Shown: positions 1 to 64,000 of the stretch, piece after piece | How the letters are laid out: each line of letters begins with the position of its first letter | Numbering within the stretch: the first letter of the stretch is position 1 | Assembly: GCA_004020545.1 (NCBI GenBank) | Contig: SAQE01000021.1 | Coordinates: 25,941-89,940, forward strand | Source of the DNA: Mesorhizobium sp. | Lineage (GTDB): Bacteria; Pseudomonadota; Alphaproteobacteria; Rhizobiales; Rhizobiaceae | Length of the DNA: 64,000 nucleotides | Direction: 5' to 3' | Notes under the pieces: generated by a model | Seen by the model: the letters and a program-made list of their open reading frames with translations, nothing else | The model's database searches: none | What the model was told of the DNA's origin: nothing | Position numbers and translations under genes: made by a program

Positions 1-546
1 GATGTCGGGGAAGCGGATGTAGTGGAAGAAGCAGCGGCGCAGGAAGGCGTCCGGCAGTTCCTTCTCATTGTTCGAGGTGATGATAACGATCGGCCGGAAC
101 TCGGCGCGGATCGTCTCGCCGGTTTCGTAGACGAAGAACTCCATCCGATCGAGCTCCTGCAGGAGATCGTTGGGGAATTCGATGTCGGCCTTGTCGATCT
201 CGTCGATCAAAAGCACGACTTTTTTCGGCGCGGCGAAGGCGTCCCAAAGCTTACCGCGCTTGATGTAGTTCCTGATGTCACTGAAACGGTCGTCGCCGAG
301 CTGACTGTCGCGCAGCCGCGAGACGGCGTCATATTCATAAAGGCCCTGCTGCGCCTTGGTGGTCGACTTGACGTTCCATTCGATGAAATCCAGCCCGAGC
401 GCCGCCGCCACCTGGCGGGCGAGCTCCGTCTTGCCGGTGCCGGGCTCTCCCTTGACCAGCAAGGGCCGTTCCAGCGCGATCGCGGCGTTGACCGCCACCA
501 TCAGATCCTTCTCGGCGACGTAAGCCGCGGTGCCTTCGAAACGCAT
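1..546 (-). CDS. MoxR-family AAA ATPase, N-terminal part (runs off the left edge)
   Basis: This is the first 182 codons of a MoxR-type AAA ATPase; the rest lies outside the window. The protein starts MRFEGTAAYVA. A Walker A GEPGTGKT is at residues 33-40, a Walker B VVLLIDEIDKAD near 110, and a sensor-like IIITSNNEKELPDAFLRR near 155. MoxR ATPases act as chaperones in maturation of metalloenzymes or complexes, often beside a VWA-domain gene that would be off-window here. The ATG at 546 follows a GGGAGAAAAA ribosome binding site. The family is secure; the client protein is unknown. Confidence 0.9.
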   Translation of the reverse strand, partial: MRFEGTAAYVAEKDLMVAVNAAIALERPLLVKGEPGTGKTELARQVAAALGLDFIEWNVKSTTKAQQGLYEYDAVSRLRDSQLGDDRFSDIRNYIKRGKLWDAFAAPKKVVLLIDEIDKADIEFPNDLLQELDRMEFFVYETGETIRAEFRPIVIITSNNEKELPDAFLRRCFFHYIRFPDI

Positions 547-684
547 TTTTTCTCCCGATCGTCTGGCCGCGACCGTAAGGACGCTGCCCCGGCTGTGCAA
601 GGCGTAGCAGCGCCACACGATGCACGGCACAATTTTGCCGGTCCTTGGACGGCCGTCCTTCTGGCGCTCGGCTAACCATCGGCC

Positions 685-690
685 TATATT
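685..690 (+). promoter_or_regulatory. candidate -10 box of the 6S RNA gene
   Basis: TATATT lies about 8-10 nt before the inferred 5' end of the 6S RNA. I see no convincing -35 hexamer. Confidence 0.35.
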
Positions 691-695
691 GGCAC

Positions 696-855
696 TGGCG
701 GTCTGCGCTTCCCGGCAGGAGAAACTTATCCCCGGGGCCTTATTGATCCTTAGGGAGCTGTCCCTGGGAAGACCCGTGGGTTTTCTCACACGGCGCCCAC
801 CTACTTTGTAGGCACCCGGGATCGACCTCTCCACCGGTTGTGTGGATCGTCACTC
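696..855 (+). ncRNA. ssrS: 6S RNA
   Basis: Intergenic region that can fold as the long rod with a central bubble typical of 6S RNA. The outer stem pairs CCGG at 712-715 with CCGG at 833-836, and GGAG near 718-721 with CTCC. An inner stem pairs ATCCCCGGG near 728-736 with CCCGGGAT near 815-822. The segment ACCTACTTTGTAGGCACCCG matches my recollection of alphaproteobacterial 6S RNAs. Position also fits: ssrS commonly precedes the 5-formyl-THF cyclo-ligase gene, which starts at 935. 6S RNA binds sigma-70 RNA polymerase in stationary phase. Ends are estimated to about 10 nt. Confidence 0.85.
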
Positions 856-934
856 TCCCCATTTTGGGAGCCATGCGCTAGAAAACGTCGCTCCTAAAAC
901 TCCATCCCAATCCGACCTTTTCTAGCGTCTGCGC

Positions 935-1522
935 ATGACCTCTTCCAAAGACCTGAAAAAACATCTCCGCAAGGAAGCTTTGGCGCGCCGGGATGCGCTC
1001 GACGAATTCTGGCGGGTGGAGATCGCGCTGGAAATGGCGGAGACCGCGAAGGATCAGATCGCCGTCGAGCCCGGCCAAATCGTTTCCGGCTTCTGGCCGA
1101 TGCGCTCCGAGGTCGATGTGCGGCCGCTGATGTTCGCCTTGCGCGAAAAAGGCGCCAGGCTCTGCCTGCCGGCGATCCTCGACAAGACCACGATCGTCTT
1201 CCGCGAGCTGGTGCGCGGCGCGCCGATGGTCGAGATGGGCTTCGGCACGGTCGGGCCGCATGAGGAGGCGGAAGTGCTGGACCCGTCGATGATGCTGATA
1301 CCGCTTGCTGCCTTCGATGCGCGCGGCCATCGCATCGGCTATGGCGCCGGCTACTACGACCGGGCGATCGCCAGGCTGGCCGACAAGGGCCTGACGCCCA
1401 GGCTGATCGGCATCGCCTTCGACTGCCAGGAAGTTCCGATGGTGCCGGATGAGAACCACGACGTGATCATCCCGGAAATACTCACCGAGAGCGGGTTGCG
1501 CCGGTTCATGCCGGAATTGTAG
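935..1522 (+). CDS. fau: 5-formyltetrahydrofolate cyclo-ligase
   Basis: Catalyses ATP-dependent conversion of 5-formyl-THF to 5,10-methenyl-THF in one-carbon metabolism. The 195-residue length is normal for the family. Recognisable parts are the N-terminal basic helix (KKHLRKEALARRDAL), the substrate segment VSGFWPMRSEVD, and the C-terminal signature RIGYGAGYYDRAIA near residue 135. It lies directly downstream of 6S RNA, an arrangement conserved across proteobacteria, and may be co-transcribed with it. The ATG at 935 is the only start that keeps the whole family N-terminus. Confidence 0.93.
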   Translation: MTSSKDLKKHLRKEALARRDALDEFWRVEIALEMAETAKDQIAVEPGQIVSGFWPMRSEVDVRPLMFALREKGARLCLPAILDKTTIVFRELVRGAPMVEMGFGTVGPHEEAEVLDPSMMLIPLAAFDARGHRIGYGAGYYDRAIARLADKGLTPRLIGIAFDCQEVPMVPDENHDVIIPEILTESGLRRFMPEL

Positions 1523-1600
1523 AAAAGCGTTTGAGGAACGCATGATCTTTTGCGGAAAGTCATGCAGCTTTTACTTAGCGGGCTTTCGGCGCAGGATCGT

Positions 1601-2425
1601 ATGAGACTTCTCTTCCTCGGCGACATGGTCGGAAAAACTGGGCGCACGGCGGTGTGGGAACAACTGCCCGGGCTGATCTCCGACTTCAAGCTCGATTTCG
1701 TCATCGTCAATGGCGAGAACGCCGCCGGCGGCTTCGGCATCACCGAGGAGATCTTCCGCGAGACACTCGCGGCGGGCGCGGACGTCGTGACCACCGGCAA
1801 CCATGTCTGGGACCAGCGCGACGCGCTGGTCTTCGCGCCGCGCGAGGAACGTTTTCTGCGCCCCTCCAATTTCCCGAAAGGCACGCCGGGGCGAGGTTCG
1901 GGCGTCTACATCGCCAGGAACGGCGCGCGGGTGCTGGTCGCCAACATCATGGGACGTGTGTTCATGCATCCCGAGCTCGACGATCCGTTCCAGGCCGGCG
2001 AGCGCGAGCTTGCCGCCTGTCCGCTCGGCGAGCAGGCGGATGCGGCTGTGATCGATTTCCACGCCGAGGCGACGTCGGAAAAAATGTGCTTCGCGCATTT
2101 CGTCGACGGCCGCGCCAGCCTGGTGGTCGGCACGCACACGCATCAGCCGACCGCCGACCACCAGATCCTCAACGGCGGCACCGCCTACATCTCTGACGCG
2201 GGCATGTGCGGCGACTACGATTCCTCGCTCGGCATGGACAAGGAGGAGCCACTCAACCGCTTCCTGTCGAAAGTGCCGAAGGGCCGTTTCGAGGCAGCGA
2301 ATGGACCCGCGACCTTGTGCGGCATCGGTGTCGATATCTCCGACCGCACGGGACTTGCCGAGAAGATCGCGCCGTTTCGTCGCGGGCCGCGGCTGGAGGA
2401 AACGGCGCCATCCTTCTGGTCGTGA
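1601..2425 (+). CDS. YmdB-like metallophosphoesterase (TIGR00282 family)
   Basis: Dinuclear-metal phosphoesterase of the YmdB family; Bacillus YmdB hydrolyses cyclic nucleotides and affects RNA turnover. Metal-binding motifs are visible in order: GDMVGKTGR near residues 7-15, NGENAAGGFGIT near 37, TTGNHVWDQRD near 65, and GTHTHQPTAD near 173. The 274-residue length is typical. An upstream in-frame ATG at 1550 would add 17 unconserved residues; the ATG at 1601, after a weak AGGA, puts the first beta strand (MRLLFLGD) at the N-terminus as in relatives. It is 78 nt after the cyclo-ligase gene, possibly the same operon. Confidence 0.88.
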   Translation: MRLLFLGDMVGKTGRTAVWEQLPGLISDFKLDFVIVNGENAAGGFGITEEIFRETLAAGADVVTTGNHVWDQRDALVFAPREERFLRPSNFPKGTPGRGSGVYIARNGARVLVANIMGRVFMHPELDDPFQAGERELAACPLGEQADAAVIDFHAEATSEKMCFAHFVDGRASLVVGTHTHQPTADHQILNGGTAYISDAGMCGDYDSSLGMDKEEPLNRFLSKVPKGRFEAANGPATLCGIGVDISDRTGLAEKIAPFRRGPRLEETAPSFWS

Positions 2426-2489
2426 CATTGATATGAGCGAGGCCAGTACCTAACTGGCGACGAAACCCGCGAAAAACTGCTCCAAACAT

Positions 2490-2545
2490 TTGTTTCTACG
2501 CAATTCCGGACGGAAAACCGCAACGCACGGAATTGCTCCGGATCG
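2490..2545. repeat. RIME-like intergenic repeat, fragment (family A)
   Basis: Contains CAATTCCGGACGGAAAACCG followed by CGGAATTGCTC. The same unit recurs near 20890-20940 and 47245-47295. It lies in the 137-nt leader of the terC-like gene. Confidence 0.7.
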
Positions 2546-2562
2546 TAGAGGGGACGACCTTC

Positions 2563-3330
2563 ATGCAGCTTGTCGAATTCCTGGCGCCGCACTTCGCCTT
2601 CGTTTCCAACCCGACCGCGTGGATCGCGCTGCTGACGCTGGTGGTGCTGGAGGTGGTGCTCGGCATCGACAATTTGATCTTCATCTCGATCCTGACCAAC
2701 AAGCTGCCCGAAGCGCAGCGGGCGCGCGCGCGCAGGCTCGGCATCTCGGCGGCGCTGGTGATGCGCCTCATCCTGCTCGCCACCATTTCGGTCATCGTGC
2801 AGTTGACGGCGCCGGTGTTCACGGCGTTCGGGCATGGCTTTTCCTGGCGCGACCTGATCCTGATCGCCGGCGGCCTGTTCCTGGTCTGGAAGGCGACCAA
2901 GGAAATCCATCACACGGTCGATCCGCAGGACCATCAGGACACGATGATGGGTGAAACACTGCAGATGAGCCTGGCCGGCGCGATCTTCCAGATTCTCTTG
3001 CTCGACCTCGTCTTCTCGATCGATTCGATCATCACCGCCGTCGGCATGACCGACGAGATCGCCATCATGTATATCGCGGTGATCGTGGCGGTGAGCGCGA
3101 TGATGCTGGCGGCGACGCCGCTCGCCAATTTCATCGCCAGGAATCCCACAATCGTCATGCTGGCGCTGGGCTTCCTGCTGATGATCGGCATGACGCTGAT
3201 TGCCGACGGCATGGGCTACCACGTGCCCAAGGGCTACATCTACGCCGCCATGGGTTTCTCGGCGCTGGTCGAGGGCCTCAACATGCTGGCGCGGCAGCGC
3301 AGGAGGCAGAGGTCCGGCGAAGGGCATTGA
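2563..3330 (+). CDS. TerC family integral membrane protein
   Basis: A 255-residue multi-pass inner-membrane protein of the TerC/YkoY/YoaE family, linked in other bacteria to tellurite resistance or Mn2+ export. Seven to eight hydrophobic helices are evident. Family motifs with membrane-embedded acidic residues are [16 protein letters not shown] near residues 25-40 and [16 protein letters not shown] near 147-162. The ATG at 2563 follows GAGGGG; an in-frame ATG at 2533 lacks a ribosome binding site. I saw no yybP-ykoY (Mn) riboswitch in the leader, which holds a repeat fragment instead. Confidence 0.88.
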
Positions 3331-3336
3331 GACGCA

Positions 3337-3798
3337 TCACGACAGGCCCTTGGGGTGACGATCGCCGATCAGGCCGAGCGTCAGCCCCTGTTCCAGCCAC
3401 GCCTTGGCGCCGGCCAGCACCAGCGAGAAGCCGCCGGTCGAGTCGATCGCCTGGCCGACCTGTTCGTCGCCGGAGCCGGCGAAGCCGAAATTGCGGACTT
3501 CGAGGAAGGTCGCGTCGCCTGGCATCGCGGTGAAGGTCCAGACCGCCGTGGTCGGCGGCTCGCTCCATAGCATGGCGATCTTTTCGTTGGGAACAATCTC
3601 GCTGACCTCGACCTTTGTCGAGGCACCGTACATGCGCCACTCCCACTGAACCGGCTTGCCACCGTCCAACCGGCCGCTGGAATGCGTGAACCAGAACTTC
3701 GTCGTGATTGCCGGATCGACGATCGCCTCAAAGACTTCGGCAACGGGCCGGCGGATCAGCATGCCGGCTTCGGCGATCGGGGCTTGGTTGAGTTCCAC
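3337..3798 (-). CDS. SRPBCC (AHSA1-type START) domain protein
   Basis: 153 residues forming one SRPBCC/AHSA1 ligand-binding fold: N-terminal strand MLIRRPVAEVFEAIVDP, central WEWRMYG and WSEPPTTAVWTF strands, and a long C-terminal helix (GGFSLVLAGAKAWLEQG). Such small START-like proteins bind hydrophobic ligands; the ligand is unknown. It is the distal gene of a leftward cluster (SRPBCC 4237-4719, VOC 3818-4207, this one) controlled by the divergent ArsR gene at 4771. Confidence 0.85.
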   Translation of the reverse strand: MELNQAPIAEAGMLIRRPVAEVFEAIVDPAITTKFWFTHSSGRLDGGKPVQWEWRMYGASTKVEVSEIVPNEKIAMLWSEPPTTAVWTFTAMPGDATFLEVRNFGFAGSGDEQVGQAIDSTGGFSLVLAGAKAWLEQGLTLGLIGDRHPKGLS

Positions 3799-3817
3799 GA
3801 CATTCTCCTCGAATTGC

Positions 3818-4207
3818 TCAGGGCAGGTTGATCTGCCAGGAGACGCCGAACCTGTCGTTGAGCCAGGCGAAACGTTGGCTGAAGCCGTAATTGCCGGTCG
3901 GCATCAGGAACGAACCGTCCTTGGACAGAACGTCGATGATGCGGTCCTGTTCCTCGTCGGACGAACAGTCGACAAAGAACCAGAATGACGGCGTGAAGGT
4001 GAAAGCGTGATGCACCGGGCTGTTGAAGATCATGACCTCCTGGCCGCCGATGGACGCGCGGGCCAGCTTGACCGTTCCTTCGGGCCCGTCCTCGCCCGCG
4101 CCGTAGCGCGTAACGTCGAGGACGCTGCTCCCCGGAACAGTCTCGCAATAGAGGGCCATGGCCTCCTCGGCCCGGCCTTCGAACATCAGGAACGGGGTTA
4201 CTTTCAC
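3818..4207 (-). CDS. VOC family protein (PhnB/3-demethylubiquinone methyltransferase-like)
   Basis: 129-residue protein of the vicinal-oxygen-chelate superfamily. It opens VKVTPFLMFEGRAEEAMALY and ends NYGFSQRFAWLNDRFGVSWQ, the usual borders of PhnB-like VOC proteins. The start is GTG at 4207, preceded by a strong AGGGAGGA; no ATG fits as well. Metal-ligand positions are poorly conserved in this subgroup, so catalysis cannot be asserted. It sits between two SRPBCC genes, a common partnership under ArsR control. Confidence 0.85.
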   Translation of the reverse strand: MKVTPFLMFEGRAEEAMALYCETVPGSSVLDVTRYGAGEDGPEGTVKLARASIGGQEVMIFNSPVHHAFTFTPSFWFFVDCSSDEEQDRIIDVLSKDGSFLMPTGNYGFSQRFAWLNDRFGVSWQINLP

Positions 4208-4236
4208 TGCAGTCCTCCCTGGCTCCGAGATTGGGC

Positions 4237-4719
4237 TCAGATGTTGGTTTCGTTGGCGGGCTCGCCCTTCATCTCGGCGCGATAGTAGCCGTCGCGCAGG
4301 GTGATGCCGTATTCGAGATAGGCCTTCATGCAGGCGAGCATCTGCGACCAGCCCTCGCAATTGAGGTAGGACTTCTTCAGGCCGGCTTCGCCTTCGCGCC
4401 AGCCGCTTTCGGCGATGGTGACGAAGGTGCCGCCGTCATCCAATGGCTCGAAATTCATCTCGATGCGGGTCTTGTAGGCCGGCTTGCCCTCGGCATCGGT
4501 CGCGTCCCAGCGCAGCACGATGCGCTTGTCCTTGGTCACCTCGTCAACCTCCACAGGCACGGTCTTCCACCAGGTCACGGTGGTGCCGGGAACGAGCGGC
4601 GCGGAGGCTCCGCCGATGGTGGTGAAGTAACCGCTGAGCTTCGTCGGATTGACCACGGCGTCGAAGACCTCGGCGACCGGTTTGCCGATGCGACCGGAAA
4701 TCCTGAATCCAAGGGACAT
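4237..4719 (-). CDS. SRPBCC (AHSA1-type START) domain protein
   Basis: 160 residues, one SRPBCC domain: FRISGRIGKPVAEVFDAVVNP at the N-terminus and a C-terminal helix around GWSQMLACMKAYLEYG. It is the first gene of the leftward cluster facing arsR. The ATG at 4719 lies 8 nt from a strong AAGGAAGGAG; an in-frame GTG at 4725 lies only 2 nt from it and is less likely. The promoter must lie in the 51-nt gap to arsR, which holds the palindrome at 4753-4772. Confidence 0.86.
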   Translation of the reverse strand: MSLGFRISGRIGKPVAEVFDAVVNPTKLSGYFTTIGGASAPLVPGTTVTWWKTVPVEVDEVTKDKRIVLRWDATDAEGKPAYKTRIEMNFEPLDDGGTFVTIAESGWREGEAGLKKSYLNCEGWSQMLACMKAYLEYGITLRDGYYRAEMKGEPANETNI

Positions 4720-4752
4720 ATCCACAGCTCCTTCCTTGCTGGTTCAAACGAT

Positions 4753-4772
4753 ATGTTATAGAAATATAACAT
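4753..4772. promoter_or_regulatory. ArsR-type operator palindrome
   Basis: Perfect inverted repeat ATGTTATA-GAAA-TATAACAT. It lies between the divergent SRPBCC gene and arsR, and its right arm overlaps the arsR start codon (ATG 4771-4773). AT-rich palindromes of this size are typical ArsR-family operators, so both directions are probably repressed from here. Confidence 0.75.
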
Positions 4773-5094
4773 GTCAAGTCACGCCGCAGACGATCATGTT
4801 TTCAAGGCCTTGGCGCACCCCCGACGGCGAGAGCTGCTTGATCGGCTGAAGGATCAGCCGCAGACCACCGGCGCGCTCTGCGAGGCATTTCCGGACATGG
4901 ATCGCTGCACCGTGATGATGCACCTGAAGGTGCTCGAAGAGGCCGATCTGGTCGTGGCGCGGCGCGAGGGGCGCGAGCGCTGGAACCATCTCAACGCGCT
5001 GCCGATCAAGCAGATCCACGACCGCTGGATCAGCCAGTATGCCGGCCACGCGATCACCATCCTCGACCGGCTCAAATCCAATCTGGAGGGTTGA
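4771..5094 (+). CDS. ArsR-family winged-helix regulator
   Basis: 107-residue ArsR/SmtB-like regulator. The winged helix spans about residues 8-85: DHVFKALAHPRRRELLDRL, then the recognition region DMDRCTVMMHLKVLEEADLV and the wing RREGRERWNHLN. I see no metal-binding CxC motif, so the signal is probably not a metal. It is paired divergently with SRPBCC/VOC genes, the common ArsR-SRPBCC module. The start codon lies within the operator and has no upstream Shine-Dalgarno, which suggests a leaderless or very short-leader mRNA and tight autoregulation. Confidence 0.9.
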   Translation: MSSHAADDHVFKALAHPRRRELLDRLKDQPQTTGALCEAFPDMDRCTVMMHLKVLEEADLVVARREGRERWNHLNALPIKQIHDRWISQYAGHAITILDRLKSNLEG

Positions 5095-5249
5095 TCCGGT
5101 CCGGGCCAGACACATGCCAGGCTGCCTTGACACCAGGCCGACGGCGCGGCTGGACGAATTGAGCCGATTTATCTATAAGCCGGCCATTCCGACAGAGAGC
5201 GCCGCATGCCTTCGCAGGCATGGCCCAGACGTTCTGGAAATTTGAATTC

Positions 5250-5296
5250 GAGCATTTTGCCGATGCCGGGTCATCGCGCCCGGGCGAAAAATGCTC
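5250..5296. repeat. intergenic palindrome before yebC
   Basis: Inverted repeat GAGCATTTT (5250-5258) / AAAATGCTC (5288-5296), with an inner CCGGG/CCCGG stem. It ends in CTAG like other rhizobial intergenic repeats and sits about 24 nt before yebC. Confidence 0.6.
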
Positions 5297-5319
5297 TAGC
5301 CGAACACGACAGGGGTGCC

Positions 5320-6069
5320 ATGGCTGGCCATTCACAGTTCAAGAACATCATGCACCGCAAGGGCCGTCAGGACGCGGTGCGGTCGAAAATGTTTTCCAAG
5401 CTGGCGCGCGAAATAACCGTCGCCGCCAAGACCGGCACGCCGGATCCGGCGATGAACCCGCGGCTGCGCCTTGCCGTGCAGAACGCCAAGGCGGTGTCGA
5501 TGCCGAAGGACAACATCCAGCGCGCCATCAATAAGGCTTCCGCCGGCGACGGCGAAAACTACGAAGCCGTGCGCTACGAGGGCTACGGCCCGGGCGGTGT
5601 GGCGCTGATCGTCGAGGCGCTGACCGACAACCGCAACCGCTCGGCCTCGAACGTGCGCGCCGCCTTCACCAAGGCCGGCGGGGCGCTCGGCGAAACCGGA
5701 TCGGTGTCGTTCATGTGGAACCGGGTTGGCGAGATCTACTATCCGGCCTCGGCCGGTGACGCCGACAAGGTGATGGAAGCCGCGATCGAAGCCGGCGCGG
5801 ACGACGTGGAGTCGGACGAGGAAGGCCACACCATCTACTGCAGCTTCGAGAATCTCGGCGACGTGTCGAAGTCGCTCGAAGTCGCGCTCGGCGAAGCGGA
5901 ATCGGTGAAGCCGATCTGGCAGCCGCAGAACAATGTCCCGGTCGACGAAGAGCGGGCGCAGTCGCTGATGAAGCTCGTCGCCACCCTCGAGGACGACGAC
6001 GACGTGCAGAGCGTCTACGCCAATTTCGAGGTCGACGACGAGACGATGGCCAAGCTCAGCGCGGCCTGA
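5320..6069 (+). CDS. yebC: YebC/PmpR family DNA-binding regulator / translation factor
   Basis: 249-residue YebC family protein starting [18 protein letters not shown], the invariant family N-terminus. Further signatures are [25 protein letters not shown] near residue 45 and [22 protein letters not shown] near 90. Homologues act as transcriptional regulators and, in some bacteria, relieve ribosome stalling. The ATG at 5320 is chosen because upstream in-frame starts (from 5206) add unconserved residues. It is often near ruvCAB in other bacteria, but here ruvC is 18 kb away. Confidence 0.95.
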
Positions 6070-6087
6070 CCGGCCGCGCGATCCGAT

Positions 6088-6399
6088 ATGAACGAGAAGC
6101 CGCTTCCGACCATCCGCATCACCTATTGCACGCAATGCCTGTGGCTGCTGCGTGCCGGCTGGATGGCGCAGGAATTGCTCTCGACCTTCGGCACCGATCT
6201 CGGCGAGGTGACGCTGGTGCCGGGCACCGGCGGCATCTTCACCATTTCCTGCAACGATCAGCTTATCTGGGAGCGCAAGCGCGACGGCGGTTTTCCGGAC
6301 GCGGCGAAGCTCAAGCAGCTGGTGCGCGATGTCATCGACCCGGATCGCGATCTTGGTCATGCCGACCGCAAGACGCACAAGAAGACAGACCCCGCCTGA
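6088..6399 (+). CDS. SelT/SelW/SelH (Rdx) family thioredoxin-fold protein
   Basis: 103 residues with the family motif RITYCTQCLWLLRAGWMAQEL. The CxxC at residues 14-17 replaces the CxxU of eukaryotic selenoproteins. A second family segment is PGTGGIFTISCNDQLIWERKRDGGFPDAAKLKQLVRD. It is a predicted redox-active protein of unknown client, 18 nt after yebC, so the two are likely co-transcribed and end at the terminator at 6410. Confidence 0.85.
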   Translation: MNEKPLPTIRITYCTQCLWLLRAGWMAQELLSTFGTDLGEVTLVPGTGGIFTISCNDQLIWERKRDGGFPDAAKLKQLVRDVIDPDRDLGHADRKTHKKTDPA

Positions 6400-6409
6400 G
6401 TGAACTGAT

Positions 6410-6443
6410 CCCCCGAAAGTTGGACACAACCTTCGGGGGTTTT
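6410..6443 (+). terminator. intrinsic terminator after yebC operon
   Basis: Stem CCCCCGAA (6410-6417) / TTCGGGGG (6432-6439), with an inner GTTG/CAAC extension, followed by a T tract. Confidence 0.85.
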
Positions 6444-6462
6444 GCATTGCGGAGTGCTGTCT

Positions 6463-6939
6463 TCAGATCAAAGCCATGATGAAGCAGGCCATTGCCACGA
6501 CCGCGGTGATGGTGCGGACGTGGTTCCACATCACCCAGTCGCTCAGATAGTTCGTCCAGACCGCGGCGCCGTTCGCGCTCGCCGGATCGACGGCGGCGAG
6601 CGCGTCGTTGAGCGGCACGTTGAAGACCATGGTCACGATCGGGTTGCCGATAAGGTAGATCACGGCGCCGGCAAGCAGCCAGTACGCGCCCGGCTGGCCC
6701 CAGCCCATGAGGGCGCCGGCAATCAGCGCCAGGCAGATGAGCCCGGTGCCGAACAGCGCCGTCATGAAGGTCGGCGTGATTACGGTGATGTTGATCGAGT
6801 TCATCGCCGCGATGCCGCCCGCCGCAGGCAGCCGGGCAAGTGCGGGCATGACGAAGTTAGAGAAGGCGAAGAAGACGCCGCCGACCACGCCGGAACCGAT
6901 CGCGGCGATAAAAATGAGGGTGGGAAGAAGTTTCATCAT
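6463..6939 (-). CDS. DUF1772 (anthrone oxygenase-like) membrane protein
   Basis: 158-residue four-helix membrane protein of the DUF1772 family. Hydrophobic segments are near residues 5-28, 50-75, 78-100 and 138-158. The motif FFAFSNFVMPALARLP near 24 and the conserved VPLNDALAA near 108 are typical. Function is unknown in bacteria. The ATG at 6939 follows GGGAGC; earlier in-frame ATGs have no ribosome binding site. It is divergent from a TetR regulator, which probably controls it. Confidence 0.85.
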   Translation of the reverse strand: MMKLLPTLIFIAAIGSGVVGGVFFAFSNFVMPALARLPAAGGIAAMNSINITVITPTFMTALFGTGLICLALIAGALMGWGQPGAYWLLAGAVIYLIGNPIVTMVFNVPLNDALAAVDPASANGAAVWTNYLSDWVMWNHVRTITAVVAMACFIMALI

Positions 6940-7069
6940 GTCGGTTGCTCCCGTTTCGGTTAGCGCGAAGTGGTTTTTCAAAACATGAGGAATGTTCACA
7001 TTTGCAGAACGTGATAAACCCTCATATCTTGCGAGTCAAGCCGTTTCGAGAACCGAATTGGAGCTGGCC

Positions 7070-7711
7070 ATGGAAGACAAAGCCGCCGGGAGTGCCGATC
7101 AGGCCGCGATTGCTTCGCCGCGGCGGGCGCCGACTCAGCAGCGCAGCCGCGAACGGGTCGAGCGCATGCTGTCCGCTGCCTCTGCGCTGATTGCCGAGCA
7201 GGGCAGCGACGCCATGCGCATGGGCGAAGTGGCGGAAAGGGCGGGGGTTTCGATCGGCTCGCTCTACCAGTTCTTTCCGGACAAGCGGGCGATCGTCTGG
7301 GCGCTGGCCGAGCGCTATACCGCCGAAAGCCAGGCCTGCATCGCGTCGGCGCTGAAGGATGTCGGCGACGCCGAAGCCCTCAGCCAAGCGTTTTCGGAAC
7401 TGGTCGACATCTATTACCGGCTGTTCCTGGCCGAACCGGTGATGCGCGACATTTGGTCGGGCACGCAGGCCGACAAGGCGCTGCGCGAACTTGAGCTCGC
7501 CGACAGCCGCGCCAATGCCGAATTCCTCGTCGCGGTGCTGAAGCGGCTGCGTCCCGATGCCGATCCGGTCGCACTGGAGACGACGGCATTCCTCGTCTGG
7601 CAGATGGGCGAGGCGGCCATGCGGCTGGCCATCTCCGTCGATCGCGAGGAAGGCGACAGGCTGGTCGCGGCTTACAAGCGCATGGCGCTGAGGGAGCTGG
7701 TGGGCGCGTGA
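7070..7711 (+). CDS. TetR family transcriptional regulator
   Basis: 213-residue TetR regulator. The helix-turn-helix is at about residues 20-70: TQQRSRERVERMLSAASAL, then MRMGEVAERAGVSIGSLYQFF, the classic recognition helix. The C-terminal ligand/dimer domain is unspecific. The ATG at 7070 follows GGAG. The divergent DUF1772 gene is the likely target. A weak AACAT/ATGTT inverted repeat at 6982-6996 lies in the shared promoter region. Confidence 0.92.
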   Translation: MEDKAAGSADQAAIASPRRAPTQQRSRERVERMLSAASALIAEQGSDAMRMGEVAERAGVSIGSLYQFFPDKRAIVWALAERYTAESQACIASALKDVGDAEALSQAFSELVDIYYRLFLAEPVMRDIWSGTQADKALRELELADSRANAEFLVAVLKRLRPDADPVALETTAFLVWQMGEAAMRLAISVDREEGDRLVAAYKRMALRELVGA

Positions 7712-7737
7712 GCGGTTTGCGAAGCCGCCGGCGAGAG

Positions 7738-7800
7738 CGCCCTCTCCCCGTCACTATACGGGGAGAGGATGCAGGCAAGCAGGTGAGGGGCAGCACCACC
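7738..7800. repeat. CTCCCCG/CGGGGAG palindromic intergenic repeat (family C), copy 1
   Basis: Contains CTCTCCCCG-TCACTATA-CGGGGAGAG, then GCAGGTGAGGGGCAGC. It is inverted relative to the copy at 7912. The gap 7712-8047 holds only these two repeats and the rpmE terminator. Confidence 0.75.
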
Positions 7801-7911
7801 CTATGTTATTGGTGTTGCTCTAAAAATGCACCGCTACCGAATTTCGATATTTGGCGTCGCCTTTGTTGCGAAAAGCGCGCCTCCAGCGGCCTGTTTGCCG
7901 ATGACTAACTT

Positions 7912-7982
7912 GCCGACGCCGGCGCTGCCCCTCATCCGCCCTTCGGGCACCTTCTCCCCGTATAGAGACGGGGAGAAGGAAG
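7912..7982. repeat. CTCCCCG/CGGGGAG palindromic intergenic repeat (family C), copy 2
   Basis: GCTGCCCCTCATCCGCCC-TTCGGGC, then CTTCTCCCCGTATA...CGGGGAGAAGG. It forms an inverted pair with 7738-7800; similar units occur near 39003 and, more diverged, near 56141. Confidence 0.75.
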
Positions 7983-7994
7983 CTGTAGGCCAAC

Positions 7995-8022
7995 AAAAAA
8001 CCCGCCACGAGGGCGGGTTTTT
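7995..8022 (-). terminator. intrinsic terminator of rpmE
   Basis: On the minus strand: CCCGCC-CTCGT-GGCGGG followed by a T run, 26 nt beyond the rpmE stop codon. Confidence 0.85.
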
Positions 8023-8047
8023 GATCTGCGACAAAGCGGATAAGACC

Positions 8048-8269
8048 TTAGAGGCCGAAACCTTCGAAGCGCTTCTTGAACTTCGACAGGCGGCCGCCGC
8101 GGTCGAGCAGGGTCTGCTGGCCGCCGGTCCAGGCCGGGTGCGTGGTCGGGTCGATGTCGAGGTTCATCGTGTCGCCTTCCTTGCCCCAGGTGGAGCGCGT
8201 CAGGTACTCGGTGCCGTCGGTCATGACGACCTTGATGGTGTGGTAGTCGGGATGGATATCGGCCTTCAT
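8048..8269 (-). CDS. rpmE: 50S ribosomal protein L31
   Basis: 73-residue L31 of the large ribosomal subunit: [19 protein letters not shown], then [25 protein letters not shown]. It lacks the CxxC zinc ligands of the C+ form, so it is the zinc-independent type usual in alphaproteobacteria. Single gene with its own terminator, divergent from the ABC exporter gene. Confidence 0.97.
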
Positions 8270-8473
8270 TATCGTGTTCCTGGCTTGCCGGCGCTGGTGA
8301 CGGGCCCATGGCCTGCGTCGATGCGCCCCTTTTTAAAACTCGAAGCCGCAGCTAATGAAAAGCCACGGCTTCTAAAACGGTCGGCGAGCCTATACATCAG
8401 CCGGAATTGAATCACAAGGCCGCGGCAGGCGCATATTGTAGCGTGTTACCGCAAGCGGCCAGAGGAAACGCTC

Positions 8474-10276
8474 ATGGCGGATATCGGTGTCAGTGCAGAC
8501 GAGCGCAGACGCTCGGTCCGGCCGCTCAGAAACCTTTTCCCCTATATCGCCCGTTACCGGAAACTGGCGGTCGGCGCGATCATCTCGCTGATCGTGGCCG
8601 CGGTGACCACGCTTGCGTTGCCGATGGCCGTGCGGCGCATGATAGATCACGGTTTCGAAGCCGCGGGCTCCACCTTCATTGCCGAGTATTTCGCTGCGCT
8701 CGTGGCGATCGCGGCGCTGCTGGCGGCGGCCTCGGCCAGCCGCTACTACTTCGTCATCACGCTCGGCGAGCGGGTGGTCGCCGATATCCGCCGCGACGTC
8801 TTTTCCCATGTCACGACGCTCTCGCCGGCTTTTTTCGATCGTGCCCAGTCAGGCGAGATCGTGTCGCGGCTCGCCGCCGACACCACGCAGGTGAAGTCGG
8901 CGGTGGGCGCCACCGCCTCGGTCGCGCTGCGCAATCTCATCCTCGGCCTTGGCGCCGTGGCGATGATGGTCTTCACCAGCCCAAAACTCTCCAGTCTGGT
9001 CATTGCCGCCATACCGCTGATCGTGCTGCCGCTGGTCGCTTTCGGACGCTCGGTGCGCCGCAAGTCGCGCTTGGCGCAGGATACGCTTGCCGAGGCCACC
9101 GCTTATGCCAGCGAACAGATCGGCGCCGTGCGCACGCTGCAGGCCTTCACCAACGAGAAGCTGGTCACGGGCCGCTTCTCGGCCGCCGTGGAGGCCGCCT
9201 TCGAGGCGGCGCGCACGTCGGTCTTTGCCCGCTCCTTCCTGACCTTCTTCGCCATCTTCATGATCTTTTCCTCGGTGGTGGCGGTGCTCTGGTTCGGCTC
9301 GCGCGACGTGCTTGCCGGCACGATGTCGGCCGGAACGCTCGGTCAGTTCCTGCTCTATTCGGTGTTCGCCGCCGGCGCGCTCGGCGCGCTGTCGGAAGTA
9401 TGGAGCGAGCTGTCGCAGGCGGCGGGCGCCGCCGAGCGGTTGACCGAGATCCTGGCTGAGAAGCCTGCCATCCAGATGCCCGTCGATCCGCAGCCGCTGC
9501 CGGCCAAGGCCAAGGGCGCGATCAGCTTCGACGACGTTTCCTTTTCCTATCCGGCGCGGCCGGACCGCGCCGCCGTGCATGGGCTGAGCTTCCAGGTGAA
9601 GCCCGGCGAGACGGTGGCGATCGTCGGCCCGTCGGGCGCGGGGAAAAGCACTGTCTTCTCGCTGATCCTGCGCTTCTACGATCCGGAAAGCGGCCGCGTC
9701 GTCATCGACGGTGTCGACGTGCGCGAGGCCGATCCGGCCGCGATCCGCGAGCGCATCGCCATCGTGCCGCAGGACGTCACCATCTTCGCGGCGAGCGCGC
9801 GCGACAACATCGCCTTCGGCCGCCCCGGCGCCAGCGATGCCGAGATCGAGGCGGCGGCAAAAGCCGCCCTCGCCGATGAGTTCATCGGCAAGCTCGAAAG
9901 GGGCTATGATAGCCAGGTCGGCGAGCGCGGCGTGACGCTCTCAGGCGGCCAGCGCCAGCGCGTGGCGATCGCCCGCGCCATCCTGCGCGACGCGCCGATC
10001 CTGCTGCTCGACGAGGCGACCTCGGCGCTCGACGCTGAAAGCGAGACGCTGGTGCAGACGGCGCTGGAGCACCTGATGCGCGGCCGCACCACCATCGTCA
10101 TAGCCCACCGGCTGGCGACGGTGCTCAAGGCCGACCGGATCCTCGTCATGGAGGGCGGCCGCATCGTCGAGGAAGGCACGCATCAGAGCCTGGTGGCCAA
10201 GGGCGGCACCTATGCGCGGCTCGCCAAGCTGCAGTTCGAGACCGGCGCCAGCGCCTTCCGGGGCGCGGCGGAGTAG
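8474..10276 (+). CDS. ABC exporter, fused permease-ATPase (MsbA/LmrA type)
   Basis: 600-residue half-transporter. The membrane domain (about residues 25-320, six helices) is followed by a nucleotide-binding domain: Walker A GPSGAGKS at 385-392, signature LSGGQ at 489-493, Walker B LLLDEATS at 510-517, and H-loop IVIAHRLATV near 544. It probably works as a homodimer exporting lipid or drug-like substrates; the substrate is not predictable. AGGAAACGCTC precedes the ATG. It stands alone, with a convergent carboxypeptidase gene 37 nt downstream. Confidence 0.93.
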   Translation: MADIGVSADERRRSVRPLRNLFPYIARYRKLAVGAIISLIVAAVTTLALPMAVRRMIDHGFEAAGSTFIAEYFAALVAIAALLAAASASRYYFVITLGERVVADIRRDVFSHVTTLSPAFFDRAQSGEIVSRLAADTTQVKSAVGATASVALRNLILGLGAVAMMVFTSPKLSSLVIAAIPLIVLPLVAFGRSVRRKSRLAQDTLAEATAYASEQIGAVRTLQAFTNEKLVTGRFSAAVEAAFEAARTSVFARSFLTFFAIFMIFSSVVAVLWFGSRDVLAGTMSAGTLGQFLLYSVFAAGALGALSEVWSELSQAAGAAERLTEILAEKPAIQMPVDPQPLPAKAKGAISFDDVSFSYPARPDRAAVHGLSFQVKPGETVAIVGPSGAGKSTVFSLILRFYDPESGRVVIDGVDVREADPAAIRERIAIVPQDVTIFAASARDNIAFGRPGASDAEIEAAAKAALADEFIGKLERGYDSQVGERGVTLSGGQRQRVAIARAILRDAPILLLDEATSALDAESETLVQTALEHLMRGRTTIVIAHRLATVLKADRILVMEGGRIVEEGTHQSLVAKGGTYARLAKLQFETGASAFRGAAE

Positions 10277-10313
10277 CCACGCCACGAAGTCGCTGGTTCC
10301 AGGCTGCTCCGCG

Positions 10314-11798
10314 TCAGTCGCCGTAGCGCTTGCGCAGATGTTCGGTGAAGTAGGCGGCGTTGAGCCTTTCGCCCGTTGCGCGTTCGAGCAGGTCCGGCGT
10401 CGACCAGCGCGAGCCCTGCGACCAGATCGTTTTGCGGCGCCAGTCGTTGATGGCGCCGAAATCGCCCTTGGCGAGATCCTCGTCCGCGGACGGGTGCTCC
10501 TTGGTCAAGGCCGCCCATTGCTGCGCCGCCATCATGGCGCCCAGCGTATAGGACGGGAAATAGCCGAAGGCTGCGCCCGGCCAATGAACGTCCTGCATCG
10601 GCCCGTCGGCCGGGTTGTCGATGGTCGACAGGCCGAGATAGTCGCGCATCTTGGCGTCCCAGGCCTCGGGCAGGTCGGCGACCTCCAGCCGGCCGGAGAC
10701 GAGTTCCTGCTCGAGCTCGTAGCGCAGGATGACATGCAGCGGATAGGTGACCTCGTCGGCGTCGACGCGGATCAGGCCACGCTCGACATGGTGGACATGC
10801 GGCAGGATGTCGTCGATCTCCCATTCTTCGCCGAGATGCCTTTCGACCACCGGCAGCGCCCAGCGCCAGAAGGCGGGGTTGCGGCCGATCTGCTTCTCGA
10901 CGAAGAGGCTTTGGCTCTCATGCACGGCCATGCCGCGCGCCTTGCCGAGCGGCCAGTGCGACCAGGCTTTCGGCAGGTTCTGCTCGTAGAGCGCATGCCC
11001 GGTCTCGTGCAGCACGCCCATCAGCGCCGACAGGAAATCGGAGGTCTTGTAGCGGGTGGTGATGCGCACGTCGGTCGGCACGCCGCCGCAGAAGGGATGG
11101 TGCGACACCGACAGCGAGCCGTGGGTGAGGTCGAAGCCGACCGCCGCCATCATGGCAAGGCCAAGCTCGCGCTGACGGTCGATGGCGTAGCTGCCGGAGA
11201 GCGGCTTCAGGGGGTGTTTGGCCAGCCGTGCATCCTGCACGGCCAACGCGTGCGGCAGGAAATCACCAAGGAAGGCCTTCAGCTCGGCAAATACCGGCGT
11301 GATGTCGGCGGCGCGGTTGCCTGGATCGTATTGTTCCATTAACGCGTCATAGGGAGCGAGGCCGAGCGCGTCGGCGCGCAGCGCGGCCTCCTCGCGCACC
11401 AGCGCCACGATACCCTCCAGTGCCGGCAGGAAGCCCGCCCAGTCGTTCTTGGCGCGCAGGTCGCGCCAAAGCTGCTCCGAGCGCATGCGCGCCGTGGTCT
11501 GGCGCTCGACGAATTCGACCGGCAGGCAGGTGAGATTGGTGTATTGCCGGCGCAGTTCCCTGACCGCGGCCTGCTGCTCATCGCTGAGCGGCTCGGCTTC
11601 GGCGGCTGCGATCCAGTCGCCGATCTCGGGTGCGGTCGCTTGCGCGTGCAGCATGCCGGCAAGCGCCGACATCGCCTCGGCGCGTTTCTCGCCGCCGCCG
11701 ACCGCCATATGCGTCGCCTCGTCGGCGCCGAGGATGGCCAGCGCATGCTCCAGCGCTTCGAGCTTGTGGCCGAGTTCGTCGAGTTTTTGGAAGGACAT
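10314..11798 (-). CDS. M32 family metallocarboxypeptidase (Taq carboxypeptidase type)
   Basis: 494-residue cytoplasmic zinc carboxypeptidase of family M32. The active-site HExxH reads HETGH at residues 264-268, inside GVLHETGHALYEQ. Other family signatures are the HPFCGG segment near 233, DVRITTRY near 243, and HESQSLFVEKQIGR near 295. Length matches the family (about 500). The ATG at 11798 is chosen because an open frame continuing to 12038 has no family similarity or ribosome binding site. M32 enzymes trim C-terminal residues from peptides. Confidence 0.94.
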   Translation of the reverse strand: MSFQKLDELGHKLEALEHALAILGADEATHMAVGGGEKRAEAMSALAGMLHAQATAPEIGDWIAAAEAEPLSDEQQAAVRELRRQYTNLTCLPVEFVERQTTARMRSEQLWRDLRAKNDWAGFLPALEGIVALVREEAALRADALGLAPYDALMEQYDPGNRAADITPVFAELKAFLGDFLPHALAVQDARLAKHPLKPLSGSYAIDRQRELGLAMMAAVGFDLTHGSLSVSHHPFCGGVPTDVRITTRYKTSDFLSALMGVLHETGHALYEQNLPKAWSHWPLGKARGMAVHESQSLFVEKQIGRNPAFWRWALPVVERHLGEEWEIDDILPHVHHVERGLIRVDADEVTYPLHVILRYELEQELVSGRLEVADLPEAWDAKMRDYLGLSTIDNPADGPMQDVHWPGAAFGYFPSYTLGAMMAAQQWAALTKEHPSADEDLAKGDFGAINDWRRKTIWSQGSRWSTPDLLERATGERLNAAYFTEHLRKRYGD

Positions 11799-11945
11799 GA
11801 TGGATCCCAACTGGAAATTGGCTGGCGGGAAAAGATACCAATGCGCAGGGCTTGGCAACCCTGATCCAGCCGGTTCGAGGCAGGCCATCTTGCCTATCGA
11901 TGGCGGCGCGTGATCAATGTCCGAATCGAACGGGCGGAGGGGACA

Positions 11946-12299
11946 ATGGTTGGCAATATCCTGGTTGGGCTGGTGGCGCTGATCCACTGCTGGATCGTCT
12001 ATCTGGAAATGGTGCTGTGGGACACGCCGCGCGGGCACAAGGCATTCAACCTCAAGCCGGACTTCGCCAGCGCTTCAAAAGTGCTTGCCGCGAACCAGGG
12101 GCTCTATAACGGCTTTCTTGCCGCCGGCCTGATCTGGGGGCTTTATCTCGGCGCGAGCGGGTTCCAGATCAAGATCTTCTTCCTGCTTTGCGTCACCACC
12201 GCCGGCCTTTACGGCGCGGCGACCGTCGGCCGGAAGATCCTGTTCATCCAGACGGTGCCGGCAGTGCTCGCCATCATCGCGCTTTGGCTTGGCCTGTGA
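11946..12299 (+). CDS. DUF1304 family membrane protein
   Basis: 117-residue protein with four hydrophobic helices. Family signatures are HCWIVYLEMVLWDTPRG near residues 14-30 and ASKVLAANQGLYNGFLAAGL near 43-62. Function is unknown. The ATG at 11946 follows GGAGGGG. It is divergent from the carboxypeptidase gene. Confidence 0.86.
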   Translation: MVGNILVGLVALIHCWIVYLEMVLWDTPRGHKAFNLKPDFASASKVLAANQGLYNGFLAAGLIWGLYLGASGFQIKIFFLLCVTTAGLYGAATVGRKILFIQTVPAVLAIIALWLGL

Positions 12300-12338
12300 T
12301 CAAGAAAGGACATGATCGAAAAAGGACGCCCTCGGGGC

Positions 12339-12439
12339 TAAAGCGCGTCGCGCTGAAACGGATTCAAGCGACGCGCTTTAGGTCTTTGTTTTGATGCATG
12401 TCGTTCTCCCAAAACCGCTGCGCACTTTGGGCGACATGC
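12339..12439. repeat. RIME-like palindromic repeat (family B), copy 1
   Basis: First stem CTAAAGCGCGTCGCG...CGCGACGC-type arms, then GCATGTCGTT...GGGCGACATGC. It is related to copies at 12561, 22385 and 35393. With copy 2 it accounts for most of the 370-nt gene-free stretch 12300-12669; the 121 nt between them show nothing recognisable. Confidence 0.8.
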
Positions 12440-12560
12440 GTCTGCGCCCCCTTGTGATGCCCGGCGGCGAAGGCGCCGGCGAATGTTTTCAGGCCTTGCC
12501 GCAGATCCTTTGCGCCCTAGAGTTGAGCCGGCGAACAAATTCGCGTGAGTTCGCGTGATC

Positions 12561-12668
12561 CTAAAGCGCGTCGCGATCTTTCAGGTTCGCTCCATGCGCT
12601 TTAGGCTTTTGATTCTACGCATGTCTTTGTCCCGAAACCGGTTCCCACTTTCGGGAGACATGCTTTAG
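12561..12668. repeat. RIME-like palindromic repeat (family B), copy 2
   Basis: CTAAAGCGCGTCGCG...GCGCTTTAG arm, then CATGTCTTTGTCCCGAAACC...TTTCGGGAGACATG. Nearly identical to the copy at 22385. It abuts the 3' end of the OmpA-domain gene. Confidence 0.85.
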
Positions 12669-12669
12669 A

Positions 12670-13698
12670 TCAACGTTCGGTGAGCTTCAGTTCGATACGG
12701 CGGTTCTTGCTGCGCGCCTCATCCGTATCTGCCGGATCGAGCGGTTGGAACTCGCCGAAGCCGGCGGCGACCAGCCGGTTGGCCGGCACGCCGTTCTCTA
12801 TCAGAAACTTCACCACCGAGGTCGCGCGCGCCGTCGAAAGTTCCCAGTTGTCGCGATAGCGGCCGGTGCCGGACAGCGGCTTGTTGTCGGTGTGGCCGTC
12901 GACGCGCAGCACCCAGCTGATCTCCGGCGGGATTTCCTTCTGCAATTCGATGATGGCGTCGGCGAGCTTCTTCATCTCGACCTTGCCGGCATCGTTGATC
13001 ACCTCGGAGCCGGTCGGGAACAGCACTTCCGACTGGAAGACGAAGCGGTCGCCGACGATGCGGATGTTCTCGCGGTCGGCGAGGATCTCGCGCAAGCGCC
13101 CGAAGAAATCGGAGCGGTAGCGGTTAAGCTCCTGGACGCGCTGCGCAAGCGCTACGTTCAGGCGGCGGCCGAGGTCGGCGATCTTGGTGTTGGAGTCGCG
13201 ATCGCGCTGCTCGGAGACGTTGAGCGCGTCCTCGAGCGCGCCGATCTGCTTGCGCAGCGCCGCGATCTGCTGGTTGAGGATCTCGACCTGGCTCAGCGCC
13301 TGCTGGCTGATCTGCCGCTGGTTGCTGAGCTCGCCGGACAGCGCTTCGGCGCGCTTGTTGGCCGCATCGCCGGCGCCGGCGCCTTGGTCAAGCAATTGCT
13401 GAAGACGGCTCTTTTCCGCTTCCGCCGCCGACAGCGAAGCCTGCAGGTTGGCGAGCGTATCCTCCTTGTCCTGGCTGTTCGAGCGCTCCAGCGCGAGCAA
13501 CTGGGTCAATTCGTTGATCTGCGAGTTGAGGCGGTTGAGCACCGTGTCCTTGCCGGAAATTTCGCGGCTGAGCAGGAACTGCGCCAGCACGAAGACGGTG
13601 AGCAGGAACATGATCGCCAAAAGCAGCGTCGACAGCGCGTCGACGAAGCCCGGCCAGTAGTCGATGCGGCGATCGGCGCGCCGTCTTGCCAGCGCCAC
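12670..13698 (-). CDS. OmpA/MotB-like peptidoglycan-binding protein with coiled coil
   Basis: 342 residues: a cytoplasmic basic start, one TM helix at about 18-44 (GFVDALSTLLLAIMFLLTVF), a long coiled coil about 50-190, and a C-terminal OmpA domain about 215-340 (LRVDGHTDNKPL, NWELSTARATSVVKFL, NRRIELKLTER). The TM contains an Asp (D20) in the place of the proton-carrying Asp of MotB. The start is GTG at 13698, one nt after the stop of the upstream channel gene, implying translational coupling. It probably forms a stator-like complex with that protein, with its OmpA domain holding peptidoglycan. Confidence 0.86.
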   Translation of the reverse strand: MALARRRADRRIDYWPGFVDALSTLLLAIMFLLTVFVLAQFLLSREISGKDTVLNRLNSQINELTQLLALERSNSQDKEDTLANLQASLSAAEAEKSRLQQLLDQGAGAGDAANKRAEALSGELSNQRQISQQALSQVEILNQQIAALRKQIGALEDALNVSEQRDRDSNTKIADLGRRLNVALAQRVQELNRYRSDFFGRLREILADRENIRIVGDRFVFQSEVLFPTGSEVINDAGKVEMKKLADAIIELQKEIPPEISWVLRVDGHTDNKPLSGTGRYRDNWELSTARATSVVKFLIENGVPANRLVAAGFGEFQPLDPADTDEARSKNRRIELKLTER

Positions 13699-13699
13699 G

Positions 13700-14719
13700 T
13701 CAGTGGACCCCTTGCTTCTTCAGCGCGTCGGCGATCTTTTCCAGGGTATTGCGCATGGCCTTCTGCTCGTCGGACTGCGCCTCGACCCAGTCGCGCATGA
13801 TCTGCTGCTCGGAGCGCATGTTCTTGACCAGGCCGGAAATGCCGTCGGCGAGGTTGGCCATGGCGGTGGCGACGCGCGGATTGGAGCCGCCGCCATTCTC
13901 CTGCAGGCTGCGCAGCCGCTCCGACAGCAGGCGGATCTCCTCCGACGGTTCGGCGCGGGCCGAATCCGAAACGACGATGTCAGACGACAGGTCGGTGACC
14001 GAGGACAGCCAGTTCTCGAGCTCGGTGTAGAAGCGGGTCTGGGCGCGGCCGGCCTGCAGGTCGAGGAAGCCGAGTACCAGCGAGCCGGAGAGGCCGAACA
14101 GCGAGGACGAGAAGGCCGTGCCCATGCCGGCGAGCGGCGCCGAAAGGCCCTGCTTCAGCGCATCGAGCACGGCGGCGGCGTCGCCGGTGCCGGGGTCGAG
14201 CGCCTCGATGGTCTCGCGGATCGAGGCGATGGTGTTGAGCAGGCCCCAGAAGGTGCCGAGCAGGCCGAGGAACACCAGGAGGCCGACGAGATAGCGCGAG
14301 GTGTCACGGCTTTCGTCGAGGCGGGTGGCGATGGAATCGAGCATGGTGCGCATCGACGAGGTCGAGAACGCAATCGTCGACGAGCGGCCGATCATCGCCT
14401 TCATCGGCGCCAGCAGCACCGGCTCGGTGGTCTCGGAACCGGCGCGGAAGGAATTGACCCAGCGCACTTCGCGGAACAGCCGGCCGACCTGAACGAAGGC
14501 GAGCAGGATGCCGACCGCGAGCACGCCGATGATCAGCCCGTTGAGGCCGGGATTGCTGGAGAAGGCTCTCGAGATCTGGCGGGTGAGGATGGCGGCGATG
14601 AAAGCGACGATGACCAGGAAGATCACCATGGTGAGCAGGAAGACCTGCGGGCTCGACAGCTTGTGCGGATCGTAGACCAGGACATCCGAGCGCCTGCCGA
14701 AGGATCTGAGAAAAGCCAT
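13700..14719 (-). CDS. MotA/TolQ/ExbB-like proton-channel protein
   Basis: 339 residues. Hydrophobic segments lie at about 24-48, 58-80, 140-165 and 190-220, with the channel-family stretch LVGLLVFLGLLGTFWGLL and the downstream GMGTAFSSSLFGLSGSLVLG. It ends in a cytoplasmic helical tail. Together with the OmpA-domain gene it makes a two-gene operon. No flagellar, Ton/Tol or phage-defence genes adjoin it, so the pair is an orphan envelope stator, distinct from the tolQRA genes at 29549-31893. Confidence 0.85.
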   Translation of the reverse strand: MAFLRSFGRRSDVLVYDPHKLSSPQVFLLTMVIFLVIVAFIAAILTRQISRAFSSNPGLNGLIIGVLAVGILLAFVQVGRLFREVRWVNSFRAGSETTEPVLLAPMKAMIGRSSTIAFSTSSMRTMLDSIATRLDESRDTSRYLVGLLVFLGLLGTFWGLLNTIASIRETIEALDPGTGDAAAVLDALKQGLSAPLAGMGTAFSSSLFGLSGSLVLGFLDLQAGRAQTRFYTELENWLSSVTDLSSDIVVSDSARAEPSEEIRLLSERLRSLQENGGGSNPRVATAMANLADGISGLVKNMRSEQQIMRDWVEAQSDEQKAMRNTLEKIADALKKQGVH

Positions 14720-14823
14720 CCGTGCCCCGTTTCCGATGCCACCGCCGCGAATTTGTCGCAACTCTAAACGGAATTGTGACCAAATTGAATGGCGCTTGGC
14801 AATATCGTCGCCGCCTAAAGCGC

Positions 14824-15516
14824 TCAGAACCGGCTGATCACCAAGCAGTCGACCATGGCGGCCAGATGCAGCCCGGCGCCGGCGACGACGAAACCGTGCC
14901 AGACGGCATTGTGGAAGCGCAGGCCTTTCCAGGCGAAGAAGATGACACCCAAGGAATAGACGATACCGCCGGCGACGAGCAGTACGATCGAAGCTGTCGG
15001 CAGGGTCTCGACCAGCGGTCCGGCCAGCACGATGCCGCTCCAGCCGATGGCAAGGTAGAAGACGATCGCCAGCCGGTCGTAGCGCCCGGGCAGGAACATC
15101 TTGATCGCGATTCCCACCACTGCTGCCGTCCATACGACGATGATCATGGGCACGGCCAGCGACGAGTCGTGGAGCTGGGCGAGGAAAGGCGTATAGGTGG
15201 CGGCGATCAGAAGGTAGATCGCAGCGTGGTCGAAGCGGCGCAATATCCATTTCGCCGGCCACGATATCGGCCATAGATTGTAGGCCAGCGACACCGACAG
15301 CACGGTGAGCAGGGACACGACATAGAAGACTGCGGCGACATATTCGCCGGGACCGGAGTGGAAGGCGGCTAAAGCCAGGAAGGCCGAGCCGGCCGCGATC
15401 GCCAGCACGATGCCGACGGCATGGACAATGCCGTCGGCGATCATCTCGGCGCGCGAGTAATGCCAGCGGCCTACAAAGGGGATTTCAATCTGGGTCTCTG
15501 GCCGCGCGTCGCTCAT
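14824..15516 (-). CDS. Hemolysin III / PAQR family membrane protein
   Basis: 230-residue seven-helix protein of the hemolysin III (YqfA/PAQR) family. Conserved polar motifs are ADGIVHAVGIVLAI near residue 27, SLAYNLWP...RRFDHAAIYLLIAATYTPF near 76-110, and [21 protein letters not shown] near 202-222 with the His residues that bind zinc in relatives. The physiological role in bacteria is uncertain. Single gene. Confidence 0.9.
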   Translation of the reverse strand: MSDARPETQIEIPFVGRWHYSRAEMIADGIVHAVGIVLAIAAGSAFLALAAFHSGPGEYVAAVFYVVSLLTVLSVSLAYNLWPISWPAKWILRRFDHAAIYLLIAATYTPFLAQLHDSSLAVPMIIVVWTAAVVGIAIKMFLPGRYDRLAIVFYLAIGWSGIVLAGPLVETLPTASIVLLVAGGIVYSLGVIFFAWKGLRFHNAVWHGFVVAGAGLHLAAMVDCLVISRF

Positions 15517-15668
15517 GAATGATCCTGCAAGCCCCCTATCTGGGCAGTCGCGGACCAGTATTTCAAGCTTCGGTTGCGGTTTTGCGACTGCAGCGCCGCG
15601 CGTCCTTTCGACGCGTAAACGACGCTGTGGGCGCTTCAGCGCGGTCGTGCAGGTGGGCGCCTAGCCTG

Positions 15669-16469
15669 TCAGCGCGTCGGAAGCGGCTTCTTCACGGTCT
15701 TGAGCAGCGCGCGCTGGATGACCTCGTTGCCGGCGACTACAGAGCCGTGCTCCAGCATATCCTGTCCGCCTTCGAAGTCGGAGACGAAGCCGCCCGCCTC
15801 CCGGATCAAGAGCAGGCCGGCAGCGATATCCCAGGCGGACAGGCCTACTTCCCAGAACCCGTCCATGCGGCCGGCGGCGACGTAGGCGAGATCGAGGGAG
15901 GCGGAGCCGAGGCGGCGAACGCCGGAGACCTCGGCCATGACGTTGCGCAATTCGATCAGGAAATTGCCGTGCTGGCCGCGCCCGAGATGCGGCACGCCGC
16001 AGCCGACTACGGCATCGGTGAGCTTGGCGCGCCCGGCGACCCGCAACCGGCGGTCGTTCATGAACGCGCCGCCGCCGCGCTCGGCAGTGTAGAGCTCGTC
16101 CATCGCCGGATTGTAGACGACGCCGGCGACGATCTGCCCCTGGCGCTCGAGTGCGATCGATACCGCGAAGAGCGGGATGCCGTGCAGGAAGTTGGTGGTG
16201 CCGTCGAGCGGGTCGACGATCCAGCGATGCTGGTCATCCTCGCCCGCGACGGCGCCGCGCTCCTCCATCAGGAAGGCGTAGCCGGGGCGGGCCTTGGACA
16301 GTTCGGCAAAGACGATTTCCTCCGCCTTGCGGTCGGCCTGGCTGACATAGTCGCCCGGTCCCTTCATCGAGACCTGCAGGTTCTGCACCTCGCCGAAATC
16401 GCGCGACAGCGACCGGCCGGCCTTCATCGCTGCCTGGACCATGACATTGAGGATCGCGGAGCGTGCCAT
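15669..16469 (-). CDS. Inositol monophosphatase family protein
   Basis: 266 residues of the IMPase/SuhB family. Metal-binding motifs are EERG near 69, WIVDPLDGTTNF near 83-94 and the second Asp motif SAWDIAAGLLLIREAGG near 211. It may be inositol-1-phosphatase or a SuhB-like protein; rhizobia often carry several paralogues, so the exact substrate is open. It lies 27 nt downstream of efp on the same strand and is probably co-transcribed. Confidence 0.9.
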   Translation of the reverse strand: MARSAILNVMVQAAMKAGRSLSRDFGEVQNLQVSMKGPGDYVSQADRKAEEIVFAELSKARPGYAFLMEERGAVAGEDDQHRWIVDPLDGTTNFLHGIPLFAVSIALERQGQIVAGVVYNPAMDELYTAERGGGAFMNDRRLRVAGRAKLTDAVVGCGVPHLGRGQHGNFLIELRNVMAEVSGVRRLGSASLDLAYVAAGRMDGFWEVGLSAWDIAAGLLLIREAGGFVSDFEGGQDMLEHGSVVAGNEVIQRALLKTVKKPLPTR

Positions 16470-16496
16470 TTTCTTTTTCTTCCTGTTGCTGGCCGT

Positions 16497-17063
16497 CTAC
16501 TCGGCGCGCCGCACGTAAGTGATCTCGTTGGTGTCGACGATGATGCGCTCGCCGGCCGAGATGAAGGGCGGCACCAGCACGCGGACGCCGTTTTCCAGCA
16601 CCGCCGGCTTGTAGGAGGAGGCCGCCGTCTGGCCCTTCACCACCGGATCGGCCTCGGTGATGGTCAGCGTCACCTGATCGGGCAGCGAAATGCCGATCGG
16701 CCGCTCCTCATAGAGCTGCACCGTCACCATCATGCCATCCTGAAGGAAAGCGGCGCGCTCGCCGACAAAATCCTTCGGCAGTTCGAGCTGCTCGTAGCTT
16801 TCGGTATCCATGAACACCAGTGCGTCGCCCTGCTCGTAGAGGAAGGAGAAGTCCTTCAGATCGAGCCGGATCTGCTCGACGGTCTCGGCCGAGCGGAAGC
16901 GCTCGTTGAGCTTGGTGCCGTTGATCAGGTTCTTCAGCTCGACCTGGTTGTAGGCGCCGCCCTTGCCGGGCTTGACGGTGTTGGTCTTGACCGCCACCCA
17001 CAGGCCGCCATCGTGCTCGATGACATAGCCGGGACGGATTTCGCTGCCACTGATCTTGGCCAT
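16497..17063 (-). CDS. efp: Elongation factor P
   Basis: 188-residue EF-P, which rescues ribosomes stalled at polyproline. [12 protein letters not shown] is the family start. The loop TVKPGKGGA places Lys at position 34, the residue beta-lysylated by EpmA in enterobacteria. Domains II/III follow ([47 protein letters not shown]). The ATG at 17063 is chosen because the open frame extends upstream without family similarity. The Pro-rich TolA and the protein at 49945 would be natural clients in this genome. Confidence 0.97.
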
Positions 17064-17188
17064 GATGAACTGATCCGGAATGAGATTTTTCCGCGCAGAT
17101 CGCGCTTTGGCGCCTCCAAGACCACAAATTGTCCGGAGAGGCAAGGGAGGGTGGCGGTCACGGAGCCGGCCGCCGCGGCGAGGCGCCC

Positions 17189-18319
17189 TCAGGGCAGCCG
17201 GTTCGCCTTCTGCAACGCCTGCTTTGTCTGGCCGTCGTCGAGGCCTTGCAGGAAATCGTCCATCTCAGGGTCGATCAGCCCGGCGCGTCGGGCGACAATG
17301 TACCAGGCGCCGGCCAGGATCAGGTCCGGGTCGGTGCCGATGCCGCCCATATAGAGCTTGGCGAGGCGGTTCTGGGCGGCGACATTGCCGCCTTCGGCCG
17401 CGCGCCTCATCCAGGCAAAGCCCGACTTCAGGTCGCGCTCGCCGCCGCGCCCCTCGATCATCCAGGCGGCGAGATCAAGTTGCGCGGTGTCGTAGTTCTG
17501 CCGGGCCGCCTGCGCCAGAAGCACGCGTGCCTTGGCGTCGTCGCGCGGTTTGCCGCCGGCGCCGTTGGCGTAGATTTGCGCCATCGCGTATTCGGCGTCG
17601 GCAAGGCCGGTGTCGGCGGCACGCTGGTAATACGCGGCGGCCTTGGCAATGCCGGCGTCGCCCGGATCCTGCTGGACGAGCAATTGCGCGAAGTTGAACT
17701 GCGCCAGGCGGTTGCCGGCCTCGGCGGCGGCCTGCATCAGCGCATAGGCTTCCTTGTCGTCCTTCTTCACATAGCGCCCGTCGAGCAGCATCAGCGCGTA
17801 CTGGAACTGCGCCTCCGGCACACCCTGTTCGGCGGCAAGCCCATACCATTTCGCGGCCTCGGCCGCGTTGAGCGGCACGCCCAATCCGCGCGACAGGATT
17901 TCTGCAACCAGCGTCTGGGCCGCGGGGTCGCCGTTCTTGGCCCGCACCATGGCGAGGTTGTAGGCGGTCTTGTAGAGCCCGCGCTGGAAGGCGCCGTAGG
18001 CGGCGTCCGGCGGCTTGGCGCCGAAGCGGTCGGGATTGACGGTGTCGGCGGATGGCGGCGCGAGCGTCGCCGGCTGCGGCAGCGGTGTCTCGATCGGCTT
18101 GCCGACATGTGCCGCGCCAGGACTCGGGGCGGCTGTATTGGGGACGCTTATATCGGGAATGCCGGTATTCGGGGCGCCAATATTCGGGGCGCTTGCATCC
18201 GGCGCGCTCGTGCCCGGCCTGGGCTGAGGCACCGGCACGGTCTCCGTGCCGGCGGCCGTGGCCGACTGGATCGTCAAGGCAGCGGCCAATGCCGCGAAGA
18301 AAAGCCGGGGGCAGCCCAC
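17189..18319 (-). CDS. SEL1-repeat (TPR-like) periplasmic protein
   Basis: 376 residues from a GTG at 18319, one nt after the stop of the upstream gene (TGA-C-GTG), so translation is coupled. A signal peptide ([20 protein letters not shown]) is followed by a low-complexity tract with five-residue periodicity ([23 protein letters not shown]). From about residue 115 there are at least five SEL1 repeats, e.g. [20 protein letters not shown] and [23 protein letters not shown]1 proteins are scaffolds; partners are unknown. Confidence 0.82.
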
Positions 18320-18320
18320 G

Positions 18321-18968
18321 TCAGTCCTCAAAGCGCGGCGCGGTTTCGTCGAGCAGCGCGTTGGCGGCGGCGACCGCCGCGCGCGGATCGAGCCCGTCGG
18401 CAAAGACCGCGCTGGAGAGCGCCACGAACTCGGCCCCGGTGGCCGCTACCGTCTCCACCGAGGCGAGATCGGATCCGGCCATGACGATGCAAGGGATCTG
18501 GATCATCTGCGCCCACCATTCGCCGAGCGAAAGGTTGCGCGGATGCGGCTCCGGCTTGTTGTCGTAGCCGAAGCGGCCGAAGAACATGTAGTCGGGCCGC
18601 TCCTCGCCAAGCGCCAGCGCGTCGTCGCGTGTCTTGGCGCCGCCGGCGCCGACCATCATCTTGTCCGCCAAGCGCTCGATCGTCTCGGCGAGCTCCCGGC
18701 GGTTTGCCTCGACATGGATGCCGTCGGCGTGAACGCGGCCGGCGATGCGGCTGTCGCCGGCGATGATGACGGCGATGCCGGCGCCTTGCGCGACCGGCAC
18801 GATCTTCTCGGCGAAGGCCTGGAAGGTGGCATCGTCCATGCCGTTGTCAGGCAGGATCAGCGAAGCGACGTCGCCGCCCTCGAACGCCGCGCAGATGCGC
18901 TCAGCCGTCGCAAGCGGCGGCGCGATCAGCACGATGCGGCAGCGATTGGGCGGCGTTGCTTCATTCAT
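18321..18968 (-). CDS. ThiE/TenI-like (thiamine phosphate synthase family) protein
   Basis: 215-residue TIM-barrel protein. Family segments are GAGIAVIIAGDSRIAGRV with HADGIHVEAN near 78-100, MVGAGGAKTRDDALALGEE near 112, and IPCIVMAGSDLASVETVAATGAEFVAL near 165-190. The ThiE phosphate and pyrimidine motifs are altered (FGRFG replaces the usual GPxFxTxTK), so it may be a diverged paralogue rather than the working thiamine phosphate synthase. The ATG at 18968 is chosen over 19031. Confidence 0.72.
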   Translation of the reverse strand: MNEATPPNRCRIVLIAPPLATAERICAAFEGGDVASLILPDNGMDDATFQAFAEKIVPVAQGAGIAVIIAGDSRIAGRVHADGIHVEANRRELAETIERLADKMMVGAGGAKTRDDALALGEERPDYMFFGRFGYDNKPEPHPRNLSLGEWWAQMIQIPCIVMAGSDLASVETVAATGAEFVALSSAVFADGLDPRAAVAAANALLDETAPRFED

Positions 18969-19098
18969 TGGTCTTCGATCCCGGTTTTCGCCTATGCCGG
19001 GCGAAGATGGTTGCATTGCGGCATAGAACAAAGCGCCCGGTTTGAACAGGCGGGCGAAGCAGGATCATTGGGGGCGCCCCTTGGTATAGACGGGGGGA

Positions 19099-20208
19099 TC
19101 ACCCGTCCGGTAGGCCGAAGACGGCGCACGATCTGGCGATTCCGCGCAATTGGTGTTCGCCCAGCAGGACCAGGGGCGTTGATATTTCCGCCGCGACAGC
19201 GCCGGAGATCAGCACAGTCCGTCCAAGCGGCCGGCACAGACCTTCGAGCCTGCTGACGAGATTCACGGCCGGGCCGATTGCGGTGAAATCCAGTCGGTCG
19301 GCTGTGCCGACATTGCCCCACACCATGTCGCCCAGATGCAGCGCCATGCCGAACTGCAGCTCGGGCATGCCCTGTCTAGTACGGACCTGATTGAGCTGCG
19401 CCATTCCCGCCCGCGCCGCTCCGATCGCGCGCAACGCTGCCTCGCAAGCCTCTGAAGCCGAGCGCTCGCCGACAGGAAAGATCGCCAGCACCCCGTCGCC
19501 GATGAATTTCAGCACCTCGCCGCCAAAAGCGTGAACGGCGCCGGCGATGCGGTCGAAGCTGGCGTTGAGCGCCGCCACGACCTGTTCGGCGTCCGTCTCC
19601 TCCGACAGGGCGGTAAAGTCGCGCAAATCGCTATAGAGCAGGACGGCGCGTATCGTCTCACCAACCTCGCGCCGAGAACGGCCGGCCAACACCTGCGCCG
19701 CGCTTCGCTGCCCGAGATAGGCCTGAAGCAGGGCCGACAGCGCCGACCTGGCGGCGAGGGCGGCAAGTGGCGCGGCGGCGAAGCGCGCCACCTGGTCCAG
19801 TGTGTTCGATTCATGCTCCGCGAGAGGACGGGTCGCGACCCAATTCAGTTTTGGATTCTCGGATTGCGCATCCTCACGTTCAGGCCCAACCGTGTAATCG
19901 TGCACAACACCGGTTCCCAGTCCCGCCAGCCATTCGCGTCCGAGATCGCCCTCCCTGGCTCCAGGCATCGTGCCGGCGCCAAAACCCAGCGCCTCCATGA
20001 CGACGCCTGTCTCGGCCCGCCACAGCCAGGCGCGGCGCGTTATGATCGGATGCGGCGCGGCGAGCGTCAGGGCGCCACCGGCGAGCGGCAGCCCCTCATC
20101 AACCAGCCGCGCGCCGAGCGTAGCCAGAAAATCATCCGGTTGGACGGCGCCGCCGGCGCTGTCGACCAGCCAGGCGAGAGTTGAAGAAAGCCGCATCGAC
20201 ACGATCAT
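19099..20208 (-). CDS. Class III adenylate/guanylate cyclase domain protein
   Basis: 369 residues: an N-terminal unrecognised sensory region (1-190) and a C-terminal class III cyclase domain (about 200-355). Metal-binding Asp residues are in LLYSDLRDFTALS and FIGDGVLAIFPV, and the transition-state Asn/Arg in GPAVNLVSRLEGL. The usual substrate-selecting Asp before VN is Pro here (TAIGPAVN). Two starts are possible, ATG 20208 or 20196; neither has a strong Shine-Dalgarno. It probably makes cAMP in response to an unknown signal. Confidence 0.82.
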   Translation of the reverse strand: MIVSMRLSSTLAWLVDSAGGAVQPDDFLATLGARLVDEGLPLAGGALTLAAPHPIITRRAWLWRAETGVVMEALGFGAGTMPGAREGDLGREWLAGLGTGVVHDYTVGPEREDAQSENPKLNWVATRPLAEHESNTLDQVARFAAAPLAALAARSALSALLQAYLGQRSAAQVLAGRSRREVGETIRAVLLYSDLRDFTALSEETDAEQVVAALNASFDRIAGAVHAFGGEVLKFIGDGVLAIFPVGERSASEACEAALRAIGAARAGMAQLNQVRTRQGMPELQFGMALHLGDMVWGNVGTADRLDFTAIGPAVNLVSRLEGLCRPLGRTVLISGAVAAEISTPLVLLGEHQLRGIARSCAVFGLPDG

Positions 20209-20358
20209 GCTTCGGCGTTCCGTCGCTGTCACCAGCGCGAATCGACCCAAGGAGATTTTTGTTGAACGAAAGGGCGATTTAGCTTCGAATCGAAAGCGCT
20301 GGTCCGGCGCCGCCTGTCGGGCGAGCCAAGTTGCCGCGAGCACACCCGGGAGATTTCG

Positions 20359-20793
20359 ATGGCTGAACCCTTGATCGTTCGTCGCGAGGTGCAGATCGCG
20401 GCGCCGCCGGCGACGGTCTTCGCTTTCCTGACAGATCCCGACAAGATCGTGCGCTGGATGGGAACGGAGGCAACGGCAGAGCCCACCCCCGGCGGTCTTT
20501 ACTTGCTGAATTTGGCAGGAAGAGCCACGGCACGCGGCCAATTCACCGAGGTCGTACCCGTCCACCGCCTTGCCTACAGCTTCGGCTGGGAGGGCAACGG
20601 CCAGACACCGCCCGGTTCGAGCCTTGTTGAAATCGATCTCGTCGAAGAGTCGGGCGGAACGCGGGTCAAGCTCACCCATAGCGGCCTTGCCGACCGAGAG
20701 ATTTGCGACAGCCATGAGAAGGGCTGGACGCACTATCTAAGCCGGCTCGCAATCACGGCCGCCGGTGGCGACCCGGGACCGGACAAGATGTAG
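20359..20793 (+). CDS. SRPBCC (AHSA1-type) domain protein
   Basis: 144 residues: VRREVQIAAPPATVFAFLTDPDKIVRWMG at the N-terminus, then GRATARGQFTEVVPVHRLAYSFGW and a C-terminal helix (SHEKGWTHYLSRLAITA). This is a complete AHSA1-type fold. Divergent from the cyclase gene and unrelated in position to the ArsR cluster. Ligand unknown. Confidence 0.86.
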   Translation: MAEPLIVRREVQIAAPPATVFAFLTDPDKIVRWMGTEATAEPTPGGLYLLNLAGRATARGQFTEVVPVHRLAYSFGWEGNGQTPPGSSLVEIDLVEESGGTRVKLTHSGLADREICDSHEKGWTHYLSRLAITAAGGDPGPDKM

Positions 20794-20833
20794 GGCTGCG
20801 GCCGCGATTGCTGACAGCCAACAACGCCAACCG

Positions 20834-20940
20834 CTAGAGCGTTTCAGCGTTTCGCGGAAACGCCGAACCGCTCTATCTCTCCGTTTTTACGCAATTCCGG
20901 ACGGAAAACCGTTACACACTTTTCCTGGAATTGCTCTAGA
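20834..20940. repeat. RIME-like palindromic repeat (family A), copy 2
   Basis: CTAGAGCGTTTCAGCGTTTC...CCGCTCTAT, then CAATTCCGGACGGAAAACCG...TCCTGGAATTGCTCTAG. Near-identical second half at 47244-47295. It reaches into the 3' end of the GNAT gene. Confidence 0.85.
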
Positions 20941-21394
20941 GTTCGAGCTTGTAGCCGATGTGGCTGGCTTTGAAGCCGAGCCGATCGTAGAAGCGGTGCG
21001 CGTCGAGCCGGCTCTTGTTGGTGGTCAGCTGGACGACCCTGCAGCCGCGCTCGCGGCATTTTTCGATCGCCCATTCCAGCAGGCGCTGCCCTAATCTTTC
21101 GCCGCGTCGGTCCGCCGCGATGCGCACTGCCTCGATCTGGCCGCGCCAGGCGCCCCGCGACGACAGCCCGGCGAGGAAGCTGATCTGCAGCGTGCCGATG
21201 ACATCGGCGCCATCCGTCATCACCGCCAGCAACTGGTTTGGGTCGCTGTCGACCGCAGCGAAGGCATCCAGATAGGCTTGCGCCAGCGGCTGCCTAGTGT
21301 CCTCGCGGGCGCGGCCAAGCGCGTCGTCGGCAAGCATCGCGACGATCGCCGGAAGATCGGCTTGCCGCGCGCGGCGGATCTGGATTTCGCTCAT
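20936..21394 (-). CDS. GNAT family N-acetyltransferase
   Basis: 152-residue GNAT domain. The acetyl-CoA motif A is IEAVRIAADRRGERLGQRLLEWA near residues 88-110; motif B is VVQLTTNKSRLDAHRFYDRLGFKAS near 120-145. Substrate unknown. The ATG at 21394 has AGG six nt upstream; the alternative ATG at 21406 does not. The stop codon lies in the flanking repeat, so the repeat encodes the last codons. Confidence 0.88.
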   Translation of the reverse strand: MSEIQIRRARQADLPAIVAMLADDALGRAREDTRQPLAQAYLDAFAAVDSDPNQLLAVMTDGADVIGTLQISFLAGLSSRGAWRGQIEAVRIAADRRGERLGQRLLEWAIEKCRERGCRVVQLTTNKSRLDAHRFYDRLGFKASHIGYKLEL

Positions 21395-21588
21395 CGTCAA
21401 CCTCATGCTGGACCGGCGTTCTTATGCATGGCCCCGGCCGTCGCCGCAAATCGGAAAGGCCGGTTACGGACAGTTGATCGCGCCGGCCGGCTGACGGGGC
21501 CATCGGCTATCGCGATGTCTGGCTTTGTGGTCTATTGGAAATCTCCCGCTTTCCTCCAGCCGCCCCACTTTCCAGCCGTTTCCAGACA

Positions 21589-22359
21589 ATGTCAGGCCTG
21601 CTCAGCGATCCCTGGTTCTATGCCGCCGCCATTCCGGCGGTCATCCTCGTCGGCCTGTCGAAGGGCGGCTTCGGCGGCGCCGTCGGCTTTGTAGGCGTGC
21701 CGTTGATGGCGCTGACCATTCCGCCGGTGCAGGCCGCCGCCATCCTGTTGCCGATTCTGTGCCTGATGGACATCGTCTCGGTTTGGACGTGGTGGGGCAT
21801 CTACGACCGCAAGATGCTGGTCGACATGATGCCGGGCGCCGGCATCGGCATCGGCCTCGGCTGGCTGACGGCGGCCCTGGTGACCGAGGAGATGGTGCGG
21901 CTGATCGTCGGTGCTGTCGCGCTGATCTTCGTGCTGCGCTGGATCTATCTGCAGTTCCGCCATGGCGCCGATCACGCGGTGCAGCCGAACCGGATCGCGG
22001 CGGCCTTCTGGGCCACGGTTGCCGGTTTCACCAGCTTCGTCGCCCATGTCGGCGGTCCGCCCTTCCAGGTCTATGCGCTGCCCATCCGGCTCGACCCGAA
22101 GGTGCTGTCGGGGACGGCCGCGATCTTCTTTGCCGCCACCAATGCGCTGAAGCTCATCCCCTATTTCGCGCTCGGCCAGTTCGACACCACCAACCTGATA
22201 GCTTCTGGTGCGCTCATGCCGCTGGCGCCGCTCGCCACCGTGGCAGGCGCCTGGCTGGTGCGTCGCATGCGGCCGGAGGTGTTCTATCCATTCACCTACG
22301 CCACTGTCGCGGTGGTGGCGGTCAAGCTGCTCTGGGACGGTATCGCCGGGCTCATGTAA
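21589..22359 (+). CDS. TauE/SafE family sulfite/anion exporter
   Basis: 256-residue membrane protein with about eight helices. Family motifs are GLSKGGFGGAVGFVGVPLMAL near residues 20-40 and, in the second half, TVAGFTSFVAHVGGPPFQVYALP near 142-165. Members export sulfite, sulfoacetate or related anions. The ATG at 21589 is preferred because the frame from 21535 adds a non-conserved leader. Confidence 0.9.
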   Translation: MSGLLSDPWFYAAAIPAVILVGLSKGGFGGAVGFVGVPLMALTIPPVQAAAILLPILCLMDIVSVWTWWGIYDRKMLVDMMPGAGIGIGLGWLTAALVTEEMVRLIVGAVALIFVLRWIYLQFRHGADHAVQPNRIAAAFWATVAGFTSFVAHVGGPPFQVYALPIRLDPKVLSGTAAIFFAATNALKLIPYFALGQFDTTNLIASGALMPLAPLATVAGAWLVRRMRPEVFYPFTYATVAVVAVKLLWDGIAGLM

Positions 22360-22384
22360 AAGAGGGCGGCTCAAGCAGCCGCCC

Positions 22385-22488
22385 CTAAAGCGCGTCGCGT
22401 TCTTTCGATTCGCTCCAGCGCTTTAGGTTTTTGATCTAGGCATGTCTTTGTCCCGAAACCGGTTTCCAGTTTCGGGAGACATGCTTTA
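22385..22488. repeat. RIME-like palindromic repeat (family B), copy 3
   Basis: CTAAAGCGCGTCGCG...CAGCGCTTTAG, then CATGTCTTTGTCCCGAAACC...TTTCGGGAGACATG. Almost the same as 12561-12668. It lies between the convergent TauE and DUF2269 genes. Confidence 0.85.
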
Positions 22489-22499
22489 AAATCGCGGTC

Positions 22500-23051
22500 T
22501 CAGGCCGCGCTCGGCACCAACTGGCGGCTGCCGCCAAGGGCAAGCGCCGCGCCGGCCGCCACCACCAGCGCCATGCCGGCGAGGATGCCGATGTCGTGCA
22601 GGGTGGGCTTCAGCACCATGTCGGCGAGGATCACCAGCATGACCGCATAGTCGAGGCGCGCCCAGCTCATCATGCGCTGGCCGATGGCAAGAACAGCGGG
22701 CGTGATACCTTCCTTGGCGACCATGGCGCCCATCCGCTCGCCGGTCGGTTTGAAGACGAGCATACCGATCGAAAACGTCGTGGCGTAGCCGACAAGGCCG
22801 ATGACGATCCACAGCTCGGCGAAGCCCACCCAGAAGGCACACATGACGAGGCCGAAGATCAGGGTGAGCATCGACATCGGCGCGAAGAACCGGCCGCCGA
22901 GCTGGCCGCTGGCGCGCATCGCCTGCAGCTTTTCCTCGATGTTGCCGGCGCGCTCGGCAAGCATGCCGAGCAGGAACAGAACGAAACCGCCGCCGACCCA
23001 CAGAACGGCCGAGACGACGTGGAGGAATTTGACAATCGAGTACCAGTCCAT
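22500..23051 (-). CDS. DUF2269-like integral membrane protein
   Basis: 183 residues with four to five hydrophobic helices: WYSIVKFLHVVSAVLWVGGG at the N-terminus with a conserved His, MSMLTLIFGLVMCAFWVG near 60-78, LWIVIGLVGYATTFSIGML near 83-100, and two C-terminal helices. Function unknown. The ATG at 23051 follows CAGGAG. Divergent from the sRNA/rcdA region. Confidence 0.8.
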   Translation of the reverse strand: MDWYSIVKFLHVVSAVLWVGGGFVLFLLGMLAERAGNIEEKLQAMRASGQLGGRFFAPMSMLTLIFGLVMCAFWVGFAELWIVIGLVGYATTFSIGMLVFKPTGERMGAMVAKEGITPAVLAIGQRMMSWARLDYAVMLVILADMVLKPTLHDIGILAGMALVVAAGAALALGGSRQLVPSAA

Positions 23052-23286
23052 GGGTGTGCTCCTGGATGTCTTTCTTGATTTGCGGCAGCGCGGATTTGCG
23101 CCAGCCCTCGAGAGGAGCGGCGTTTTGCGTTGCGCATGTTTCGGAACGATGTCGCGGCGGCGGCCGGCATGTTTCGGCGCCGCGATCGGCATCCGAAAAT
23201 CCGGTTCTCCGCGAGCCGGGAAGGCGAAACCGATCCGTCCCGTTCCGGCACAGGAAAGTCCGTTCGGTTAAAAATTCCGCCCGGCG

Positions 23287-23301
23287 TTAAGGCTTCATTA
23301 A
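23287..23301. promoter_or_regulatory. CtrA-type binding site (TTAA-N7-TTAA) for the candidate sRNA
   Basis: TTAA-GGCTTCA-TTAA is a perfect match to the CtrA consensus. It overlaps the expected -35 position of a TACTAT -10 at 23316-23321, the usual placement for CtrA activation. Confidence 0.65.
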
Positions 23302-23327
23302 GCTTTACAGGCATTTACTATGCGCAT

Positions 23328-23424
23328 CCAGTTTTTCTGGATTCTTACCGAGTGGTTGGAGCCACTTTGTTTGACGCCTCCCTGTTAAACTCCTGAGAGC
23401 CGCCTTATCCGCGGCTCTTTTTTT
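23328..23424 (+). ncRNA. candidate trans-acting sRNA with anti-Shine-Dalgarno loop
   Basis: A gene-free region that folds into four consecutive hairpins. SL1 is CCAG-TTTTT-CTGG (23328-23340). SL2 is AGTGG-TTGGAG-CCACT (23351-23366). SL3 is GTTTGAC-GCCTCCCT-GTTAAAC (23369-23390), one G-T pair, presenting CCTCCC in the loop. SL4 is AGAGCCGC/GCGGCTCT followed by seven Ts, an intrinsic terminator. A -10 TACTAT at 23316-23321 and a CtrA-type box precede it. No coding frame explains the terminator. The anti-Shine-Dalgarno loop is as in several alphaproteobacterial sRNAs (NfeR1/alpha-r14, CcsR types); identity is unproven, and it could be a homologue of EcpR1. Confidence 0.72.
23396..23424 (+). terminator. 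intrinsic terminator of the candidate sRNA
   Basis: AGAGCCGC (23396-23403) / GCGGCTCT (23411-23418) with a seven-T tail. No protein gene on this strand ends nearby. Confidence 0.88.
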
Positions 23425-23458
23425 GTCCGCTGCCGGCCGGGGAGAGCGCAGCCCGGCG

Positions 23459-23473
23459 TTAACCGTTTGTTAA
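23459..23473. promoter_or_regulatory. CtrA-type binding site (TTAA-N7-TTAA) upstream of rcdA
   Basis: TTAA-CCGTTTG-TTAA, a perfect consensus match ending 115 nt before the rcdA start codon. It is 35 nt after the sRNA terminator, so it should act on rcdA. Confidence 0.65.
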
Positions 23474-23588
23474 ACATGCGCTTGCCTTCATGGGCGTCGA
23501 AGCGCATTTTCAAGCCTCAGTCATTTAAGGGTGCAGGACGTATCGGCAAGGATGCCGAATCGGCTTGCGGCAGTGCAGGGGCGTATCG

Positions 23589-24119
23589 ATGACCGAGCCT
23601 TCGACGGGCAGCGCGAAAACCATAAAGCTCGCGGAACGCAGGGTTTTCTCCCAATCTTTCAAGCCGCTCTACCAGGAGGGCATGGGCCTGGTCGAACAGG
23701 CGGCCGAATATCTCGACGGCAAGGGCAGGCTCGAAGCCAAGAAGCTGTCGCGCACGGCGGCGACGCTCTATGCGGCCGAATCGATGCGGCTGACCACCAG
23801 GCTGATGCAGGTCGCGTCGTGGCTGCTGCTGCAGCGGGCGGCGAATTCAGGCGAAATGACCCGAGACCAGGTCGCTTCTGAAAAATCCAAGGTGCGGCTC
23901 GACACCGCCTCCGCGCATGACGAGGTGCTGGGCTGGAACGAATTGCCGAAGGAATTTCTGGACCTTGTGAGCCGGTCGCTGCGCCTGCAGGCGCTGGTGC
24001 GTCGCATGGACGAAGAGATTTATGGCGGCGCCGTGAACGAGCCGCCCAGCTCCGCCCGCCGCGCCAATCCGGTTTCCGACCAGATATCGCTGCTGAACAC
24101 GGCGTTCGCACGCGGCTAG
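23589..24119 (+). CDS. rcdA: RcdA (DUF1465), regulator of CtrA degradation
   Basis: 176-residue DUF1465 protein, the RcdA family. In Caulobacter RcdA is a ClpXP adaptor needed for cell-cycle degradation of CtrA. Recognisable segments are SQSFKPLYQEGMGLVEQAAEYLDGKGR near residues 20-45, YAAESMRLTTRLMQVASWLLLQRA near 58-82, and LDLVSRSLRLQALVRRMDEEI near 124-144. The ATG at 23589 is chosen over 23565 because it follows CAGGGGC. The upstream CtrA-type site would let CtrA drive its own removal. Confidence 0.88.
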   Translation: MTEPSTGSAKTIKLAERRVFSQSFKPLYQEGMGLVEQAAEYLDGKGRLEAKKLSRTAATLYAAESMRLTTRLMQVASWLLLQRAANSGEMTRDQVASEKSKVRLDTASAHDEVLGWNELPKEFLDLVSRSLRLQALVRRMDEEIYGGAVNEPPSSARRANPVSDQISLLNTAFARG

Positions 24120-24191
24120 CCTGACCGCTGCCTGTTTCTGCTTTGTTCACATTTTGCTGGCATCCCCAAGCGCGGCGGCTAGACTTGGCGC

Positions 24192-24701
24192 ATGGGGGAA
24201 GCGATTCGCATCATCGGCATCGATCCGGGACTGAGGCGCACCGGCTGGGGCATCGTCGAGAGCCTCGGCAATTCGCTGCGCTTCGTCGCGTCCGGCACCG
24301 TGCGTTCGGACGACAAGGCGCCGCTGGCGACGCGGCTCTGCCAGTTGCATGACGGGCTGGCCGAGATCCTGCACCAGGCCATGCCGCATGAAGCGGCGAT
24401 CGAGCAGACCTTCGTCAACAAGGATGCGACCGCGACGCTGAAGCTCGGCCAGGCGCGTGGCGTCGCCATGCTGGTGCCGGCGCGCGCCGGGCTGGTGGTC
24501 GCCGAATATGCCCCCAATGCGGTCAAGAAAGCGGTCATCGGCGTCGGCCACGGCGAAAAGAAGCAGATCCACATGATGGTCAAGGTGCTGATGCCGAAGG
24601 CGATCTTCGACACCGATGACGCTGCCGACGCTTTGGCCATCGCCATCTGCCACGCGCATCACCGCCAGAGCGTCGCCTACCGGCTGGCGGCGCTGGCGTG
24701 A
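24192..24701 (+). CDS. ruvC: Holliday junction resolvase RuvC
   Basis: 169-residue endonuclease that cuts Holliday junctions. Catalytic acidic residues are visible: D11 in [15 protein letters not shown], Glu in [14 protein letters not shown] near 72, and the C-terminal DxxDA in [12 protein letters not shown]. First gene of ruvCAB; ruvA starts 10 nt downstream. Confidence 0.97.
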
Positions 24702-24711
24702 GGGGAAAACC

Positions 24712-25332
24712 ATGATCGGCAAGCTGAAGGGCACGCTGGATGAGATCGATGAGGACTCCTGCTTGGTCGATGTCCACGGCGTCGGCTATGTCGCGTATTG
24801 CTCGGCGCGCACGCTGGCAGCGCTGCCAGGGCCCGGCGAGGCGGTGGTACTGTTCATCGAGACCTATGTTCGCGAGGACATGATCCGGCTGTACGGCTTC
24901 CAGTCGGCGCTGGAGCGCGAGTGGTTCCGCCTTTTGATGAACAATGTGCAGGGCGTCGGCGCCAAGGTGGCGCTGGCGGTGCTGTCGACGCTGGCGCCGG
25001 CCGACCTCGCCAATGCCATTGCTTTGCGCGACATCGCCATGGTCTCCCGCGCGCCAGGCGTCGGCAAGAAGGTGGCCGAGCGCATCGTCACCGAATTGCG
25101 CAGCAAGGCGCCGGCCTATGCGGGCGCCGCCAGCGGCACGATCGGCCTCAAGCAGGAACTCGGCGACGGCGCCGCGGCAGCACCGATCACCGACGCGGTC
25201 TCGGCGCTGGTCAATCTCGGCTACTCGCGCGACATCGCGGCAAATGCCGTGGCTGCCGCGCTGAAATCGGCCGGCGAGGGCGCCGACGCCTCGAAGCTGA
25301 TCCGCTTCGGACTGAAGGAACTGGCCCGGTGA
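24712..25332 (+). CDS. ruvA: Holliday junction branch-migration subunit RuvA
   Basis: 206-residue RuvA: N-terminal OB fold ([26 protein letters not shown]), helix-hairpin-helix motifs ([15 protein letters not shown] and [16 protein letters not shown]) and a C-terminal RuvB-contact domain ([14 protein letters not shown]...FGLKELAR). The ATG at 24712 begins the conserved first strand. Confidence 0.97.
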
Positions 25333-25375
25333 GGTGGCGCTTGTCGCGCCAGCGGCCATATGCAAGGAAGGCGAC

Positions 25376-26413
25376 ATGAACCTCTCGCCCCGCCTCATTG
25401 CCCCCGACAAGCGCGGCGAGGATGCCGACCAGACCTTGCGGCCGCAGTCGCTCGACGAGTTCGTCGGCCAGGCGGCGGTGCGCGCCAATCTCAAGGTCTT
25501 CGTCGACGCCGCCAAGAGCCGCGGCGAGGCGCTCGACCATGTGCTGTTCGTCGGCCCGCCAGGGTTAGGTAAGACGACGCTGGCGCAGATCATGGCACGC
25601 GAGCTCGGCGTCAATTTCCGCTCGACCTCGGGGCCGGTCATCGCCAAGGCCGGCGACCTCGCAGCGCTGCTGACCAATCTCGAGGAGCGCGACGTGCTCT
25701 TCATCGACGAGATCCACCGGCTCAACCCGGCGGTGGAGGAAATCCTCTATCCGGCGATGGAGGATTTCCAGCTCGACCTGATCATCGGCGAGGGGCCTGC
25801 GGCGCGCTCGGTCAAGATCGACCTCGCCCGCTTCACGCTGGTTGCCGCAACGACCCGGCTCGGCCTTTTGACCAACCCGCTGCGCGATCGTTTCGGTATT
25901 CCCGTCAGGCTCAACTTCTACACCGTCGAGGAACTGGAGCAGATCGTGCGCCGCGGCGCACGCATCCTCTCGATGCCGCTCGGCGATGATGGCGCGCTGG
26001 AGATCGCGCGCCGCGCCCGCGGCACGCCGCGCATCGCCGGACGGCTCTTGCGCCGCGTGCGTGACTTCGCTTCCGTCGCCGGCGACGGCCATGTCGACAA
26101 GCGCATTGCCGACGAGGCGCTGACGAGGCTTGAAGTCGACGGGCTCGGCCTCGACGCGCTCGACCGCCGGTACCTCTCGATGATCGCCCGCAACTTCGGC
26201 GGCGGGCCGGTCGGCATCGAGACAATCGCCGCGGGGCTGTCGGAACCGCGCGACGCGATCGAGGACATCATCGAGCCCTACCTCATCCAGCAGGGCTTCA
26301 TCCAGCGCACGCCGCGCGGCCGCGTGCTGACCGCCAATGCCTGGCGTCATCTTGGCCTCGAAGCGCCAAAGGACCTCGCGCAGCAGCAGATCAGCCTGTT
26401 CCAGGAGGAGTAA
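25376..26413 (+). CDS. ruvB: Holliday junction branch-migration ATPase RuvB
   Basis: 345-residue AAA+ motor of branch migration. Walker A GPPGLGKT at residues 60-67, Walker [16 protein letters not shown] near 110, sensor 1 [18 protein letters not shown] near 162, arginine-finger region, and C-terminal winged helix ([15 protein letters not shown]). The ATG at 25376 follows GGAAGGCGAC. Last gene of ruvCAB. Confidence 0.97.
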
Positions 26414-26536
26414 CGGACATTTGTTCGGCCGGGGCGTTTGAGCGGACCTGTCTGCGCGAAAACTGCTCGGCTCAGTCCAGCTCAAGGCACAATTGCCGGC
26501 TCTAACGCTCCTCCTGTTCAACGGGACGGGCAGTCA

Positions 26537-27439
26537 ATGATCACCAGACGTGGTTTCCTGCGGCTCGCCGGCGGCTCGTTCCTCTCCATGGTGTTGCTCG
26601 GCGCCTATGCGGTCGGCATCGAGCCGATGCTGCCCGCCCATGTGAAGCACTATGCCCTGGCGCCGCCGCATTGGCCGGTGGGGCTCAAGCTTCGTGTCGT
26701 GGCGCTGGCCGATATCCATGCCTGCCGGCCCTGGATGACGCCGGAGCGGATCGCCTCGCTCGTCGAGGCGGCCAACGCGCTGCAACCGGATATCATTGTG
26801 CTGCTAGGCGACTATACCGCCGGCACCCACCTGGTGACGGGCTGGGTGCGGGCAGCGGAATGGGCCGAGGCTCTGTCGGGACTGAAGGCGCCGCTTGGCG
26901 TGCTGTCGATATTGGGCAACCACGACTGGTGGACGGATCGCGCGGCGCAGCGCGCCGGCGCCGGGCCCACCGCGTCGCGCAAGGCGCTCGAGCATGTCAG
27001 CATCCCGGTGCTGGAGAACGATGTCGTGCGGCTGGAAAAGGACGGGCACGGCTTCTGGATTGCCGGGCTCGCCGACCAGCTCGCCCTGCTGCCGGGGCCG
27101 GGCCAAAGCAGGTTCAAAGGGCTGGACGATCTCGACGGCACCTTGGCCAAGGCCGGCGATGGAGCGCCCGTCATCCTGCTCGCGCATGAGCCCGACATCT
27201 TCCCGAAAGTGCCATGGCGGGTGTCGCTGACGCTGTCCGGACATACGCATGGCGGACAGGTGCGGCTGTTCGGTTATTCGCCGGTCGTGCCCTCACGCTT
27301 CGGCAACCGCTTCGCCTATGGCCATGTCGTGGAAAACGGCCGCAACCTGATCGTTTCCGGCGGGCTTGGCTTCAGCATCATGCCAGTGCGTTTCGGCATG
27401 CCGCCGGAGATCCTGCAGATCGATCTCGGCTCGGCCTGA
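26537..27439 (+). CDS. Tat-exported metallophosphoesterase (YkuE/YaeI-like)
   Basis: 300 residues. The start MITRRGFLRLAGGSF is a twin-arginine signal followed by a hydrophobic segment to about residue 27, so it is exported folded. The calcineurin-like core has ADIHACRPW near 55, LLGDYTAG near 88, GNHDWWTD near 124, and ILLAHEPD...LSGHTHGGQVR near 213-240. This resembles YkuE-type envelope phosphoesterases; substrate unknown. It interrupts the spacing between ruvB and ybgC seen in many relatives. Confidence 0.88.
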   Translation: MITRRGFLRLAGGSFLSMVLLGAYAVGIEPMLPAHVKHYALAPPHWPVGLKLRVVALADIHACRPWMTPERIASLVEAANALQPDIIVLLGDYTAGTHLVTGWVRAAEWAEALSGLKAPLGVLSILGNHDWWTDRAAQRAGAGPTASRKALEHVSIPVLENDVVRLEKDGHGFWIAGLADQLALLPGPGQSRFKGLDDLDGTLAKAGDGAPVILLAHEPDIFPKVPWRVSLTLSGHTHGGQVRLFGYSPVVPSRFGNRFAYGHVVENGRNLIVSGGLGFSIMPVRFGMPPEILQIDLGSA

Positions 27440-27444
27440 GCCGC

Positions 27445-28695
27445 TCAATGGAGCGATCTGATCGCGTCCATCACGTTGGGCTCGGCCTTCTCGCCGTCGA
27501 AGGCATCGACGATGCCGAAGGCGCCGCCATAACCCCATACCGACCAGGAGAAGCCATGCGCCTCGGCGCGCGCGATCATGTCCCTGACATAGGCGGCGCG
27601 GTATTCGGCGGGCATGACATAGGCGTTGCCGTATTCCTGGCGGATCATGCCGAATTCGCCGAGCGTGATGTCTTGCGGCTTGATGCCGTTGGCCCTGGCC
27701 CAGTCCTCGACGGTCCTGAAAGGCGCATCCATCTGGCCAACGAGCTTGTCGGGCGCGTCCATGCCGGCGACCTGCTCCTCCAGGTAGGCAAGCATGCCGC
27801 TGCGGCGCGTCCACGGCGCCTCGGCCTTGATCCTGTCGCGGATCGTCTCCAGCGCCACGTCGAGCCGGGCGCGCGGCACCGCGGTCAGCGGATAGGGCAG
27901 ACCGGTGACATAGCGGATGAAGTCGCCGGCCCAGGTCGCGCCCTGATGCGTCAGAAGAAACGGATCGTAGGAATGGAATGTCCAGATGATGTTGTCGTCG
28001 GGGATTGCCTTCGGATCGATCTTCGTCAGCGAGTTCGCGTTGGAATAGCAGCCGCCGGTGAGGATGAGCGTCAGCCTGGTGGCGGAAGACCGGGCGGCCG
28101 CGAACAGCTTCTTCTGGCGGTCGGGCCATAGGTTCGTGCCGTTGTCGTCGCAATCGACGATCGGCTCGTTCATCAGCTCGAAGGCCACCTGGCCTGGGTC
28201 TTCTCCCGACAGCGTATGCGCCATCTTGCGCACGACGTCGACATAGGCGTCGAAAGTGGCGGGATCGCCCATCACCTCGCCCATGCCGACCTTGCGATTG
28301 CCGCCGGCCGGAATGAGATGCAGGTCGACGATCACTTTCAGCCCGGCGCGGTTGATCATGCGCGCCGAGTCCAGCACGCTGGCGTAGAGGTCGCCGCGCA
28401 GCGACAGCGTCTCGTCCGACAGGAAGGGCGAGGGATCGACCGGCATGCGCAGGAAGTCGAAACCGGCATCCTTCAACGCCCTGAGGTCATCCTCTTTCAG
28501 GAATTTACGCCATTCCGGATAGGGCAGGATGGCGTTCGGGTCGTTCCATTTCTCCTCGCCGGTCCAAGTCGTCCACTGGTCGAGGTTGAGGCCGCGCTTC
28601 ATCGAGAACGTCGCCGCCTCGGCCGGCAACGCCGCAGCGGCAAGCGCCAACAGCGCCGCCATCAAGGTCTTGATCATCGCGCCCAACAGTGCCAT
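27445..28695 (-). CDS. Glycoside hydrolase family 5 (cellulase-like) secreted enzyme
   Basis: 416 residues with a signal peptide (MIKTLMAALLALAAAALPAEA) and a GH5 barrel. The acid/base Glu is in ELMNEPIVD (E177) and the nucleophile in LGEFGMIRQ (E347). Other GH5 markers are RGLNLDQW near the N-terminus, FLRMPVD near 80, VIVDLH near 120 and IWTFHSYDPF near 237. Starts at 28713 (GTG), 28695 or 28677 are possible; only the last would put the signal peptide right at the N-terminus. Specificity (beta-1,4-glucan or another beta-glycan) is open. Confidence 0.85.
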   Translation of the reverse strand: MALLGAMIKTLMAALLALAAAALPAEAATFSMKRGLNLDQWTTWTGEEKWNDPNAILPYPEWRKFLKEDDLRALKDAGFDFLRMPVDPSPFLSDETLSLRGDLYASVLDSARMINRAGLKVIVDLHLIPAGGNRKVGMGEVMGDPATFDAYVDVVRKMAHTLSGEDPGQVAFELMNEPIVDCDDNGTNLWPDRQKKLFAAARSSATRLTLILTGGCYSNANSLTKIDPKAIPDDNIIWTFHSYDPFLLTHQGATWAGDFIRYVTGLPYPLTAVPRARLDVALETIRDRIKAEAPWTRRSGMLAYLEEQVAGMDAPDKLVGQMDAPFRTVEDWARANGIKPQDITLGEFGMIRQEYGNAYVMPAEYRAAYVRDMIARAEAHGFSWSVWGYGGAFGIVDAFDGEKAEPNVMDAIRSLH

Positions 28696-28744
28696 CCGGT
28701 TCCCGCGCCACACCTGCCTGTTCGGACCTGAAAAGGAAAGCGCG

Positions 28745-29215
28745 ATGGACGATCATGGTGAATCGGCGGCGCTCGACGCCGGGCTTTCCGGAGCGCTGAC
28801 AGGATTCGGCCACCGCCTGATGGCGCGGGTCTACTATGCCGACACCGACTTCTCCGGCGTCGTCTACCACGCGCGCTATCTGGAATTCTTCGAGCGCGGC
28901 CGCTCGGACTATCTCAGGCTCGCCGGCGTCCATCACACCGAGCTTGCCGAGGGCAAGCATGGCGAGCGCATCGTCTGGGTGGTGCGGCGCATAGAGATCG
29001 ACTTCCGCGCGCCGGCCCGCATGGACGATATTCTGACCATCGACACGCGCACCGAGGACATCTCGGGCGCCCGTATCTTCATGGCGCAGCAACTGAAGCG
29101 CGGCGACGAGGTGCTGGTCGAGGCAAAGGTCGAGGCGGCAATCATCGGTGATAACGGCCGGCCGCGCAGATTTCCGAAGGAGTGGGTCGCCGCTTTCATG
29201 CCGAAGGTGCGCTGA
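28745..29215 (+). CDS. ybgC: Tol-Pal associated acyl-CoA thioesterase YbgC
   Basis: 156-residue hot-dog fold thioesterase. The catalytic motif is RVYYADTDFSGVVYHARYLEFFERGRSD near residues 28-55 with the essential Asp. It hydrolyses acyl-CoAs and is encoded with the tol genes in most proteobacteria. ATG at 28745 after GGAAAGCGCG. A hairpin at 29218-29262 and a 333-nt gap separate it from tolQ. Confidence 0.92.
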   Translation: MDDHGESAALDAGLSGALTGFGHRLMARVYYADTDFSGVVYHARYLEFFERGRSDYLRLAGVHHTELAEGKHGERIVWVVRRIEIDFRAPARMDDILTIDTRTEDISGARIFMAQQLKRGDEVLVEAKVEAAIIGDNGRPRRFPKEWVAAFMPKVR

Positions 29216-29548
29216 TATTCAGGTGAGGCCGGCCTGCAAATGGCGGCTCGGCCTGACCTGAATCTCAACGCACCTCGACCTCAGTCGGCCAACGAGCATC
29301 CGTGCGAGGCGCGGCAATGCGCCGCGCTTCATATCCTAACCCATCCTTAACCATAACGGTTCATGAAGGAATTGGTGAAGATTGGCGCAATTCGTGCGCC
29401 TTCCTTTCACCAAGATTTGCCTCGAAAAGGCCGCGAAACGGTGCATTCGGGGCTTGTCCCGCAAGCTTCAAGCTTCGCGCGATCGGACCAAAGGGATGCC
29501 CATGGGCCAGCCGCCAGCGATGCCCGGAAAATCTTAAGGACTTAAGTC
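29216..29548. other. 333-nt gap upstream of tolQ: hairpin and imperfect CtrA-type site
   Basis: Holds a stem TTCAGGT-G-AGGCC / GGCCT-G-ACCTGAA (29218-29262) just after ybgC, without a T run. CTAA-CCCATCC-TTAA at 29336-29350 is one base off the CtrA consensus. No gene is convincing; a 60-codon open frame at 29363 lacks a ribosome binding site and similarity. The tolQ promoter is expected here. Confidence 0.5.
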
Positions 29549-30259
<711 letters not shown>

Positions 30260-30268
30260 GGAACGATC

Positions 30269-30730
30269 ATGGGGATGTCTGCTGCTAGCGCAGGTGGCAT
30301 AGGGCGAGGCGGACGCGGCCACAGGCGGCGTGGGCGTCACCATGGCCTGATGTCGGAAATCAACGTCACGCCGATGGTCGACGTGATGCTGGTGCTGTTG
30401 ATCATCTTCATGGTCGCGGCGCCGCTCCTGACCGTCGGCGTTCCGATCGACCTGCCGGATACGCAGGCCAAGGCGATGAATGTCGACACGCAGCCGATCA
30501 CCGTGTCGATCAATGCGACCGGCCAGATCTATTTGCAGGAAACCGAGATCCCGATCGAGGAACTGGTGGCGAAGCTGCAGGCGATCTCCAAGACCGGCTA
30601 CGACGAGCGCATCTTCATCCGCGGCGACAAGTCGACGGATTACGGTACTGCCATGAAGGTCATGGCCCGCATTTCGGCGGCCGGCTACAAGAACATCGGC
30701 CTGGTTTCGCTGCAGGAACAGGACCAGTAG
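30269..30730 (+). CDS. tolR: Tol-Pal system protein TolR
   Basis: 153 residues. A basic Gly/Arg/His-rich cytoplasmic start is followed by the TM helix VDVMLVLLIIFMVAAPLL with the proton-carrying Asp at position 38, then a periplasmic domain (VSINATGQIYLQETEIPIEEL). Pairs with TolQ. GAGGAACGATC precedes the ATG, 9 nt after tolQ. Confidence 0.95.
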   Translation: MGMSAASAGGIGRGGRGHRRRGRHHGLMSEINVTPMVDVMLVLLIIFMVAAPLLTVGVPIDLPDTQAKAMNVDTQPITVSINATGQIYLQETEIPIEELVAKLQAISKTGYDERIFIRGDKSTDYGTAMKVMARISAAGYKNIGLVSLQEQDQ

Positions 30731-30738
30731 ACACGAAG

Positions 30739-31893
30739 ATGAGGACCGGCCTCACCACATCGGTGATCTTGCATGCGGTGGCGCTGGCCTTCGGGCTGTT
30801 CACGCTGTCCTCGCCGCCTGCCATGCCTGCTTCCGATGTCGAATCGGTGGCGGTCGACATCGTGCCGATGGAGGCGGTTGCGCAGACGCTGCAGGGCGAC
30901 AAGAAAGCCGTCATGCACGACAAGCCGGCGCCGCTGCCGACCAAGCGCCCGGATATCGTTCCCGACGCGCAGAAGATCGGCGAAAACAGCGTCGACACCG
31001 ACAAGCCGGTGACGGACGAGGCCAAGCCGAAGCCGGTCGACAAGACGTCCGCGCCGCCGCCGGCGCCGACGCCGACCGAAAAGCCGGCCGCCGAGGATGT
31101 GCCGAAGCCGCAGGAAAAGCCGAAGCCTACCCCGGCGACGGAAGTCGCGCCGACGCCGGCGCCGAAGGAAGAGGTCAAGCCCGAGCCGGTCAAGCAGGCG
31201 GACCCCAAGCCGACGCCGGCCAAGGAGCCGACGCCAACGCCGCCGAAGGAAACGACCGCCGCCATCCAGAAGGAGGAGGTCAAGCCGGACGCCGTCGCCG
31301 AGGCGATCGCCAAGGAGCAGCCCACCGACGAGGCGAAGCTGCCGGACTCGGCACCCGCCCCTGAGGCTCGGCCGAAGCCGCAGGCCGCTCCCGCCGAGAG
31401 CGCCAAGGCGCCGGATCGCAAGGATGCTGAAAAGCCGGTCAAGGAGGCCTCTTCGAAGCCGAAGTCGGATGACAAGCAGTTCAACGCCGACGAGATTTCC
31501 GCGCTTCTCGACAAGCAGAAGCCGTCCGGCGGCGGCGCCAAGCGCTCGACCCAGCAGTCGTCGCTGGGTGGTGAAAAGGACCAGGGCCAGAAGCTTTCCA
31601 AGTCGGAGCAGGGCGCGCTGGAGGCTCAGCTCGGCGGCTGCTGGACTTTGCCTGTCGGGTTGGAGGGCTCGGAGAACTTCGTCGTCGTGGTGCGGTTCAA
31701 TCTCGACACCAACGGCAAGCTCGACGGCCGCCCATCGGTCGAGCAGTCGAGCGGCAACCGGCAGTTCGACGAAAGCGCCGTGCGCGCGGTTCAAAAATGC
31801 GACGTGGCCGGCCTGCAGGTTCCCGCCGGCAAGCAGGACATCTGGAACGACATCCGGGTCACCTTCGATCCAAGGGAGATGCTTGGCCTCTAG
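30739..31893 (+). CDS. tolA: Tol-Pal system bridging protein TolA
   Basis: 384 residues: one N-terminal TM ([17 protein letters not shown], about 5-22), a long Pro/Lys/Glu/Ala-rich periplasmic span (about 50-270), and a TonB-like C-terminal domain (about 295-384; [38 protein letters not shown]) with two Cys. It links the TolQR motor to Pal/TolB. The Pro-rich span makes it a plausible EF-P-dependent protein. Starts 8 nt after tolR. Confidence 0.92.
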
Positions 31894-31934
31894 GCCTGGC
31901 GTCTGAACCATCAAAAGAAGAGAAGCGAGAAGAC

Positions 31935-33245
31935 ATGAGATCTTTCCTCAAGCCGCTCCTGATGATTGCCGCCATGGCGCTGGGCATGACGGCCGGCGCC
32001 ACCTTGCCAGCCTGGGCCCTCGTCGAGCTCAACGTCAACAAGGGCAATGTCGAGCCGCTGCCGATCGCCATCACGGACTTCCAGTCCAACGATGCGCTCG
32101 GCGCGCAGATCACGGAGATCGTCACCGCCGATCTGAAGCGTTCCGGACTGTTCGCGCCGATCGACAAGAGCGCCTTCATCGAGAAGATCTCGGGCCCGGA
32201 TGCCACGCCGCGCTTCGACGACTGGAAGGTGATCAATGCGCAGGCGCTGGTCACCGGCAGCGTCGGCAAGGAGGCCGACGGCCGCATCCGCGCCCAGTAT
32301 CGTCTGTGGGATACGTTTGCGGGGCAGCAGATGGCCGGCGAGCAGTTCTTCGCCAATGACGCCAACACCAGGCGCGTCGCCCATATCATCGCCGACGCCA
32401 TCTATGAGCGGCTGACCGGCGAAAAGGGCTATTTCGATACGCGCGTCGTCTTCGTCGACGAATCCGGCGCCAAGAACGCGCGCAAGAAGCGCCTCGCCAT
32501 CATGGACCAGGATGGCGCCAATGTGCGCTATCTGTCGGACGGCCGCTCGATCGTGCTGACGCCGCGCTTCTCGCCGAACCGGCAGGAAATCACCTATATG
32601 TCCTATGAGAGCGGGCAGCCGAAGGTCTATCTCCTGCAGATCGAGACCGGACAGCGCGAGCTGGTCGGCAACTTCCCCGGCATGACGTTTGCGCCGCGCT
32701 TTTCGCCCGACGGCCAGAAGGTGATCATGAGCCTGCTGCGCGACGACGGCAATTCCAACATCTTCGCCATGGACCTGAGGAGCCGCTCGACCACGCGGCT
32801 GACCAATTCCACCTCCATCGATACCTCGCCGTCCTATTCTCCCGACGGCAGCAAGGTGGTGTTCACGTCGGACCGCGGCGGCCGCGCGCAGATCTATGTG
32901 ATGGGCGCGGACGGCTCGGGTCAGACCCGCATCTCCTTCGGCGACGGCGTCTATTCGACACCGGTCTGGTCGCCGCGCGGCGATCTCATCGCCTTCACCA
33001 AGCAGACCGGCGGCGAGTTCCAGATCGGCGTCATGAAGACCGACGGCTCCGGCGAGCGCATCCTGTCCTCCGGCTTCCAGCAGGAGGGTCCGACCTGGGC
33101 GCCGAACGGCCGCGTGCTGATGTTCTTCCGTGACTCGGCCGGCGGGCCGAAGCTGGTCACGGTCGATCTTACCGGCCGCAACGAGCAGCCGATCCCGACG
33201 TCGAACTTCGCCTCGGATCCGGCGTGGTCGCCGCTTCTCGAGTGA
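31935..33245 (+). CDS. tolB: Tol-Pal system beta-propeller protein TolB
   Basis: 436 residues: signal peptide (about 1-29, ending LPAWA), N-terminal domain ([20 protein letters not shown]) and a six-bladed propeller with WD-like repeats ([77 protein letters not shown]). Periplasmic partner of Pal and TolA. The ATG at 31935 is chosen because it starts the signal peptide. Confidence 0.97.
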
Positions 33246-33263
33246 GGGGAACTGGAGAACTGA

Positions 33264-33312
33264 AGAATTGAGGAAAGGCGGCTTCCGCACCTCTTCAATT
33301 CCCGCTTTTTTC
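33264..33312 (+). terminator. possible weak terminator after tolB
   Basis: AATTGA...TCAATT stem with internal GG/CC pairing, followed a few bases later by a six-T run. It could reduce read-through into pal. Confidence 0.4.
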
Positions 33313-33480
33313 ATGTTTTGGCCGCATTTCCGCCTACGGTCCCCGCGCATTGTGAGCCCGACAAAACGGCCGAGGACGGCGGCTGAAACCAAAAATTAAC
33401 TGTGTTTCTTGAATGCCGGTTAACCCAAACGTGGTTACTGGGTGATCAACGAAATCACTCGAATGCGAAGGAGAGGCGGC

Positions 33481-33987
33481 ATGAGCCGTATCGCAGCACT
33501 TACCAGGAACCCGGCGATGATCGCGCTGGTGGCAGCGCTTGCCATCACCGGTTGCGCCTCCAAGAAGACCCCGAACAGCGCGGCCGATCTCGGCCTCAAC
33601 GGCGCCGGCGCCGCCACGCCCGGCTCGGCGCAGGACTTCACCGTCAACATCGGCGACCGCATCTTCTTCGACACCGACTCCTCGTCGATCCGCGCCGACG
33701 CGCAGACCACGCTGTCGCGCCAGGCGCAGTGGCTCAACCAGTACAGGCAGTATGCCATCGTCATCGAAGGCCATGCCGACGAGCGCGGCACGCGCGAATA
33801 CAATCTGGCGCTGGGCGCCCGCCGCGCCGCAGCCACCCGCGACTTCCTGGTCTCCAAGGGCGTTGCGGGCAACCGCCTGAAGACGATCTCCTACGGCAAG
33901 GAACGCCCGGTCGCGGTCTGCGACGACATCTCGTGCTGGTCGCAGAACCGCCGCGCCGTCACCACGCTCTCCGGCGCCGGCTCCTGA
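33481..33987 (+). CDS. pal: Peptidoglycan-associated lipoprotein Pal
   Basis: 168 residues. The lipoprotein signal ends in the lipobox LAITGC near residue 23. The OmpA-type domain has IGDRIFFDTDSSSIR, the peptidoglycan motif EGHADERGTREYNLALGARR near 105-125, and NRLKTISYGKERP. Anchors the outer membrane to the wall and to TolB. The ATG at 33481 follows GGAGAGGCGGC. Confidence 0.96.
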   Translation: MSRIAALTRNPAMIALVAALAITGCASKKTPNSAADLGLNGAGAATPGSAQDFTVNIGDRIFFDTDSSSIRADAQTTLSRQAQWLNQYRQYAIVIEGHADERGTREYNLALGARRAAATRDFLVSKGVAGNRLKTISYGKERPVAVCDDISCWSQNRRAVTTLSGAGS

Positions 33988-33999
33988 CGGCTCCGCGCC

Positions 34000-34084
34000 G
34001 AAAATCGATACCGATTTTCGGAAGGGATCATAAGCGCCACAGCGTCCTTTGCGCGTCTGACGACGCGCGGCGCTGTGGGCGGCA
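34000..34084. repeat. paired intergenic hairpins after pal
   Basis: First a perfect stem CCGAAAATCG-ATAC-CGATTTTCGG near 34000-34022. Then a longer compound stem: CCACAGCG...CGCTGTGG with an inner GCGCGTC-TGAC-GACGCGC (34037-34080). This resembles dispersed repeats of rhizobial genomes. Confidence 0.65.
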
Positions 34085-34105
34085 AAAATACAACATGGCG
34101 AAACG

Positions 34106-34131
34106 AAAGGCGGCCTCAGGGCCGCCTTTTT
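34106..34131 (+). terminator. intrinsic terminator between pal and cpoB
   Basis: GGCGGCC (34109-34115) / GGCCGCC (34120-34126) with a TCAG loop and T tract. It suggests cpoB has its own promoter. Confidence 0.8.
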
Positions 34132-34256
34132 CGCATGCGACGGGCTGAAACAAAATTTGGCCGAAGTCTCGCGTCCTGCTATGAGCGCGAAGGCGCTTCC
34201 TCCCTTCCGATTTGGAAAGGCGCATCAGGCCAACAGATTTCACGGCGAGAGACATA

Positions 34257-35390
34257 ATGCATTTCAGAACGGTCCTGAGCGGCACGCTTGCGCTGCTGCT
34301 CGTATCAAGCATCCCAGGCGTCGCCGCCCCGGCAGGCAGCACTGGGCAGTCCTCGGACAGCGGGTTCACCTTCCACCTGCCGACGCTCGGCATCTTCGGC
34401 GACAAGAAGAAGCCGGAGCAGTCCCAGATGGCGCAGCAGGACAGCGCCGGCGCGACCGGGCTGGAAGATCAGCTCCGCCAGATGAACGGCAAGATCGAGG
34501 AGCTCAACTTCCAAATCCTGCAGATGCAGGAGCAGATGCGCAAGCAGCAGGAAGACAACGAATTCCGCTTCCAGCAGCTCGAGGGCGGCTCGCAAGGCGC
34601 GAAGCCGACCGGTCAGAAAAAGTCCGAGGCCGCGCCCCCGAACGGCGATACGAACAATGCAAGCAACGGCGATGCCGGCTCCGATACCGGCGTCGCGCAG
34701 GCCCCGGCGACGCAAGCTCCGGCCGATGCGGGAGCGCAGGACGGCGGCGGCAAGAGCGTCGGCGACGTCATCGTCGAGTCGCAGACCGGCGACCCGGGTA
34801 AGCTGATCACCGGCGCACCGCCGAAGACCTTCGGCACCATCACGGTCGACAAGAACGGCAATGTCGTCAATGCCGAAACCGATCCGCAGGCGGGCGCGCC
34901 GGCGCAAGCTCCGGCGGCCACGGCGAACGCGCCCGCCGCCGAAACCGGCAACAAGAGCGGCAAGAGCGAGTCCGGCGGCACGGTGATGGCTTCATTGCCC
35001 TCGACCAACAATCCTGACGAGCTTTACCGCAACTCCTACCAGTTCATCCTGTCGGGCGACTATCCAACCGCCGAGCAGGGTTTCCGCGATCATATTTCGC
35101 GCTTCCCCAAGGACGCGAAGGCGGCGGATGCGCATTACTGGCTGGGCGAGTCCCTGCTTGGTCAGCAGAAATACCGCGACGCGGCGGAGGTGTTCCTTGG
35201 CGCCAGCAAGGAGTATCCGAAGGCCAAGAAGGCGCCGGACATGCTGCTCAAGCTCGGGGTGTCGCTGGTCGGCCTCAAGCAGAACGACGTGGCCTGCGCC
35301 ACCTTCAACGAGATCGGCAAGCGCTATCCGGATGTTTCCGGCACGTTGAAGGAACGTATCAAGCAGGAAAAGGCGCTGGCCTCGTGCTAG
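34257..35390 (+). CDS. cpoB: Tol-Pal coordination protein CpoB (YbgF)
   Basis: 377 residues: signal peptide (HFRTVLSGTLALLLVSSIPGVAA), coiled coil about 72-118 (DQLRQMNGKIEELNFQILQM), a long Ala/Gln/Gly/Pro-rich linker, then three TPRs about 255-370 (LYRNSYQFILSGDYPTAEQG, AKAADAHYWLGESLLGQQKY). CpoB couples Tol motion with wall synthesis. The linker is longer than in E. coli (about 260 aa in total there). The ATG at 34257 opens the signal peptide. Confidence 0.92.
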   Translation: MHFRTVLSGTLALLLVSSIPGVAAPAGSTGQSSDSGFTFHLPTLGIFGDKKKPEQSQMAQQDSAGATGLEDQLRQMNGKIEELNFQILQMQEQMRKQQEDNEFRFQQLEGGSQGAKPTGQKKSEAAPPNGDTNNASNGDAGSDTGVAQAPATQAPADAGAQDGGGKSVGDVIVESQTGDPGKLITGAPPKTFGTITVDKNGNVVNAETDPQAGAPAQAPAATANAPAAETGNKSGKSESGGTVMASLPSTNNPDELYRNSYQFILSGDYPTAEQGFRDHISRFPKDAKAADAHYWLGESLLGQQKYRDAAEVFLGASKEYPKAKKAPDMLLKLGVSLVGLKQNDVACATFNEIGKRYPDVSGTLKERIKQEKALASC

Positions 35391-35392
35391 CT

Positions 35393-35437
35393 TGCATGTC
35401 GTTGTCCCAGAACCGGGACCAAGTTTGGGCGACATGC
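35393..35437. repeat. RIME-like repeat fragment (family B), copy 4
   Basis: GCATGTCGTTGTCCC-AGAACCGGGACC...GGGCGACATGC, matching the second half of copies at 12339 and 22385. It fills the space between cpoB and tilS, ending about 4 nt before the tilS start. Confidence 0.8.
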
Positions 35438-35441
35438 ACTG

Positions 35442-36836
35442 ATGCTCGATACCGAGCCTGACTTTTCGGACCGAATTTTTTCAGACTTCGACTTTTCCAG
35501 CGGCGCCGTTGCAGCTGTATCCGGCGGCAGCGACTCGACCACCCTTCTCTTTCTCCTCAAGGACCATCTCGACCGAACCCAGTCCGCGGCAAAGCTGCTT
35601 GCGGTGACGATCGATCACGGCCTGAGACCAGGCTCGGCGGCGGAAGCGCGAGCCGTGGCCCAGCTCTGCGCCGAGCGCGGCATCGTGCATCGCACGCTCA
35701 CCTGGTCCGGCCGCAAGCCTTCGACGGGCCTGCCCGCCGCCGCGCGCGAGGCACGCTACCGGCTGCTGGCCGAGGCTGCCGAAGCGGAAGGCATCCGCCT
35801 GATCCTGACCGGCCACACCGCCGACGATCAGGCGGAGACGGTGCTGATGCGTCAAGCCCGCGACGAGGGAACTGGCGCCGAGGATGCGCGCGACGGGGGC
35901 CGCGGCCTCGCCGGCATGGCGCCCGCCACGCTTTACGATTGGCGGGTATGGATCGCCCGGCCGCTGCTCGGCACGCGCCGCGCTGTATTGCGCGAGATGC
36001 TCAAGCGCCGCGGTATCGGCTGGATCGAGGATCCGACCAATGTCGACCTGCGTTTCGAGCGGCCGCGCGTGCGGGCATCCCTTGCTGGAGATGGGGGCGA
36101 ACGGCGTTTCGAGGCGGCAATCGCGCGAACCAGGCAAGCCGCGGCCGAGCGTGAGGCGCTCGGCCGGCGGGCGGCCATGCAGATCGGTGCCTTTGCCAGC
36201 CAACCGTCTCCCGGCCTCATCCGCCTCGACCGCGCTTTCGCCGCCAGCGACGACCGCGAAGGCGCCACCTATGCGTTGCGCATGCTGCTCGCCACGGTCG
36301 GCGGTGTCTCATTCCTTGCGGACGAAGCGCGCTCCCGCGCCCTGTTCGAGCGGCTGCGGTCCGGGCCGCTTTGTGCCACATTGTCGCGGACGGTGGTCGA
36401 TGCGCGCCGCACCGGCATCTTCCTTTATCGCGAGGCCCGCAATCTGCCTGCCGCCGCTCCGGCGGTGGATGGCATGCTTTGGGACGGCCGGCGGCGGATC
36501 ACATTGAGCGACAGATCGGGCGGGTTGGTGATCGCGCCCTTTGGGTCGCGCGCGGCCAAACGCGTCGCCGAGGGTGGCGTTCCGGCAAACCTGCGCCGCA
36601 TGGCGCTGGCCGCCGAACCCGCGCTGTGGCGCGGCGGCGAATGCCTTGATTTTGCTGGCGGCGATGCTTTGCCGCCGCCGATCCCGATCGTCCCGGCGGT
36701 GGCGCCCTTTGCCCGCTTCCTGCCGTCCTTCGATCTCAAGCCCGCCGCCGTCGTCGCCGCGCTGATCGGCGCGCCGCCGCTGCCGCCATTGCCTTTTCCC
36801 AGCCATGATCGCGGCGGAGCATGGGCGAAAGCTTAA
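35442..36836 (+). CDS. tilS: tRNA(Ile)-lysidine synthase TilS
   Basis: 464-residue N-type ATP pyrophosphatase that converts C34 of tRNA-Ile(CAU) to lysidine, essential for AUA decoding. The P-loop is SGGSDS at residues 27-32; HGLRPGSAAEARAVAQLCAERG near 65 and LTGHTADDQAETVLMR near 128 are family motifs. No Shine-Dalgarno is visible, because a repeat fragment abuts the start codon; translation may depend on coupling to cpoB or on a leader. Confidence 0.93.
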   Translation: MLDTEPDFSDRIFSDFDFSSGAVAAVSGGSDSTTLLFLLKDHLDRTQSAAKLLAVTIDHGLRPGSAAEARAVAQLCAERGIVHRTLTWSGRKPSTGLPAAAREARYRLLAEAAEAEGIRLILTGHTADDQAETVLMRQARDEGTGAEDARDGGRGLAGMAPATLYDWRVWIARPLLGTRRAVLREMLKRRGIGWIEDPTNVDLRFERPRVRASLAGDGGERRFEAAIARTRQAAAEREALGRRAAMQIGAFASQPSPGLIRLDRAFAASDDREGATYALRMLLATVGGVSFLADEARSRALFERLRSGPLCATLSRTVVDARRTGIFLYREARNLPAAAPAVDGMLWDGRRRITLSDRSGGLVIAPFGSRAAKRVAEGGVPANLRRMALAAEPALWRGGECLDFAGGDALPPPIPIVPAVAPFARFLPSFDLKPAAVVAALIGAPPLPPLPFPSHDRGGAWAKA

Positions 36837-36855
36837 CCGAGGCGTGCTGTTATGC

Positions 36856-36886
36856 TTGGCAAGGGGAGGCGCTCTCCCTATGTTAG
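36856..36886 (+). promoter_or_regulatory. candidate ftsH promoter
   Basis: CTTGGC (36856-36861), an 18-nt spacer, then TATGTT (36880-36885), 56 nt before ftsH. It resembles either sigma-70 or RpoH boxes; heat control of ftsH is common. A 12-bp palindrome TCCGCATGCGGA follows near 36911. Confidence 0.35.
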
Positions 36887-36941
36887 GCTCAAGCTTCCAT
36901 CACCATCGTGGGTCCGCATGCGGACGCCAACAGGACAATAG

Positions 36942-38876
<1,935 letters not shown>

Positions 38877-38900
38877 CCTCGGGATAGATACGATTCGAGC

Positions 38901-38929
38901 AAAACGCCGCGGCTCTGTCGCGGCGTTTT
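38901..38929 (+). terminator. intrinsic terminator of ftsH
   Basis: AAAACGCCGCG (38901-38911) / CGCGGCGTTTT (38919-38929). Confidence 0.9.
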
Positions 38930-39002
38930 GCTACGTGGCTCAAAGATGACAGGCTGCTATCTCTCGGTCGATCTCGCCTACGCTCTTTATCCTTCGATTG
39001 CC

Positions 39003-39178
39003 AGCGCTGCCCCTCATTGCCCTGCCGGGCATTTCTCCCCGTAAACGGGGAGAAAGAGGCTGGCCGCTCCCTCGGTGCTCATTCTGCGACGGTAAAGATT
39101 GGCGAAATCGGCGATGACAGCGTCCTTCTCCCCGTTCACGGGGAGAAGATGGCGGCAGCCAGATGAGGGGCGGCGCCA
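39003..39178. repeat. double CTCCCCG/CGGGGAG palindromic repeat (family C), copy 3
   Basis: Two units in opposite orientation: GCTGCCCCTCAT...TTCTCCCCGTAAACGGGGAGAA near 39006-39054, and TTCTCCCCGTTCACGGGGAGAA...CAGATGAGGGGCGGC near 39125-39176. It occupies most of the gap between ftsH and the convergent gene at 39311. Confidence 0.8.
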
Positions 39179-39255
39179 ACGCTTGAAGATTTCGCCACGT
39201 TGCAAGTCCGCGTGCTCTTTTGATCCGTCTGTTCGGCTCCGCGCACCGTCGCCAA

Positions 39256-39288
39256 CAAAAAGCCCGCGCACCTTTCGATGCGCGGGCT
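39256..39288 (-). terminator. intrinsic terminator of the PsiF-like repeat gene
   Basis: Minus strand: AGCCCGCGCA-TCGAAAGG-TGCGCGGGCT then a T tract. Confidence 0.88.
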
Positions 39289-39310
39289 CTCTTCAAATAT
39301 AGCTAAGAGG

Positions 39311-40159
39311 TCAGCTCTTCAGCTTGGCGTTGCAGAGGCTGTAGAAGCCGCCGCCCTTCTGGATCCACTTGAGGCCGTTCAGCGTGTTGGCGTCCTTGTT
39401 GGCATAATACTGCTCGAGGCAGGTATGCATGCGGCCCTTGGCCGGGGTCTCGGTGGCGAATTTCGGCGCGATGGCGGTCGGGAAGGTCACGCCCTTCGGA
39501 GCGGTCACGGTCGGCTTCGCCGGTTCCTTTGTGAAAGTCGCTTCCGTCGGAGCCGGCACGGTGTCGTCGTCGGCAGCGCCGGCGCCGCACTCGGCCTTGC
39601 GGAAGTCGTTCCACTTCATGCCGTTCAGCTTGTTGGCGGTCTTGGCAGCCTGATACTTGGTGCTGCATTCGCCCATGCTCAGGCCCTTGCCGCTGTCGGC
39701 GGCCTCGGTCGAGGTCTTGGTCGCCTTGGCAGGCTTCGTATCAGTCGCTGCCGCGGCGGCGCCGGCGGCGCATTCGGTCTTGCGGAAGTCGTTCCACTTC
39801 ATGCCGTTCAGCGTCCCGGCGGCTTTCGCGGCCTGGTACTTGGCGCTGCACTCCTTGGCGGTCAGGCCCTTTGCCGAACTGTCGGCGGTCGCGGCCGTGG
39901 TTTCCTTGGCCTTCTTGGCCGGCTTGGTATCAGCCGCTTTGGTGTCGGTCGCCGCCTTCGTGTCGGTCGCGGCCGAAGCGTCGCTGCCGCACTGGGCCTT
40001 GCGGAACTGGTTCCAGGTTTGGCCGGCGAGCGTTCCGGCGTCCTTGGCCGCGTTGTACTTGGTGCTGCACTCGGCCATGGTCAGCGCGTTGGCCGGCGCC
40101 GCCACGAAGAAGGCTGCGACGGCGAGGCCCGTCAATGTTGCAAGTCTATGAATAAGCAT
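39311..40159 (-). CDS. Secreted protein with four Cys-pair (PsiF-like) repeats
   Basis: 282 residues, signal peptide to about residue 26 (ending AAPANA). Three close copies of a 27-residue module, ECSxKYxAAKxAGTLNGxKWNDFRKxEC, have Cys pairs at 31/57, 104/130 and 165/191. A fourth diverged copy (C247/C276) ends the protein. Linkers are Ala/Thr/Lys-rich and low complexity. The module resembles PsiF-repeat proteins of the periplasm; each pair could form a disulfide. No function is known. GGGAGAAAAC precedes the ATG; it has its own terminator. Confidence 0.78.
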   Translation of the reverse strand: MLIHRLATLTGLAVAAFFVAAPANALTMAECSTKYNAAKDAGTLAGQTWNQFRKAQCGSDASAATDTKAATDTKAADTKPAKKAKETTAATADSSAKGLTAKECSAKYQAAKAAGTLNGMKWNDFRKTECAAGAAAAATDTKPAKATKTSTEAADSGKGLSMGECSTKYQAAKTANKLNGMKWNDFRKAECGAGAADDDTVPAPTEATFTKEPAKPTVTAPKGVTFPTAIAPKFATETPAKGRMHTCLEQYYANKDANTLNGLKWIQKGGGFYSLCNAKLKS

Positions 40160-40449
40160 GGCGTTTTCTCCCTTGCTGCCGCCAGGTGGTGTCCCTATAC
40201 CAAATCAATAGCTCTCAACTTCGGATTGCGCCAGATGCTTCCAGCGTGGACGCCGTCACAAAGTGTGTTGCGTCCGATAAGGTGATGAATTGCTTGCGGT
40301 TGGTCGCGCAAACAAGGTTTTTCCGGGCGGCTTTGGATAGAAAAGCTCGCCTCGGCTGGTATATTGCCGCTACAGTGAGAGGTCGTGGTAGGCTGTCGAA
40401 TCACTTGAACCGCCAGCGACAATGATTTTCTAAGGAATGGTAATATATA

Positions 40450-40464
40450 ATCACGAAATGTGAT
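40450..40464. promoter_or_regulatory. palindrome upstream of glmM
   Basis: ATCAC-GAAAT-GTGAT, perfect 5-bp arms, 63 nt before the glmM start, next to an AT-rich stretch (TAATATATAA). Possible operator. The rest of the 367-nt gap 40160-40526 shows nothing else that I recognise. Confidence 0.4.
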
Positions 40465-40526
40465 GATCGGATGCGGCCCAATTGTGGCACTACGGGCGGC
40501 TGAAACCGACGGGGACATTGGCAGGC

Positions 40527-41879
40527 ATGGCAGGGCAGTATTTCGGCACCGACGGCATCCGCGGACGCGCCAACAAGTTTCCGATGACGGCCGAGGTCGC
40601 CATGCGGGTCGGCATGGCTGCCGGGCTTTCGTTCCAGCGCGGCAATCACCGGCACCGCGTCGTGCTCGGCAAGGACACGCGGCTTTCCGGCTACATGATC
40701 GAGAATGCGATGGTGTCGGGCCTGTGCGCCGCCGGCATGGACGTGTTCCTGCTCGGGCCCATTCCGACACCGGCGGTCGCCATGCTGGTGCGCTCGCTGC
40801 GCGCCGACATCGGCGTGATGATCTCGGCTTCGCACAACCCCTATTACGACAACGGCATCAAGCTGTTCGGCCCCGACGGCTACAAGCTCTCCGACGAGAT
40901 CGAGGAACGCATCGAAGGCATGCTCGACAAGGATATCGAGCTTGCGCTTGCCGATTCCGACGGGCTGGGCCGCGCCAAGCGCGTCGATGGCGTCCACGAC
41001 CGCTATATCGAATTCGCCAAGCGCACGCTGCCGCGCTCGATGTCGCTTTCCGGCCTTCGGATCGTCGTCGATTGCGCGAATGGCGCCGCCTACAAGGTGG
41101 CGCCCGAGGCGCTGTGGGAACTCGGCGCCGAGGTGGTGGCCATCAATGTCGAACCCAACGGCTTCAACATCAACAAGGAGTGCGGCTCGACCCATCCGGC
41201 CGGCCTGCAGAAGAAGGTGCATGAAGTGCGCGCCGATATCGGCATCGCGCTTGACGGCGACGCCGACCGCGTGGTCATCGTCGATGAGAACGGCGCGATC
41301 GTCGATGGCGACCAGATCATGGCGCTGATCGCCGAATCCTGGCACCAGAGCGGGCGGCTGGCCGGCGGCGGCGTCGTCTCAACCGTGATGTCCAATCTCG
41401 GCCTCGAGCGCTTCCTCGGCGACATGAAGCTGCAACTGCACCGCACCAAGGTCGGCGACCGCTACGTGGTCGAGCATATGCGCGCGCACGGCCTCAATGT
41501 CGGCGGCGAGCAGTCTGGCCATATCGTGCTCTCCGATTTCTCGACCACAGGCGACGGTCTGGTTTCGGCGCTGCAGGTGCTGGCCTGCATCAAGCGGCAG
41601 AACCGGCCGGTCAGCGAGCTGTCGAAGAAGTTCGAACCGGTTCCGCAGCTTCTGAAGAATGTCCGCATCTCCGGCGGCAAGCCGCTCGAGGAGGCGCCGG
41701 TCAAGGCAGCCATCGAGGATGCGCGCAACCGGCTCGGCAAGGCCGGCCGGCTCGTCATCCGGCCCTCCGGCACCGAACCGCTCATCCGCGTCATGGCCGA
41801 AGGCGACGATCCGCAACTGGTCGAGACCGTCGTCAACGACATCGTCGGCATCCTTTCGGAAACCCGCAGCGCCGCCTAA
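40527..41879 (+). CDS. glmM: Phosphoglucosamine mutase GlmM
   Basis: 450 residues; converts glucosamine-6-P to glucosamine-1-P for peptidoglycan and [16 protein letters not shown] start, phosphoserine loop SASHNP with catalytic Ser at 102, metal loop DGDADR near 247, sugar loop GGEQSGH near 330, and phosphate loop [12 protein letters not shown] near 417. ATG at 40527 preferred over 40482. It follows ftsH-tilS in the conserved order, interrupted by the convergent secreted-repeat gene. Confidence 0.96.
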
Positions 41880-41899
41880 CCGGACGGAAGACTACGGCG

Positions 41900-41946
41900 A
41901 AGTCGCCGAGCTTCACCGCTACGCACTTTTAATGAAATTGCTCTGC
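41900..41946. repeat. decayed RIME-like fragment (family A)
   Basis: TACGCACTTTTAATGAAATTGCTCTG resembles the 3' end of the repeats at 20834 and 47196, with substitutions. Confidence 0.45.
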
Positions 41947-41969
41947 CAGCCGAGCCCGCCGCATCCACA

Positions 41970-41993
41970 AGCCCGCCGCCCGGCGGGCTTTTT
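41970..41993 (+). terminator. intrinsic terminator of glmM
   Basis: AGCCCGC-CGCCCG-GCGGGCT followed by a five-T run. Confidence 0.85.
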
Positions 41994-42066
41994 CGTGCGT
42001 GCCCGCAACGGCCCGGACAACGGCATTCCCTCTAAAATTGTATAGATTCGTGGTTAATCGGTACGG

Positions 42067-42081
42067 TTAAACGGCTTTTAA
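42067..42081. promoter_or_regulatory. CtrA-type binding site upstream of the first omp gene
   Basis: TTAA-ACGGCTT-TTAA, perfect consensus, ending 74 nt before the start codon at 42156. Confidence 0.6.
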
Positions 42082-42155
42082 CCTTTGCATTTCATTATCC
42101 ACGCCGAGGTTCAACTTCGGGCGATGTCGTCCCGAGGCTTCTTAGGGGTGACAGC

Positions 42156-42998
42156 ATGTTGAATACAGCAAGAATGGCATTGTTTGCCGCGCTGTTCGCG
42201 GGGGTGGCCGGGCCGGCGCTTGCCGCCGACCTCGCGGAACCGCCTCCGGTCGAAGAGGCGCCGCCGCCAGTCGTCGAGGCTCAGCCGGTCGATGTCGGCG
42301 GCTGGTACATCCGCGGCGATATCGACTACCACTGGTCGCGCTTCCGCGGCGGCGACTACATCACCTACGGCGCGGCGCCCCAGACCCAGGGCAGCTTCGC
42401 CAGCGGCAAGCTGAAAGGCGCCTTCTCCGCCGGCGCCGGCGTCGGTTACCAGGTCAATCAGTATTTCCGCACCGACCTCACCGCCGACTGGCTGGCCAAG
42501 TCCAATTTCAGCGGTTCGACCGATGGCTTCTGCGCCGGCGGGGTGCCTTGTACCTCCGTCGACACCTCGTCCTATTCGGCGCTGCTGCTTCTGGCCAATG
42601 CCTATGTCGACATCGGCACCTGGCACGGTGTCACGCCCTATGTCGGCGCCGGCATCGGCGGCGCCTGGGTCAAGTGGGATACGCTGCACAACACAGATCT
42701 CGACGGTTCGTTCGAGCATGCCGGCGGCAAGGGCTGGCGCTTCGCCTATGCGCTCATGGCCGGCGCCTCCTACTGCCTGACCGATCGCGTCAAGCTCGAT
42801 GTCGGCTACCGCTACAGTCATATCAATGGCGGCAAGATGTTCGAATATGCCTCGGACAGCAATGTCGGCCCGGGCTACGATCGCGGTATCAACGTGCATG
42901 AAGTGCGCGGTGGCCTGCGCTACCAGTTCGGCAGGTCCGACTGCGCCCCGCCGCCGGAACCCTACGTACCGGAGCCGGAGCCGATCTACACCAAGTAA
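42156..42998 (+). CDS. Outer-membrane beta-barrel protein (Omp25/Omp31-like)
   Basis: 280 residues: signal peptide (about 1-23, ending PALAAD), a Pro/Glu/Val-rich linker (about 26-48), then an eight-strand-type barrel with alternating hydrophobic strands (GWYIRGDIDYHWSRF; GVGYQVNQYFRTDLTADW; GVTPYVGAGIGGAWV; RVKLDVGYRYSHI). It ends in a Pro/Glu tail (PEPYVPEPEPIYTK) instead of an aromatic last residue. Homologous in layout to the neighbour at 43206. Likely abundant envelope protein. Confidence 0.85.
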   Translation: MLNTARMALFAALFAGVAGPALAADLAEPPPVEEAPPPVVEAQPVDVGGWYIRGDIDYHWSRFRGGDYITYGAAPQTQGSFASGKLKGAFSAGAGVGYQVNQYFRTDLTADWLAKSNFSGSTDGFCAGGVPCTSVDTSSYSALLLLANAYVDIGTWHGVTPYVGAGIGGAWVKWDTLHNTDLDGSFEHAGGKGWRFAYALMAGASYCLTDRVKLDVGYRYSHINGGKMFEYASDSNVGPGYDRGINVHEVRGGLRYQFGRSDCAPPPEPYVPEPEPIYTK

Positions 42999-43023
42999 TC
43001 GCTTCGAAGACCGGAAATTTCTC

Positions 43024-43052
43024 AACCGCCCGGCGCCAGCCGGGCGGTTTTC
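43024..43052 (+). terminator. intrinsic terminator of the first omp gene
   Basis: AACCGCCCGGC-GCCA-GCCGGGCGGTT with T tail. Confidence 0.9.
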
Positions 43053-43109
43053 GTTTGCGCGCGACTGATAAAATGTCATCGAAATCAATTCGGTAACCGG
43101 CTGTTATCC

Positions 43110-43124
43110 TTAACCGCCACTTAA
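43110..43124. promoter_or_regulatory. CtrA-type binding site upstream of the second omp gene
   Basis: TTAA-CCGCCAC-TTAA, perfect consensus, ending 81 nt before the start codon at 43206. A further TTAA at about 43134 lies downstream. Confidence 0.6.
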
Positions 43125-43205
43125 CCACTATGGTTAACAATGCATCCTGGAAACGGCAGCTGTGCTCGCGTTCGCGACTGGCGCCAACTTCAGGAGCCGG
43201 GGACC

Positions 43206-44066
43206 ATGACATCAAAATCGCGTATCGCACTGGCGCTCGCTGCAATCGTGCTGATACCGGCGACACAGGCGCTGTCGGCCGACTACGATCCGCCGATTTA
43301 TGTCGACCAGGCGCCGGACTACCAGCCCGTCGAGGTCGGTTCGGGCTGGTACCTGCGCGGCGACATCGGCTACGCCTTCAGCCATCCGTTCAAGCATGAG
43401 GAAGTCTCGAGCGGTCCGCTGAACAGCTTTACCGACGAGGCCAGCCTGTTCACCGGCAGCATCGGCATGGGCTATCACGTCAACGACTATCTACGGGTCG
43501 AGTTGAACGGCGGAATCCTGCCGACCGACAAATTCGCGGCACATGACAAGCTGGGAGCGACCTGCGACGGCCACACGCTTGTGGATGACGGTTTCGGAAC
43601 CATCAATTCCGTAGCGGCCACCCAAGCCTGCGACCTCTCCGACAATGCCTCCAACAAAGGCTACAGCGTCATGGCGAACGGCTATGTCGACCTAGGCACC
43701 TATGTCGGACTCACCCCTTATATCGGCGGCGGCATCGGGCTCGCTTACAACAAATACTACAGAAGTATCGGCGCGCGCGACTGCGTGGAGGTTCCGACGA
43801 ACAGCGCCGGCACGGGAGGATTTTTCTGCGACGATCCCGCCGGCTATGAAGGGCAGACCGACACCGCGGGGAAGTTCAATCTCGCCTATTCGATCGGTGC
43901 AGGCCTGTCCTACCAGGTCACCAAAAACGTTTCCGTCGATCTCGGCTACGAGTATTTCTCGGTGCCGGGCGCCAAATACGTCGCCTATGACGGAGGCGCC
44001 TTCAACATCCACAAGGGTATTGACTATCAGACGGTCAAGCTCGGTCTGCGTTACGATCTCTGGTAG
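43206..44066 (+). CDS. Outer-membrane beta-barrel protein, paralogue
   Basis: 286 residues: signal peptide (SRIALALAAIVLIPATQALSA), the same entry motif GWYLRGDIGYAF as the upstream gene, a barrel with GMGYHVNDYLRVELNGGI and GLTPYIGGGIGLAYNKYY, and a last strand QTVKLGLRYDLW ending in an aromatic residue as BAM substrates do. Four Cys in loops may form disulfides. ATG at 43206 after AGGAGCCGGGGACC. Each paralogue has its own CtrA-type box. Confidence 0.86.
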   Translation: MTSKSRIALALAAIVLIPATQALSADYDPPIYVDQAPDYQPVEVGSGWYLRGDIGYAFSHPFKHEEVSSGPLNSFTDEASLFTGSIGMGYHVNDYLRVELNGGILPTDKFAAHDKLGATCDGHTLVDDGFGTINSVAATQACDLSDNASNKGYSVMANGYVDLGTYVGLTPYIGGGIGLAYNKYYRSIGARDCVEVPTNSAGTGGFFCDDPAGYEGQTDTAGKFNLAYSIGAGLSYQVTKNVSVDLGYEYFSVPGAKYVAYDGGAFNIHKGIDYQTVKLGLRYDLW

Positions 44067-44179
44067 GCGACGAAGCCCGAAAATCGCCGGCGGCGGATCG
44101 ATCGGTCCGCCGCTTTTGCTGACCGGCGCGCCGTGGCCTGATGCAAGTATCCCGGCAGCGACAAAAACTTTCCTCTTGA

Positions 44180-44260
44180 CGCCGGAAGCCTGAACGCATA
44201 TCGCCGTCCGTGGGCCACCCCTCCCCAACGAGGGGCCACTATCTGGAAGGATAGACCACG
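44180..44260 (+). promoter_or_regulatory. serC leader RNA motif
   Basis: Two hairpins directly before serC. The first is CCCCTC-CCCAAC-GAGGGG (44218-44235), flanked by GTGG/CCAC. The second is CTATC-TGGAAG-GATAG (44239-44254), whose loop holds the GGAAGG Shine-Dalgarno 6 nt from the ATG. A conserved serC leader is known upstream of serC-serA in alphaproteobacteria, and this matches in position and form. Probably controls translation initiation in response to a serine-related signal. Confidence 0.72.
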
Positions 44261-45436
44261 ATGACGACGCTTACCAAGCCCGGACTCCGTCCGGCAAATC
44301 CCAATTTCTCCTCAGGTCCCTGCGCAAAACGTCCCGGCTGGTCGGCTGAGGCGCTGAAAGCTGCTGCGCTCGGGCGCTCCCACCGCGCCAAGATCGGCAA
44401 GGGCAAGCTCGAACAGGCGATCGAGCTGACGCGCGAAATCCTCAAGGTTCCGGCCGGCTACCGCATCGGCATCGTGCCGGCATCCGACACCGGCGCGGTC
44501 GAGATGGCGCTGTGGTCGCTGCTCGGCGAGCGTGGTGTCGACATGGTCGCCTGGGAAAGCTTCGGTTCCGGCTGGGTGACCGATGTCGTCAAGCAGCTCA
44601 AGCTCGCCGACGTGCGCCGCTTCGAAGCGGGCTATGGCGAACTGCCCGACCCCACCAAGATCGATTTCGACCGCGACGTGGTCTTCACCTGGAACGGCAC
44701 GACCTCCGGCGTGCGGGTGCCGAACGGCGATTTCATTCCGGCCGCGCGCCGTGGCCTGACCATTTGCGACGCGACGTCGGCCGCCTTCGCCCAGAGGCTC
44801 GACTTCGAAAAACTCGATGTCGTGACCTTCTCCTGGCAGAAGGTGCTGGGCGGCGAGGGCGCGCACGGCATGCTGATCCTGTCGCCCCGCGCCGTCGAAC
44901 GGCTGGAAACCTACAAGCCTGCCTGGCCGCTGCCGAAGATCTTCCGCCTGACCTCGGGCGGCAAGCTGATCGAAGGCATATTCAAGGGCGAAACCATCAA
45001 CACGCCGTCGATGCTGTGCGTCGAGGACTATCTCGACGCTCTCCACTGGGCGAAGTCGATCGGCGGCCTGGAGGCGCTGATTGCCCGCGCCGACGCCAAT
45101 GCCGCGGTGCTCGACCGGTTCGTGGACAAGTCGCCATGGCTCGGCCACCTGGCCGTCGATCCGGCGACGCGCTCGAATACCTCGGTCTGCCTCTCCTTCA
45201 CCGATCCTGACGTCGCGGCGCTCGACGCCGACGGTCAGGCGGCGTTCGCCAAGGGCATCGTCTCGGCGCTCGACAGGGAAGGCGTCGCCTATGACATCGG
45301 CTCCTATCGCGACGCGCCGCCCGGCCTGCGCATCTGGTGCGGCGCGACCGTCGAGACGTCCGACCTCGAGGCGCTGCTGCCATGGCTCGACTGGGCCTTC
45401 GCCACGCAGAAGGCGTCGCTCAAGGCGGCGGCCTGA
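44261..45436 (+). CDS. serC: Phosphoserine aminotransferase
   Basis: 391-residue PLP enzyme of serine (and pyridoxine) synthesis. Starts [25 protein letters not shown] Lys is K194 in [26 protein letters not shown] precedes it. Belongs to the longer alphaproteobacterial/archaeal SerC type. Operon with serA, 69 nt apart, with a stable hairpin between. Confidence 0.95.
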
Positions 45437-45446
45437 GATCATCGCA

Positions 45447-45466
45447 CGGCGGCCTTCGGGCCGCCG
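45447..45466 (+). other. TTCG-loop hairpin between serC and serA
   Basis: CGGCGGCC-TTCG-GGCCGCCG, a perfect 8-bp stem with a UUCG tetraloop and no T run, so not a classic terminator. It could set relative serA level or protect mRNA ends. Confidence 0.6.
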
Positions 45467-45505
45467 ATCCCCACACGGATCAATCCCATTTTGATGGAGG
45501 CCGCC

Positions 45506-47107
45506 ATGGCGCCCCGCGTTCTCGTATCGGATAAGCTTTCAACCACCGCCGTGCAGATCTTCAAGGATCGCGGCATCGAGGTCGACTACCTGCCCGATCT
45601 CGGTAAGGACAAGGAAAAGCTGCTCGAAGTGATCGGCCAGTATGATGGCTTGGCCATCCGCTCGGCGACCAAGGTCACCGAGAAGCTGATCAATGCCGCA
45701 ACCAGGCTCAAGGTCGTCGGCCGCGCCGGCATCGGCGTCGACAATGTCGACATCCCGGCGGCAAGCCGCAGGGGCATCATCGTGATGAACACGCCCTTCG
45801 GCAATTCGATCACCACTGCGGAACACGCCGTTGCGATGATCTTCGCGCTGGCGCGCCAGATTCCGGAGGCCAACGCCTCGACGCATGCCGGCAAGTGGGA
45901 AAAGAACCGCTTCATGGGCATCGAGATCACCAGCAAGACGCTGGGCGTGATCGGCTGCGGCAATATCGGCTCGATCGTCGCCACCCGCGGCGTCGGCCTG
46001 AAGATGCATGTCGTGGCTTTCGATCCGTTCCTGTCGGACAGCCGCGCCGAGGAGCTCGGCGTCGAGAAAGTCGAGCTCGACGAGCTTTTCGCCCGCGCCG
46101 ACTTCATCACCTTGCACACGCCGCTGACCGACAAGACGCGCAACATCATCGACGCGGCTGCGATCGCCAAGATGAAGGACGGCGTGCGCATCATCAATTG
46201 CGCGCGCGGCGGGCTGGTCGTCGAGGCCGACCTGGTTGCCGCGCTGAAGAGCGGCAAGGTGGCCGGCGCCGGTATCGATGTGTTCGAAGTCGAACCGGCG
46301 GAGAACAATGCGCTCTTCGGCATGGAAAATGTCGTGGCAACCCCGCATCTCGGCGCCTCGACCACCGAGGCGCAGGAAAATGTCGCGCTGCAGGTTGCCG
46401 AGCAGATGTCCGACTACCTGATCAAGGGCGCCGTCTCCAACGCCATCAACATGCCCTCGATCACCGCCGAGGAAGCGCCGCGGCTTAAACCCTTCGTCAA
46501 GCTCGCCGAAGTGCTCGGCGCCTTTGTCGGCCAGGTCACCGAGGATCCGATCAAGGAGGTCGAGATCCTGTTCGACGGCTCGACCGCGACGATGAACACG
46601 CGGGCGCTGGTGAGTGCCGCCCTTGCCGGCCTGATCCGACCGCAGGTCTCGGACGTCAACATGGTGTCGGCGCCGATCATGGTGAAGGAGCGCGGCATCA
46701 TCGTCGCCGAGGTCAAGCGCGACAAGTCGGGTGTCTTCGACGGCTATATCAAGCTAACCGTCACCACCGAGCACATGACGCGTTCGATCGCCGGCACCTG
46801 CTTCTCGGACCACAAGCCGCGCTTCATCCAGATCAAGGGCATCAACCTCGACGCCGAGGTCGGCCAGCACATGCTCTACACGACCAATGCGGATGCGCCC
46901 GGCATCATCGGCCTGCTCGGCACCGTCTGCGGCGAGAACGGCGTCAACATCGCCAACTTCCAGCTCGGCCGCAACCGGCCGGGCGGCGATGCGATCGCGC
47001 TGCTCTATCTCGACGCGCCGTTTCCGGAAAAGGTGCTGGATCAGCTGCGGGCGCACGAGTCGATCGACTCGGCCAAGCCGCTGCGGTTCGACGTCGGGAG
47101 CGAGTGA
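45506..47107 (+). CDS. serA: D-3-phosphoglycerate dehydrogenase
   Basis: 533 residues, first enzyme of serine synthesis. Substrate/NAD domains with GCGNIG at 150-155, RGGLVVEADL near 233, active-site His region ATPHLGAST near 279, an intervening ASB domain (about 320-450), and a C-terminal ACT domain (about 460-533; TTNADAPGIIGLLGTV) for possible serine feedback. ATG at 45506 after GGAGGCCGCC; the long (type I) form as in Mycobacterium. Confidence 0.96.
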   Translation: MAPRVLVSDKLSTTAVQIFKDRGIEVDYLPDLGKDKEKLLEVIGQYDGLAIRSATKVTEKLINAATRLKVVGRAGIGVDNVDIPAASRRGIIVMNTPFGNSITTAEHAVAMIFALARQIPEANASTHAGKWEKNRFMGIEITSKTLGVIGCGNIGSIVATRGVGLKMHVVAFDPFLSDSRAEELGVEKVELDELFARADFITLHTPLTDKTRNIIDAAAIAKMKDGVRIINCARGGLVVEADLVAALKSGKVAGAGIDVFEVEPAENNALFGMENVVATPHLGASTTEAQENVALQVAEQMSDYLIKGAVSNAINMPSITAEEAPRLKPFVKLAEVLGAFVGQVTEDPIKEVEILFDGSTATMNTRALVSAALAGLIRPQVSDVNMVSAPIMVKERGIIVAEVKRDKSGVFDGYIKLTVTTEHMTRSIAGTCFSDHKPRFIQIKGINLDAEVGQHMLYTTNADAPGIIGLLGTVCGENGVNIANFQLGRNRPGGDAIALLYLDAPFPEKVLDQLRAHESIDSAKPLRFDVGSE

Positions 47108-47127
47108 ACGCGCCAATCGCCTGAAAT

Positions 47128-47165
47128 GGAAACGCCCCGCCTGTGGCAGCAAGCGGGGCGTTTCC
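47128..47165 (+). terminator. intrinsic terminator of serC-serA
   Basis: GGAAACGCCCCGC / GCGGGGCGTTTCC around a 12-nt loop. Confidence 0.85.
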
Positions 47166-47195
47166 ATAATACCAGGCCTTGTCACCCGTCGGGCG

Positions 47196-47296
47196 GTTCA
47201 CCGTTTCACGGAAACGGCAAACCGCCCTATCTCGTTGTTTTGACGCAATTCCGGACGGAAAACCGTTTCACACTTTTCCTGGAATTGCTCTAGGGG
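47196..47296. repeat. RIME-like palindromic repeat (family A), copy 3
   Basis: GGGCGGTT-CACCGTTTCACGGAAACGGC-AAACCGCCC stem, then CAATTCCGGACGGAAAACCG...TCCTGGAATTGCTCTAG. Near-identical to the second half of 20834-20940. Confidence 0.85.
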
Positions 47297-47324
47297 AAGC
47301 GGGCTCGATCATGCATCGTCATGG

Positions 47325-48257
47325 TCAATCGCTGCCTTGCGTATTTAGCAAGGGAGATCGCAGCATCCGCAAGGTAGCCCTTCTGCCGCTGTATTCGGCC
47401 AGCGCGATGCCTCCGAGCACGAGCGCGAGCGCGAGACCCTGATAGAGCTCAAACCGCTCGCCGACGATCAGCACCGAAAGCAGCGTGCCGAAGATCGGCA
47501 CCAGATTGATGAACAGCCCGGCGCGGTTGGCACCGATCAGTTCATTGGCCTTGATGTAGAATATCTGCGAGACGACGGAAGCGCCGAGCGCGGTGTAGAA
47601 CGCGACCGCCAAGCCGCGCGCGTCGGGGACGATGACACGACCCGCCGCCATTTCCCAGACAAAGAAGGGCAATGAGGTCAAAAGCGCGGCGAACGACAAA
47701 GCCAGCATCAGGCTTTGCCAGCGGATGGCGGGCTTCAGCCGCAACCCCACCGAATAGAGGCTGTAGCAGAGAACCGCGACCAGCATGATGGCGTCGCCGA
47801 AATTGAGATCGAGCTTCAGCAATTGGCCGAGATCGCCATGGCTCGCGGTGAGTGCAACGCCGACGATGGTCAACGCGACGCCGACGATCTGCAAGCGCTG
47901 CACGCGCAGCCGGAACAGCACGAAATTGGCAAGAATGATGACGATCGGTATGGCCGCCTGCTCGATCGAGACATTGATGGCGGTCGTGTAGTTCAGCGCC
48001 GTGTAGAAGATGACGTTGAAGAAGGTGAAGCCGCAGGCGCCAAGGCCGGCAAGCAGCAGCCAATGCCGGCGCAGCTCGGGCCAATCCTCGCGAAACGCCC
48101 GCCAGCCCAAGGGCAGCATGATCAGCACCGCCAACATCCAGCGCAGGAAAACCAATGTCATGGGCGACACGTGGCCTACGGCAAGCTTGCCGGCCACGGA
48201 ATTGCCGCCCCACAGCAGCATGGTGGAGAGGAGGAACAGATAGGCGGCTCGATGCAT
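47325..48257 (-). CDS. DMT superfamily (EamA) transporter
   Basis: 310 residues with ten predicted helices in two EamA halves: LFLLSTMLLWGGNSVAGKLAVG at the N-terminus, PMTLVFLRWMLAVLIMLPLGW near 32, and in the second half AVLCYSLYSVGLRLKPAIRW and FINLVPIFGTLLSVLIVGERF near 250-270. Exporter of metabolites of unknown identity. Confidence 0.9.
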   Translation of the reverse strand: MHRAAYLFLLSTMLLWGGNSVAGKLAVGHVSPMTLVFLRWMLAVLIMLPLGWRAFREDWPELRRHWLLLAGLGACGFTFFNVIFYTALNYTTAINVSIEQAAIPIVIILANFVLFRLRVQRLQIVGVALTIVGVALTASHGDLGQLLKLDLNFGDAIMLVAVLCYSLYSVGLRLKPAIRWQSLMLALSFAALLTSLPFFVWEMAAGRVIVPDARGLAVAFYTALGASVVSQIFYIKANELIGANRAGLFINLVPIFGTLLSVLIVGERFELYQGLALALVLGGIALAEYSGRRATLRMLRSPLLNTQGSD

Positions 48258-48358
48258 TGCTGATTCCGGTGCGGGAGGCGCGTTCGAAGACCGAAGCCGG
48301 CCTATTGCGGCGGCCAGGCCAAGTAAATGATGCGAAAGCCGGAATTTGTTGTGCCTGG

Positions 48359-48393
48359 ATCAGGATGACGATCCGTTGAATCGTCATCCTGAT
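48359..48393. repeat. 14-bp perfect hairpin in the purA leader region
   Basis: ATCAGGATGACGAT-CCGTTGA-ATCGTCATCCTGAT. No T run follows; it may be the remains of a palindromic element, or an RNA hairpin upstream of purA. Confidence 0.6.
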
Positions 48394-48409
48394 CTAACAC
48401 TTGGTTGAA

Positions 48410-48478
48410 GCATGATCTCTTGCGAAAACCGGTTTCCACTTTTCGCTTACGCGGTCCTTCGGTTCGGGATCATGCTCC
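48410..48478. repeat. RIME-like repeat (GCATGATC-ended), upstream of purA
   Basis: GCATGATCTCTTGCGAAAACC...GGTTCGGGATCATGC, an inverted-end element about 100 nt before purA. Together with the hairpin before it, it explains much of the 321-nt gap 48258-48578. Confidence 0.7.
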
Positions 48479-48578
48479 TGGGGTTACGGCGGCAAAGAAG
48501 GGGTCGCATCGCCCCGCACATGAGGTTATAGAGGCCTGTCGTTTCAGCCGCCAAGGCGGCATCTCAAGGGAAAAGAAC

Positions 48579-49877
<1,299 letters not shown>

Positions 49878-49944
49878 TTTCACAGCCCTTCCTGGCGCTA
49901 CGACTGATTTGCGGCCCGGGGAAAGAATGCAGGTCGACTGACGC

Positions 49945-51693
49945 ATGGCGGATTTCGTTAGTGTTCTGAAAAAGCAGCTTGAGAAGCACGGCGAGCCCTC
50001 GCCCGAGCTGCGCAAGCGGATCTACGAGAATGCTCGTGGGGCACTGGCGAAGAAGCTCGCGGACTATTCTCCGCCTTTGTCCGCCGATGTCATCGCTAAG
50101 CAGAAGCGCTCGCTGGAAGATGCCATTTCCAGCGTCGAACGGGAGTATGCAGCGCCCGCTCCGGCGCCCAAGCCGGCTCCGGCGGAAGATCCGCTGGCGG
50201 AGCTGGAACATATTTTCTCGTCGATCGACCGCAACAAGAACCAGCCGAGCCACGTCCGGCAGCCGCCGGTGGCGAAGCCCGAACCGGCCAAGCCGGAGCC
50301 TTTCAAGCCGGCGCCGGCACCGGTGAAGGCGGAACCGAGCTGGCAAGGGGCAACGAAGACGGAACCCGGCGGCTGGCACAAAGTGCCTTCGGCACAGCCG
50401 CCGATGCCCTCGCCGCGCGAGGACGACGTCGGTCTGCCCGGCATGAACGCCGCCGAGCCGGACGACGGCAGCGATGCCTTCGCCAATGACGAGCAGCCGG
50501 CCGATACTTTCCAGCGGCTGCGGCCGGCGCCGCGCCGACGCAGCTATGGCGGGCTGATCGCGGCCGTTGTCGCTTTGCTGGTGCTGGCCGGCGGCGGTTA
50601 TGGCGTCTGGTTGAACAAGGATGCGTTCCGCTCGATGCTCGGCCTGAACGGCGGCGGCAGCAAGACGGTCTCGACCGAGCCTTTGGTCAAGCCCGCTCCG
50701 GCAAAGCCGGCCACCGAGACGGCGGCCACGCCGCCCGCCGCGGGCAACAACGCGGCCGCTGCCAATGAGCCGGCCGAAACGGCCAAATTCACCCAGCGCC
50801 TGACGTCTGAAGGCAAAGAGGTCGATCCCGGCCCCGCCGGCGGGCAGGCCACGATCGGCGAAGGCGAATCGGTCGCCGCGCTGACCACGCCGCCGCCGGC
50901 CGCGACCGTGCCGCCCCCCGCGCCTGCGACGACGACTCCGCCGGCTGTCGGCACGCCGCCAGCCGCGGCCGCGCAAACGCCGGGCGCGACGCCGCCGGCG
51001 CCGGCCGATGCCGCCAATCCGCCCGTGCCGGCTGCCGGCGCTACGCCTCCCGCCGCGGGGACGACACCGCCGGCGGCTGGCGCCACGCCACCCGCGTCTG
51101 GGACCACGCCCGCGCCCGCGACGGCCGAAGCGACCGTGCCGGTCGGCCAGAAGGCGATCTTCTATGAGGAGCGCACCAGCACGCAGCAGGGCACGGCCGA
51201 GCCCGGCAGCATCGTCTGGTCGCTCGTGCAGGAATCGCCGGGCGGCGACCTGCCACCGGAGCCGGCGATCCGCGCCGAGGCGACGATACCGGGCAAGGAC
51301 ATCCAGCTCAGGATGACCATCCGGCGCAATACCGACCAGACCCTGCCTGCCAGCCACATCATCGAGATGATCTTCCTGACGCCGGAAGGGTTTGACGGCG
51401 GCGGCGTCGACAACATCCTGCGCATCGCCATGAAGAGCTCGGAACAGGACGCCGGCAGCCCGCTGATCGGCATCCCGGCCAAGATCGCCGACGGCTTCTT
51501 CCTCGTCGCGCTCAACGACACCAAGGCCGACGAGGACGCGAACCTGACGCTGCTCAGGGGACAGGACTGGATCGACGTGCCGGTGGTCTACAAGACCGGA
51601 CGCCGTGCCTTGCTCACCATGGAAAAGGGCATTCCCGGCGAGAAGGTTTTTGATGAGGCGCTGAAGGCCTGGGCGACGAAGACGTCTGGGTGA
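49945..51693 (+). CDS. Unrecognised single-TM protein with Pro/Ala-rich periplasmic span
   Basis: 582 residues. A cytoplasmic N-terminal helical domain (1-70; ADFVSVLKKQLEKHG, RKRIYENARGALAKKLADY) and an acidic/Pro linker precede one TM at about 203-223 (GLIAAVVALLVLAGGGYGVWL). A very Pro/Ala/Thr-rich stretch follows (about 230-395), then a C-terminal globular beta-rich domain (about 395-570; VGQKAIFYEERTSTQ, VPVVYKTGRRALLTMEKG). I do not recognise the family. Its polyproline runs should depend on EF-P. It follows purA by 67 nt on the same strand. Confidence 0.75.
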   Translation: MADFVSVLKKQLEKHGEPSPELRKRIYENARGALAKKLADYSPPLSADVIAKQKRSLEDAISSVEREYAAPAPAPKPAPAEDPLAELEHIFSSIDRNKNQPSHVRQPPVAKPEPAKPEPFKPAPAPVKAEPSWQGATKTEPGGWHKVPSAQPPMPSPREDDVGLPGMNAAEPDDGSDAFANDEQPADTFQRLRPAPRRRSYGGLIAAVVALLVLAGGGYGVWLNKDAFRSMLGLNGGGSKTVSTEPLVKPAPAKPATETAATPPAAGNNAAAANEPAETAKFTQRLTSEGKEVDPGPAGGQATIGEGESVAALTTPPPAATVPPPAPATTTPPAVGTPPAAAAQTPGATPPAPADAANPPVPAAGATPPAAGTTPPAAGATPPASGTTPAPATAEATVPVGQKAIFYEERTSTQQGTAEPGSIVWSLVQESPGGDLPPEPAIRAEATIPGKDIQLRMTIRRNTDQTLPASHIIEMIFLTPEGFDGGGVDNILRIAMKSSEQDAGSPLIGIPAKIADGFFLVALNDTKADEDANLTLLRGQDWIDVPVVYKTGRRALLTMEKGIPGEKVFDEALKAWATKTSG

Positions 51694-51709
51694 GCGCGGC
51701 TTTCGCTGC

Positions 51710-52012
51710 CTAAAAACCTTGGAACAGCATGTCGAGCGCCGCGACGATCTCGTCGTGATGGTCGGTGAGATTGGTTCTATTCTCCGCGAGTTCTGTCGCG
51801 GCCACTGTGGCGATCAGATGGGTGGCCATGACCAGCTTTCGCCCATTGATTTCGAAAACGGGGTGCAGCTTCCGCATTGGCGGCGGGGCTGACGCGAGCG
51901 GCAGAAGCGGAACGACCACTCGTGTCTTGAAGTTGTCGAGGAGATCGGACTGAACGTCGAGAAGATAGCCGCCTTCTATGCCGCCGGCGGCGAAGACGTC
52001 ATAGCGCGCCAT
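51710..52012 (-). CDS. ccdB: CcdB family toxin
   Basis: 100-residue CcdB-like protein: RYDVFAAGGIEGGYLLDVQSDLLD at the N-terminus, TRVVVPLLPL near 31, and FEINGRKLVMATHLIATV near 53. Relatives poison DNA gyrase. The C-terminal WGI motif of plasmid CcdB is not seen (ends DMLFQGF), so target and potency are uncertain. Its start overlaps the ccdA stop by one nt (ATGA), a coupled pair. Confidence 0.88.
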   Translation of the reverse strand: MARYDVFAAGGIEGGYLLDVQSDLLDNFKTRVVVPLLPLASAPPPMRKLHPVFEINGRKLVMATHLIATVAATELAENRTNLTDHHDEIVAALDMLFQGF

Positions 52013-52254
52013 CAGAACTGCCGATGTTCTTTGAGCGGAATGCCATGCTTTTCGACATAATCATTCCAGGAGTCCATCGTGGCGCGGTTCTCAAGCTTCC
52101 AAAGCCGCGTTTTCTCAGCGGCCACGGCTTCGGCGATCCCGGCTTCGGCGGCACGAGAGACATTCACGTTGAGTCCCTTTGCCTCCTTCATGAGGTGTGA
52201 ATCGATCGACAGATTTGCCGGCTGACGGACCGCATTTGCGGCTATCTTGCGCAT
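52012..52254 (-). CDS. ccdA: CcdA family antitoxin
   Basis: 80-residue ribbon-helix-helix antitoxin: NLSIDSHLMKEAKGLNVNVSRAAEAGI is the DNA-binding half; the C-terminal toxin-neutralising tail is RATMDSWNDYVEKHGIPL. GGAGG precedes the ATG at 52254. First gene of the pair; probably autorepresses at the palindrome 52270-52290. Confidence 0.9.
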   Translation of the reverse strand: MRKIAANAVRQPANLSIDSHLMKEAKGLNVNVSRAAEAGIAEAVAAEKTRLWKLENRATMDSWNDYVEKHGIPLKEHRQF

Positions 52255-52269
52255 GATGGCCTCCGCAAT

Positions 52270-52290
52270 ATGCGTATACTATATGCGCAT
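52270..52290. promoter_or_regulatory. ccdAB operator/promoter palindrome
   Basis: Minus strand ATGCG-C-ATA-TAG-TAT-A-CGCAT: a 21-bp palindrome with one mismatch pair, overlapping a TATAGT -10 and 15 nt upstream of ccdA. Typical for an RHH antitoxin operator. Confidence 0.7.
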
Positions 52291-52326
52291 TTCCTTATTG
52301 CGGCAACGAGCGGGCGTTCTTCGGCC

Positions 52327-54147
52327 TCACCCCTCCATCTCTTCCCGCAGCATCTCCAGCTCCAGCCATTCTTCTTCAAGCGCCGCCAGCGTGGTGCGCT
52401 CCTTGTCCAACGCTGCAATGGTCTTCTGGAACGAGACGGGGTCGCGTTCGTAGAAGGACGGATCGGCGATGTTGTCCTCCAGCCTCGAGATCGAGGCCGT
52501 CACCGCCTCGATCTTCTTCGGCAAGGATTCCAGCGCGAATTTCTGCTTGAACGAAAGTTTCTTCGCCGGGCCTTTCTGGGCGGCCTGTTCAGTCTTCGGC
52601 GCGGCGCTTGCGTCGGCGGTTTCGGCCTTGGACCGTGCCTTGCGATCCTCGAGCCTCGAGCCGCCGCGCTGCGCCAGCATGTCGGAATAGCCGCCGGCAT
52701 ATTCGATCCAGCGCCCGCCGCCGTCGGGCGCGATCACGCTGGTGACGGTGCGGTCGAGGAAATCGCGGTCGTGGCTGACCAGGATCACCGTCCCGGCAAA
52801 GCCGGCGACCAGTTCCTGCAGCAGTTCCAGCGTCTCCATGTCGAGATCGTTGGTCGGTTCGTCGAGCACCAGGAGGTTCGCCGGCCGCGCCAGCACGCGG
52901 GCGAGCAGCAGTCGCGCCCGTTCCCCGCCCGAAAGCTCGCGCACCGGCGTGCGCGCCTGCTCCGGCTTGAACAGGAAATCCTTCATGTAGGAGACGACAT
53001 GGCGCTGCTCGCCATTGACCAGAAGGTTCTCGCCGCGGCCGTCGGTCAGGTAGTGCGCCAGCGTCTCCTGCGGGTCGACCGCCTCGCGCTTCTGGTCGAG
53101 CGCGGCGATCTCCAGATTGACACCGAGCCGCACTGAGCCGGCGTCTGGCGTCAGTTCGCCGGTCAGCATCTTCAGCAGCGTTGTCTTGCCGGCGCCGTTC
53201 GGGCCGACCAGGCCGACACGGTCGCCGCGCTGGATGCGGGTCGAAAAACTCTTGACGACGGTGAGGTCGCCAAAACTCTTCTCGATGCCCTTGGCTTCGA
53301 TCACCAGCTTGCCGGATTCGGCGGCGTCGCTCGCCACCATGGTCGCCGTGCCCTCGGCGCCGCGATGGTTGCGGAAACGCTGGCGCATGGCCTGCAGCTC
53401 GCCGAGGCGGCGCATGTTGCGCTTGCGCCTGGCGGTCACGCCATAGCGCAGCCAGTGCTCCTCGCGCACGATCTGGCGGCCGAGCTTGTGCTGGTCGCGC
53501 TCTTCCTCCTCAAGCACCTGGTCGCGCCATTCCTCGAAATGCGCAAAGCCCCTGTCCAGCCGCCGCGTCTGGCCGCGGTCGAGCCAGACGGTGGCGCGCG
53601 AGACGCGTTCGAGAAAGCGGCGGTCGTGCGAGATCAGGATCACCGCCGAGGAGGTGCGGGCAAGTTCCTCTTCCAGCCATTCGATGACCGACAGGTCGAG
53701 ATGGTTGGTCGGCTCGTCGAGCAGCAGGATGTCGGGCTCGGGCGCCATGACGCGGGCCAGCGCGGCGCGGCGCGCCTCCCCGCCGGAAAGATCGTTCGGC
53801 TGCTCCTCGCCGGTGAGGCCGAGATGCTCCATGAGATAGGTGGCGCGATGCGGATCGTCGGCCGGGCCCAGCCCCGCCTCGACATAGGCGCGCACGCTGG
53901 CAAAGCCGTCCATGTCGGGCATCTGCGGTAAATAGCGAACCGTCGCCGAAGGCTGGCGGAACACCTCGCCGTCCTGCGGCTCGATCAGCCCGGCGGCGAT
54001 CTTGAGCAGCGTCGACTTACCCGAGCCGTTGCGGCCGACCAGCGCGATCTTCTCGCCGGCGGAGGCGCTGAGCGCCGCGCCGTCGAGCAGCGGCGTGCCG
54101 CCGAAGGTCAGTTTTATGCCGTCGAGATTGAGAAGAGGCGGAGCCAT
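52327..54147 (-). CDS. ABC-F family ATPase (Uup-like)
   Basis: 606 residues with two ABC domains and no membrane region: Walker A GRNGSGKST near 37 and GPNGAGKTT near 318; signatures LSGGEARR and LSGGERAR; Walker B LLLDEPTNHLDL and LVLDEPTNDLDM. A C-terminal coiled coil (about 530-606; LESLPKKIEAVTASISRLED) is Uup-like, which binds DNA or ribosomes. Role: ribosome rescue or DNA repair. One nt separates it from thiN. Confidence 0.9.
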   Translation of the reverse strand: MAPPLLNLDGIKLTFGGTPLLDGAALSASAGEKIALVGRNGSGKSTLLKIAAGLIEPQDGEVFRQPSATVRYLPQMPDMDGFASVRAYVEAGLGPADDPHRATYLMEHLGLTGEEQPNDLSGGEARRAALARVMAPEPDILLLDEPTNHLDLSVIEWLEEELARTSSAVILISHDRRFLERVSRATVWLDRGQTRRLDRGFAHFEEWRDQVLEEEERDQHKLGRQIVREEHWLRYGVTARRKRNMRRLGELQAMRQRFRNHRGAEGTATMVASDAAESGKLVIEAKGIEKSFGDLTVVKSFSTRIQRGDRVGLVGPNGAGKTTLLKMLTGELTPDAGSVRLGVNLEIAALDQKREAVDPQETLAHYLTDGRGENLLVNGEQRHVVSYMKDFLFKPEQARTPVRELSGGERARLLLARVLARPANLLVLDEPTNDLDMETLELLQELVAGFAGTVILVSHDRDFLDRTVTSVIAPDGGGRWIEYAGGYSDMLAQRGGSRLEDRKARSKAETADASAAPKTEQAAQKGPAKKLSFKQKFALESLPKKIEAVTASISRLEDNIADPSFYERDPVSFQKTIAALDKERTTLAALEEEWLELEMLREEMEG

Positions 54148-54148
54148 G

Positions 54149-54793
54149 TCAGCTTTCGGGAAGAGGATAAGGGTGGGCCAGAAGCAGCGCCCGGCCGCGC
54201 TCGAGCGCGATCTCGAGCCGTCCCTTGACCTCGTTCGATATAGTGAGCGAGGAGCCGAACGCCACCTCGACGCGATCGAGCGGCCATTTGGCGCCGGTGA
54301 CCGTCAGGCCGGTGAGATCGGAGAAGCCCTGCACCGAGAACAAGGTGCCCTCGGCATAGTCGAAGCCGGCCTTGCCCGGCAGGATGGGGACACCTTCCTG
54401 TGCGCCGCTGGTCAGCAGAATATTGGTGCCGGCCTCGGCCAAGCGAAGCCCAAGCGCCAGATGCAGAAAGGCGTGGTCGGCTCGCCTGCCGCCGAAGGCG
54501 CCGGCCAGCACCAGGTTGGTGGCGCCGCGCTGAAGCGCTTCGGCGATTGCGAGCTCGCCGTCAGTCATGTCCTTCTCGGCCGGAAAGATCTTGCGCGGCA
54601 CGGCGGCCAGATCGTCCGGCAGGTTCGCCGGCACCGAATCGAAGTCGCCGACCCAGAGCTCCGGCACGACGCCAAGCATGCGGGCATGGCCGATGCCGCC
54701 GTCGGCGGCGATGACGCGCGAGCCTTCGATCTGGCGCTCGAGCCGAGGCGTGCGGACGAGTTCGCCGCCAAGCAGGATGGTGAACGTGCCCAT
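54149..54793 (-). CDS. thiN: Thiamine diphosphokinase
   Basis: 214 residues. Makes thiamine diphosphate from thiamine and ATP. Motifs: FTILLGGELVRTPRL, VIAADGGIGHARMLGVVPELWVGDFDSV near 27-55, FPAEKDMTDGELAIAEAL near 70, and GAFGGRRADHAFLHLAL near 98. ATG at 54793 gives normal length. It is divergent from the TPP riboswitch-thiBPQ operon, so uptake and activation of thiamine are clustered. Confidence 0.92.
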   Translation of the reverse strand: MGTFTILLGGELVRTPRLERQIEGSRVIAADGGIGHARMLGVVPELWVGDFDSVPANLPDDLAAVPRKIFPAEKDMTDGELAIAEALQRGATNLVLAGAFGGRRADHAFLHLALGLRLAEAGTNILLTSGAQEGVPILPGKAGFDYAEGTLFSVQGFSDLTGLTVTGAKWPLDRVEVAFGSSLTISNEVKGRLEIALERGRALLLAHPYPLPES

Positions 54794-54945
54794 GACCGTC
54801 GCCCTTACCAGCCCCGCCCGCGAAACGGAAGCCGGGCGCATCCAAACGGAACGGCGCTCGTTATGGAGTGAGCCGTGATGCATTGGATGCCCGGCAAACT
54901 TCCGCTTGCGCGCCGTTTCGGCCGGGCCTATGTCTGCAATCGCTC

Positions 54946-55043
54946 TAACGGGGTGCCGGACGCTGACTTTCGCGAACCGGCTGAGAGGCAACAAAGCCAA
55001 CCCGCTGAACCTGATCCGGTTTGTACCGGCGGAGGGATTAGAC
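54946..55043 (+). promoter_or_regulatory. TPP riboswitch (THI element)
   Basis: Conserved TPP-aptamer blocks in order: GGGTGCC near 54951, GCTGAGAGG near 54980, ACCCGCTGAACCTGATCCGG near 55000-55019, and TACCGGCGGAGGGA near 55024-55037. It lies about 55 nt before thiB, so thiamine diphosphate should turn off the transport operon. I see no clear terminator; control may act on the GAAGGAGG ribosome binding site. Confidence 0.95.
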
Positions 55044-55097
55044 GTCTCGGACGATCCGACGCCTCAATTCCTTGTCACGCGAACGAAGGAGGCGCCG

Positions 55098-56108
55098 ATG
55101 CGCTCACTGCTGTCCCGGCTTATTCTCGCAACCGGCCTTGTTTCGCTTTTGGCAGGTATCGGGCCTGCCGAGGCGAAGGACAAGCTCACTGTCTATACCT
55201 ATGAAAGCTTCACCGCCGACTGGGGTCCGGGACCCGCGGTGAAGAAGGAATTCGAGGCCGAATGCGGCTGCGATCTCGAATTCGTCTCGGTCGCCGACGG
55301 CGTGGCGCTGCTCAATCGCGTCAAGCTGGAAGGCACCGGCACCAAGGCCGACATCGTGCTCGGCCTCGACACCAATCTTACCGCGGACGCCAAGGCGAGC
55401 GGCCTTTTCGCGCCGCATGGCGACGTTGCAGATTTGAATGTGCCCGGAGGCTGGAAGGATGATACGTTCGTACCCTTCGATTATGGCTATTTCGCCGTCG
55501 TCTACGACACCGAGAAGCTCAAGAGCCCGCCGAAAAGCCTGAAGGATCTGGTCGAGGGCAATGCCTCCGACAAGATCGTTATCCAGGATCCGCGCACCTC
55601 GACGCCGGGCCTCGGCCTGCTGCTATGGGTGAAGTCGGTCTATGGCGACAAGGCGCCGGAAGCCTGGGCGAAGCTGAAGCAGAAGGTGCTGACCGTGACG
55701 CCGGGCTGGAGCGAGGCCTACGGCCTGTTCACCAAGGGCGAGGCGCCGATGGTGCTCTCCTACACCACCTCGCCGGCCTACCACATGGTTGCCGAGAACA
55801 CCGAGCGCTACCAGGCGGCGTCCTTCGAGGAAGGCGAATACCTGCAAATCGAAGTCGCCGGCGTCACCAAGACGGGCGCGAAGAACCCGTTGGCGGAAAA
55901 GTTCATCGCTTTCATGACCGGGCCGAAATTCCAGGACGTCATCCCGGAGACCAACTGGATGTTCCCGGCCGGCAAGACCGACAAGCCGCTCAACCCGGCC
56001 TTCGACAAGCTGGTCAAGCCGACCAAGACCTTGCTGTTCAGCCCGGAAGAAGTCGCGGCCAACCGCAAAGCCTGGGTGGACGAGTGGCTGGCGGCGATGA
56101 GCAAGTAG
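55098..56108 (+). CDS. thiB: Thiamine ABC transporter substrate-binding protein
   Basis: 336 residues, signal peptide ([25 protein letters not shown]), then the ThiB/TbpA fold: [40 protein letters not shown] near 93, [14 protein letters not shown] near 128, [15 protein letters not shown] near 164. Periplasmic receptor for thiamine/TPP. Strong GAAGGAGG upstream. First gene of thiBPQ. Confidence 0.94.
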
Positions 56109-56140
56109 GCTTCGATCTCGTCGATGTCTGCGCCAAGCTA

Positions 56141-56294
56141 CCCCCCTCTGTCCTGCCGGACATCTCCCCCTCAAGGGGGGAGATTGACAGCTTGGGCGCC
56201 CCGCTCAGTCCTGCAGCGTAGGAGATTGGCGAAAGCCGATGTGACGGCAAATCTCCCCCCTAGAGGGGGAGATGTCCGGCAGGACAGAGGGGGG
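56141..56294. repeat. 32-bp perfect inverted repeat inside thiBPQ (family C, copy 4)
   Basis: Left arm 56141-56172 and right arm 56263-56294 are exact reverse complements (CCCCCCTCTGTCCTGCCGG... in the left). Each arm's inner end also folds on itself (ATCTCCCCC...GGGGGGAGAT). It lies in the 232-nt space between thiB and thiP. Confidence 0.9.
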
Positions 56295-56340
56295 CGCGAA
56301 GGAACGCGACGTTCGCTAGCTCGAACCCAAATGGCGCAGC

Positions 56341-57963
56341 GTGCAGCCCGCGCCGCGCTCTGAATCCCGCGTCACCGCCGGCATCGTCGCGCTTGCGGCA
56401 ATCGCCGTGCTCATCGGCGGCGCCTTCGCCGGCCTCGCACTCGAAGGCGCGCACGACCCATCTGGCGCTATCGCTGCCTTCGACGGCTATCTCTTGCGCG
56501 TCGCCCGCTTCACGCTTTGGCAGGCGCTGCTGTCGACGCTGCTATCGGTCGCGCCGGCGCTGCTGGTGGCGCGCGCCCTGTCCAGGCATCCGGGTTTTCC
56601 GGGGCGTCGCCTGATCCTGCAGCTCTTCACCGTGCCGCTGGCGCTGCCGGCCATCGTCGCCGCCCTTGGCGTGTTGGCGCTCTACGGCCATGCCGGCTAT
56701 TTAGCCGGCGTTCTCGGCAAGTTCGGCAGCGGTGAATGGCCAGGCATTTACGGCCTGTCCGGCATTCTGATCGCGCATGTCTTCTTCAACCTGCCCTTGG
56801 CTACGCGCCTGTTCCTGGAGGCGTTGAGCACGGTGCCCGCCGACCAGTGGCGGCTGGCGAGCCAGCTCGGCATGGGCGCCTGGCCGGCATTGCGATTGAT
56901 CGAATGGCCGGCGTTGCGCACGGTCTTGCCGGGCGTCGCCGGGCTGGTGTTCATGCTCTGCATCACTTCCTTCACCATCGTGCTGACGCTCGGCGGCGGA
57001 CCGGCCGCCACGACTTTGGAAGTCGCCATCTACCAGGCGCTGCGCTTCGATTTCGATCCGGCCCGGGCGGTGGTGCTGACGCTGCTACAGATCGGCCTGA
57101 CCTTCGTCATCGTCGCTCTGCTCACGCGGCTTGGGGCCAATACGGTCGGCGATGCCAATCTGCCGGTGGCGCCGCGCCGCTATCTTGCGACGGGTAAGGC
57201 TGAAACGGTGCTGAATGCCGGCCTGATCGCGCTTGCCCTGCTGTTCGTCGCCGGGCCAATGGCGGCGACCGTGCTGGCTGGATTGGACGCGGACCTCGGC
57301 CGGCTGGCCGGCGAGGAGACCGTGCGCCGCGCGACGCTCACCAGCGCCGCGCTCTCTTTCCTCTCGGCGACGCTCTCGGCGACGCTGTCGCTCTCGCTCA
57401 TCGCGGCCCGGCGCACGCTGGCCTTGCGGCGCCGTGCGGGCAGCGCCATGTCGCTGCTCGAACATGCCACCGACACCGGCGCCGGTTTCGTGCTCGTCGT
57501 GCCAGCGATCGTGATCGGCGCCGGCTGGTTCCTGGCCTTGCGCGGCTTCACGGATGTGTTTGCCGTCGCGCCCGTCATGGTCGTCGCCGTCAATGCGGTG
57601 ATGGCGATGCCTTTCGCCATCCGCGCCGTTCGCCCTGCTTACGACGCGGCGAGCGAGCGCCATGAGCGGCTTTGCCTGGCGCTCGGCATTTCCGGCTGGA
57701 ACCGGCTGCGCCTGGTCGATTGGCCGTCGCTCCGGCGGCCTTTGGCCACCGGCTTTGCCTTCGCCATGGCGCTGTCGCTCGGCGATCTAGGCGTGATCGC
57801 GCTGTTCGGCAGCGATTCGGTGCAGACCCTGCCCTATCTTCTGCTGGCGCGCATGGGCAGCTACCGGACCGCCGACGCCGCGGGGCTGGCCTTGCTGCTC
57901 GGCCTCGTCTGCCTGATGCTGGTGGTCGTCGCCGACTGGCTGGGGCGGGAAGCAAAGGCATGA
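56341..57963 (+). CDS. thiP: Thiamine ABC transporter permease
   Basis: 540 residues with about twelve helices and two EAA-type loops ([22 protein letters not shown] near 160; [26 protein letters not shown] near 440), the fused double permease typical of ThiP. Start is a GTG at 56341 with no clear ribosome binding site; ATGs nearby are out of frame. The preceding giant hairpin may affect its expression. Stop overlaps thiQ start (ATGA). Confidence 0.92.
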
Positions 57964-58748
57964 CAACGGCGAACATTGGCATTGCGGCGCAGAAGGGACT
58001 GGCTGTCGCGCTGGATAGCGTCTCGTTCAGCTATGGCGAGGCATCCTTCCGCTTCGATGCCGAATTCGCCGCCGGCAGGATCACCGCCATCATGGGGCCG
58101 AGCGGGTCGGGCAAGTCGACGCTGCTCAATCTGATCGCCGGGTTCGAAGCGCCGAACGCGGGCAAGGTGCTGATCGGCGGGACCGATGTCGGCAACACGC
58201 CGCCTTCGGCGCGGCCGGTATCGATGGTGTTCCAGGAAAACAATCTGTTTGCCCACCTTTCGGTCGAAAGCAATGTCGGGCTCGGTCGCTCGCCATCGCT
58301 CAAGCTCACCTCCACCGACCGCCGCGCGGTTGCGGAAGCGCTGGCGCGCGTCGGCCTTGCCGGCAAGGAAAAGCGGCTGCCACGCGAACTTTCCGGCGGC
58401 GAGCGGCAGCGCGTCTCGCTGGCGAGGGTGCTCTTACGCGACCGGCCCGTGCTTCTGCTCGACGAGCCCTTTGCCTCGCTCGGACCGGCGCTGCGCGACG
58501 ACATGCTCGATCTCGTGGCCGGCATCCATGCCGAGCGGCACATGACCGTGCTTTTCGTCACGCACCAGCCGGACGATGCCCGCCGCATCGGCGAGAACAT
58601 GGCATTTCTGGACGAAGGAAGGATCGCCGCGACCGGACCGGCCGCGGATTTCTTCGGCCGGTCTGGACCGGACGCCTTCCGGCGCTATATCGGCGATCGA
58701 GGCGGCAGCGTTGCCGGATCACAACATATTGCCCGGAAGCGGACATAA
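57960..58748 (+). CDS. thiQ: Thiamine ABC transporter ATP-binding protein
   Basis: 262 residues. Walker [11 protein letters not shown] near 45, Q-loop [11 protein letters not shown] near 88, signature [15 protein letters not shown] near 140, Walker [16 protein letters not shown] near 163, H-loop [11 protein letters not shown] near 200. ATG at 57960 overlaps the thiP stop, so the two are translationally coupled. Confidence 0.93.
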
Positions 58749-58928
58749 TTTACGGCCAAACCGGCAAAGGGCGATCCGGCGTTTGCTTGCCTTGTCCGGG
58801 GGAGTGTGGCTAGGTCCGGCCATGCTGGTCCGGGTGGGCCGTGATTTGCCGAAAGATTTCGAAAGGAAGCCGATCTGACGGCCGGCATCGAGAGAGTCTG
58901 GACGAGGCCGCTGGCGCGATTTTTCGCG

Positions 58929-60371
58929 ATGGCCGGCTTTGCCGTGGCACTGGCGAGCTGCCAGATGTTCACGCCGCCGGACGTGCAGGAATCCGGCTTC
59001 CAGCCCTCGGACAAGCCGATCACGGTCGATAACGTTGTCGCCAACGCCAAGCTCGCCGAAATGGCGAAAGCGCAGCATCCGCGGATTCTCGCTACTTATG
59101 GCGGCGAATATTCCGACCCGAAGCTCGAGCGCATGGTAGCCAAGGTCGTCGGCAATTTGACGGTGGTGTCGGCCAACCCGACCCAGACCTATCGCATCAC
59201 CATCCTCAATTCGCCCAACGTCAACGCTTTCGCCTTGCCCGGCGGCTATCTCTATGTCACGCGCGGGCTGCTGGCTTTGGCCAACGACTCCTCCGAGCTC
59301 GCGGCCGTCATCGCGCATGAGATGGGCCACGTCACCGCGAATCACGGCCTGCAGCGGCAACAGCTCGAGGCCGAGGAAGGCCTGGCGACCAAGGTGGTCT
59401 CCGATGTGCTCGGCGACAACCCGACCGCCAAGGCGGCGCTGATCCGCGGCAAGCTGAAGCTCGCGCAATTCTCGCGCAACCAGGAACTGCAGGCAGACGC
59501 CATCGGCATCAAGTCGATCGGCGAGGCGGGCTACGATCCGTACGCGGCCGGCCGCTTCCTGCAGTCGATGTCGGCTTATACCGATTTCCGCTCGGTCAGC
59601 GGCGCCACCGATGCCAGCCTCGACTTCCTGGCCACGCATCCCAACACGCCGCAGCGCATCGAGCTGGCGCAGCGGCTTGCCCGCAACTTCGGCCCGCCAG
59701 GCGTCGGCACGCGCGACCGCGATGCCTTCCTTGCCGGCATAGACGGGTTGCTCTACGGCGATACGCCGGAAGAGGGCTATGTGCGCGGCCAGACCTTCAT
59801 GCATCCCGGCCTTGGCGTCTCGTTCTCGGTGCCGGACGGCTTCGTCATCGACAATTCGGCGGCCGCGGTGACCGCGACCGGACCTGGCGATATCGCCATC
59901 CGCTTCGACGGCGTGGCGATCGACAAGTCGGTGTCGCTGACCGACTACATCCGCAGCGGCTGGGTCGCCGGACTGGACGACACCAGCGTGCGCCAGGAAA
60001 CGGTCAACGGCAACGAGGCGGCGATGGCGCATGCCGTCGCTCAAGGCTGGCAGTTCGACATCGCGGTCATCCGCGCAGGCGGGCAGGTCTATCGCTTGCT
60101 GACCGCCGCACCTTCGGCCAGCACCGCGCTGGAGCCGGTCGCGCGCTCGGTCAGCGGGTCCTTCCGCACGCTGAGCGCGGTCGAGAAGGCGGCGCTCAAG
60201 CCGCTGCATATCCGGGTGGTCACCGTCCAGGCCGGCCAGACCATGGGCACGCTCGCCGCGCAGATGGTCGGCGTCGACCGCAAGCTCGACCTGTTCCGTG
60301 TGCTGAATGCCATGTCGCCTGGGGCGACCGTGTCTGCCGGCGACAAGGTCAAGATCGTCACCGACAGGTAA
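58929..60371 (+). CDS. M48 family metalloprotease, probable lipoprotein
   Basis: At least 480 residues. Zinc site HEMGH at 130-134 (AAVIAHEMGHVTANHG), then NQELQADAIGIK with the third ligand. A C-terminal region (VRVVTVQAG-like QTMGTLAAQMVGVDRKLDLFRVLNAM) resembles LysM. The ATG at 58929 leaves only ALASC as a lipoprotein signal without a charged start; the frame is open upstream to a CTG at 58875 that follows AAAGGAAG by 5 nt and would supply RVWTRPLARFF, so the true start may be upstream. Resembles BepA/YfgC or LoiP-type envelope quality control. Confidence 0.87.
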   Translation: MAGFAVALASCQMFTPPDVQESGFQPSDKPITVDNVVANAKLAEMAKAQHPRILATYGGEYSDPKLERMVAKVVGNLTVVSANPTQTYRITILNSPNVNAFALPGGYLYVTRGLLALANDSSELAAVIAHEMGHVTANHGLQRQQLEAEEGLATKVVSDVLGDNPTAKAALIRGKLKLAQFSRNQELQADAIGIKSIGEAGYDPYAAGRFLQSMSAYTDFRSVSGATDASLDFLATHPNTPQRIELAQRLARNFGPPGVGTRDRDAFLAGIDGLLYGDTPEEGYVRGQTFMHPGLGVSFSVPDGFVIDNSAAAVTATGPGDIAIRFDGVAIDKSVSLTDYIRSGWVAGLDDTSVRQETVNGNEAAMAHAVAQGWQFDIAVIRAGGQVYRLLTAAPSASTALEPVARSVSGSFRTLSAVEKAALKPLHIRVVTVQAGQTMGTLAAQMVGVDRKLDLFRVLNAMSPGATVSAGDKVKIVTDR

Positions 60372-60393
60372 GCCCGCGACCGCGGTTCATATT

Positions 60394-61257
60394 TCAGGCT
60401 GCTTCCGCCAGGAAATCGGGGTTCTGCTTGACCAGCGCCACTTTCAGCTTTTCCATGGCGCGCGCTTCGATCTGGCGGACGCGCTCCTTGGAGATGCCGA
60501 GCGCCTCGCCGAGCGATTCCAGGGTGGCGCCATCGTCGCTCAGCCGGCGTTCCTCGATGATCCGGAGTTCGCGGGCATTGAGCGCGCCGAGCGCGCTCCT
60601 CAGCCAGACCGCCCGACGCTCGATGTCGATCGTCTCGCCGACAACCTCGTCGGGAAGCGGATCCTCCGAGACCAGGAAATCCATCCGCTCGGCCGCGCCG
60701 TTCTCGTCGGCTAAAGGGGTGTTGAGCGAGCTGTCGGGAGCCGAAAGGCGCGAATCCATCATCGCCACGTCGGCTTCCGGCACGCCGAGAGCGGCCGAGA
60801 CCTCGCGGTAGAGCGAGGCATTGGAGATCGGCTCGGCGCCATTGGCGAGCCGCGCACGCAGCCGTCTCAGATTGAAGAACAGCGCCTTCTGCGCCGAACT
60901 CGTGCCGCCGCGCACGATCGACCAGTTGCGCAGGATGTAGTCCTGCATCGAGGCGCGGATCCACCAGGTGGCGTAGGTCGAGAAGCGCACCTCGCGGGCA
61001 GGCTCGAAACGGGCCGCGGCTTCCAGCAGGCCGACATGGCCTTCCTGGATCAGATCGCCGAGCGGCAGGCCGTAATGGCGGAATTTCGACGCCATGGAAA
61101 TCACCAGACGCATATGGGCGACGGTGATCAGGTGCAGCGCGTCCTGGTCGTTCTTTTCCTTCCAGCGTATGGCCAGGAGGTGCTCCTCGTCGCGCTCGAG
61201 ATAGGGAGCCTTCATTGCCGCCCGGACCAGTGTCCGTCCTGCCACGTCCTCAATCAT
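60394..61257 (-). CDS. rpoH: RNA polymerase sigma-32 type factor (RpoH)
   Basis: 287 residues: region 2 with LPLGDLIQEGHVGLLEAAARFEP and RFSTYATWWIRASMQDYILRNWSIVR, the RpoH-type -10 recognition helix, an RpoH-box-like segment SSAQKALFFNLRRLRARL near 128, and region 4 LGEALGISKERVRQIEARAMEKL near 250-272. Length fits the shorter rhizobial RpoH2 type; which paralogue cannot be settled here. AGAGGAGCC precedes the ATG. Confidence 0.9.
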   Translation of the reverse strand: MIEDVAGRTLVRAAMKAPYLERDEEHLLAIRWKEKNDQDALHLITVAHMRLVISMASKFRHYGLPLGDLIQEGHVGLLEAAARFEPAREVRFSTYATWWIRASMQDYILRNWSIVRGGTSSAQKALFFNLRRLRARLANGAEPISNASLYREVSAALGVPEADVAMMDSRLSAPDSSLNTPLADENGAAERMDFLVSEDPLPDEVVGETIDIERRAVWLRSALGALNARELRIIEERRLSDDGATLESLGEALGISKERVRQIEARAMEKLKVALVKQNPDFLAEAA

Positions 61258-61564
61258 GCCGGCTCCTCTTGGCGGTCGTTGCGCTGGTGACGGTTGAAAA
61301 GACGCTGCCGCGCCCTACAACAGCCTGCAACGTGCCAGGAGCATGGATGGTTCCGTAGCGGCGGCAGCGCGCATCCGGTGCGCCAGGTACGGTTTTGTTA
61401 TCGATCCAGGATGTTCGCCTGCCGTGATTTGCGTTGATTTTGAGGATCAGATTTCTGGCTGAGCCAATTTTTGAAATCTGGTTCCTTATTTCGTGAGCTT
61501 CTATCTGCCAGTTTGCGGCCCTCACAATGCGCCGGGGCACCGGTCAAAACGGGATCACAGAAAA
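61258..61564. other. 307-nt divergent intergenic region, rpoH / amino-acid ABC operon
   Basis: Must contain promoters for both directions. I see no repeat, palindrome or consensus promoter that I would defend; the stretch 61425-61500 is more AT-rich than its surroundings. Confidence 0.3.
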
Positions 61565-62338
61565 ATGAAATGGCTCAAATCGCTCCTCGTCGCCGGAACC
61601 CTGCAGCTTCTGGCGGTCACCGCCGGATATGCCGGCGCCAATCTCGACCAGATCAAGCAGGCCGGCGTCATCAAGGTCGGCACCGAAGGCACCTACGCGC
61701 CCTTCACCTATCATGACGAATCCGGAGCGTTGGTCGGCTTCGATGTCGAGATCGCCAAGGCGATCGCCGAGAAGCTCGGCGTCAAGGTCCAGTTCCTCGA
61801 AGGCAAGTGGGACGGCCTGATCGCCGGCCTGGACGCCAATCGCTACGACGCCGTCATCAACGAGGTCGGCATCACCGATGCGCGCAAGGCCAAGTATGAT
61901 TTCTCCGATCCCTACATCGCTTCCAAGGCGGTGCTGATCGTTCGCGGCGACGACGCCGACATCAAGACCTTTGCCGATCTCAAGGGCAAGAAGGCGGCGC
62001 AGTCGCTGACCTCCAATTTCGGCAAGCTCGCCGAGAAGAACGGCGCCGAGCTGGTCGGCACCGACGGCTTCGACCAGTCGATCCAATTGCTGCTGACCGG
62101 CCGCGCCGACGCAACCATAAACGACAGCCTGTCCTTCCTCGACTTCAAGAAGCACAAGCCCGATGCCAATGTGAAGATCGCCGCGCAGGAAGAGAACGCC
62201 GACTATTCCGGCGTCATCGTGCGCAAGGGCGATCCGGAACTGGTCGCCGCGATCAACAAGGCGCTGGCCGATATCAAGGCCGACGGCAGCTACAAGAAAA
62301 TCGCCGACACCTATTTCGGCCAGGACGTCTCGCAGTAA
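61565..62338 (+). CDS. Amino-acid (cystine/basic type) ABC transporter substrate-binding protein
   Basis: 257 residues, family 3 solute-binding protein. Signal peptide (KWLKSLLVAGTLQLLAVTAGYA), then GVIKVGTEGTYAPFTYHDESG, LVGFDVEIAKAIAEKLG, FLEGKWDGLIAGLDANRYDAV, and LKGKKAAQSLTSNFGKLAE. Sequence resembles TcyJ/FliY cystine-binding proteins. The ATG at 61565 starts the signal peptide. A strong terminator follows, which would make this gene the most expressed of the operon. Confidence 0.9.
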   Translation: MKWLKSLLVAGTLQLLAVTAGYAGANLDQIKQAGVIKVGTEGTYAPFTYHDESGALVGFDVEIAKAIAEKLGVKVQFLEGKWDGLIAGLDANRYDAVINEVGITDARKAKYDFSDPYIASKAVLIVRGDDADIKTFADLKGKKAAQSLTSNFGKLAEKNGAELVGTDGFDQSIQLLLTGRADATINDSLSFLDFKKHKPDANVKIAAQEENADYSGVIVRKGDPELVAAINKALADIKADGSYKKIADTYFGQDVSQ

Positions 62339-62363
62339 GCCCAGTCGTCCTTTTGCTTGAATT

Positions 62364-62398
62364 CCGGCGGGCCGTCTTTTGACGGCCCGCCGGTTTTT
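62364..62398 (+). terminator. strong hairpin terminator between receptor and permease genes
   Basis: CCGGCGGGCCGTC-TTTT-GACGGCCCGCCGG followed by five Ts. Probably partial, keeping the receptor in excess. Confidence 0.9.
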
Positions 62399-62443
62399 GC
62401 ATGATAGTCGTTGGAGCCAGGACGGTCTGGCAAGGAGGGTTTC

Positions 62444-63124
62444 GTGCCGCATTGGCTGCAATTGATGCTGGAATCATTGCCGACATTGCTGTGGGCGGCG
62501 CTGATCTTCACCGTGCCGCTGACGCTGCTGTCCTTCGCCCTCGGGCTCATCGCCGGGCTGGTCACGGCGCTGCTCCGGCTGTTCGGCCCGAAGCCGCTGG
62601 TGGCGCTCGTCCGCTTCTATGTCTGGATTTTTCGAGGGACGCCGCTCCTGGTCCAGCTTTTCCTGATCTTCTACGGCCTGCCGTCGGTCGGCATCCTGCT
62701 CGATGCCTTTCCCGCCGCGCTGATCGGCTTCACGCTCAACATCGGCGCCTACAGCTCGGAGATCATCCGCGCTGTCATCGGCTCGGTGCCGAAGGGGCAA
62801 TGGGAGGCTTCCTACTCGATCGGCATGACCTGGAGCCAGGCGATGCGGCGCACGATCCTCCCGCAAGCGGGCCGCGTCGCGGTGCCGCCGCTTTCCAACA
62901 CCTTCATCTCGCTGGTCAAGGACACGTCGCTGGCAGCGGCAATAACGGTGCCCGAAATGTTCCAGGCGGCGCAGCGCATCGTCGCCACCACCTATGAGCC
63001 GCTGATCCTTTATGTCGAGGCGGCGGCGCTTTACCTGGCGATGAGCTCCGTGCTGTCGGCGCTGCAGGCGCGGCTTGAGGTGCGGCTCAACCGCTATGGC
63101 GGCTTCCTGGAGGCCAATGCATGA
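62444..63124 (+). CDS. Amino-acid ABC transporter permease
   Basis: 226 residues, HisM/GlnP type: five helices, GTPLLVQLFLIFYGLPSVGI near 67 and the EAA loop KGQWEASYSIGMTWSQAMRRTILPQA near 120-145. GTG start at 62444 after AAGGAGG; an in-frame TTG at 62411 lacks a ribosome binding site. Stop overlaps the ATPase start. Confidence 0.92.
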   Translation: MPHWLQLMLESLPTLLWAALIFTVPLTLLSFALGLIAGLVTALLRLFGPKPLVALVRFYVWIFRGTPLLVQLFLIFYGLPSVGILLDAFPAALIGFTLNIGAYSSEIIRAVIGSVPKGQWEASYSIGMTWSQAMRRTILPQAGRVAVPPLSNTFISLVKDTSLAAAITVPEMFQAAQRIVATTYEPLILYVEAAALYLAMSSVLSALQARLEVRLNRYGGFLEANA

Positions 63125-63891
63125 TCGGCCTCACCGACATCGAAAAGCGCTTCGGCGACAACCTCGTCCTGAAGGGCGTCTCCGTCAGCATCGACGAAGG
63201 CAGCGTCACGGCGCTGGTCGGGCCTTCGGGCGGCGGAAAGAGCACGCTTCTGCGCTGCATCAATCTGCTCGAAATCCCGACCGCCGGCACCTTGCGCATT
63301 GGCGATGAGACGCTTGCGTTCCACCCGGGCGCCAAGGTGCCGTCAAGAGATATCCAGCGGGTGCGCCTGCAGACCGGCATGGTGTTCCAGAACTTCCAGC
63401 TCTTTCCGCATCGCACCGCGATCGAGAATGTCATGGAAGGGCTGGTGACGGTGCTGAAATGGCCGGAAGCCCGGGCACGCGGGCGGGCGATGGCGCTGCT
63501 CGAAAAAGTCGGCATGGCGCACAAGGCCGATGCCTGGCCGGCAACGCTGTCGGGCGGCCAGCAGCAGCGGGTGGCGATCGCCCGAGCGCTGGCGCCGTCG
63601 CCGCGCGTGCTGCTTTGCGATGAGCCGACCTCGGCGCTCGATCCGGAACTGGCACAGGAAGTGGTCGACGTGCTCGGCCAACTGGCCCGCGAAGGCACGA
63701 CCATGGTGATGGCGACGCATGATTTGAGGCTCGCTTCCAAGATCGCGCAGGAGGTGGTGTTCCTCGATGCCGGCGCGATCGTCGAGAAAGGCCCGGCTTC
63801 GGTCGTCTTCGACAATCCGGAACGTGAGCGGACCAAGCGCTTCATCGCCTCGCTGCGGCAGGAAGAGGCGCAGAGGGAAACGGGCGGCTGA
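63121..63891 (+). CDS. Amino-acid ABC transporter ATP-binding protein
   Basis: 256 residues: Walker A GPSGGGKST near 36, Q-loop FQNFQLFPHRTAIENV near 90, signature LSGGQQQRVAIARAL near 143, Walker B LLCDEPTSALDPEL near 165, ATHDLRLASKIA near 198. Overlaps the permease gene by ATGA. Confidence 0.94.
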   Translation: MIGLTDIEKRFGDNLVLKGVSVSIDEGSVTALVGPSGGGKSTLLRCINLLEIPTAGTLRIGDETLAFHPGAKVPSRDIQRVRLQTGMVFQNFQLFPHRTAIENVMEGLVTVLKWPEARARGRAMALLEKVGMAHKADAWPATLSGGQQQRVAIARALAPSPRVLLCDEPTSALDPELAQEVVDVLGQLAREGTTMVMATHDLRLASKIAQEVVFLDAGAIVEKGPASVVFDNPERERTKRFIASLRQEEAQRETGG

Positions 63892-63895
63892 GTTC

Positions 63896-63950
63896 TCTAC
63901 CTCCCCCCTTGTGGGGAGGTCGGACCGAAGGTCCGGGTGGGGGTAGTCGT
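63896..63950. repeat. palindromic intergenic repeat at the right end
   Basis: ACCTCCCC-CCTTGT-GGGGAGGT hairpin, then CGGACC-GAA-GGTCCG, within outer CTACC/GGTAG arms. Same style as other family C units. No T run. Confidence 0.75.
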
Positions 63951-64000
63951 CCGTGAAGAACACGGAAGGCTTTGATTCAATTTAGGATTTTCCGCTGATT

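Follow-up and report, generated by a model that had tools for sequence, protein, structure and literature searches.

The interval that precedes rcdA, the gene for an adaptor in the proteolysis of CtrA, raises the question of whether it encodes a small RNA (sRNA) of its own and whether CtrA governs that RNA. A preliminary description of the 64,000-nt stretch of Mesorhizobium DNA analysed here (the window) had proposed such a gene, with its own promoter and intrinsic terminator and with rcdA adjoining, and a transcript of about 97 nt starting near 23328. When the folded region was searched against Rfam with covariance models, positions 23280-23424 (+) matched RF02356 (BjrC1505, an alphaproteobacterial sRNA) over the full model (1-140 of 140) with 70.2 bits, the gathering cut-off being 50, and both the family core GACGCCUCCCUG and the terminator are present. 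The match takes in the promoter as well as the predicted RNA; the figures for the transcript were amended to a predicted 5' end at 23326 and a length of 99 nt, the sRNA itself being retained. As to a small reading frame, this transcript contains no ATG, and its longest closed GTG/TTG frame has 14 codons. The next gene is rcdA according to NCBIfam NF051867 (206.5 bits, cut-off 170) and to Pfam PF07323, which also matches; it is followed by ruvC, ruvA and ruvB, and a DUF2269 gene lies upstream of the sRNA on the other strand. The Rfam match, the fold, the terminator and the RcdA profile matches thus support the proposed gene and its setting (Table 1), whereas the suggestion that the RNA might form a new family was wrong, this RNA being RF02356 and very probably published also as SmelC671. 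Elsewhere in the window, Rfam matches above cut-off were obtained for 6S RNA (697-852), a serC leader (44208-44259) and a TPP riboswitch (54939-55054).

Table 1. Features of the sRNA and rcdA region, in window coordinates.
Feature	Position	Strand	Basis
CtrA box TTAA-GGCTTCA-TTAA (TTAAGGCTTCATTAA), in place of the -35 element of the sRNA promoter (candidate site)	23287..23301	+	sequence, rarity, conservation
-10-like element TACTAT	23316..23321	+	sequence; positions 28-34 after the box conserved in the family
Predicted sRNA, RF02356 BjrC1505 member, 99 nt	23326..23424	+	Rfam match, fold
Hairpin 1	23326..23342	+	fold; covaries
Hairpin 2	23350..23367	+	fold; covaries in the BjrC type
Hairpin 3, drawn by fold	23369..23390	+	fold, without covariation support
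Conserved core GACGCCTCCCTGT with anti-Shine-Dalgarno CCTCCC	23373..23385	+	invariant in 18 diverse sequences, which had been selected for GACGCCTCCC
Intrinsic terminator (hairpin 4 and T-run)	23395..23424	+	stem 23395-23419, T-run to 23424; covaries
Second CtrA-box sequence TTAACCGTTTGTTAA, before rcdA	23459..23473	+	pattern match
rcdA, adaptor for proteolysis of CtrA	23589..24119	+	NF051867, PF07323

Neighbourhood and core motif make it very probable that BjrC1505 and the S. meliloti sRNA SmelC671 (Sm84) are the same locus. In the accessible text of the S. meliloti reports, Sm84/SmelC671 is placed at 2986421-2986520 (+) with a length of 100 nt (PMC2873474), which agrees with the 99 nt predicted for the window RNA, and sits between SMc03988> and SMc03989> (PMC2573895, Table 1); it was detected by Northern blot, microarray and sequencing (PMC2573895, PMC2873474), the Northern band being of about 80 nt for an expected 110 nt or so, and it gave array signals under six stresses from a promoter marked as sigma-70-like (PMC2573895). 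ReC71 is given as its R. etli counterpart in the accessible text of PMC3927594. SmelC671 is also described there and in PMC2873474 as an RNA of about 100 nt with a 3' terminator and with variable hairpins on either side of a single-stranded stretch that holds CUCCCUGU; the window RNA likewise carries CUCCCUGU and lacks covariation in hairpin 3. The two forms differ in the letters GACGCC before CTCCC, which have been lost from the Rhizobium/Sinorhizobium-type RNA; unlike the window RNA, it is unable to form hairpin 3. In S. meliloti, 14,168 nt separate Sm84/SmelC671 from the 6S RNA gene on the opposite strand, and in six relatives that carry the RNA upstream of rcdA it lies likewise on the other strand, 9,462-15,029 nt away; from this shared layout the position of SmelC671 was matched. 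The genome of the window departs from this layout, with 6S RNA 22.4 kb from the sRNA and encoded on the same strand. BjrC1505 is reportedly less abundant in nodules.

The predicted RNA folds into four hairpins with -36.1 kcal/mol, the mean of 200 shuffles being -19.9 (z -5.3). Covariation was assessed by swapping arms between sequences, using 132 non-identical BjrC-type transcripts and 25 of the SmelC671 type, and in an alignment of 18 diverse sequences. In the BjrC type, own arms paired more stably than swapped ones (own/swapped, in kcal/mol) for hairpin 1 (-6.33/-4.34), hairpin 2 (-9.84/-6.96) and hairpin 4 (-15.96/-12.88), and the alignment holds four, four and three pairs changed on both sides for hairpin 1, hairpin 2 and the terminator, respectively. 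Hairpin 3 gave no such support among the 132 transcripts (own -2.71, swapped -2.60, sd 0.17); a single one of its seven pairs was changed on both sides and one pair was broken in 8 of the 18 sequences. In the SmelC671 type, hairpins 1 and 4 respond to arm swaps, hairpin 2 as cut there gives no signal (-6.75/-6.69) and hairpin 3 barely forms (-0.33). The four consecutive stem-loops of the preliminary description, terminator included, are therefore borne out by the fold and by the covariation of hairpins 1, 2 and 4, but not its third hairpin as a conserved stem displaying the anti-Shine-Dalgarno sequence, even though this hairpin can be drawn as it was described, with seven pairs, one of them G-U, and the loop GCCUCCCU (the minimum-energy fold adds another G-U pair). 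Since hairpin 3 does not covary, the conserved element is the sequence GACGCCUCCCUGU, within which CCUCCC lies. Of the 136 family loci that pass a core rule itself demanding CTCCC, 135 retain CTCCCTG.

The RNA is widespread among relatives. Among close relatives, 58 of 61 have an RF02356 match; for the genomes of the taxonomic family, the order and the class the counts are 120 of 151, 126 of 150 and 30 of 289. None of 14 control genomes has one, those named for other families including Caulobacter. A script rule recognised core and terminator in 117 of the 120 family matches, and in 112 of these 117 loci rcdA follows on the same strand at 147-497 nt (median 221). In the other five, which belong to three genera, rcdA lies outside the fetched stretch: 4.6 kb further on from the sRNA in one genome (G363), on another draft-genome contig in two, and either distant on the same contig or on a different one in the last two. 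RcdA is present in 149 of the 151 family genomes, and 19 of the 29 that have rcdA without a model match carry a divergent RNA with CTCCCTG upstream of it; among the remaining ten, seven have genomes of at most 2.0 Mb and one more (L304) has, by eye, a CCTCCTG variant. When loci of the order were found by way of RcdA, 23 of 30 passed a strict motif rule and six of the other seven carry a version recognisable by eye. The first 45 or so positions of RF02356 correspond to promoter sequence, after which the window transcript starts. The Rfam model appears to handle the CtrA box and the -10 element, both of them promoter DNA, as if they were structured RNA, a possible reason for the low scores or missing matches of divergent copies of the Rhizobium/Sinorhizobium type.

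We then considered the promoter. The TTAA-N7-TTAA motif that had been pointed out at the -35 place of TACTAT was confirmed, and its conservation makes the case for a CtrA box far stronger. The exact pattern occurs four times in the window, where shuffles predict 0.01, and 24 times in the 7.0-Mb genome, two of these sites falling in the sRNA-rcdA intergenic region; as a reversed control pattern occurs 38 times in the same genome, TTAA-N7-TTAA is not over-represented as such genome-wide. A simple scan of positions 22500-24500 found no sigma-70 consensus promoter. Among 113 family loci, an A stands at position 30 after the box in 96%. In Caulobacter, promoters activated by CtrA have a box in place of the -35 element at a steady distance; together with the -10 element and the outcome of the sigma-70 scan, this arrangement suggests that CtrA activates the sRNA. 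The window's two other exact sites (42067-42081 and 43110-43124) stand just before the neighbouring frames 42156-42998 and 43140-44066, whose translations resemble, by eye, outer-membrane beta-barrel proteins.

Boxes were counted in the 65 nt before the RNA, a segment further upstream and dinucleotide shuffles serving as controls. Loci without a core, with a weak score or with too little upstream sequence were left out beforehand (4 of 120 family, 11 of 29 divergent family, 6 of 80 order and 4 of 80 Mesorhizobium-type loci), and the order and class loci counted are the better-scoring ones. An exact box was present in 76.7% of 116 family loci, and one with at most one mismatch in 96.6% (shuffles 0.5% and 9%); the corresponding values were 94.7% and 100% for 76 Mesorhizobium-type loci, 50% and 72.2% for 18 divergent family forms, and 52.7% and 90.5% for 74 loci of the order. 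Further upstream, no exact box and at most 2.7% with up to one mismatch were counted, and the shuffles over these locus sets gave 0.5-1.1% and 5.6-11.9%. The half sites are 94-100% conserved and the spacer 32-72%, as measured in 113 loci that had been preselected to contain no more than one mismatch.

Because the Rfam model contains the promoter, loci found through it lean towards carrying the box, and the test was therefore repeated with loci found by RcdA and with a covariance model of the transcript only (R1). Of the 23 order loci found by RcdA that have the motif, ten have an exact box and 22 have one with at most one mismatch. R1 matched in 66 of 385 class genomes, from which 28 loci were taken (16 family numbers, several of them repeated, the window locus and L120 being left out): 11 carry an exact box, 14 have one mismatch and three have more, the box being absent in two (3 and 4 mismatches) and having two mismatches in the third, compared with 0.5% exact and 7.7% one-mismatch boxes in shuffles that preserve base content only. 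In 21 of the 25 good loci, the distance from the first base of the box to the model start is 35-47 nt, this start having been set from the motif in five loci cut by contig ends. The box is also kept by all five family RNAs that have no rcdA beside them (four exact, one with one mismatch), which indicates that the box accompanies the RNA and not rcdA; rcdA itself appeared in 13 of the 28 class-level stretches. A second exact box lies between the RNA and rcdA, in raw counts, in 87 of 112 family, 17 of 19 divergent family and 77 of 77 Mesorhizobium-type loci, and in 14 of 73 loci of the order.

We consider it fairly probable that the RNA is driven by CtrA, masks Shine-Dalgarno sequences and is the local copy of BjrC1505/SmelC671 (Sm84). 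Phosphorylated CtrA would bind the TTAA-N7-TTAA box standing in for the -35 element and drive transcription of an RNA of about 99 nt ending at the intrinsic terminator; the conserved, largely single-stranded stretch GACGCCUCCCUGU, flanked by two variable hairpins and the terminator, would pair in trans with purine-rich Shine-Dalgarno sequences, so blocking translation of the target mRNAs. Control of the sRNA by CtrA is well supported by sequence comparison, and we infer CtrA binding, activation and not repression by it, and repression of targets by the RNA. As had been proposed, the RNA may repress many mRNAs and may be timed by the cell cycle; nevertheless, the signals of Sm84 under six stresses and the sigma-70-like marking of its promoter caution against assuming strict timing by CtrA or by the cell cycle.

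Published observations on rcdA fit this reading. In the accessible text of PMC4433202, a CtrA ChIP signal is reported for S. meliloti in the promoter region of rcdA, yet rcdA was unchanged on CtrA depletion; the signal, whose placement is not given in that text, is compatible with CtrA control of the sRNA, and an sRNA promoter in the rcdA region offers an explanation for CtrA binding without an rcdA response. In agrobacteria, several rcdA start sites and a possible CtrA site are reported for three lineages (accessible text of PMC10469942, without positions), and one of these starts could be that of the sRNA. CtrA control of the BjrC1505/SmelC671 sRNA was not found in the freely accessible literature searched, nor was any CtrA link in the one paper there that names BjrC1505, and the word CtrA is absent from the accessible text of PMC3927594, PMC2873474 and PMC2573895. 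The RNA itself is known, and the link of its promoter to CtrA seems to be new as far as the literature searched shows.

As to targets, CCUCCC resembles the 16S anti-Shine-Dalgarno sequence and, by this analogy, should mask Shine-Dalgarno sequences, a mode of action proposed for other alphaproteobacterial sRNAs in the accessible text of PMC3927594 and PMC7143759. Target prediction with the CCTCCC loop, recommended in the preliminary description, gave no specific result: exact complements AACAGGGAGG before ATG yielded 27 matches in 15 genomes, fewer than the 72 of the permuted control ACAAGGGAGG in the same genomes. Many periplasmic binding proteins follow AACAGGGAGG, which had made ABC transporters candidate targets, but similar proteins follow the control (protein types judged by eye from the translations of all 27 test loci and of 30 of the 72 control matches). 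The control being commoner and leading to similar proteins, these matches reflect strong Shine-Dalgarno sequences and are no evidence for targets. Two single candidates were rejected: gcrA, whose core pairing is unremarkable (-15.3 kcal/mol) and whose full-length energy joins distant pieces and means little, and rcdA, whose start region GCAGGGGCG pairs with the core at -15.6 kcal/mol, the rcdA frame ranking 6th among 50 window genes under the same rule.

The same evidence bears on other explanations. A stress or housekeeping sRNA could be transcribed from a sigma-70 promoter and be repressed or trimmed through the box while CtrA is active; we regard this as unlikely, for while the stress signals and the sigma-70-like annotation of Sm84 favour it, and a box overlapping the promoter is a possible repressor seat too, the scan gave no sigma-70 consensus and the steady spacing of a box in place of the -35 element is that of CtrA-activated promoters. 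Were the sRNA mainly a repressor of rcdA, CtrA would thereby slow its own destruction, as the pairing of the rcdA start and the position of rcdA downstream of the RNA in most family loci might suggest, but that pairing is unexceptional, five family genomes keep the RNA with no rcdA adjoining, and 15 of the 28 class-level stretches showed no rcdA, which leaves this option improbable.

The RNA being on the same strand as rcdA and a median of 221 nt upstream of it, one might also see it as an rcdA leader or attenuator, with no separate RNA and with both boxes serving rcdA, and the several agrobacterial rcdA start sites would suit such an arrangement. We give this very little credence: the terminator and then the second box precede rcdA, five family genomes carry the RNA without rcdA beside it, and in S. 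meliloti a band of about 80 nt and a 100-nt RNA are described in the accessible text of PMC2573895 and PMC2873474. Least credible of all is identity with EcpR1 (SmelC291), which the preliminary description had entertained as a homologue. Both RNAs come from rhizobia and are linked to the cell cycle, but EcpR1 is described downstream of divK-pleD with two predicted stem-loops (accessible text of PMC4414408), SmelC291 and SmelC671 are treated as separate families in that of PMC3927594, and the window RNA matches RF02356 over its full length; it has a DUF2269 gene and rcdA-ruvCAB as neighbours, not divK-pleD or rpmG, and three covarying hairpins plus a conserved stretch instead of two stem-loop domains.

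CtrA-driven expression of a Shine-Dalgarno-masking RNA remains our preferred reading, and two further systems may be compared with it. CcnA of Caulobacter crescentus, compared by description only, is likewise reported to be a CtrA-activated sRNA with a C-rich pairing loop, but it lies at the chromosomal origin and has a much stronger fold of -56 kcal/mol (accessible text of PMC8959179); a CCCC loop A is among the features described for it. The MmgR/suhB and AbcR-type anti-Shine-Dalgarno sRNAs (RF00519) share the exposed CUCCC and the 3' terminator, but the window RNA scores only 21.2 bits with this model, below its gathering cut-off of 41.

A broader proposal, which we hold tentatively and with less assurance than the reading for the window, is that of an ancient arm from CtrA to the sRNA: CtrA would have driven the RNA since before the Hyphomicrobiales split from several other alphaproteobacterial lineages, its near-unchanging anti-Shine-Dalgarno core would work when CtrA is active, the seat beside rcdA would be common and not required, and CtrA binding upstream of S. 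meliloti rcdA would be accounted for. In any case, two catalogued sRNAs without assigned function, BjrC1505 and SmelC671, seem to represent a single locus, and the promoter they share has a CtrA box across the order as well as in other families of the class. Should CtrA indeed control this sRNA, its distribution would be unusually wide for an RNA under CtrA control, and the S. meliloti puzzle of CtrA at rcdA without an rcdA response would become directly testable. At the class level, two genomes (G270 and G704; loci L417 and L420) have the sRNA in two or three copies, some of them about 200 nt apart.
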